Positions 1 to 28,248 of a stretch of 28,248 nt of DNA are shown in pieces. The notes under the pieces were generated by a model that searched no databases, was not told where the DNA came from, and saw only the letters and a list, made by a program, of their open reading frames with translations. A program made the translations under genes and the position numbers. The DNA lies in the IMG/VR virus record IMGVR_UViG_3300027840_000007, positions 1-28,248 of that record; one strand, 5' to 3'. This stretch comes from a virus. Each line of letters begins with the position of its first letter. The stretch's first letter is position 1.

Positions 1-56
1 GCGTGCCCCCCGTTGCGAAGTATACCTTGTGGATCTAATTTTCTCACCAAATTACA

Positions 57-120
57 ATGTCTTATATATATAGTATATAGTATAGATAGAAGATAGTTCT
101 TGACATGTCTTATACATATA
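57..120. repeat. AT-rich direct repeat pair upstream of the first gene
   Basis: A 16-base word starting ATGTCTTATA is present at 57-72 and again at 105-120 with one mismatch (T versus C at the eleventh base). The start-to-start distance is 48 bp. The space between is filled with TATAG-like words. The second copy overlaps the spacer and -10 area of the candidate promoter at 100-129, which is where an operator would lie. A second, shorter pair, ATTAGGA at 141-147 and 151-157, has a 10-bp phase. AT-rich sequence produces such matches easily, so a regulatory role is inferred only. Confidence 0.4.
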
Positions 121-129
121 ATATATACT
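100..129 (+). promoter_or_regulatory. Candidate sigma70-type promoter
   Basis: TTGACA at 100-105 matches the -35 consensus exactly. An 18-bp spacer leads to TATACT at 124-129 as a -10 element. TATAAT is also present at 117-122, but its spacing of 11 bp is too short. Transcription would start near 136 and run through the structured region towards the gene at 387. The surroundings are very AT-rich, so the -10 match is weaker evidence than the -35 match. Confidence 0.5.
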
Positions 130-135
130 ATATAT

Positions 136-367
136 AGAGCATTAGGAGTCATTAGGATCTGGGTATCCATAAATTAATCCAGCCTGCGGCGGAGAGAGGG
201 ATCCTACTAAATGGCGAATGCAGGTGATCTAGTGCTCTGCTATGTGTAACTGTGGTTTTGGATACCCCCTTCCCCATGGTTGCACTATATGAAGCGTAAT
301 GAACGCCGATTGCGTATCAACTTCAGGGGAGGGTCCTGAACGCTTCACCTAAAAAATAATTTTTTTA
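136..367 (+). ncRNA. Candidate structured RNA or structured 5' leader
   Basis: No convincing gene lies in 1-386, but 136-367 has strong complementarity. GGGTATCCA at 161-169 pairs perfectly with TGGATACCC at 259-267. That helix encloses a CCTGC (183-187)/GCAGG (220-224) arm. Further on, TGAAGCGT at 290-297 pairs with ACGCTTCA at 340-347, enclosing TTCAGG (322-327)/CCTGAA (335-340). A run of seven T lies at 361-367, about 13 bases after the last stem, so a terminator is possible but not canonical. The sequence could be a free-standing phage RNA or a leader of the gene at 387. I do not recognise it as tRNA, tmRNA, RNase P or a known riboswitch. Confidence 0.4.
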
Positions 368-386
368 TAAAATAAAGGAGACTAAT

Positions 387-683
387 ATGCCTACAGTAGG
401 AGTATATTTATCGAACGGGACCTATGCACGGCTTTACAGTGAGCATGGAAATGCCATTGGTAAGCACCTATCGTCTTTAGCAGATAGGGAAGTCGGCGTC
501 ACCGCTCCCGAACCCGTATCCAAGCTTATGCCAAAGAAGCGCGTCATCGACAAGAAGACCGGAGAGATCTTCAAAGACACTACAGCCTATGCTGAGGCCG
601 ATAAAAAGGTCAAGGAGCTAGCTTATGGTGAGCGAGACGGCGCTACTCAAGAAGAGATAGATAACATGGTAGGAGGTTTATAA
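387..683 (+). CDS. Hypothetical small protein, 98 aa
   Basis: I do not recognise the family. The start has a good ribosome site (AAAGGAG about 6 bases upstream) and the stop overlaps the next ATG (TAATG), so it looks like the first gene of a translationally coupled run. The protein begins with a hydrophobic beta-like stretch (VGVYL), then a basic middle with KKRVIDKKTGE. That K-K-T-G-E pattern looks like a short beta hairpin. The C-terminus is charged and probably helical, with no cysteines, membrane segment or signal peptide. It lies upstream of the terminase genes, where phages often keep small accessory genes. Function unknown. Confidence 0.75.
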   Translation: MPTVGVYLSNGTYARLYSEHGNAIGKHLSSLADREVGVTAPEPVSKLMPKKRVIDKKTGEIFKDTTAYAEADKKVKELAYGERDGATQEEIDNMVGGL

Positions 684-892
684 TGGCTGAATGTAAGCAC
701 GAAGACATCAAATACTTCGAGAAATATGATCACGCTGTCTGTCTTAAATGTGGCAGGATTTTCGGTCACGCCGTTACTCAGATTGAAGAGAGAATAGAAT
801 ACAAATACATCTATGTCCCTCAAACTACATATCCTAAATGGCCTCAGATTTATTGTTCTACTACAAGCGATACAGGGAGGCATCTATGTTAA
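683..892 (+). CDS. Small Cys/His protein, zinc-ribbon-like, 69 aa
   Basis: The start follows a strong AGGAGG at 671-676 and overlaps the previous stop by one base. The N-terminal half carries C4-x-H6 and later C20-x2-C23-G, a spacing that fits a small zinc-binding knuckle with a CLKCG turn. The C-terminal half is rich in tyrosine and beta-formers and ends in a cysteine. Zinc ribbons of this size often bind nucleic acid or other proteins, but nothing here identifies the partner. The 3' end overlaps the start of the membrane-protein gene at 886 by 7 bases. Metal binding is inferred from residue spacing only. Confidence 0.7.
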   Translation: MAECKHEDIKYFEKYDHAVCLKCGRIFGHAVTQIEERIEYKYIYVPQTTYPKWPQIYCSTTSDTGRHLC

Positions 893-1008
893 ACATACTC
901 AAAGGCCTCGCTGTGGTCGCTGTGATAGGCGTGGTGGCGTTTTGTTTGTTCTGGGCTGCCATAGGTCTATTCTTTATCCTAATATGGCTAAGGATGGTGA
1001 TGCTATGA
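886..1008 (+). CDS. Small single-pass membrane protein, 40 aa
   Basis: This short frame starts at ATG 886, 5 bases after GGGAGG, and ends at TGA 1006-1008. Residues 7-35 are almost entirely hydrophobic (Gly, Ala, Val, Ile, Leu, Phe, Trp), enough for one membrane helix or a tight hairpin. A lysine lies at position 6 before the segment and an arginine at position 36 after it. It overlaps the preceding gene by 7 bases and the next by 4 (ATGA), so it is coupled on both sides. A longer overlapping frame starting at 813 hides it. Candidate roles are a small holin-like or membrane-targeting protein. No lysis enzyme is adjacent, so the lysis idea is weak. Confidence 0.6.
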   Translation: MLNILKGLAVVAVIGVVAFCLFWAAIGLFFILIWLRMVML

Positions 1009-1133
1009 AATTGTATACAGATAGAAATGGAAAGCTATATTACTTCATGCAGAAGTTGCCTGAACCTATATTTCTGTTCTGGTATTGGAAGATTAATCAC
1101 AAGCTACGACAACGCGCTAGGAGAAAGAAATGA
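1005..1133 (+). CDS. Small basic protein with aromatic patch, 42 aa
   Basis: The frame is open from 813, but the ATG at 1005 is preferred: it has AAGGATGG upstream and forms an ATGA overlap with the stop of the membrane-protein gene. The upstream extension would cover two other well-supported genes. The product starts with a short charged strand, has a hydrophobic aromatic patch near residues 20-30 (IFLFWYW), and ends in a strongly basic tail (RQRARRKK). That patch plus a basic tail could sit at the inner membrane surface, perhaps together with the neighbouring membrane protein. The stop overlaps the next start by 4 bases. Function unknown. Confidence 0.55.
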   Translation: MKLYTDRNGKLYYFMQKLPEPIFLFWYWKINHKLRQRARRKK

Positions 1134-1498
1134 GAAAGCCAGATTTAGATTACTCACTAATGGCCCGGATATATCCTAATGTGTCACGCCAGAGTTTCTA
1201 TAACTGGTTTGAGACAGGCAGGGAATACGAGGAGCTATCAAAACGCGGTATCGCGATCTCACCATCGTATCTCGAGGAGATCTTTGAGTTCATTAATCCC
1301 AAGAGGTTTGATGACTTATCAAAGATGCCCCCGGGTAGGTTAGTAGAAGCAGAGAAGATATGGCTACAAACAGCCTATTCGTATCCCGGTGGCCCAATTA
1401 TTGACCCTCGTCCGAGGAAGAATGCGTTAAAAGGAGTATATTACGATGAAAAAAGTAAGCGATGGTATCCGAGACCTTTCATCAAACTCCCGGGTTGA
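1130..1498 (+). CDS. Hypothetical protein upstream of the terminase, 122 aa
   Basis: Starts in an ATGA overlap with the preceding gene. Residues about 13-30 (YPNVSRQSFYNWFETG) resemble the turn and recognition helix of a helix-turn-helix or small-terminase-like fold, but I cannot confirm this. The C-terminal half is rich in proline and aromatic residues and contains a Y-D-E-K-S-K-R-W-Y segment. The last 53 bases overlap the start of the small terminase gene in another frame. The position suggests a packaging-related or regulatory role, but the family is not recognised. Confidence 0.7.
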   Translation: MRKPDLDYSLMARIYPNVSRQSFYNWFETGREYEELSKRGIAISPSYLEEIFEFINPKRFDDLSKMPPGRLVEAEKIWLQTAYSYPGGPIIDPRPRKNALKGVYYDEKSKRWYPRPFIKLPG

Positions 1499-2072
1499 TC
1501 AGAAACTAATCGCTGAGGTAGGAAGAATCAATCAGAGAATCGACTTCCTAAAGAAATCTACCGGAATATACGCCGGACTGAAGAAGATAACATACCAGCA
1601 GCTAGTGTTCATGCAAGAATACCTACGGGAGGGAGATCCAGAGATCGCGGCGTTCAAGGCAAACACAAGAATAACAAAACAAGCTTCGGCTAGAAAATGG
1701 GGAATGAGACAGTTGGAAAATACATTCATACAATCTACAATAAAGAAGGCCTTAGAAGGAGAAGAGAGGCTGTCACCGGCGAAGATCGCGAATAAGGTGG
1801 CGGACGCTTTTGATAATGCTGCTACTGTAGGGGATGTAATCAAGGTAGCGGAGTTTGTAACTAAGACTAGAGGAGAATACAATGACGGGAACAAGATTGG
1901 GATTAATGTCGGCCTCGGAGTTATCGGAGGTCAATCGACTGAAGAGCTTGAGAAACAGTTTGCTATCCTCGTTGGAGGTGGAGAAGATCAACCAATCGAA
2001 TCAAGAGAGGATAACCTCCTTGATGAAATTACTCTCCGAGACGGAAGCGAAACTGGGGCTGCTGAACTTTGA
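1446..2072 (+). CDS. terS: Terminase small subunit
   Basis: Small terminases bind the packaging site on phage DNA and load the large-subunit motor. Residues about 48-75 (ITYQQLVFMQEYL, then REGDPEIAAFKA) match the helix pattern of the Terminase_2 type, normally written as x-x-F-x-x-E-Y-x-x-x-G-N-A-x-x-A. A helical oligomerisation region follows at about 110-145. At 208 aa the length is normal. AAGGAG at 1431-1436 supports the start. The C-terminal 63 codons overlap the start of the large subunit in another frame, which is an unusually long overlap. The assignment rests on the motif and on the position directly before the large subunit. Confidence 0.8.
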   Translation: MKKVSDGIRDLSSNSRVDQKLIAEVGRINQRIDFLKKSTGIYAGLKKITYQQLVFMQEYLREGDPEIAAFKANTRITKQASARKWGMRQLENTFIQSTIKKALEGEERLSPAKIANKVADAFDNAATVGDVIKVAEFVTKTRGEYNDGNKIGINVGLGVIGGQSTEELEKQFAILVGGGEDQPIESREDNLLDEITLRDGSETGAAEL

Positions 2073-3447
2073 TTTCTTTAACGAGTTCATACTAGGCTGC
2101 GGGAATCTATCAGATGTTCACCACGATTTATGTGAACTAGCTCAATACGGACCAGAGAGACAGCTCACGCTGATCCCCCGTGGTCATTTGAAATCCCAGA
2201 TATTGACCATTGGGTTCTCTGTTTGGAATATAATTTTAGATCCTAATATCAGGATATGTCTCATGAACGCTAAGGCGGATAATGCCGAATCCTTCCTCAC
2301 AGCGATCAAGGGACACTTTGAGTCCAATCAAAAGCTACGCATGCTCTACGGAGATTATGTGGGTAAGAAGTGGAACGAGGGGGAGATCGTTACATCCAAG
2401 AGAACGAACCCCTCTCTCAAAGAGAATACGATTAAGTGTTCCGGTGTAGGTGCTTCACTTGTCTCACAGCACTACGATTTGATTATCCCGGACGATGTAG
2501 TTAACGAAACTAATGTCACCACCAAAGAGCAGATAGACAAGGTAAAAGAGTGGTGGGGCCTATCACAGTCTCTTGGAGATGGTGAGAAGACTCGCTGGAG
2601 AATCGTTGGCACGCGTTATCATGATGACGATCTCTATGGCGAACTGATTGAGAAAAATGATGCTGCGCCTAAGCCTTACAATATTTATATACGAAGAGTT
2701 ATAGAGGACGGCAAACCTATCTGGCCGTTCAAGTTTAATGAAGAACATATCGCTGATATTAGAGCTAACCAGTCCGCTTACACCTTCTCTTGTCAGTATT
2801 ACAATGACCCGATCAATGCTGATGACGCCATCTTTATGAAGGAATGGCTACAGTATTATGATGACGAAGATGTTGTGGATAAGAATGGTGATCCAATTAA
2901 AAAGATGAATCACTTCATAACTGTTGACCCAGCGATCGGTCAGTCTGATAGAAACGATGATACAGTCTTCTGTCACACTGCGGTTGATGAGGATAACAAC
3001 TGGTATGTGAGCTTCCCTTCTGTTGGTAAATTCACTCCCGGCGTAATTATCGATAAGATGTTTGACCACGATGAAGAGTATAAACCCAAGACTACCGGTG
3101 TTGAGGGCGTAGCATTCCAGAAGGTTCTACAGTATATGGTCAATGACAAGATGAAAGAACTGAATAACTTCATTCCGATAACTGAACTAAAACCTAACGC
3201 CAGATCAAAGGTAAATCGCATTAGAGGCTTACAACCGCGTTTTGAAAATGGTATAATATATATACGGAGAAATGATAAGAATTCAGAAAAGTTTGTTGAT
3301 CAGCTGTTGAGGTTCCCTACCGGAACTCATGATGACATGATTGACGCGCTCGCATATATGTTAGACATCGCGTATCCTCCTCGCAAAAAAGAGAGAGATG
3401 AACGCAAAAAGACTCGAAAACCGATGGATGGAATCACTAATTATTAG
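1882..3447 (+). CDS. terL: Terminase large subunit (packaging ATPase and nuclease)
   Basis: This is the DNA packaging motor that docks on the portal and cuts the concatemer. The ATPase half has Walker A PRGHLKS at residues 99-105, Walker B LIIPDD at 200-205 and a coupling segment GTRYHDDDLYG at 243-253. The nuclease half has the RNase H-like acidic triad: TVDPA (D349), GVEGVA (E409) and HDDMIDA (D484/D485). The length of 521 aa is normal. AGGAG at 1871-1875 strongly supports the start at 1882 inside terS. Starting later, at the methionine near residue 48, would still leave the whole ATPase. The first 63 residues are charged and probably helical, beyond the usual ATPase core. Confidence 0.95.
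   Translation: MTGTRLGLMSASELSEVNRLKSLRNSLLSSLEVEKINQSNQERITSLMKLLSETEAKLGLLNFDFFNEFILGCGNLSDVHHDLCELAQYGPERQLTLIPRGHLKSQILTIGFSVWNIILDPNIRICLMNAKADNAESFLTAIKGHFESNQKLRMLYGDYVGKKWNEGEIVTSKRTNPSLKENTIKCSGVGASLVSQHYDLIIPDDVVNETNVTTKEQIDKVKEWWGLSQSLGDGEKTRWRIVGTRYHDDDLYGELIEKNDAAPKPYNIYIRRVIEDGKPIWPFKFNEEHIADIRANQSAYTFSCQYYNDPINADDAIFMKEWLQYYDDEDVVDKNGDPIKKMNHFITVDPAIGQSDRNDDTVFCHTAVDEDNNWYVSFPSVGKFTPGVIIDKMFDHDEEYKPKTTGVEGVAFQKVLQYMVNDKMKELNNFIPITELKPNARSKVNRIRGLQPRFENGIIYIRRNDKNSEKFVDQLLRFPTGTHDDMIDALAYMLDIAYPPRKKERDERKKTRKPMDGITNY
3249..3264 (+). promoter_or_regulatory. Extended -10 promoter site A, inside terL
   Basis: TGGTATAAT at 3249-3257 is followed by ATATATA, the same word as at 6161, 20725 and 25764. 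The -10 hexamer is 3252-3257 and the start would be near 3264. A weak -35 candidate (TTACAA, 3229-3234) is 17 bp upstream. A GGAGA and an ATG follow at once, opening only a 12-codon frame. It lies within coding sequence about 200 bp before the portal gene, so it could feed portal transcription or could be a chance match in an AT-rich codon run. Confidence 0.4.
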
Positions 3448-3455
3448 GAGGCTAA

Positions 3456-5639
3456 ATGCCAGCAGAACAAATTGAAACCACCGAAGCGATGGATACGGTT
3501 CAACCGGACGGAGCTGAAGGTGAAATCGTTGAAAAGGTTTTAGTAAAATCATGGTATCCCTCATTTTTAGATAAAGAAATTGACGGCACTGATGAAGAGA
3601 AGGCCGCCATTTGGGTCAACGACAGACGCAAGTCTATGGCCGCTGCTCGTCAACCCTACGAAGCAATTTGGACTGCAAACGAAGAAGCCTACCTAGTTAA
3701 ACAGGGAACTACTATCGTTGGTGAAGAGTGGAGATCTACAATGACCGTCCCTCTTACTCATGGTATGGTAGAAACTGTAGTCGCAGAATACGCTGACTCA
3801 CAACCAAAATCATTTATTGACGCCGGTCAGGAATCTTATGACCACGGCGCTAAGATAATTTCAGATATTAAGAAATATACCGAGATGAAGGGTGACGCTG
3901 ATCTAGAAGATAATGTCGCCTATCGTTCTATGGGTATGTATGGAACGGCTATTGCTTGGGAATACTACAGAGAAGACCCAGTAATCGTCAAAGACCTCAA
4001 GTCTGTGGATAAAAAAGGTATCAAGACTTGGGATATTTATGAAACTACAGAGTTTAACGACCCTTACCGCAAGGTAATCTCACCTTGGGACTTCTATCCT
4101 CATGAAAATGCTACCACTATGGGGAATATGATCGACTGTATCCGCAGAGAATCTATGGAACTTCATGTATTTAAGGACGCTTATAAGAAATATGAGAAGG
4201 CAGCTGATGTTACTGCCGGTGGTGAGACTGACCAGAAGGAACCAAATCCTCGTCCAGTCGGAGACCAGAAGCAAATGGTGGAAATACTTCACTATTACAA
4301 CAAACCTCAAGATACTTACTGGATTGTCGCTAATGGAATCCTATTAAACGAGTTTGAATCATCTCTACCAGATGAACATAAGATGCTTCCATTCGCAGAA
4401 GGTTGCTATATCAAGCGTTTGAACCACTTCTGGGGTCTATCACTACCAGAAATCATCGCTGGAACGCAGTCTGAGCTCAATACTTTACGCCGTTTGAGAA
4501 TGGATAGAGCCAAATTGAACATCGCTAAGGTATTCCTTATCTCAGAGCGTGCTGATATTGACGATGACGAGCTACTTGTTCGTCCCGGAATGCGTATTAA
4601 TGTTCAAGATCCTAACAATTCAGTCAAAACACTGGACTTTTCAGACACTGGAATGTCAGCTTACAAGGAAGAAGACGCATTATTCCATGATTCACAGCTT
4701 GGAACTGGTGTTTCTGACCCTTCAATGGCCACTGTTTCAGGTGCTACAGCCACCGAATCAGCCATTGTTAAGGAATCTACCCTAAAAAGAATCCGCGCGG
4801 GCATGAATATCTTCCGTGTTACCTATACAAATCGTCTTGGACGCCTTCGTTTGGCCAATATCCTAGCTGCTTATCGTGATCCTATGAAGGTAAACGAGGT
4901 TACTGGGGCTGATGGAGAGGTAAAAGCTGACGCAGTTTATCGTCAGATCCAAGTTGAAGACCCTAAAACAGGCGCTTTAAGCTCAATTACGGTTAATCCA
5001 GATGAAATCCGTGGTGAATATCACTACAGAAGTGAGTCTATGAGCTCGATTCCACTATCTAAAGCACTACAAGAACAGAGATCTGAAATGCTATTTGACC
5101 GTCTTATCCAGCTACCTACCACAGATCCTACCAAAGCTACTAAATGGCTGATGACAGCCCACCAAGAAGACCCTTACGCAGTCCTATTTGATAACATTGA
5201 TACTGCTGGTCCAGAACTAGCCTCCGAAGAGAACGCTAGAATGATGCAGGGTGGTCAATTACCGGGCACTATCGGTGCTACTCCTGAACACACCATGAAG
5301 CACTTGATGTATGTTAGAGAGAATGCTTGGGTTATCCCTGAGAATATCGACCAGATCTTCACTACTCACATCAATTCTGAGTTGAATCCAGTGACTCCTG
5401 CCGGTGTAGGTGGCCTAGCTGCCCCAGTTGGCGCAGAGGGCGCTCCTATGAGCGTTGGTGGACCTACCGGGTCTGCTCCTATGGAAGGTCAAATGACTGG
5501 TCCTGAAGGCGGTGCTCCGACTCCAGCCGGAATGCCACAAGCCGCAGGCGTCCCGGGACAACCTCAAGGTGGGAATCCAATGCTACCTGACATGAGTGCA
5601 GATGGACAACAGCAAGGCGTTAACGCTTCAATACAATAA
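3456..5639 (+). CDS. Portal protein
   Basis: The portal is the dodecameric ring at one capsid vertex through which DNA enters and leaves. The gene follows terL by 8 bases, with AGGAGG before the start. At 727 aa it is in the large-portal range typical of podoviruses. The N-terminal half has the usual portal features: an early charged helical domain, a segment VETVVAEYADSQP, and an alternating charged region with W-D-I-Y and SPWDFYPHE. Helical stem-like segments follow near residues 330-360. From about residue 645 the C-terminus is rich in Gly, Pro, Ala and Gln and probably disordered inside the head. The call rests on position, size and motif style, without an alignment. Confidence 0.85.
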   Translation: MPAEQIETTEAMDTVQPDGAEGEIVEKVLVKSWYPSFLDKEIDGTDEEKAAIWVNDRRKSMAAARQPYEAIWTANEEAYLVKQGTTIVGEEWRSTMTVPLTHGMVETVVAEYADSQPKSFIDAGQESYDHGAKIISDIKKYTEMKGDADLEDNVAYRSMGMYGTAIAWEYYREDPVIVKDLKSVDKKGIKTWDIYETTEFNDPYRKVISPWDFYPHENATTMGNMIDCIRRESMELHVFKDAYKKYEKAADVTAGGETDQKEPNPRPVGDQKQMVEILHYYNKPQDTYWIVANGILLNEFESSLPDEHKMLPFAEGCYIKRLNHFWGLSLPEIIAGTQSELNTLRRLRMDRAKLNIAKVFLISERADIDDDELLVRPGMRINVQDPNNSVKTLDFSDTGMSAYKEEDALFHDSQLGTGVSDPSMATVSGATATESAIVKESTLKRIRAGMNIFRVTYTNRLGRLRLANILAAYRDPMKVNEVTGADGEVKADAVYRQIQVEDPKTGALSSITVNPDEIRGEYHYRSESMSSIPLSKALQEQRSEMLFDRLIQLPTTDPTKATKWLMTAHQEDPYAVLFDNIDTAGPELASEENARMMQGGQLPGTIGATPEHTMKHLMYVRENAWVIPENIDQIFTTHINSELNPVTPAGVGGLAAPVGAEGAPMSVGGPTGSAPMEGQMTGPEGGAPTPAGMPQAAGVPGQPQGGNPMLPDMSADGQQQGVNASIQ

Positions 5640-5654
5640 TAAAGGAGGTTCGGC

Positions 5655-5933
5655 ATGATACTGATCGGTAAAATTAAATTTGAAGACAGGGAAGCCCTAT
5701 CTAGGATCTACCACAGCAAAGACTGGGAGGTCGTAGTTAGGATATTCGGGGAAAACGAAAGAGAGATCATACATCGAGAGATGGAAAATACAACCTCAAT
5801 GGAGGATCTAGCATTTGCGCAAGGTCGAATCGCAGGTGTGAAAAAGTTAATTAAAGGAATAGCCGAAGCCGGTAAGAGCTTCGAGAAAGAGGATGAAGAT
5901 GAGCAAGAAAACACCACAACCTACAACGGTTAG
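5655..5933 (+). CDS. Small conserved-type protein after the portal, 92 aa
   Basis: Begins 15 bases after the tandem portal stops (TAATAA) with a near-perfect AAAGGAGG. The protein is mostly helical and charged. Its middle (EDLAFAQGRIAGVKKLIKGI) resembles the small proteins with an x-x-x-G-R-I-x-G pattern that often follow portal genes and are thought to help head assembly. The C-terminus is very acidic (E-K-E-D-E-D-E-Q-E). It overlaps the next gene by 35 bases. The exact function is unknown. Confidence 0.75.
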   Translation: MILIGKIKFEDREALSRIYHSKDWEVVVRIFGENEREIIHREMENTTSMEDLAFAQGRIAGVKKLIKGIAEAGKSFEKEDEDEQENTTTYNG

Positions 5934-6159
5934 CCCAGAGTTCAACCTACAGTTCAAGTCCAAGGTAGAAGAGCTGCAGGAGTGGGGACTAGATAATGGC
6001 GTTAGAATTGACGCATTTATTGATGTTTCAATCAACGGATTAGTCCCAATGATTTCATATCAGGAACTCAGCGAACAACAGAAGGCTAGTTATGCAGAGC
6101 ATAAGAAAATTCTAGCAGAGTCCCTGAAGGTGGAAAAGGATACTATCACTACTAAATAA
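5899..6159 (+). CDS. Hypothetical protein, 86 aa
   Basis: Two in-frame ATGs lie at 5893 and 5899. The second is preferred because AAAGAGG ends 6 bases before it, while the first would touch the ribosome site directly. The protein has a polar N-terminus rich in Thr, Pro and Lys, then a predicted helix with KVEELQEWG and a likely strand-helix pair around AFIDVSINGLVPMISY. There are no cysteines or membrane segments. It is the last gene before the promoter and leader region at 6160-6379 and so closes the portal group. I do not recognise the family. Confidence 0.7.
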   Translation: MSKKTPQPTTVSPEFNLQFKSKVEELQEWGLDNGVRIDAFIDVSINGLVPMISYQELSEQQKASYAEHKKILAESLKVEKDTITTK

Positions 6160-6160
6160 A

Positions 6161-6176
6161 TGGTATAATATATATA
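6161..6176 (+). promoter_or_regulatory. Extended -10 promoter site B
   Basis: TGGTATAAT at 6161-6169, followed by ATATATAG, lies immediately after the stop of the preceding gene. No good -35 is visible at the right distance (TACTAT at 6141-6146), as is usual for promoters that depend on the extended TG. Transcription should start near 6176, at the beginning of the structured leader. It is the clearest of the four copies because it is in non-coding DNA and directly precedes a structured RNA and a terminator. Confidence 0.7.
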
Positions 6177-6294
6177 GAACAATTTAGTATCTTGATAACA
6201 GAGGGTTCGGCAATCATCTGGAAGTGTTTTTAGCTTCTGAAGGTAAGCCGAACCCCTTCAGAGCTATAAAGGCTTCCAGATGGAGGCCTTTTTT
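6176..6294 (+). ncRNA. Structured leader or small RNA with two alternative folds
   Basis: Fold one pairs GGGTTCGGC (6203-6211) with GCCGAACCC (6247-6255), with a small GAAG/CTTC hairpin inside (6221-6224/6234-6237). It leaves the terminator at 6269-6290 free. Fold two pairs CATCTGGAAG (6215-6224) with CTTCCAGATG (6273-6282), destroying the terminator, and encloses TCTGAAGG (6236-6243) with CCTTCAGA (6255-6262). The two folds exclude each other because they share bases. This is the classic arrangement of an attenuator or riboswitch. It could instead be a free-standing small RNA of about 120 nt that ends at the T run. The pairings are read directly; the regulatory meaning is inferred. Confidence 0.55.
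6269..6294 (+). terminator. Intrinsic terminator before the scaffold/capsid genes
   Basis: AAGGCTTCC (6269-6277) pairs with GGAGGCCTT (6282-6290) in a 9-bp stem with one G-U pair and an AGAT loop. The T run spans 6289-6294. The 5' arm is also complementary to 6215-6224, so the hairpin competes with an upstream pairing. The highly expressed scaffold and capsid genes follow without another obvious promoter of the same type, so read-through is probably regulated or partial. Confidence 0.75.
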
Positions 6295-6308
6295 AGTTAG
6301 ATAGCAAC

Positions 6309-6362
6309 CCGGCACAAGCCGGCCTATAAATAAAAAAGTAGCGCAACCCCGAAAGGGACCGC
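6309..6362 (+). promoter_or_regulatory. Leader hairpins upstream of the scaffold gene
   Basis: CCGGC (6309-6313) pairs with GCCGG (6318-6322) around an ACAA loop. A second hairpin has CCC (6348-6350) and GGG (6355-6357) closing a GAAA tetraloop, with GCG (6341-6343) and CGC (6360-6362) able to extend it. They are not followed by T runs, so they are probably leader structures rather than terminators. A stable GAAA-capped hairpin 18 bases before the start codon could protect the message or influence ribosome loading. Confidence 0.4.
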
Positions 6363-6379
6363 ACAGAAAGGACATTAAC

Positions 6380-7378
6380 ATGTCAATGAAACCAGACTTG
6401 TCAGAGTCAGCCGAGGAGAATGTAACCGAAGTGAATCTGGATGGACCAGACACCGAAGAGACAGAAGTCTCAACTGAAGTCGCCGATGAGGATCTCTTTA
6501 ACGGAGAGCCACTAGACGAGGAGAAAGACGCGAAACTCATGGAAGCGTTCGGAATCGAGCCTGACGAAGAAGAAGAGGTTACTCCTGATAAGGAGTCTGA
6601 GACTGAGGACGAGGAAGACGAGGGGACCGAACCTCTGGAAACAGAGAAGGAATCCGAGGACGAGAAGCCCAAAGAACCAGTAGTAGAACCTGAAAAACCC
6701 GTTGTTGATTATGAGAAGAGATACATCGACTCACAACGCGAGGTTGTCGAAGTATTGCTCCCAGCTAAAAAGGAGCGTGATGATCTCTTGGCAGAGAAGA
6801 CCAAGTGGGATTCGGAGAAGGAAGAGATTCGTGGGATTCTGCGTAGCGACCCTGAACTCCTAAACAAGTTCACGGAAGTGGCAGAGAACTATGTTCCCGT
6901 CCAGAAACCGGTCGCACCTGTGGTGGATCAGACAATTATTGATGAGGCAGTCAAAAAGACTATTGGCGAAGATGGGCTGAAAATGCTCAACGATGCTAAG
7001 GAAAAGACTGAGAAAGAGCGCGGAGACGCAATCGTAGCCTTTGAAGCAGCCCACCCCGGTCTAACCTCAGAAGAGAGAGGAATTCTCGCTACCCAGACAG
7101 CAATCCTAGAAGCTAGTTTGAAGATACCTTTGCATGAAGCTCTTGAGCGATCATTCAAAGCAACATTTCCAGACCGAGCATTTGCCGCCGAAAAAGAGAA
7201 GCTTGAAGAAGCCGCTCGCGTGCGCGCAGCTAAGAGGGACGGTGCTACCGTTACAACTACCGGATCAGCCGGATCTACAGGATCTAAAAAAGTCGCTCCC
7301 GCATTAACAGCTAAGGAACTAAAGCTTGCAAAAGCATTCGGACTGACAGCAGAGGAAGCGGCCGCTCAACAAGATTAA
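6380..7378 (+). CDS. Capsid scaffolding protein
   Basis: Scaffold proteins guide assembly of the prohead and then leave it. The first 115 residues are extremely acidic, dominated by Glu and Asp. Residues about 110-155 look like a charged coiled coil, and the rest is mainly helical and Ala/Glu/Lys-rich. After a Gly/Ser/Thr linker the C-terminus ends in a helix-turn-helix (LTAKELKLAKAFGLTAEEAA), as in scaffolds that bind the capsid protein through a C-terminal helical hook. Its place before the decoration and capsid genes fits. GAAAGGAC lies upstream of the start; an ATG two codons later is also possible. No protease motif is visible. Confidence 0.75.
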   Translation: MSMKPDLSESAEENVTEVNLDGPDTEETEVSTEVADEDLFNGEPLDEEKDAKLMEAFGIEPDEEEEVTPDKESETEDEEDEGTEPLETEKESEDEKPKEPVVEPEKPVVDYEKRYIDSQREVVEVLLPAKKERDDLLAEKTKWDSEKEEIRGILRSDPELLNKFTEVAENYVPVQKPVAPVVDQTIIDEAVKKTIGEDGLKMLNDAKEKTEKERGDAIVAFEAAHPGLTSEERGILATQTAILEASLKIPLHEALERSFKATFPDRAFAAEKEKLEEAARVRAAKRDGATVTTTGSAGSTGSKKVAPALTAKELKLAKAFGLTAEEAAAQQD

Positions 7379-7402
7379 AACATTAAAAAAAGGACTAAAC
7401 TT

Positions 7403-7792
7403 ATGAGAACTATTGGATCTCTAAGCGGAAACTTTGAAGGCGCTCTATATGAGTTCACTGCAGCTGAGACTATCACCAAAGGTGATCTAGTTTCAATCTC
7501 TGGTGGTGAAGTTATATGTGCTGCTGCTACTGAGGTTATCCTCGGAACTGCAGTAAATAGCGCAGCAGATGGCGAACAAGTTCTCGTCAACTGTGACCCA
7601 CTTCAAGTTGTCGTTATGCCAGCAACCGACCTCACTGCCGCTATGGTAGGTGAACACATGGACATTGAGGGAACTACCGGAGCTCAAAAAGCTGACGGAA
7701 GTGACCACAAGACAGCCACAGCCCAGTTAACATTAATTAAATTCATCAGTGCCACAGAAGGTGTTTTCACCATCTTTGAGCGTGTCGTATAA
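7403..7792 (+). CDS. Head decoration/stabilisation-like protein (DUF2190-type), 129 aa
   Basis: The sequence alternates short beta strands with Gly and contains the pattern TKGDLVSISGGEV followed by ILGTAVNSAADGEQVLV. This matches small beta-barrel head proteins of the DUF2190 type, which usually lie directly before the major capsid gene, as here. Such proteins are thought to cap or stabilise the capsid lattice. The start has AAAAGGAC upstream. The gap to the capsid gene is 17 bases, with its own AGAAGGAGA. Family membership is judged by eye. Confidence 0.65.
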   Translation: MRTIGSLSGNFEGALYEFTAAETITKGDLVSISGGEVICAAATEVILGTAVNSAADGEQVLVNCDPLQVVVMPATDLTAAMVGEHMDIEGTTGAQKADGSDHKTATAQLTLIKFISATEGVFTIFERVV

Positions 7793-7809
7793 AGAAGGAG
7801 AACAGATAA

Positions 7810-8715
7810 ATGTCAGCAAATAGACTACAATTCAGTCCTCTTCTCTTTAAGGGCCTTCGTAAGGTTTACGATGATGTCTACAAAGAGTGGGACGAACAAT
7901 ATTCTAAGCTTTTCAATGTGCAAACATCTGAAATGTCTGAGGAAACCGACTACAGCGTAACTGGTTTCAAACTGCTTGATAAGGTCAACGAAAATCAGCC
8001 AGTTAGTTACCAAGATCCACTACCGGGTTACAGCGTAACCTACAAGCATGATACTTTTAAGGGTGGTTTCACCGTTACTAAGGAAATGCTTGATGACGAC
8101 CAATACAATGTAATGAAGAAAAAAGCCGGCGCTCTTGCTAAAGCTGTTCGTAGAACAGTTGAAACAGAAGCTGCTAAAGTCATCAATGGCGCTTTCGGAA
8201 CTACAGTTGTAACAGGTGGCGATGGTAAAGCCCTCATCGCAACTGATCACCCTCGTAAAGATGGTGGAACAGCTCAGTCAAACATGGGAACAGGCAAACT
8301 TACAGAGCCTAACCTTATCGCCGGTATGCTACAAATGCGTAGCCTGCTTGACGACCAAGGTCAGAAGATCATGGTTAAGCCTAACAAACTCGTTACTAGC
8401 CCTACCAAGGAAGCAACTGCTAGAATTCTTCTTGAGTCCGCTCAAAGAACTTCTACAGCTAATAACGACATCAACCCAATCAAGGGTGCTCTAGAACTCG
8501 TAATTTACGAATATATGGACGCAGACAAGCAGGAATATTGGTTCCTTATCGATTCCAGCTTGAATGAGCTCAACTTCTTCTGGAGAGAGAAACCTTCATT
8601 CACTGAAGAGAATTCTTTCGACACAGATGCTCGTAAATACAAGACTCGTTGCCGATTCTCTTGCGGATTCAGCGACTGGCACGGTATCTACGGTTCTAAC
8701 GGAACTACTGCCTAA
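7810..8715 (+). CDS. Major capsid protein (HK97 fold, Mu-like head subunit type)
   Basis: The main shell protein, at 301 aa. The N-terminal region with LFKGLRKVYDDVYKEW and the later ATDHPRKDGGTAQSN segment resemble the Mu gpT-like major head subunit family, which has the HK97 fold. The internal helix region AKAVRRTVETEAAKVINGAF fits the spine helix. Later segments include the LLDDQGQKIMVKPNKLV strand pattern that is typical of this family. There is no long N-terminal delta domain, consistent with the separate scaffold gene. A strong hairpin follows the stop, as expected for a highly expressed message. Confidence 0.85.
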   Translation: MSANRLQFSPLLFKGLRKVYDDVYKEWDEQYSKLFNVQTSEMSEETDYSVTGFKLLDKVNENQPVSYQDPLPGYSVTYKHDTFKGGFTVTKEMLDDDQYNVMKKKAGALAKAVRRTVETEAAKVINGAFGTTVVTGGDGKALIATDHPRKDGGTAQSNMGTGKLTEPNLIAGMLQMRSLLDDQGQKIMVKPNKLVTSPTKEATARILLESAQRTSTANNDINPIKGALELVIYEYMDADKQEYWFLIDSSLNELNFFWREKPSFTEENSFDTDARKYKTRCRFSCGFSDWHGIYGSNGTTA

Positions 8716-8734
8716 TCTTAGGTTGTTAACCCTC

Positions 8735-8754
8735 GGGGCCGGGATATAGGCCCC
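8735..8754 (+). terminator. Hairpin after the major capsid gene
   Basis: GGGGCC (8735-8740) pairs with GGCCCC (8749-8754) around an 8-base loop. Only AGCTTATT follows, with no T run, so it is either a weak terminator or a message-stabilising hairpin at the 3' end of the capsid transcript. The same design recurs after the next gene. Confidence 0.45.
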
Positions 8755-8776
8755 AGCTTATTAAAAAGGAGACAAT

Positions 8777-9277
8777 ATGTCAGAATACAAACAAACAAAC
8801 CTCACCGAGGTTGTCGCTGACAAGCTCACAGTCGCTGGTGTAGATGTCACTGCAGCTATGGCAGAAGTAGCCACTATCAATGGTCTTACTGCATCTGCAG
8901 CTGAACTGAACATGGTAGACGGTCTAGCTACAGCTCCAGTAATCACCGGAGCCGCTGGTGCAGCCAATGTAGCCAACATCACTATCACTACTGGTGTTGC
9001 ACGCCCTCAATTCTTGCTAGTTTGGTTATCAGACTCAGCAGCAGGCGAAGGTCTTACAGCTACTGCAGCTTCCGGAACGGTTCAAGCTAAGACTAACTCA
9101 GGAACAGTTATCAACGCTTTAACAGCTAAGAAGGCTTTACTGGTTCAGACTAAAGCAGACGGAACATTCGTTCTTGAAATCACCGACACCGCTAAGACAC
9201 AGAATAAAGTTTGCGTATCCACTCCTATGGGTGAGTTACCAACTGTATACAGCGTTCTTACAGCTAACTTCGGTTAA
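8777..9277 (+). CDS. Head-fibre or decoration-like protein, 166 aa
   Basis: Residues 36-49 carry GLTASAAELNMVDG, a short helical motif found in head-fibre and tail-fibre proteins, where it forms part of a trimeric stalk. The remainder is rich in Ala, Thr and Val and probably all beta. An ITITTGVARPQFLLVW segment starts the C-terminal domain. The gene is immediately downstream of the capsid gene and is flanked on both sides by similar GC-rich hairpins, so its level is probably set separately. A decorating fibre on the capsid surface is the best guess. Confidence 0.6.
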   Translation: MSEYKQTNLTEVVADKLTVAGVDVTAAMAEVATINGLTASAAELNMVDGLATAPVITGAAGAANVANITITTGVARPQFLLVWLSDSAAGEGLTATAASGTVQAKTNSGTVINALTAKKALLVQTKADGTFVLEITDTAKTQNKVCVSTPMGELPTVYSVLTANFG

Positions 9278-9285
9278 GCCCCTAT

Positions 9286-9305
9286 GGGGGCGGGCAAAAG
9301 CCCCC
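9286..9305 (+). terminator. Hairpin after the head-fibre-like gene
   Basis: GGGGGC (9286-9291) pairs with GCCCCC (9300-9305); a flanking T-A adds a seventh pair. The loop is GGGCAAAA. What follows (AACCTTATT, then AAAAAAGGAG) is nearly the same as after the hairpin at 8735-8754, so the two intergenic spacers look like copies of one module. There is no T run. Confidence 0.45.
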
Positions 9306-9331
9306 AACCTTATTAAAAAAGGAGAATAATT

Positions 9332-9640
9332 ATGGGATGTTACCCTAACACTAATTTCGCAACAAGTGAACGCCCTACATGTGGGCCAACAGATCCAAAT
9401 CTTTATGCTAATAAAGCAGAAACAACCGAAGAGGTTGTATTCCCAGAGGGAATCAAAGACATTGGAGATGGCAAAGTAAAGTGTGTAGTTTGTGATAAAA
9501 CTATGAACGCCTCTAAACTAGGCGTTGCTTCGCATGTTCGTAGCGCAGCTCACAAAACAGCCATTGAAGAAAATGTAGTAGAAACAAAAGAAATAATTGA
9601 GTCGGCAGAAAACGAGGTAATCGATGAGCCAACTGTTTAA
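9332..9640 (+). CDS. Head-region protein with a C2H2 zinc finger, 102 aa
   Basis: Residues 51-74 contain C51-x2-C54-x13-H68-x5-H74, a C2H2 finger whose long His spacing resembles U1/matrin-type fingers. The motif sits between a polar N-terminus (with two further cysteines at 3 and 17) and an acidic C-terminal tail rich in Glu and Val. Starting after AAAGGAGA, it follows the head-fibre-like gene and overlaps the next gene by 17 bases. A DNA- or RNA-binding, or protein-binding, finger in the virion block is uncommon. It could bind packaged DNA, but that is inferred. Confidence 0.7.
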   Translation: MGCYPNTNFATSERPTCGPTDPNLYANKAETTEEVVFPEGIKDIGDGKVKCVVCDKTMNASKLGVASHVRSAAHKTAIEENVVETKEIIESAENEVIDEPTV

Positions 9641-9962
9641 GAAGGACAAATCTAGCGCAGTAGCAACTGCCGGACTTGCTTCCAGAGACTATGAGGCCAA
9701 GACTCTAACAGTAGCTAACGGAGCTACTGACTATAACTGTAAAACTACCGGAGCGATGTTCGCTAATTTAGCCACATCATATTACACAGAGATCAGAACT
9801 AGCCACGCAATCACGGTAAAGATTAATTCTACAGACAATGCCGGGATCGATGTTCTAGCCGCAGATTCACCATATATCATTGACTGGGCTCAGGTCGAAA
9901 ATCTATTCATTAGTAACGCATCAGGAAACGCAGCTACAGTTAAAATCGTAATTGCCGGATAG
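9624..9962 (+). CDS. Small beta-rich virion protein, 112 aa
   Basis: Overlaps the previous gene by 17 bases, with GAGG upstream. After a short Lys/Ser-rich start the protein alternates strands and loops (AKTLTVANGATDY, then HAITVKINSTDNAGIDVL), ending in AATVKIVIAG. This resembles small beta-sandwich structural proteins that decorate capsids or tail parts. No catalytic motif is visible. Its place between the capsid region and the coiled-coil gene suggests a virion component. Confidence 0.65.
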   Translation: MSQLFKKDKSSAVATAGLASRDYEAKTLTVANGATDYNCKTTGAMFANLATSYYTEIRTSHAITVKINSTDNAGIDVLAADSPYIIDWAQVENLFISNASGNAATVKIVIAG

Positions 9963-9970
9963 GAGGACAC

Positions 9971-10828
9971 ATGGCACGACAAAGAAACCGAGAAGAGATA
10001 CAACAAAGTATCGAAGATCTCGCGTATCGTGAGAGCCAGCTGACCCCTATTGTTAAACAATTAGAAGAAGAGAAGGAATTACTAGAGACTGAAGTCGCAA
10101 AGTTTACCGAAACTTCTAAAAATGAAATTAGCAATCTGAAGGCTGATCTTGAAGGATATGCCAGAGAAATAAAAGAGAAGGTAAAAGCCATCTCTACTCT
10201 TGACGCTGATATTAAGTCAGCCAAGAAATCACTCAAAGATATTAACGAAGATATTACAACTCTCGTTAAAGAATCTGATAAACAAAGACAAGTTCTTGAA
10301 GATTTAGACAAGAGCGTAGAGTCCGGCCATGACAAGATCAAGGAACTCAAGGACGAAGTAAAAGCAGTCCTAGAAGAAATTGATATAAAGCAGGTTGTTA
10401 ATGCTGAAGTCATGGTAGAATTAGAAGCCACTTGTTTGAAGAGACAGACTGCTCAAAAAGAACTTGAGTCTGTAATCGCAAAACTAAAAGAGTCTGAGAA
10501 GCAAATGGAGGTCGCTAAGGCCTTTGTAGCCGCTAAAGACTCAGAGCTAGCTCCAAGAGAAGAAAAGCTCGCACAGGGCCTCAGAGAGCTCGAGGACGCA
10601 AAGAAACTCAACGCTGAGGAACTAGATCGGCTGAAGAAGATCCGTGAAGATATTTCTAATCAAGAAGCAGAGCTTTTGATCGCTAAGGACGCCTTCGCAA
10701 TCAAGGAAAAAGAAGTCAACGATCGAGAACAAGCCGTAATCCAAAGAGATGACGACCTAACTATTGCTAAGGCAAAACTTCGAGAGGAAATCAAACGAGC
10801 CAAGCTTGAAGAGATCGGAATAATCTAA
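9971..10828 (+). CDS. Long coiled-coil protein, 285 aa
   Basis: Nearly the whole protein is charged and heptad-like, with Glu, Lys, Leu, Ile and Ala and almost no Gly or Pro. That indicates one or two long coiled coils, broken near residues 140-150 and 190-200. Starts with AGGAGGAC upstream, 8 bases after the previous stop, and its stop overlaps the next start (TAATG). It could be a rod-like virion part such as a fibre stalk, or an assembly chaperone. It is too short and too early in the order to be a normal tape measure. No enzyme motif is seen. Confidence 0.7.
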   Translation: MARQRNREEIQQSIEDLAYRESQLTPIVKQLEEEKELLETEVAKFTETSKNEISNLKADLEGYAREIKEKVKAISTLDADIKSAKKSLKDINEDITTLVKESDKQRQVLEDLDKSVESGHDKIKELKDEVKAVLEEIDIKQVVNAEVMVELEATCLKRQTAQKELESVIAKLKESEKQMEVAKAFVAAKDSELAPREEKLAQGLRELEDAKKLNAEELDRLKKIREDISNQEAELLIAKDAFAIKEKEVNDREQAVIQRDDDLTIAKAKLREEIKRAKLEEIGII

Positions 10829-11328
10829 TGGCAGCAGTATTAAAGACTTATGTCTACACTGGCGCTGGTGGGACCGGAGCTGATAGTGGAGATCAATTAA
10901 GATTCAAAAACGCAGATAATAATACTGACGATATGGTGAATCCAGTTCAGATACCTGACGCTGGAACTAACTACTCATTCAAGAAGACTATCTGCCTTCA
11001 CGCTACAACCGGTCCCTCCGTATCTATCTCGAATGTTAGAGTCTACACCGATGGAAACAATGGATTCGGTAACGGCGTTACTGTATATGCCAAGGCCGTT
11101 TCAAGTTATACACAGGCTACTGACGCATCGCAGATGACTGGTGGAGTAGACTTCTTTACTAAAACTCAGGCTTCTCCATTGACTCTTACAGGGACAATCG
11201 GGGCCGGAGCTACTGGTAGGGGTAGTATCCAATATGTAGAACTTCAGATGGTAGTTCCAGCAGGGGCTACTCCGGGAGATCTAAACGCTATCTTCGAGAA
11301 TCTAACATGGCAATTTGACGAGGCATAA
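10828..11328 (+). CDS. Hypothetical beta-rich virion protein, 166 aa
   Basis: Begins in a TAATG overlap with the coiled-coil gene. The sequence is rich in Gly, Thr, Asn and aromatic residues and alternates short strands with turns (VYTGAGGTGADSGDQLRF, then VSISNVRVYTDGN). It ends in a strand-rich segment with YVELQMVVPAGATPGDL, a pattern common in beta-sandwich proteins of the phage surface. There are no cysteine pairs or catalytic motifs. Probably a structural protein or small adhesin; not recognised further. Confidence 0.65.
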   Translation: MAAVLKTYVYTGAGGTGADSGDQLRFKNADNNTDDMVNPVQIPDAGTNYSFKKTICLHATTGPSVSISNVRVYTDGNNGFGNGVTVYAKAVSSYTQATDASQMTGGVDFFTKTQASPLTLTGTIGAGATGRGSIQYVELQMVVPAGATPGDLNAIFENLTWQFDEA

Positions 11329-11336
11329 GGAGAACA

Positions 11337-11987
11337 ATGTCTGTAGGTAATGCAAAAGTAGGAATATGGAATCCAGAGACTAATGAAGAGGTCATCATTG
11401 AAGATGGCGCTCTTCATGTTAAAGTTATCGGAGGCGGTGGAGGTGGCGGCGGCTATGAGATAGTCGGTATTAAAAATGCTTCAGATATTAGAATAAATCC
11501 AGCTACAGAAGATGCACAAACTACAGGTAATAATACATTAAATGCAATAGCGGATAGACTGACAAACGGAACCCAGAGAACTATGTTAATGGATTCTTCT
11601 GGAATGTATGCTGTGAACCCTGCCACAGAATTTACAGTCCAAGCAGTCGTAGATGCTATCGGAGTCCTAAACGCAGCTGGACTGGCTAAATCTGCTGACT
11701 TTGATAATTTCTGGAGTGACGGAGTAGCAGCAAAGCCAAAAGATCCTCAAGGAAATCACATCAGCCCATCAAGATATGCTCCGATAATGGCAGGACCATT
11801 AGTAGAAGGAAGTTATATGTATATGGCATTTAAGGATAACGGTGCTGCAGGAGGTTACTATATAACTAGGCAACACCTAACTACTACTATTTGGGAATAT
11901 TATTACAGACAAACTTATGATCCATTTGGAGACTTACCAACTCTATGGGCCATAAAAGATACGCTAGAATATGGAGGACCAATTTAA
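11337..11987 (+). CDS. Virion protein with poly-glycine hinge, 216 aa
   Basis: The first 31 residues form a small beta unit (NAKVGIWNPETNEEVIIEDG). Eight consecutive glycines follow at 32-39, then a helical stretch with INPATEDAQTTGNNTLNAIADR, a style often seen in phage tail-associated proteins. The C-terminal third is aromatic and beta-rich (YYITRQHLTTTIWEYYYR). The glycine run looks like a flexible hinge between an attachment domain and an exposed domain. AAGGAG precedes the start, and the stop overlaps the next small gene. Function unknown. Confidence 0.65.
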   Translation: MSVGNAKVGIWNPETNEEVIIEDGALHVKVIGGGGGGGGYEIVGIKNASDIRINPATEDAQTTGNNTLNAIADRLTNGTQRTMLMDSSGMYAVNPATEFTVQAVVDAIGVLNAAGLAKSADFDNFWSDGVAAKPKDPQGNHISPSRYAPIMAGPLVEGSYMYMAFKDNGAAGGYYITRQHLTTTIWEYYYRQTYDPFGDLPTLWAIKDTLEYGGPI

Positions 11988-12115
11988 TGAAACTTATTAA
12001 ATGGAGAAATCTTGAGATATTATGCGAGAACTATACGATTGAGAATGGTTTTGTAACCTTCGCATTCGGTAATTTTGAGATAATGGTCCCGGAGAGTGAG
12101 GTTCACCTTGGCTAA
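11987..12115 (+). CDS. Small protein, 42 aa
   Basis: The ATG overlaps the preceding stop (TAATG) and lies 9 bases after GGAGG. The product has a basic start (MKLIKWRN) and then alternating strands (GFVTFAFGNFEIMVPESEVHL), which could form a small beta hairpin. It overlaps the following TTG-initiated frame by 8 bases. No family is recognised. Support is moderate: a good ribosome site, coupling on both sides and no other use of the space. Confidence 0.5.
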   Translation: MKLIKWRNLEILCENYTIENGFVTFAFGNFEIMVPESEVHLG

Positions 12116-12218
12116 ATTATATTGTGCTAGTTGTGGAAACGATGAAGAAGAGTGCACTTGTAATGATGAGTTGCGGTGTCTTGTTGAAAGAGAAAATTTA
12201 CCAGAGGATAAGCAGTAA
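12108..12218 (+). CDS. Cysteine-rich mini-protein with TTG start, 36 aa
   Basis: Reading from TTG 12108 gives a 36-residue frame ending one base into the next gene's ATG (TAATG). GAGG lies 6 bases before the TTG, an ideal spacing. Cysteines at 6, 9, 16, 18 and 24 give CxxCG followed by CxC, a zinc-knuckle-like spacing, in an acidic protein. A longer ATG start in this frame is not available nearby. The coding case rests on the ribosome site, the tight overlaps and the cysteine pattern. The product may bind metal. Confidence 0.5.
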   Translation: MAKLYCASCGNDEEECTCNDELRCLVERENLPEDKQ

Positions 12219-15200
12219 TGGCAGTAACATATAATACAAAGCGAGCATGGAATACGGGAAACGGATCAGGGGTTCACGCTGCTGGTGTTGGTTATCGTGC
12301 TATTTATACTTATAATCTGACTACATTATCTGCAGATCTTACTACTTCTACCGCTCATGACCTATTCACAAATACTTGTGCCGTAGGAGAAACTTTATAC
12401 TTATTTACATACGCTAAGACCAGAAAGATTTATGTCACAGTTGGAACCCCTCGTAACGGAACGGTTACATTCAAGTGGTATTACTACAAATGGGACGGGA
12501 CTATCCCTCAAACGGGCCGTGGATCTTGGGTAGAGTTTACTCCAACATCAGATGCTTCTGCCGGATTCACTCTCACTGGTGAAAGAGCGATTGAACTACC
12601 TATTGAATCTATGCCGGGAATGAGTTGCACCAACTTTATTCCTTATACAGGTGAAGGTCTTACCTCAGCTCAGGCTACTCAGGGTGCTATGATCAAGTGC
12701 GTAGTTGCTACTTCTTCAGGTGTTACCGAGGGTGGAGCTACTAACGCTGCATGGCAGTGGGACGATAACACCCTTCAGATTGACGGATACGCCTCCGGAA
12801 CTGCTTCTGGATCTTTGATTGGTATTGGCCAGATAGCAAGTATCGCCAGATCAAGTAATGTGGTAACAATTACTACTCAAACTCCTCACGGATTCTCAAA
12901 CGGAGATACTATCCTCGTAGGTGGAACCGTATATACCGGTGCTACTTCCTTCAACGGGCAAACAGTTATAGCATCGGTCCCGACCTCGACTACTCTCACA
13001 TTCGCATCTACTGGTGAGAATGGAACCGGTGTAGCAAATATAGGAACTGTAGTTAATAAGAATGTCACCTCAATATCCAGAACCTCTAATGTGGTTACGG
13101 TTACTACCGCAGCTAATCATTATCTAGCAGTAGGAATGCCTGTTCAGGTAGGAAATATTTCTGCTTTTGTAGCTAACGCCGGAGCTGTTAGAGCCACTAA
13201 TGTAGTTACAATAACTACCACGGACGCACACGGATTCATTACGGGCCAGATAGTGTCTGTCGCTGGTGTGGGATATGCCGGGGCAACTCCATTCACAAAT
13301 GCAACTGCCACAATCACCGTTACTGGTGCGAATACCTTCACCTACGCTCAGACTGGTGAGAATGGAACTTCTACTACTGGTGGAACTGTCGCAGTTACAA
13401 CCGTAACTGGGACATTCTTCGTAGAGTCAGTCCCTTCGGCTACTACTTTTACATACACAAGAATCGGTGAGAATATGACCGCTAATAGAGGTTCAGCTTA
13501 TACGCTAGGAGGTCTTAGAGCCACCGGCGCTTCTTGGACTGTTGGCGCTAGGACTAATAGGTATATCAGAATAACGGGTGGAACTGGTGCTGGACAAATG
13601 AGAAAAATAACTGGTAACGGTGCTGATTCACTCACAGTTAGCTTGCCTTGGACAACTGATCCAGACAATACTTCTACTTACGCAGTATTCCATACATTCC
13701 AAGACATCAAAGACGCTGATACGGCCGGAGGTTGGGGAATCTGCACAAAAGATAGAGCAAACTATACGATCAAGGCTCATATCAGACAGACCACAAATGG
13801 TCATGTCTCCACAGTCAGTGAGAATATCTCAATCGGAACTGAGGATTATGGTTATGAGTGGACTAACGCCGCTGGAACTTACTTCGTCTCTGGTGAGGTT
13901 GATTGGAGGAATCCAGATAGAACTAAGAACGGTTCTGTAATACTTCACTACAACTCAGGTTGTAACTACATGTATATGCAAGGTAACTTCTATCTTTACG
14001 CCGGGTTGGCTCGTATCTTCTACTACCATGGTTGGTATACTCTTGGGACTGATAACTACTATCAGAACTTCATCATTCAGCCATATCAGGGTGTTATCGG
14101 TGGAACTGCTACTTATAAGCGTGCTACTATTCTAAACTTGAACACAGCAGCCGCTACTTACCTATTCACTACTCCGGCATCAGTTTGGGACGATGTATTC
14201 TTCCAGAACTCTATGTTCTCGCTAGACCCGGGCTATCATCCTACGCTTCTAAACTGTGCTACGATCAGAAATGCAGGTTCAAACTGGACATCTCGCTCTG
14301 CTTCTACGGCAGGTCAGATTAAATATGCTGCTCTTACCGCTATCAATACAGTTATCCCGGAAAGAACACTATGGTCAGTAGCACTTACGAACACAAAGCT
14401 AAGGACTGAATCATTCTTCAAATGGACATCGGACTTGAATGTCAAAGACACGGCCGGATCGCTACTGGCAGATGTAAATGTAGAAATCAGAGATGGATTC
14501 GGTAGATTGGCTACTTGGATAGATTCAACTACCACAGTCGCAGCTAATAAACTTGAAGCCATTGATACAACCGGTTCTTGGGGTCAAGCGTATATAGATG
14601 TCGTAGACGGGACCAAAATTACCACTGGTGCTATGATAAAGATCGACTCCGAGGTGATGGCTCAAACTAGGGTTACAAATACTCTTACTCTCACGCGTGC
14701 ACAATGGGATACTCACATAGCGGCTCACAATATGAATGGAGCTACTACTCTTCCTGTTTATCTGTCTACTCCATATTTAACTACAAATTCACTAGGTAAT
14801 ACTCCTCAGCAAACATTGTTAGAGGTTAAAGAGATCTGGTATGGAGTTGATACTCCAGCTCCTTATAATGATGCCGTCCAGAGAGAAATATCCTACAATC
14901 CTTATGTGTTCAAACTCAGAAAATATGGGTATATCTTCCAAACTATCACTAAGGCTATTACTTCTAAAGATATAGGATCGGCAGTTATGGCAACAAATCC
15001 ATTCGTAGTCGCTTCAAGTTCAGCTGCAGCCGCCTATGCCTCTTCAGACCAGATTGAAATACAGGGTAACGACAAACACATCCATGTCGGGGCTGCCTCT
15101 ACAATCCAGCATCTATACGACTACTCACAATACTGGGCTTCTCTAGGTGCTAACATGGCCTATGACGAACCTATCGTCACTACTGACGGTATCAACTTCA

Positions 15201-15559
15201 CCGCCGGTAAAGGTTGGCTCATTGAAGGAGCAGAAACTTACCTAGCTTCAGACGGTAAAATCCTCAAAGAACAGAACTCAGGCGGAACTCTAACATTCGC
15301 CTATGCTCCAGTCACTCTAACAGGCGTAGTCACTGGATCAACCTATAGAATATCAAAGACTTCTGATAACACAGCAATATTCTCGGGGACTGCCGCAGGC
15401 ACAACCGTAAATACGGCTAGATATAAGTGGTCAGTAGATTTGGGAGTGACAGTGAGGGTTCGTAAGGCCGGATACCTACCGTTTGAGGTAAATGGCACGA
15501 TCACCCAGAATGGATTATCAATAAATGTTTCACAAACGGTAGATGGAGTATATGTATGA
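12218..15559 (+). CDS. Large modular tail fibre / adhesion protein, 1113 aa
   Basis: Probably the main receptor-binding or surface-exposed fibre. Visible modules: an N-terminal beta region (1-205); repeated beta domains with NVVTITT, HGF and TGENGT signatures (208-422), one apparently inserted into another; a fibre domain with GTGAGQMRKITGN (430-490); an aromatic central region (540-690); a CarboxypepD_reg-like strand segment DLNVKDTAGSLLADVNVEI (739-757); and a small domain with IDSEVMAQ and H-x-x-A-H (800-850). The last part (895-1113) has GW and RKAGY motifs shared with the next two large genes. No enzyme active site is evident. It ends in an ATGA overlap with the next gene. Confidence 0.75.
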   Translation: MAVTYNTKRAWNTGNGSGVHAAGVGYRAIYTYNLTTLSADLTTSTAHDLFTNTCAVGETLYLFTYAKTRKIYVTVGTPRNGTVTFKWYYYKWDGTIPQTGRGSWVEFTPTSDASAGFTLTGERAIELPIESMPGMSCTNFIPYTGEGLTSAQATQGAMIKCVVATSSGVTEGGATNAAWQWDDNTLQIDGYASGTASGSLIGIGQIASIARSSNVVTITTQTPHGFSNGDTILVGGTVYTGATSFNGQTVIASVPTSTTLTFASTGENGTGVANIGTVVNKNVTSISRTSNVVTVTTAANHYLAVGMPVQVGNISAFVANAGAVRATNVVTITTTDAHGFITGQIVSVAGVGYAGATPFTNATATITVTGANTFTYAQTGENGTSTTGGTVAVTTVTGTFFVESVPSATTFTYTRIGENMTANRGSAYTLGGLRATGASWTVGARTNRYIRITGGTGAGQMRKITGNGADSLTVSLPWTTDPDNTSTYAVFHTFQDIKDADTAGGWGICTKDRANYTIKAHIRQTTNGHVSTVSENISIGTEDYGYEWTNAAGTYFVSGEVDWRNPDRTKNGSVILHYNSGCNYMYMQGNFYLYAGLARIFYYHGWYTLGTDNYYQNFIIQPYQGVIGGTATYKRATILNLNTAAATYLFTTPASVWDDVFFQNSMFSLDPGYHPTLLNCATIRNAGSNWTSRSASTAGQIKYAALTAINTVIPERTLWSVALTNTKLRTESFFKWTSDLNVKDTAGSLLADVNVEIRDGFGRLATWIDSTTTVAANKLEAIDTTGSWGQAYIDVVDGTKITTGAMIKIDSEVMAQTRVTNTLTLTRAQWDTHIAAHNMNGATTLPVYLSTPYLTTNSLGNTPQQTLLEVKEIWYGVDTPAPYNDAVQREISYNPYVFKLRKYGYIFQTITKAITSKDIGSAVMATNPFVVASSSAAAAYASSDQIEIQGNDKHIHVGAASTIQHLYDYSQYWASLGANMAYDEPIVTTDGINFTAGKGWLIEGAETYLASDGKILKEQNSGGTLTFAYAPVTLTGVVTGSTYRISKTSDNTAIFSGTAAGTTVNTARYKWSVDLGVTVRVRKAGYLPFEVNGTITQNGLSINVSQTVDGVYV
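12839..13484 (+). repeat. Imperfect beta-domain repeats within the large fibre
   Basis: Residues 208-280 form a complete unit: SSNVVTITT, HGFSNGD, then SVPTSTTLTFASTGENGTG. A second unit starts at 285 (SRTSNVVTVTT), but its second half (GTFFVESVPSATTFTYTRIGEN) appears only at 398-419. Between them sits a third full unit (ATNVVTITT, HGFITGQ, ANTFTYAQTGENGT; about 324-385). One domain therefore looks inserted inside another. Confidence 0.6.
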
Positions 15560-15690
15560 CCTATATAGCGATTAAAGATTACCCAGAACACGGGTTCAAA
15601 AAAGGCGATATAGTTGGGATGAATGATAAGTTCGCGAAAAAGCTTATTAAAGAAGGTATAATTAAAGCTGCGGAAGCAGAGAAGGAGTAA
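15556..15690 (+). CDS. Small basic protein, 44 aa
   Basis: Starts in an ATGA overlap with the large fibre gene and ends 3 bases before the next ATG. The sequence (MTYIAIKDYPEHGFKKGDIV, then AKKLIKEGIIKAAE) has a short beta part with an FKKGDIV turn and a C-terminal helix. Small proteins of this style (K-G-D-I-V plus A-K-x-L-I-K-x-G) are common among phage structural genes. Its length and position suggest an accessory virion or assembly factor. The exact role is unknown. Confidence 0.6.
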   Translation: MTYIAIKDYPEHGFKKGDIVGMNDKFAKKLIKEGIIKAAEAEKE

Positions 15691-15693
15691 GAA

Positions 15694-16845
15694 ATGGCAA
15701 TTTCCTACAATTACACGACCAAGGTCATTACAGTTGATGCCACAGCCACTCTAAGAGCAGTTTACTCTGACTCTATGAATGTGTTTGATGACGCAGCTCA
15801 GATGGATGACCTAGTTCCTCTAAGGGCGGACACGCCGACCCTTTTCACATTAATTAACGGTTGGACATTCTCGGCTGGATCAATCCAGTATCTGACCTCG
15901 GCGGCGCTACAAGATGCGGCCGGAGACAATATCTGGACGAATGTTCAGACTCTGGGTTCTATCGTAACTGGGACTACCCTCTATATAGAGCAAAATGGCT
16001 CAGTTGCTTGGACCGCAGGGACCACCGGCCACATAAATATGCTGCTGAAGGTTCGTAACGCAGGGACTGACATCGCTTCAAAGGCATTTACAGTTTATGC
16101 TCGTAAATTCCAACAAACTTATAGCTCATTCGCCACAACCGGTGGAGCTATCGTATCTAACTGTCCGTTGGCTACGGCTTCTGACCCTCAGTTAGATATA
16201 GCAGATGTCACAGTCGCTGCTTACACTGGAATGTCTATTACTTGGGGAGCTACCACTAAGGACGCTGGAGATGGCGCTGGAGCGGTTGCTTACGGAGTTG
16301 TAATTGACGCAGGCGGTAAGACACTCAAAGAAGCTTACAACTGGATTCAGAGAGAACTTCTACAATCTACAGATATTGATGACGGTGGTGGAACTAAACT
16401 CGGTTATATTACTGGCGAGTTAGTCTCATTCACGGGTTCAATGATTACCAAACAGGGTGTTTGGATACAGAACTTCGCAGCCGCAGACGCTAACAAGATT
16501 AAATATACTGATAACACTGGAACTCTGCATACTCCTCCAGTATCAGTCCCTATCACAATCGTATCTAGCGCGGCTATGAGCGGTGGACGAGTAGTAGTTT
16601 ACAAACTAGCAGCAGCTTACGATCCAACTACTTGGAATCCAGCTACTTCTATCGTAGCTACCCTACTCTCAACTACACTAGATGGTTCAGGTAACGCCTC
16701 TACGACCCTTACATACACTACGGACCTATATACGGTCACTCGCGTGCGTAAGGCAGGATATAAGCCATTTGAGGTTGGCTCAGTCCTAACATCAGCTGGT
16801 TTATCAGTAACCTCAATCAACGAACCTGATACGGTTTATATTTAA
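15694..16845 (+). CDS. Tail fibre paralogue, 383 aa
   Basis: AAGGAG precedes the start. The N-terminus (MAISYNYTTKVITVDATA, then FTLINGWTFSAG, residues 1-62) matches the N-terminus of the next gene (MAISFDGPSKIITV, then RFTLNYGWTFQPD) and residues 945-1003 of the large fibre. The C-terminus (TRVRKAGYKPFEVGSVLTSA) matches the end of the large fibre (VRVRKAGYLPFEV). It is therefore a shorter relative of that protein's C-terminal part with a different middle. The middle, residues 120-320, is Thr/Ala/Gly-rich and beta-like. A virion adhesion role is the most likely. Confidence 0.7.
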   Translation: MAISYNYTTKVITVDATATLRAVYSDSMNVFDDAAQMDDLVPLRADTPTLFTLINGWTFSAGSIQYLTSAALQDAAGDNIWTNVQTLGSIVTGTTLYIEQNGSVAWTAGTTGHINMLLKVRNAGTDIASKAFTVYARKFQQTYSSFATTGGAIVSNCPLATASDPQLDIADVTVAAYTGMSITWGATTKDAGDGAGAVAYGVVIDAGGKTLKEAYNWIQRELLQSTDIDDGGGTKLGYITGELVSFTGSMITKQGVWIQNFAAADANKIKYTDNTGTLHTPPVSVPITIVSSAAMSGGRVVVYKLAAAYDPTTWNPATSIVATLLSTTLDGSGNASTTLTYTTDLYTVTRVRKAGYKPFEVGSVLTSAGLSVTSINEPDTVYI

Positions 16846-16855
16846 GGAGAACTAA

Positions 16856-17266
16856 ATGGCAATTTCTTTTGACGGCCCTTCTAAGATAATCACTGTCACT
16901 ACTGAAACTGATTTTCAGATGGTGGATATTTATGCTGCCGCAAAAGAGTGGGAGGATGATGAAGATAACATGCAGTATCATTCTCCCCTTGATGCCACGG
17001 TTGACCTTCGTTTCACCCTAAATTATGGGTGGACATTCCAACCTGACGGATATGCTACCGGGACTACGATAAATGTCGCAGGAACGCTAGTAACGATGTT
17101 CGGTAATCCTAAGACAACCGCTGCAGTATCGGGTGAGCAGGTGACTTGGAACTTTAACGCTCCGGCCACTGCTATCATGATCTCTACGGGTTCAGGGTTA
17201 TCAACTGAAGAGCACAATAAGCTATATGGTATTGATATAAAGGTTGGTGGATTATATGGGAAGTAA
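16856..17266 (+). CDS. Short tail protein sharing the N-terminal GW domain, 136 aa
   Basis: The first 60 residues are a close relative of the previous gene's N-terminus: KIITVTTETDFQMVDIYAAA, an acidic EWEDDEDN turn, then FTLNYGWTFQPD. The ITV-x(n)-IY-x-x-x-x-W-x-x-D pattern is common in small proteins next to phage fibres. The C-terminal part (ISTGSGLSTEEHNKLYGIDI) looks like a short helical oligomerisation tip. AAGGAGA lies upstream. It may be a partner or anchoring unit for the neighbouring fibres; that is inferred from the shared domain. Confidence 0.65.
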   Translation: MAISFDGPSKIITVTTETDFQMVDIYAAAKEWEDDEDNMQYHSPLDATVDLRFTLNYGWTFQPDGYATGTTINVAGTLVTMFGNPKTTAAVSGEQVTWNFNAPATAIMISTGSGLSTEEHNKLYGIDIKVGGLYGK

Positions 17267-17269
17267 ACT

Positions 17270-18559
17270 ATGACATGGTTAGCAGTAAAAGATAACGCAG
17301 AGGGAACTCTATTAAATAACATAGATTCTTTTGTTACAGAGATCCCCCTAAATGTAAATCAAGGCCAGAAGTTCCCTTCGGCTGGTTTTGCTTTAACTAT
17401 AGATAATGAGAAGATGTATTGCTCGTCTCGGACCACAGATACCCTCACGGTTGAGCGCGCGTATGACGGGTCCGAAGCTTCTGACCACGCTTCCGGAGCT
17501 AAAGTAGAACTCAGAGTAATCACAAAGCACATCACAGATATAACTGACGCAGTAGATGAAATACAGACATTTGAGACAGAAGAAGTTATCCCCCATTTAG
17601 ACTCTACAGATCTTCACTGGAAAGAGCATAATCACTCAGGTGCAGGCAACGCAGGAGGCTCTCTAAGCACCTCATCTCTTGTAAATGGGGAAATACCGGG
17701 CGGGACTCCAAACGGCGTCCTGACGGCATTCACAACGGCCTCAGCCTATACTACGGGGTCATTAAAGGTATTCAAAAATGGAATAAGACTAAAAGGAGGT
17801 GGGAATGACTACACTGAGGTCGCTAATGGCTTCACAATGGTTACGGCTCCGGCAACAGGAACCGTTCTTCTGGTTGACTATAATACTGTCCCTAGCGTAT
17901 TTGCTACTGGTAGCACTAGCTTTATATATTCTGAGTTGTGCGGTGGCACTCCCAATGGAACTCTCACAGCATTCACCACAGCTTCATCGTATGTGTCGTT
18001 ATCAACAGCAGTATTCCTTGACGGAGTAAGAATGCGGCGTGGGGTAGATTATACGGAGACTAATAGCACGACTATTACCTTCTCATCGGCCCCTCTCACT
18101 GGCTCTGAAGTCTTGATTGACTATCAATCAGCAGTATCTGTATCTGGTAACGCCGACACTTTAGACGGATTCCACGAAGCAACCTTCACTCGTCAGACAT
18201 TCTCTGATGCCCTAAAAGTAAAAACAGATTATCTGTCAGCTCCCGACACTGGGTGGATAGCACCTACTCTTCAAAACAACTGGGTAAACTATGGTGGCTA
18301 TCCTGAAGCAGGCTATAGAAAAGATGCTATGGGATATGTTCATTTGAGAGGATTTGTAAAAAATGGGACTGCTACTGATTCAGTCCAGATATTCGCACTT
18401 CCAGCTGGATATAGGGCCAGTGGAACACTCCACATGCAGGCAGCCGGGTCGGTTGGTAACGGACATATAAAAATAACTACCACAGGTGTATCATACGGAG
18501 CAGGAACAGGTAACGGTTGGTTAAGCTTTGAGGGTATTACCTTCTTGGCGGAGAATTAA
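17270..18559 (+). CDS. Tail fibre protein with duplicated domain, 429 aa
   Basis: Domains in order: an N-terminal attachment-like domain (residues 1-85) with LTIDNEKMYCSS and RAYDGSEASDHASGAKV; a helical linker ending in HLDSTDLHWKEHNHSG; two tandem beta units at 144-204 and 225-285 (both GGTPNG-x-LTAFTTAS, then DYTE and a V-x-V/I-DY end); a NADTLDGFH joint at 295-302; and a C-terminal tip (about 315-429) with GYVHLRGFVKNGT and FALPAGYR. That tip resembles host-contact tips of many siphovirus and podovirus fibres. The ribosome site is only moderate (GGAAG). Confidence 0.75.
   Translation: MTWLAVKDNAEGTLLNNIDSFVTEIPLNVNQGQKFPSAGFALTIDNEKMYCSSRTTDTLTVERAYDGSEASDHASGAKVELRVITKHITDITDAVDEIQTFETEEVIPHLDSTDLHWKEHNHSGAGNAGGSLSTSSLVNGEIPGGTPNGVLTAFTTASAYTTGSLKVFKNGIRLKGGGNDYTEVANGFTMVTAPATGTVLLVDYNTVPSVFATGSTSFIYSELCGGTPNGTLTAFTTASSYVSLSTAVFLDGVRMRRGVDYTETNSTTITFSSAPLTGSEVLIDYQSAVSVSGNADTLDGFHEATFTRQTFSDALKVKTDYLSAPDTGWIAPTLQNNWVNYGGYPEAGYRKDAMGYVHLRGFVKNGTATDSVQIFALPAGYRASGTLHMQAAGSVGNGHIKITTTGVSYGAGTGNGWLSFEGITFLAEN
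17699..18124 (+). repeat. Tandem fibre-domain duplication
   Basis: Two copies of a roughly 61-residue unit, encoded at about 17699-17881 and 17942-18124. Both begin GGTPNG and share LTAFTTAS, a G-I/V-R turn, DYTE and an APxTG-x-x-V/L-L-V/I-DY ending. DNA identity is modest outside the start, so the duplication is not recent. Confidence 0.7.
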
Positions 18560-18560
18560 A

Positions 18561-19031
18561 ATGGCAGAGACAAAAACAACAAAGAATGAATTTCATCCAG
18601 ACTATTTCACGGTTCTTACGGCTACCGGATCTGGATCTGTCGGTAATACTGGAACTGAGTGGAATGTGGCTCTGACTGCAGTCCCTAATAGCACTACAGC
18701 AACATTTACTCCATCAGTGAATTGTAAAGCTATATTTGATTTTAATATTTGCATACAAAACGGAGCAGGAGAGATAGATACGGGAGTAGCATTCCGGTCA
18801 AAGGTTGGGGCTGGAGCTTGGTCTGCATGGACCACTGCTGGACTTGATACTGGTGCTGGAGTTAATAATATCATGGCATCAGGAGCTTTCGCATACAGGG
18901 CACAAACAGGAATGAATTCCCTAAGTCTAACGGCTGGGACATCTTATGAATTTAGGGTAGGGCTTGGTTCTGGAACGGGGACATTCACCATTAATGGTGT
19001 CGCATTAAGAGTAATAATTTTACCGAGGTAA
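18561..19031 (+). CDS. Beta-rich virion or adhesion protein, 156 aa
   Basis: The frame opens at 18528, but ATG 18561 is chosen because GGAG lies 7 bases before it and the longer form would overlap the previous fibre for no reason. The protein is Thr/Ala/Gly/Ser-rich with alternating strands (WNVALTAVPNSTTATFTPS, then YEFRVGLGSGTGTFTING). This resembles a jelly-roll or C1q/TNF-like head seen at the tips of phage fibres, but I cannot prove it from sequence alone. No cysteine pairs or enzyme motifs. Confidence 0.65.
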   Translation: MAETKTTKNEFHPDYFTVLTATGSGSVGNTGTEWNVALTAVPNSTTATFTPSVNCKAIFDFNICIQNGAGEIDTGVAFRSKVGAGAWSAWTTAGLDTGAGVNNIMASGAFAYRAQTGMNSLSLTAGTSYEFRVGLGSGTGTFTINGVALRVIILPR

Positions 19032-19033
19032 AT

Positions 19034-19462
19034 ATGGCAATAAATAAAGTATCAAATCAAGTTCAGAAACACGGAGTGCTACAAGTGGTAACGGCATACG
19101 GTGTTGACTCAACCGCTACTTCTAGTGCGTCATTTGTTGACTGTCCGAATATGACAGTTACTCTAAATAATGTTAGGGCCGGTTCAAAGATACTTATACA
19201 GGTTGATGGGGTTATGCGTCACTACGGTGGAGCAGGGAACTTCACTTATGGTCAACTGCTAAGAGATGGCGGATCTATGACCGCTAGCACCAAGGGTCTT
19301 ACCATAACGAATGTATCCTCTTACTCTCCGTTTACTATGATGGCATATCAAGATAATGAGACTGCTGGGACGCATACATACAAGCTACAATGGAGGGTAG
19401 ACGCTGGATCTTGTGATGCTTATGGCGTTCCTATGATGGTAGTAATGGAGATAGCCCAGTAA
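19034..19462 (+). CDS. Beta-rich virion or adhesion protein, 142 aa
   Basis: Starts after GAGGT, 2 bases after the preceding stop. After a short polar N-terminus (KVSNQVQKHGVLQ) the sequence alternates strands (VTAYGVDSTATSSASFVDCP) and ends with LQWRVDAGSCDAYGVPMMVV. Length and strand pattern resemble the previous gene, so both may be small trimeric tips on one stalk. The ATG after the stop overlaps (TAATG). Function is inferred from context. Confidence 0.6.
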   Translation: MAINKVSNQVQKHGVLQVVTAYGVDSTATSSASFVDCPNMTVTLNNVRAGSKILIQVDGVMRHYGGAGNFTYGQLLRDGGSMTASTKGLTITNVSSYSPFTMMAYQDNETAGTHTYKLQWRVDAGSCDAYGVPMMVVMEIAQ

Positions 19463-19692
19463 TGTTTAATTCTGGAGTATTTAATGGATTCCTCTATAAC
19501 GGAGGCAAAGGCGCAGGTGAAACTACCTACGCTCCCGACTTCCCTATGGGCGGAAACATTATTCTGCCAGAAACTAAGATAGATACTGTGACGCGAAAAC
19601 TCCAAAGTAGCGTCACACTTGATAAACTGAAACATGATATAGAGAGTAAAGACTTCACGATAGGCACTAAATCTGACAAAGCGAGGATGTAA
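19462..19692 (+). CDS. Hypothetical short protein, 76 aa
   Basis: Begins and ends in TAATG overlaps with its neighbours, with a weak GGAG site. The N-terminus (MFNSGVFNGFLYNGGKG) repeats aromatic-glycine turns, followed by a Pro/Gly stretch and a basic, probably helical C-terminus (RKLQSSVTLDKLKHDIESKD). It may join the fibre proteins on either side. Not recognised. Confidence 0.6.
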   Translation: MFNSGVFNGFLYNGGKGAGETTYAPDFPMGGNIILPETKIDTVTRKLQSSVTLDKLKHDIESKDFTIGTKSDKARM

Positions 19693-20732
19693 TGGCTAAG
19701 ACAGACTCGGGAAGGCTCAATGTCGGAACTAATATCCAAAGCGATTCAACTCAGCATTACTCCGGACACGGGTCTGATGCTTCTTGGAATGCTTGGGAAC
19801 TAAATAATAATGATAGTTCGTATACATATTCTAACGATAGTTATTATTCTGGAACTACCTTTTGGGTCCCATTCACCCTTCCAGCTGCTAAAAGGATCAT
19901 AGGATTCAAACTAAGCGCATGGTCATCTACCGGTGACTCATCTCAGACTATGAGAGGTTATTTTAGGATTAAAATATCATTAAATAATGGGACTACTTGG
20001 TCTGATTGGATAGGGTGGAGCACTACATCTTGGTATGATAATGAAATAGCTATTTATTCATACGCTAATGAGAGCACATGGGGGCTAGGGTCTAATCTGA
20101 CATCTGTTCATGCTTCTGGGATCCAAATGAGACTTGAGCAGTATTCTGGTGGGCCTACATATTATGACTCAGGAACAACTTATTTAGACTTTGGTGTCAG
20201 ATATATAGACTATCCTACCAAAACATGCCAAATGGACGCTGATCTGATGAAAGTCCAGACTAAAACGGCCCAAATGGACGCTGATCTATGGAAAGTTCAG
20301 ACAAAAACAGCTCAAATGGACGGGTTGATATATAAAACAATGACACTTCAGGCTCAAATGGACGCTAAACTTCAGAAAACTGGCACAATAGATATAAGAA
20401 TGAGCGCCGATTTGATGGGAACTAGGACCCTTCAGGCCTCTATGGACGGGATGATGGTAAAAGAGCGTTTAATGCCAGTTTCTATGAGTGGCCTGCTCTA
20501 TAAAGAGCGCACAATGGACGCCTCTATGGACGCTTGGATAGTCTGGACCAAAATCAAGACTGCTACTATGGACGCCAATCTATATCGCAAGGAAACAGTA
20601 GACATCTCACTCGATGTAGATAAAACAGTCCCTAAGTATGGAATAGAGAAGAAAATAACCCACCCGGAGGTAAATTCTAAGGACGATAAGCCAAAGGTAT
20701 CGATTGATAGTGACACTATAAAAATGGTATAA
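19692..20732 (+). CDS. Virion protein with exact 14-residue repeats, 346 aa
   Basis: Residues 1-172 are an aromatic beta domain (with SWNAWELNNNDSSYTYSNDS, and RIKISLNNGTTWSDW), likely a carbohydrate-binding or jelly-roll fold. From residue 178 the protein becomes a strict repeat of 14 residues with a Met-Asp core: methionines at 181, 195, 209, 223, 237, 251, 265, 279 and 293 are spaced exactly 14 apart, and Leu 307 continues the pattern. The last 30 residues are charged. Such regular short repeats suggest an elongated beta structure or stalk. GAGG before ATG supports the start. The extended -10 site C overlaps the stop. Confidence 0.7.
   Translation: MAKTDSGRLNVGTNIQSDSTQHYSGHGSDASWNAWELNNNDSSYTYSNDSYYSGTTFWVPFTLPAAKRIIGFKLSAWSSTGDSSQTMRGYFRIKISLNNGTTWSDWIGWSTTSWYDNEIAIYSYANESTWGLGSNLTSVHASGIQMRLEQYSGGPTYYDSGTTYLDFGVRYIDYPTKTCQMDADLMKVQTKTAQMDADLWKVQTKTAQMDGLIYKTMTLQAQMDAKLQKTGTIDIRMSADLMGTRTLQASMDGMMVKERLMPVSMSGLLYKERTMDASMDAWIVWTKIKTATMDANLYRKETVDISLDVDKTVPKYGIEKKITHPEVNSKDDKPKVSIDSDTIKMV
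20223..20624 (+). repeat. Ten-copy 42-bp coding repeat (14-residue unit)
   Basis: About ten units with no insertions or deletions. The protein consensus is roughly A-x-M-D-A-x-L-x-K-x-x-T-x-x. The first two copies are almost identical in DNA (both contain CAAATGGACGCTGATCT), while later copies keep mainly the Met-Asp core, suggesting older duplications with selection on the period. Confidence 0.75.
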
Positions 20733-20740
20733 TATATAGA
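20725..20740 (+). promoter_or_regulatory. Extended -10 promoter site C
   Basis: TGGTATAAT at 20725-20733 overlaps the stop codon of the repeat protein. TTGATA at 20704-20709 is a fair -35 with an 18-bp spacer. Transcription would start near 20740, only about 10 bases before the ATG at 20750, leaving a very short leader that still contains GAGGAGA. It sits at the boundary between the first fibre block and the adaptor/nozzle genes. Confidence 0.6.
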
Positions 20741-20749
20741 GGAGAAATT

Positions 20750-21853
20750 ATGATTCTAACAGCCAAACATCCAGATCTTAACAATGAGAAGTCCTATTTA
20801 TCTACAGCGGTTGCCGCTGGAGCTACTTCTACGCCTCTAAAGAGTGCAGTAGGGATCGCGGTTGATAATTACATAGTCATAGGTAATCCCGGTCAGGAAA
20901 AGACTGAGATTGTCCTTCTAACTGGTAAATCAGGGAATACAGTCTCTCACGCTGCTTTAGCCTTCGGCCATAGCGTAGATGCACCGGTATTCGTTATTAA
21001 ATACAATAAAGTCCGTTTCTATGAGTCAGATACAGCTACTGGAACATATACGCTAGTCACAACCGTTGACCTAGATATAGATAATGACCAAACTAAATAC
21101 GATTATACAGCCGGTTCTGAAGACAAATACTACAAAGCTGCTTACTATAACGCAGAATTAGATATTGAATCTACAATGAGCGACCCTCTTGTTGGATCAG
21201 GATACACTCCTCTATCAGTCGCTAAGATGATTGAAGGAGTCCGCACTCTCGTAGGTGAAGTGCCAACTGACGATGAGATTATCTCTCTTCTAAACCTAGC
21301 AGAGCAGACAGTCTATGATTACCGAGATAAGTGGTATTTCGCCAAAGAGCGTAAAACTTATAATGTAACTGCCGATACCTCAAGATACCCACTTCCTACT
21401 GACTTCAAGATGAGTTCTAGGGAGGTTTATAATGACCAGAGGTTCTATGACGAAGACGATGTTGAGATTACTACATCAAGGATAGTATCTCCACTACAGC
21501 GCCGTGACTACAACGCTTATATGACAGATTACTTCTTGGCAGATCCTTCTGACACGATTGCTATCTATACTATAGATGAAGCCTCTGAAGAGCTAATAAT
21601 CAGCCCTACTCCTATCACTACAAACGGGACTATCGAGTTCGGTTATTGGGCTGGCCCATCTATCCTCAGAGAATACACTGATGTTACTAAGGTCCCTTCA
21701 GTCAAATTCCATGTATTCTTTACAGCATCAAAGATCGAGGCGTCCAAGAAGAATACTGAGCAATCTAAACTTTACTGGAATGAATCACAGGACGCACTAA
21801 GGAGCCTAGGTAATAAGCGCTATAGCGGCAACCAGTCATTCGGAGTAGCTTAA
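20750..21853 (+). CDS. Head-tail adaptor protein with N-terminal extension, 367 aa
   Basis: The adaptor ring joins the portal to the tail nozzle. Residues about 160-367 have the usual pattern: EVPTDDEIISLLNLAEQ, then DKWYFAKERKTYNV, TSRYPLPTDFKMSSREV and a helical end with KLYWNESQDALRSL. This matches adaptor proteins of the P22 gp4/T7 gp11 (tail tubular A) kind in gene order and style. The first 150 residues are an extra part with a YIVIGNPGQEKTEI domain and a fibronectin-like region with KVRFYESDTATGTYTL. That extra part resembles domains in the nearby fibres. GAGGAGA precedes the start. Confidence 0.7.
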   Translation: MILTAKHPDLNNEKSYLSTAVAAGATSTPLKSAVGIAVDNYIVIGNPGQEKTEIVLLTGKSGNTVSHAALAFGHSVDAPVFVIKYNKVRFYESDTATGTYTLVTTVDLDIDNDQTKYDYTAGSEDKYYKAAYYNAELDIESTMSDPLVGSGYTPLSVAKMIEGVRTLVGEVPTDDEIISLLNLAEQTVYDYRDKWYFAKERKTYNVTADTSRYPLPTDFKMSSREVYNDQRFYDEDDVEITTSRIVSPLQRRDYNAYMTDYFLADPSDTIAIYTIDEASEELIISPTPITTNGTIEFGYWAGPSILREYTDVTKVPSVKFHVFFTASKIEASKKNTEQSKLYWNESQDALRSLGNKRYSGNQSFGVA

Positions 21854-23731
21854 ATGGAAAAATCATATCTGAATCAAACTGAGGGGATCAACCGATCGGC
21901 TTCTAAGCATTTGATGAAACCGGGAGAGCTGAAACACTCCACTAACACTGACTTCAAAAAGGTCGGTGTTCTTGGAAAGCGCCCCGGAATGACTTTATAT
22001 TGGGATACGGGTGTAGCAGCTGCAGTAAAGCACATAAAACAGGTTGGTGACGAGGTATATGCTGTTGTCGGGACTGAACTCCATAATAAGAACCACGGTA
22101 AGGTGTCTGGAGCGGCCGTAGTAGGCGATAATGAGCCACAGGTAATAGACGACTATCTAATGGTAGTTGATTCTTCTAGGGCCGTTAAATCAGTAATTCA
22201 CACCAGTGGCGGCGTTACTTATGACGCAATCGTAAATACAAAGGGCGCACCGGTATGCGACTTCCTAAAGATGTCTAAAAGTGCCATGTATGCGTTCGAT
22301 AAGGTCAAAAATAGGGTCTATAAATCGTCTACTCAGAACAGAATTATAGCCAAAATAGTCGGTGATCATGAAGCCTCCGCAGTTACTATAAATGTCACTG
22401 CTACTAAATATATGCGCGTAAACGATGTTTTAGAGGTATACGGGCCAAAAGAGGACAATCCTAAGTATATTTTGCCAATATCAGAGATAAAAGGCCTAAC
22501 ATCGTTCAAAATAGCTTCAGGATTAGCCATGATGTCAGCAGTTACCTTCACTGGAGCTGGATTAGATGACGAGGTTATCACTGGAAGCGCATATACAGGA
22601 ACCTATCGCAAGGTATATGAGGTTGAAGTTGTAGCCGGTGGAGCTGGGACAAACACCTTCAAATGGAGGACTATTTATGGTCCAAACGAGAGCTTAACTA
22701 CGACTGCTTGGTCTAGTAATGTTAATATGGCCACCACTGATATAACCCTAGAATTAGGCGTAAAGATCAAGTGGACGGCAGTTACTGGACATACAGCAGG
22801 TAATAAGTGGTCATGGATACAAACTCCGGGACGACTCGTCTCTGGTGATGAGATATTCTACCAGAACTACCATACAACTGACCAAATTATGTGGAATGTA
22901 GACGATAACTATGGTGACTTCTTCTTGGTAAACAATGTCATCGGAGCCGCCGATCAAATGGGAACTCTACTTATCGTAGGTGAGACAGAATGCCACAGAT
23001 ACGCTGATAACAGATTAGATAGAATCGCCGGATACGGGACTAGATCCCCTAAAACTATCACTACCATGGGTAAAATGGTCATATTCGCCAATGAAAAGAA
23101 CATCATCGCCGTTGACGGGAATGGTGGCTACCCTATCAGTAATAAGGTTGAACCTTATTTACTTGGAATGAGCTCGGGGAATATCCTCGGAATGTGCGCT
23201 GGTGGCTCAGAAGAGAGCGGTATTTACCGGGTTTACATAGGTGATACGACCGAAAAATCACTACAAAAGGCCGAGATTATAGCCGATACGAACAACTATA
23301 AATGCGACACAGCCTCCGGACGAGAGATTACTTGCTATTCAGAGATAGTCATAAACGGGTCCAGAGATCAATATGTAGGGGACTCTACGGGCAAGATATA
23401 CAAGCTCAATGACGGCACTAGCGACAATGGCGCTGAAATAGCATGGTCTATTGAGACTAAAGACGATGAGATGGACGAGCCAGCAAAGATTAAACTCTGG
23501 AAGCGCGTTACCTTCTTTACCGTCCCCGGAACTGTTTTATCAGCTTCTTGCTCAATAGATTCTGGAGATCCTATCCCTCTTGGTGAGATTAGTGGACAAG
23601 TAACTCATTTTGACTTAACCGACCTCCCTAGAGGAGTAACTATATCCTTCCTGCTTAACGAGGTTTCAGCGGATTCATTCCCGGGATATGAAGGTTATGC
23701 TCTTGTAGGTCTTATAGATCAGGAGGCGTAA
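21854..23731 (+). CDS. Tail nozzle / stabilisation protein (P22 gp10, T7 gp12 type), 625 aa
   Basis: Directly follows the adaptor with no gap. The N-terminus (GINRSASKHLMKPGELKHST, then a GKRPGMTLYW turn) is typical of the beta-propeller-like nozzle proteins that close the podovirus tail tube: the N-x-x-x-D-x-x-x-x-G-x-L/V-x-K-R-P-G pattern is characteristic. The rest is mostly short beta strands with Gly/Asp turns, including YGTRSPKTITTMGKMVIFAN. Length is normal for this group. GGAG precedes the start, and the last base overlaps the next ATG. Assignment is by motif and gene order. Confidence 0.75.
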   Translation: MEKSYLNQTEGINRSASKHLMKPGELKHSTNTDFKKVGVLGKRPGMTLYWDTGVAAAVKHIKQVGDEVYAVVGTELHNKNHGKVSGAAVVGDNEPQVIDDYLMVVDSSRAVKSVIHTSGGVTYDAIVNTKGAPVCDFLKMSKSAMYAFDKVKNRVYKSSTQNRIIAKIVGDHEASAVTINVTATKYMRVNDVLEVYGPKEDNPKYILPISEIKGLTSFKIASGLAMMSAVTFTGAGLDDEVITGSAYTGTYRKVYEVEVVAGGAGTNTFKWRTIYGPNESLTTTAWSSNVNMATTDITLELGVKIKWTAVTGHTAGNKWSWIQTPGRLVSGDEIFYQNYHTTDQIMWNVDDNYGDFFLVNNVIGAADQMGTLLIVGETECHRYADNRLDRIAGYGTRSPKTITTMGKMVIFANEKNIIAVDGNGGYPISNKVEPYLLGMSSGNILGMCAGGSEESGIYRVYIGDTTEKSLQKAEIIADTNNYKCDTASGREITCYSEIVINGSRDQYVGDSTGKIYKLNDGTSDNGAEIAWSIETKDDEMDEPAKIKLWKRVTFFTVPGTVLSASCSIDSGDPIPLGEISGQVTHFDLTDLPRGVTISFLLNEVSADSFPGYEGYALVGLIDQEA

Positions 23732-24072
23732 TGGCCGAACAAGCTACCCCCGAAACATACGAAGACTATGGTTATGATAATAAGATGATGAAGAGCGACC
23801 AGAAGGGAAAGACCTCTTTTGCCGCTGATTCAGCCATGAATTTCTCAGGCTTTAGTGCCGGAGTTATTTCTGGTGGAGATATTACCGGTGATCTAGTGCT
23901 TACTTCAGGACGAATTATCATTAAAGATGATTCAGGTGGAGAAGCCGTGGTCTTGAACAATATGGGTGTGAACATTAACAACGGCATGATTACCATGGAC
24001 CGATACGGTATAGTCATGAATGACGGAACGAACGATAGAGTTCTGATAGGATACCAGAAAGACGGGTTCTAA
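23731..24072 (+). CDS. Small beta-solenoid-like virion protein, 113 aa
   Basis: AGGAGG precedes the TAATG start. After a polar N-terminus with YEDYGYDNKMMKSDQKGK the protein has a regular strand-turn run (SGGDITGDLVLTSGRIIIKD, then VVLNNMGVNINNGMITMDRY), as in short beta-solenoids or in the neck of fibre proteins. Its place just after the nozzle fits a tail-tip or fibre-attachment piece. No enzyme motif. Confidence 0.65.
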   Translation: MAEQATPETYEDYGYDNKMMKSDQKGKTSFAADSAMNFSGFSAGVISGGDITGDLVLTSGRIIIKDDSGGEAVVLNNMGVNINNGMITMDRYGIVMNDGTNDRVLIGYQKDGF

Positions 24073-24563
24073 TGGGACAGAGTTACGGCGTTAAAATATC
24101 TAATGAGGGTAAAGACGCTCGTAGATCTCTTATATCAGATATGAGTTTTACCTCCGGTGAGAACACCTTCAGGGTCATAAATAAGGGATCTCTTGTCGCT
24201 ACCTTTGCTCAGGATTCTTATGAGGCATTTGGCCCTACTGTTCAGGCTGGAGTTCTAGGTAAATCTGGATCTCCTAATCTTGGAGAGAGTTTCCCTACAT
24301 CCACTATCCATATCATTGGATTCTTGGACTTTGGAGAAGGTCCTTACGGAATACCGGCCATAGGTAGTTTCTTGACAAGATATATAGGTGGTCAGGGTTG
24401 GTTCTATCCAATGGCGGCTATATTCGGTGCTAACATACAGTTTCAAGCATGGAGAACATCTAATACTGCTGATCAATGGGGAGGGACATATCCCGGACCA
24501 TTTAGCGTTACCTTCTATTACTATATAATTTGCGTTACCGCAGATGACGGAGCTGAATACTAA
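24072..24563 (+). CDS. Fibre-tip paralogue 1 (GVKIS family), 163 aa
   Basis: First of three neighbouring genes that share an N-terminal tag: SYGVKISNEGKDAR here, SYGIKISKEGHKVR in the next and NYGVKVSKVGKNVK in the third. A variable beta-rich domain follows, with FPTSTIHIIGFLDFGEGPYG and a C-terminal aromatic part YYYIICVTADD. The constant head and diverse body suggest interchangeable tips carried by one attachment domain. The ribosome site is weak; the start is fixed by the TAATG overlap and the shared N-terminus. Confidence 0.65.
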   Translation: MGQSYGVKISNEGKDARRSLISDMSFTSGENTFRVINKGSLVATFAQDSYEAFGPTVQAGVLGKSGSPNLGESFPTSTIHIIGFLDFGEGPYGIPAIGSFLTRYIGGQGWFYPMAAIFGANIQFQAWRTSNTADQWGGTYPGPFSVTFYYYIICVTADDGAEY

Positions 24564-25039
24564 TGCCTGAGAGCTATGGAATAAAAATATCTAAAGAGGG
24601 ACACAAGGTAAGGGACGGTAGATACCTTGTAAACTATAATCCATATTGGGATCCAGATGGACCTGATAAGTTTTATATTAATACTTTTGGAGACGATTTA
24701 GTCCTCAGCAGTAGTGATTTCCTTCTGAAGGTAAAAACAGTGGTAAACGGATATGTAGACATTCCCTATGCCAACCCGGGATTCTCATTCTCAAATACGA
24801 TTACAATATCTACCGGGACTTCTGGAGTTCTGAACATGAAGGCATTCTATAGCCTAGATGATACAAACTGGTATCCGATTGATGATAGAAACCCGGCCTC
24901 CCCATACGATCAGCTAGGTGTAGCGTGTAATTCACTAGACGGGAGAGTAGAGGCTTGGGCCGTTGACTGGACATGGGGAGTAGCCTCCGCTAGAAGAGTT
25001 TATATAAGAGCGGTTTTATATTATGATAGGATGGACTGA
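24563..25039 (+). CDS. Fibre-tip paralogue 2 (GVKIS family), 158 aa
   Basis: Shares the N-terminal SYGIKISKEGHKVR tag with its neighbours and then diverges. The body has FSNTITISTGTSGVLNMKA and paired aromatic strands ending in ARRVYIRAVLYYDR, typical of a beta-sandwich head. Starts in a TAATG overlap with GGAG further upstream, and ends in a TGATG overlap with the third member. The role as a receptor-binding or capping protein is inferred from the family layout. Confidence 0.65.
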   Translation: MPESYGIKISKEGHKVRDGRYLVNYNPYWDPDGPDKFYINTFGDDLVLSSSDFLLKVKTVVNGYVDIPYANPGFSFSNTITISTGTSGVLNMKAFYSLDDTNWYPIDDRNPASPYDQLGVACNSLDGRVEAWAVDWTWGVASARRVYIRAVLYYDRMD

Positions 25040-25416
25040 TGTCTAATTACGGAGTAAAAGTATCTAAAGTAGGCAAGAATGTTAAAACGGCAGCTAATTC
25101 TGATTTAACATACAAATCTTCTGTTCAGTCATCTAGAATCCAGATGGTAGTTAATAATCAGATAACTATCCCCGCAGGCTCTAGCTCTGGAACAGTCACT
25201 ATCTCTCATGGCCTCGGGTATACGCCAGTGGTATATGCTGAAGTTATGAAGAGTCAGGTTCTACCAACGCCTTCTTATGGGACTGATTATATCGCTTGTC
25301 ACTTCTACGCAAATAATTCTAGCGTGGTCATAAAGATGAGGATAGCCGGAATCTACATAACTTATGGAGCTTCTAATAATTTCAATGTTTGTATAATGAA
25401 AGATAGATTAAAGTAA
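25039..25416 (+). CDS. Fibre-tip paralogue 3 (GVKIS family), 125 aa
   Basis: Carries the tag NYGVKVSKVGKNVKTAA, then a SDLTYKSSVQSSRIQ neck. The C-terminal part has ITIPAGSSSGTVTISHGLGY and TPVVYAEVMKSQ, a common tip fold in phage tail proteins (an H-G-L-G-Y-x-P motif followed by strands). AGGA precedes the start. The best-preserved tip of the three; together they make up the second, smaller fibre block. Confidence 0.7.
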   Translation: MSNYGVKVSKVGKNVKTAANSDLTYKSSVQSSRIQMVVNNQITIPAGSSSGTVTISHGLGYTPVVYAEVMKSQVLPTPSYGTDYIACHFYANNSSVVIKMRIAGIYITYGASNNFNVCIMKDRLK

Positions 25417-25424
25417 GGAGAACT

Positions 25425-25760
25425 ATGAAAGTATTCTTTAACAAAGAAAACGGAGACCTTTTGGGGACAATCGATGGTGACGGAGAAGGAATGTCTATGG
25501 AAATAGACGGGATCGTTCTAGAGTCGATGATTATACCAGATGACTCTCTGGACTCAGCTACCGATGAATACAGGGTAACTGACGGCAAGGTTCACAAAAA
25601 GCCAGAAGAGGAAAGGGTCAAAATCAAGAGGACTCGAGAAGAAGTCTTAGCTATCGGTGATAGCATCAAGGCGGATAGAGCCGCTAAAATAGCAAAAGTG
25701 AAGGATAAGAAGATCAGCGACAAAGAAAAGGTTGAGATACTTATCGATTTGTTATCTTAA
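25425..25760 (+). CDS. Small charged protein after the fibre block, 111 aa
   Basis: Starts 8 bases after the last fibre-tip gene with AAGGAGA. The N-terminal half is acidic with short strands (VFFNKENGDLLGTIDGDGEG); the C-terminal half is strongly charged and helical (RTREEVLAIGDSIKADRAAK). Small proteins like this at the end of fibre clusters often act as fibre assembly factors, but there is no direct motif support. The promoter site D begins right after its stop. Confidence 0.65.
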   Translation: MKVFFNKENGDLLGTIDGDGEGMSMEIDGIVLESMIIPDDSLDSATDEYRVTDGKVHKKPEEERVKIKRTREEVLAIGDSIKADRAAKIAKVKDKKISDKEKVEILIDLLS

Positions 25761-25763
25761 AAA

Positions 25764-25779
25764 TGGTATAATATATATA
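25764..25779 (+). promoter_or_regulatory. Extended -10 promoter site D
   Basis: TGGTATAAT at 25764-25772 followed by ATATATAG, matching site B base for base over 16 positions. It lies in the short spacer between the charged protein and the LysM gene. A start near 25779 gives a leader of about 34 bases. No good -35 is seen. It marks the boundary to the last cassette. Confidence 0.65.
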
Positions 25780-25812
25780 GATAATCGTGTTCGGCAGAAA
25801 CAGGATTAACGA

Positions 25813-26724
25813 ATGCCAATTACAGTTAAATCTGGTGACACCCTCTGGGGCATAGCGCAACGGTTATGGGGGAACGGATCCTACTATACTAGATTAAAGG
25901 GTTTCAAGTCAGGGAATCCTAATTTAATATATCCGGGCGAAGTTATTACTTGGGACGGTGATACTGGTGCTGGTGGAGCTTCTGCTCCTACTTCAACTGC
26001 TCCTGCTGGCCCTACTCCAGAACAGATTGCTGCTAAGGAAGAGGAAGACAAATATAACGGAGTTATCGCTGACTACGACCTTCTCAAGAAGGACTGGAAG
26101 AATATCATCGATCCTACTGATGTCGCCGGTAATGAGCTCTACTCTAAATTTTTAGATACACTTACAAACAATCCAAACCTAGATCCATATTACGCTCAGA
26201 GATTAGCTGATGGAGTAGCCGGTCCTTCTCAGGAAGCCACCCTTCAGGAACTTCTAGCTAACCCTACGCTCAAGAACGCTCTCGGACCTAAATGGCTAGA
26301 GCTTTTGGGAACGGTTGCCGCTAACGCTAATGATAACGAGCTTAATGCTACTTCTGCTGCTCACGCTAGAGCTTATCTAGGTCAGGCCGCTAATCTTGAG
26401 AACTCAACAATGACGGGCCTAGACGAGGCCGCTAAGACATTCGCTGATAATGGTATTCGTGGTGGTATGAGAAACGCCGGAGTCAATGAGGTTAGGGAGA
26501 AGGGCGCAGGCGCTTCTGCTAATATGAACTCAGGTGAGGCTGACTGGAGACGAGGATACAAGGCAGATAATAAGACTAAGATACAGGGATACGCTTCTAG
26601 CCAGAGAGAAACTATCAAGAATAACGACTGGAATACCCTTTGGGCTAATTCTGGAATTAATAACGCTGATCTACGAAATAAATTCTTGGGTTCGGGCGGT
26701 TACGCTGAAACTAACTGGACATAA
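25813..26724 (+). CDS. LysM-containing virion/ejection protein candidate, 303 aa
   Basis: Residues 2-48 are a LysM domain: ITVKSGDTLWGIAQRLWG, then NPNLIYPGEVI, the usual peptidoglycan-binding fold. A Ala/Pro/Thr/Gly linker follows (about 52-70). The remainder is helical, alanine- and asparagine-rich, with repeated NN, AAA and AG turns. No catalytic lysozyme or peptidase motif is visible, so it binds but probably does not cut the wall. Heading a run of three Ala-rich genes after the tail genes, it fits an internal virion protein released with the DNA. The role is inferred from the LysM domain and gene order. Confidence 0.65.
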   Translation: MPITVKSGDTLWGIAQRLWGNGSYYTRLKGFKSGNPNLIYPGEVITWDGDTGAGGASAPTSTAPAGPTPEQIAAKEEEDKYNGVIADYDLLKKDWKNIIDPTDVAGNELYSKFLDTLTNNPNLDPYYAQRLADGVAGPSQEATLQELLANPTLKNALGPKWLELLGTVAANANDNELNATSAAHARAYLGQAANLENSTMTGLDEAAKTFADNGIRGGMRNAGVNEVREKGAGASANMNSGEADWRRGYKADNKTKIQGYASSQRETIKNNDWNTLWANSGINNADLRNKFLGSGGYAETNWT

Positions 26725-26732
26725 GGAGGACT

Positions 26733-27440
26733 ATGGCACTATCTGATACATATATGAGTGACTACCAATCAGCGATACAGCAGGTTCAAGATGCTATCGC
26801 CTCTTGGAATGAGGGAGCAACCTCAAAAGGGTTGAATGACGCCGTTGGAAATCACAAGGGAATCACTGACGCTCAGGGCAAGAACATTGTCGAGCAGCGC
26901 GGTATTATTAATAGTTACTTAAATCCAAATAGCGGTTATACCAAGGGTCTTACCCTTGAACAACAGATGAAGCTTCAGAATATAGATATGGGCGGAGCAC
27001 AAAAAGAAGGTTCTCGTTACGGAGCTATGTATGACGCTAGGACAAAGGACATCGCCGGAATGATCGCCAAGCTCAAAGAGCAGTGGCAGACTAAGGTTGA
27101 TGCAGCTAAAGCCGCTCAAGACGCCAAGAAGGGTCTATATGACATGCAGTTCGGTAAAGAGAGGCTTGACGCTGAGAACGCTAACGCCGCAGCTGCTCGC
27201 GCCGCTACTATTGCTGCAGCTCAGATAAGCGCTCCAAAGAGTCCTTCATTCGATTCTCAATTATTCAAGAATGTAGATAATATGGCTAGTTTAATGGTTA
27301 ATAAGTATAGAGACTCCGGACAAGGAATCTGGAATCACAACATCAGAGAACAGATCGCCGCCGCACTTGGTGGAGGAGATCCTACGACTATTGCAGCAAT
27401 TAACGGATACCTGAAAAACGGTTTCGAGAATAATTACTAA
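26733..27440 (+). CDS. Alanine-rich internal virion/ejection protein candidate, 235 aa
   Basis: AAGGAGGAC precedes the start. The protein is mostly helical with many Gln, Ala and Lys and a long stretch ENANAAAARAATIAAAQI. That stretch resembles ANAAADRAASATAASIKAKA in the next gene, so the two may be related. There are no signal peptide, cysteine pair or enzyme motifs. Alanine-rich helical proteins after the nozzle genes are typical of podovirus internal (core/ejection) proteins. Without a structure search the call stays tentative. Confidence 0.55.
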   Translation: MALSDTYMSDYQSAIQQVQDAIASWNEGATSKGLNDAVGNHKGITDAQGKNIVEQRGIINSYLNPNSGYTKGLTLEQQMKLQNIDMGGAQKEGSRYGAMYDARTKDIAGMIAKLKEQWQTKVDAAKAAQDAKKGLYDMQFGKERLDAENANAAAARAATIAAAQISAPKSPSFDSQLFKNVDNMASLMVNKYRDSGQGIWNHNIREQIAAALGGGDPTTIAAINGYLKNGFENNY

Positions 27441-27441
27441 G

Positions 27442-28236
27442 ATGACTACAGAAGAAATATTAGCCTTACTACAGGCACAAGCAGCAAAAACACAGCCGAT
27501 TCAAAACGCAAATAATCAGCCTATGTTAGATATGATTAATGCTAACAAAGCTGAGTTACAACCTATTGTGGACCAGATTACCGCCTCTAAGCAGAACATG
27601 GCTAACACTGAGGCGAACTACCTTGACTATGGTAATCCTACTTCTGCCGGAGACGGAATGACTATGGGAGAGAGATTGATCGCTAGAGAGTCTGCTACCA
27701 TGCCAGATAGACTCAGCTCAATCCAAAACGGTCTAAATGTGGCAGAAAGAACAATAACTCCAAACGCCGCTCTAGGATTCTACAATTCAGATCTAGCAGG
27801 ACAACTTGAAGGAGCTAAGGCCGGAATCTCTGGAACTATCGGTCTAGGAGACATGCAGGAGTCTAAAAACGATTTAGAAGCTAAGATGGCCAATGCCGCA
27901 GCTGATCGTGCTGCAAGCGCTACAGCCGCCTCTATAAAGGCCAAAGCAGCCGCTGACGCAGAGAGAAGCAAATCAGCCGAAGCTATGACTAAATATGTTT
28001 TAGACGAAATGGCCAAGGGAACGATGACGGCTGATCAAGGACAAAGTATCATTAAAACTTATATACCAGAAGCTAGTGACGACAAGATTAGTATGTTACT
28101 AGGAAGACCAGCTAACTTCGAAGGATCAGCTCAAAACTGGTATGATTTTACACCTATGAGTGAAGAGGAGAAAAACAAGAAGAAAGCCACAGGAGCTATC
28201 AACGGTCTCATAACCGGAAATATGTGGGGGAACTAA
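27442..28236 (+). CDS. Alanine-rich internal virion/ejection protein candidate, 264 aa
   Basis: Begins 1 base after the previous stop. The body is helical, rich in Ala, Asn and Met, with the alanine block ANAAADRAASATAASIKAKA similar to the previous gene. The C-terminus has a TADQGQSIIKTYIPEASDDK helix pair and then polar residues. It contains no membrane segment or catalytic residues that I recognise. Likely part of the same internal-protein set as the LysM gene. Confidence 0.55.
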   Translation: MTTEEILALLQAQAAKTQPIQNANNQPMLDMINANKAELQPIVDQITASKQNMANTEANYLDYGNPTSAGDGMTMGERLIARESATMPDRLSSIQNGLNVAERTITPNAALGFYNSDLAGQLEGAKAGISGTIGLGDMQESKNDLEAKMANAAADRAASATAASIKAKAAADAERSKSAEAMTKYVLDEMAKGTMTADQGQSIIKTYIPEASDDKISMLLGRPANFEGSAQNWYDFTPMSEEEKNKKKATGAINGLITGNMWGN

Positions 28237-28248
28237 ATGAGTTTTCTC
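28237..28248 (+). CDS. Start of a further gene, cut by the window edge
   Basis: ATG at 28237-28239 directly follows the previous stop, with GGGGG about 8 bases upstream, and opens a frame Met-Ser-Phe-Leu that leaves the window. It presumably continues the internal-protein cassette. Confidence 0.45.

Follow-up and report, generated by a model that had tools for sequence, protein, structure and literature searches.

A putative two-state transcription attenuator ahead of the scaffold and capsid genes of an uncultivated phage

Gene neighbourhood and architecture of the leader

The window, that is, the whole stretch of DNA analysed here, is a 28,248-base virus fragment (IMG/VR record IMGVR_UViG_3300027840_000007) from which part of the genome is absent. 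The leader under study is preceded by the genes for the large terminase (1882-3447) and a head-tail adaptor/portal-like protein (3456-5639), and by two small genes without assigned function (5655-5933 and 5893-6159). Downstream, on the plus strand, lie the genes for a probable scaffold (6380-7378; acidic, 332 aa, without database match), a small head protein (7403-7792; weak match to the head scaffolding family phrog_673, E 1.3e-5) and the major capsid protein (7810-8715; phrog_371, E 2.3e-30). The position ahead of scaffold and capsid genes proposed in a first-pass annotation of this DNA agrees with this gene order. Two diverged relatives served for comparison, IMGVR_UViG_3300027265_000001 (L006/G001) and IMGVR_UViG_3300045051_000154 (L007/G002), whose capsid proteins are 84% and 82% identical, respectively, to that of the window; scaffold orthologues are 56-57% identical in both.

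A direct check, together with a terminator scan, found the promoter, the two folds and the terminator described in the first-pass annotation, all at positions that match the sequence. The leader opens with an extended -10 promoter, TGGTATAATATATAT (6161-6175, plus strand; TGGTATAAT at 6161-6169), with a predicted RNA start near 6176. A simple -35/-10 scan missed this promoter because it is of the extended -10 type. Exact copies of its core, TGGTATAATATATA, are also found at 3249, 20725 and 25764, making four in the window; TATAATATATA occupies the same place in L006 and L007, and similar promoter copies occur elsewhere in both relatives. Judged by its sequence, this is a general strong phage promoter, present also in unrelated viral contigs. 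The exact copy at 3249 lies within the terminase gene and is retained in both relatives.

An intrinsic terminator (T; 6268-6297, plus strand) consists of a hairpin at 6268-6291 followed by a run of T's, and would end the transcript near 6294. Every promoter recognised here is separated from the head genes by this terminator. Inspection of the three phages by eye revealed no conserved promoter between the terminator and position 6380; therefore, head-gene transcription probably must pass the terminator. Between the terminator and the scaffold ribosome-binding site, a tandem pair of short hairpins sharing a YAAS/AN internal loop was detected (6306-6365, plus strand, the second at 6341-6362). They occupy the same place in L006 (6439-6505) and L007 (6449-6513), with loops of mostly 4-5 nt and covariation in the stems, and a strict hairpin pattern recovered both hairpins in L006 and in L007 but a single one in the window. 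These hairpins are possibly a protein-binding site.

Four helices were recognised in the leader RNA. Helix A pairs 6203-6211 (GGGTTCGGC) with 6247-6255 (GCCGAACCC) at 9 of 9 positions; a conserved CAGAG lies just upstream of its 5' strand, and its 3' strand becomes part of the hairpin B loop when the alternative fold forms. For the window, L006 and L007 alike, constrained folds of the terminated state predict a small hairpin D (GGAAGT/GCTTCT, 6220-6238) enclosed by helix A. Helix C, the candidate antiterminator, joins CATCTGGAAG (6215-6224) to CTTCCAGATG (6273-6282) with 10/10 pairs and, taken as 6214-6224 with 6273-6283, comprises 10-11 bp; its 3' strand overlaps the 5' arm and the loop of the terminator. 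Helix B pairs 6229-6243 with 6255-6268, as supported by sequence comparison. Its core, 6236-6243 (TCTGAAGG) with 6255-6262 (CCTTCAGA), is complete (8/8 pairs), is extended by 6231-6234/6263-6266, and encloses the loop GCCGAACNCC.

C and T are mutually exclusive because both use 6273-6282, and A and B have one base in common, 6255. The earlier claim that shared bases make the folds exclusive holds for these two combinations, but not for A and C, which have no common base and instead cross each other, so that they exclude each other by topology unless a pseudoknot is formed. A and B combined as a classical pseudoknot were considered and rejected, because their 3' strands leave no linker that could span helix A.

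Fold strength and energies of the two states

The 125-nt leader RNA folds at -48.5 kcal/mol, compared with -28.7 +/- 3.8 in 200 dinucleotide shuffles (z -5.25), and the homologous RNAs of the two relatives gave z values of -5.29 and -6.15. In a fold scan of the whole window, the leader ranked among the top few of 1408 tiles. The strongest tile, 7441-7560, sits within the small head-protein gene (7403-7792), and the tiles at 9961 and 10161 are mostly or wholly genic. Since several other top tiles fall within genes, a strong fold alone is not decisive here.

When the two states were folded and compared, as the first-pass annotation had recommended, their energies were found to be nearly equal. 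The minimum-energy fold of the finished window RNA is B+C, not A+T. Constrained energies for A+T and C+B were -44.1 and -44.7 kcal/mol in the window, -41.0 and -44.2 kcal/mol in L007, and -37.3 and -41.9 kcal/mol in L006, a gap of 0.6-4.6 kcal/mol across the three phages. Equilibrium is predicted to favour the antiterminated state in all three, and for this reason termination would depend on folding kinetics. In folds of the growing transcript, A prevails for 3' ends between roughly 6251 and 6275, with C+B taking over as the minimum at about 6279. The barrier between A+T and C+B was estimated at ~31 kcal/mol in the window, so that the choice of fold must be made during transcription. Blocking the 5' strand of A in a folding prediction that left out L006 led to the predicted loss of T and formation of C.

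Conservation and covariation in related phages

Conservation was assessed in a hand-made alignment of three independent sequences, those of the window, L006 and L007; an identical fragment, L005, was also matched in IMG/VR. The whole element lies at the same genomic place in both relatives, and all four helices (A, B, C and T) are kept in both. Double compensatory changes were found at 7 base pairs, 1 in A, 3 in B, 1 in C and 2 in T. These include pair 2 of helix A, which changes from G-C to U-A in L006 (GTGTTCGGC/GCCGAACAC), the second pair of helix C, C-G in the window versus U-A in the relatives, and the three pairs of helix B, all of them in L007. Four further pairs are altered on one side alone with pairing retained. 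The expectation that the long helices would show compensatory changes in related phages was thus borne out for both A and C. Departures from perfect pairing comprise one mismatched pair of helix C in L006, a one-base bulge that terminator T requires in the same phage, and one internal T-T within B that is unpaired in two of the three sequences. L007 has 15 substitutions in its helices, yet of 43 pairs only 1 is broken; random placement would break 12.1 on average, and none of 20,000 trials broke as few; in L006, 4 pairs are broken versus 7.7 expected (P 0.02), a count that is an overestimate because T was scored without its one-base bulge.

Chance alternative pairings are common at terminators, and it could be argued that this is an inverted-repeat-rich terminator region whose second fold is biologically meaningless. 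Such a reading is extremely improbable and is already contradicted by the comparisons, given that z lies between -5.25 and -6.15 for each of the three RNAs, that every helix shows compensatory changes and that pairing in L007 is nearly intact.

A run of 6-7 T's follows the terminator in all three phages. The window has one base fewer in the terminator loop than its relatives, and this is accompanied by two differing bases in the distant C strand, which preserve the pairing of helix C; judging from the alignment, this joint change is not called for by the terminator alone. As read from compensatory changes on both strands, evolution keeps both shapes.

Conservation is unevenly distributed along the leader: positions 6176-6196, just past the promoter, are poorly conserved and contain insertions, whereas the folded part is conserved. 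This pattern bears on a reading in which a Q-like protein acts, with a late promoter, a nearby terminator and read-through by a protein-loaded polymerase, the alternative RNA fold being secondary. At the lambda late promoter, a short leader RNA and a terminator have to be passed for the structural genes to be expressed, and Q acts near the promoter. The layout here is the same, a constitutive-looking promoter, a short leader that would yield a short terminated RNA, a terminator and late structural genes, and the promoter sequence recurs in the phage. However, the region nearest the promoter is the one that varies, and the compensatory changes in C demand an RNA explanation; where lambda uses the Q protein, this leader carries a conserved RNA antiterminator helix. 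Control by a Q-like protein is therefore considered improbable.

Searches for further relatives by portal alignment returned the same two phages and the identical fragment from IMG/VR, and none from the GTDB genomes. A leader DNA pattern matched the same relatives alone in IMG/VR; a looser version added unrelated matches there and gave unrelated matches alone in the GTDB genomes. The portal and scaffold proteins had no match among named phage records. In a more distant phage, L008 (37% capsid identity), the scaffold gene is preceded by TGCTATAAT and by a terminator, but the leader itself is not recognisable. In L006, positions 5862-6270, just upstream of the leader promoter, hold an insert without window counterpart that by eye resembles an HNH homing endonuclease.

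Transcription attenuation and alternative readings

In each of the three phages a promoter and a terminator stand upstream of the first head gene, helix C excludes T both by shared bases and in constrained folds, and both folds are evolutionarily kept, with at least one of the seven double compensatory pairs in every helix. With a probability of roughly 0.6, the leader works in cis as a two-state transcription attenuator of the scaffold/capsid operon and, in addition, gives rise to a free RNA of ~115 nt. RNA polymerase would initiate near 6176 at the phage promoter, and helix A would close first, by about 6255, leaving the terminator free to form. The resulting A+T state would yield the terminated RNA of ~115 nt and little capsid mRNA. 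If A were kept open during synthesis by a bound RNA, protein or ligand, B and C would form, and transcription would continue into the head genes because C engages the terminator's 5' arm and loop. Termination is probably the default, because A closes before C can; we infer this role of A during transcription from the modelled folding order, and a regulated choice between the two states is likewise inferred.

Terminators that compete with antiterminators are the basis of transcriptional riboswitches and of amino-acid leader-peptide attenuators, and the first-pass annotation had recognised the design of these elements in the leader. The covariation of both long helices agrees with that design, but no riboswitch class matched in Rfam, and neither an aptamer class nor a conserved leader peptide links this leader to either group. 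No family in Rfam 15 reached its gathering threshold for the leader, and a further search at gathering score returned tRNAs alone. Weak hits below threshold, such as Phe_leader (E 0.098, 22.6 bits against a cut-off of 55), were set aside as chance-level. Short open reading frames in the leader lack a Shine-Dalgarno sequence and differ in length and content across the phages, none being conserved; a leader-peptide attenuator, which would need a conserved short ORF equipped with control codons and a ribosome-binding site, was accordingly ruled out. If helix A and hairpin D belonged to an aptamer, the leader could be a small-molecule riboswitch of a class not yet described. Such a riboswitch would share the terminator/antiterminator design and could account for the conserved unpaired CAGAG before helix A. 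Nevertheless, the lack of an Rfam match even at a permissive threshold and of an obvious conserved ligand-binding core besides the helices, together with how unusual metabolite control of capsid genes would be, makes it distinctly improbable.

The kind of element is thus a known one, and this leader is an additional example of a terminator/antiterminator attenuator. To our knowledge, the timing of costly head production in tailed phages beyond model systems is largely undescribed, and a conserved RNA switch ahead of the head genes would be a concrete control element, testable in vitro without the host. Even an ordinary attenuator would add to phage regulation an RNA family absent from Rfam. 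In the part of the open literature covered, no attenuator ahead of phage capsid genes was found, and a review of phage small RNAs does not mention capsid genes or antitermination (PMC12197685).

The pT181 attenuator also has two exclusive folds, in which an upstream segment can hold the 5' arm of the terminator, and a fully complementary antisense RNA promotes termination (PMC4878617). The leader resembles it in its exclusive terminator and antiterminator folds and in possible control by an RNA pairing to a hairpin loop. It differs in that candidate partners match over ~9 bases and no antisense promoter was found; a simple scan, which also missed the extended -10 promoter, detected no sigma-70-like minus-strand promoter in 6136-6708.

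The first-pass annotation had also allowed for a small phage RNA, which is compatible with the data and possibly made alongside attenuation. Taken as the main function, the locus would be a phage gene for a small RNA of ~115 nt whose B loop pairs phage mRNAs and controls their translation, the head genes being reached by constant read-through. A phage small RNA of this type, PAK_P4as15, represses an endolysin gene (PMC12197685), and the leader RNA might similarly pair phage mRNAs, here perhaps that of a LysM-domain gene. Promoter and terminator bracket a compact RNA; outside the leader, the loop is predicted to pair best in trans with the ribosome-binding site of gene 5655 (-21.3 in the window) or, in G001, of its orthologue (-26.4); in the three phages, several genes have GTTCGG immediately ahead of their start codon; and GNGTTCGGC recurs in the 5'UTR of the LysM gene and in a second small RNA. 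However, the gene-5655 site ranks outside the best matches in G002, the counts of the motif were made post hoc, and in L006 the loop, which changed together with its cis partner, has one pair fewer with the GGGGTTCGGC ribosome-binding site. In contrast to PAK_P4as15, this RNA is the leader of a head operon with a conserved competitor of its terminator, and its targets are predicted. Many of the traces attributed to an attenuator would also be expected from a constitutive partial terminator combined with a small RNA, but the compensatory retention of pairing between C and the terminator, and thus helix C, would then be unexplained. A purely small-RNA role is accordingly regarded as possible but unlikely. 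GTTCGG lies directly between the Shine-Dalgarno sequence and the start codon of several small genes, at 5648 in the window, at 8188 and 3097 in L015, and at 8171, 2561 and 2896 in L016. The longer GGTTCGG likewise abuts the start codon in several small genes.

For the two-state attenuator, a recurring motif offers a lead to what might keep helix A open. The helix A 5' sequence GNGUUCGGC recurs behind the promoter of the LysM gene in all three phages (window 25787, G001 11671, G002 15294) and close to the beginning of a second small RNA with a promoter and terminator of its own (G001 ~21627, G002 ~4799). In G001 its second base is T in the leader, the UTR and the second RNA, whereas in G002 it is G at each of these places; in the window, from which the second RNA is absent, it is G in the leader and T in the UTR. 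This recurrence and partial covariation are suggestive of a trigger, as a post hoc pattern with two full sets. An RNA-controlled version of the switch can be envisaged in which the second phage RNA, carrying GNGUUCGGC, pairs with the GCCGAACNC strand, keeps A open and so turns on capsid transcription. In this version, which is improbable, the second RNA would come from an earlier-looking promoter, and the LysM gene and the small genes beside the head operon would be tied in by the same short sequence. If it were true, the leader would be an RNA-only timer of late genes and a natural counterpart of engineered small transcription-activating RNAs.

The second small RNA itself (G001 21590-21710, L022; G002 4720-4830, L024, minus strand) has a promoter of the TTGACA type and a long terminator hairpin; GNGUUCGGC lies close to its beginning, and a pseudoknot could arise from a conserved ACCCACCGCATAGGGTNAGCGGCT block. 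In the 5'UTR of the LysM-domain gene (window 25787-25813), a UAAUC/GAUUA stem carries GNGUUCGGC in its loop, an arrangement conserved in the three phages. A further promoter-preceded structured RNA, without Rfam match, was observed upstream of the terminase genes (window 117-375, L015 2682-2870, L016 2740-2885); its block GAAGCG...GGGGAGGGTCC...CGCTTCACC, with which CCCCCTT could pair, is kept in the three phages.
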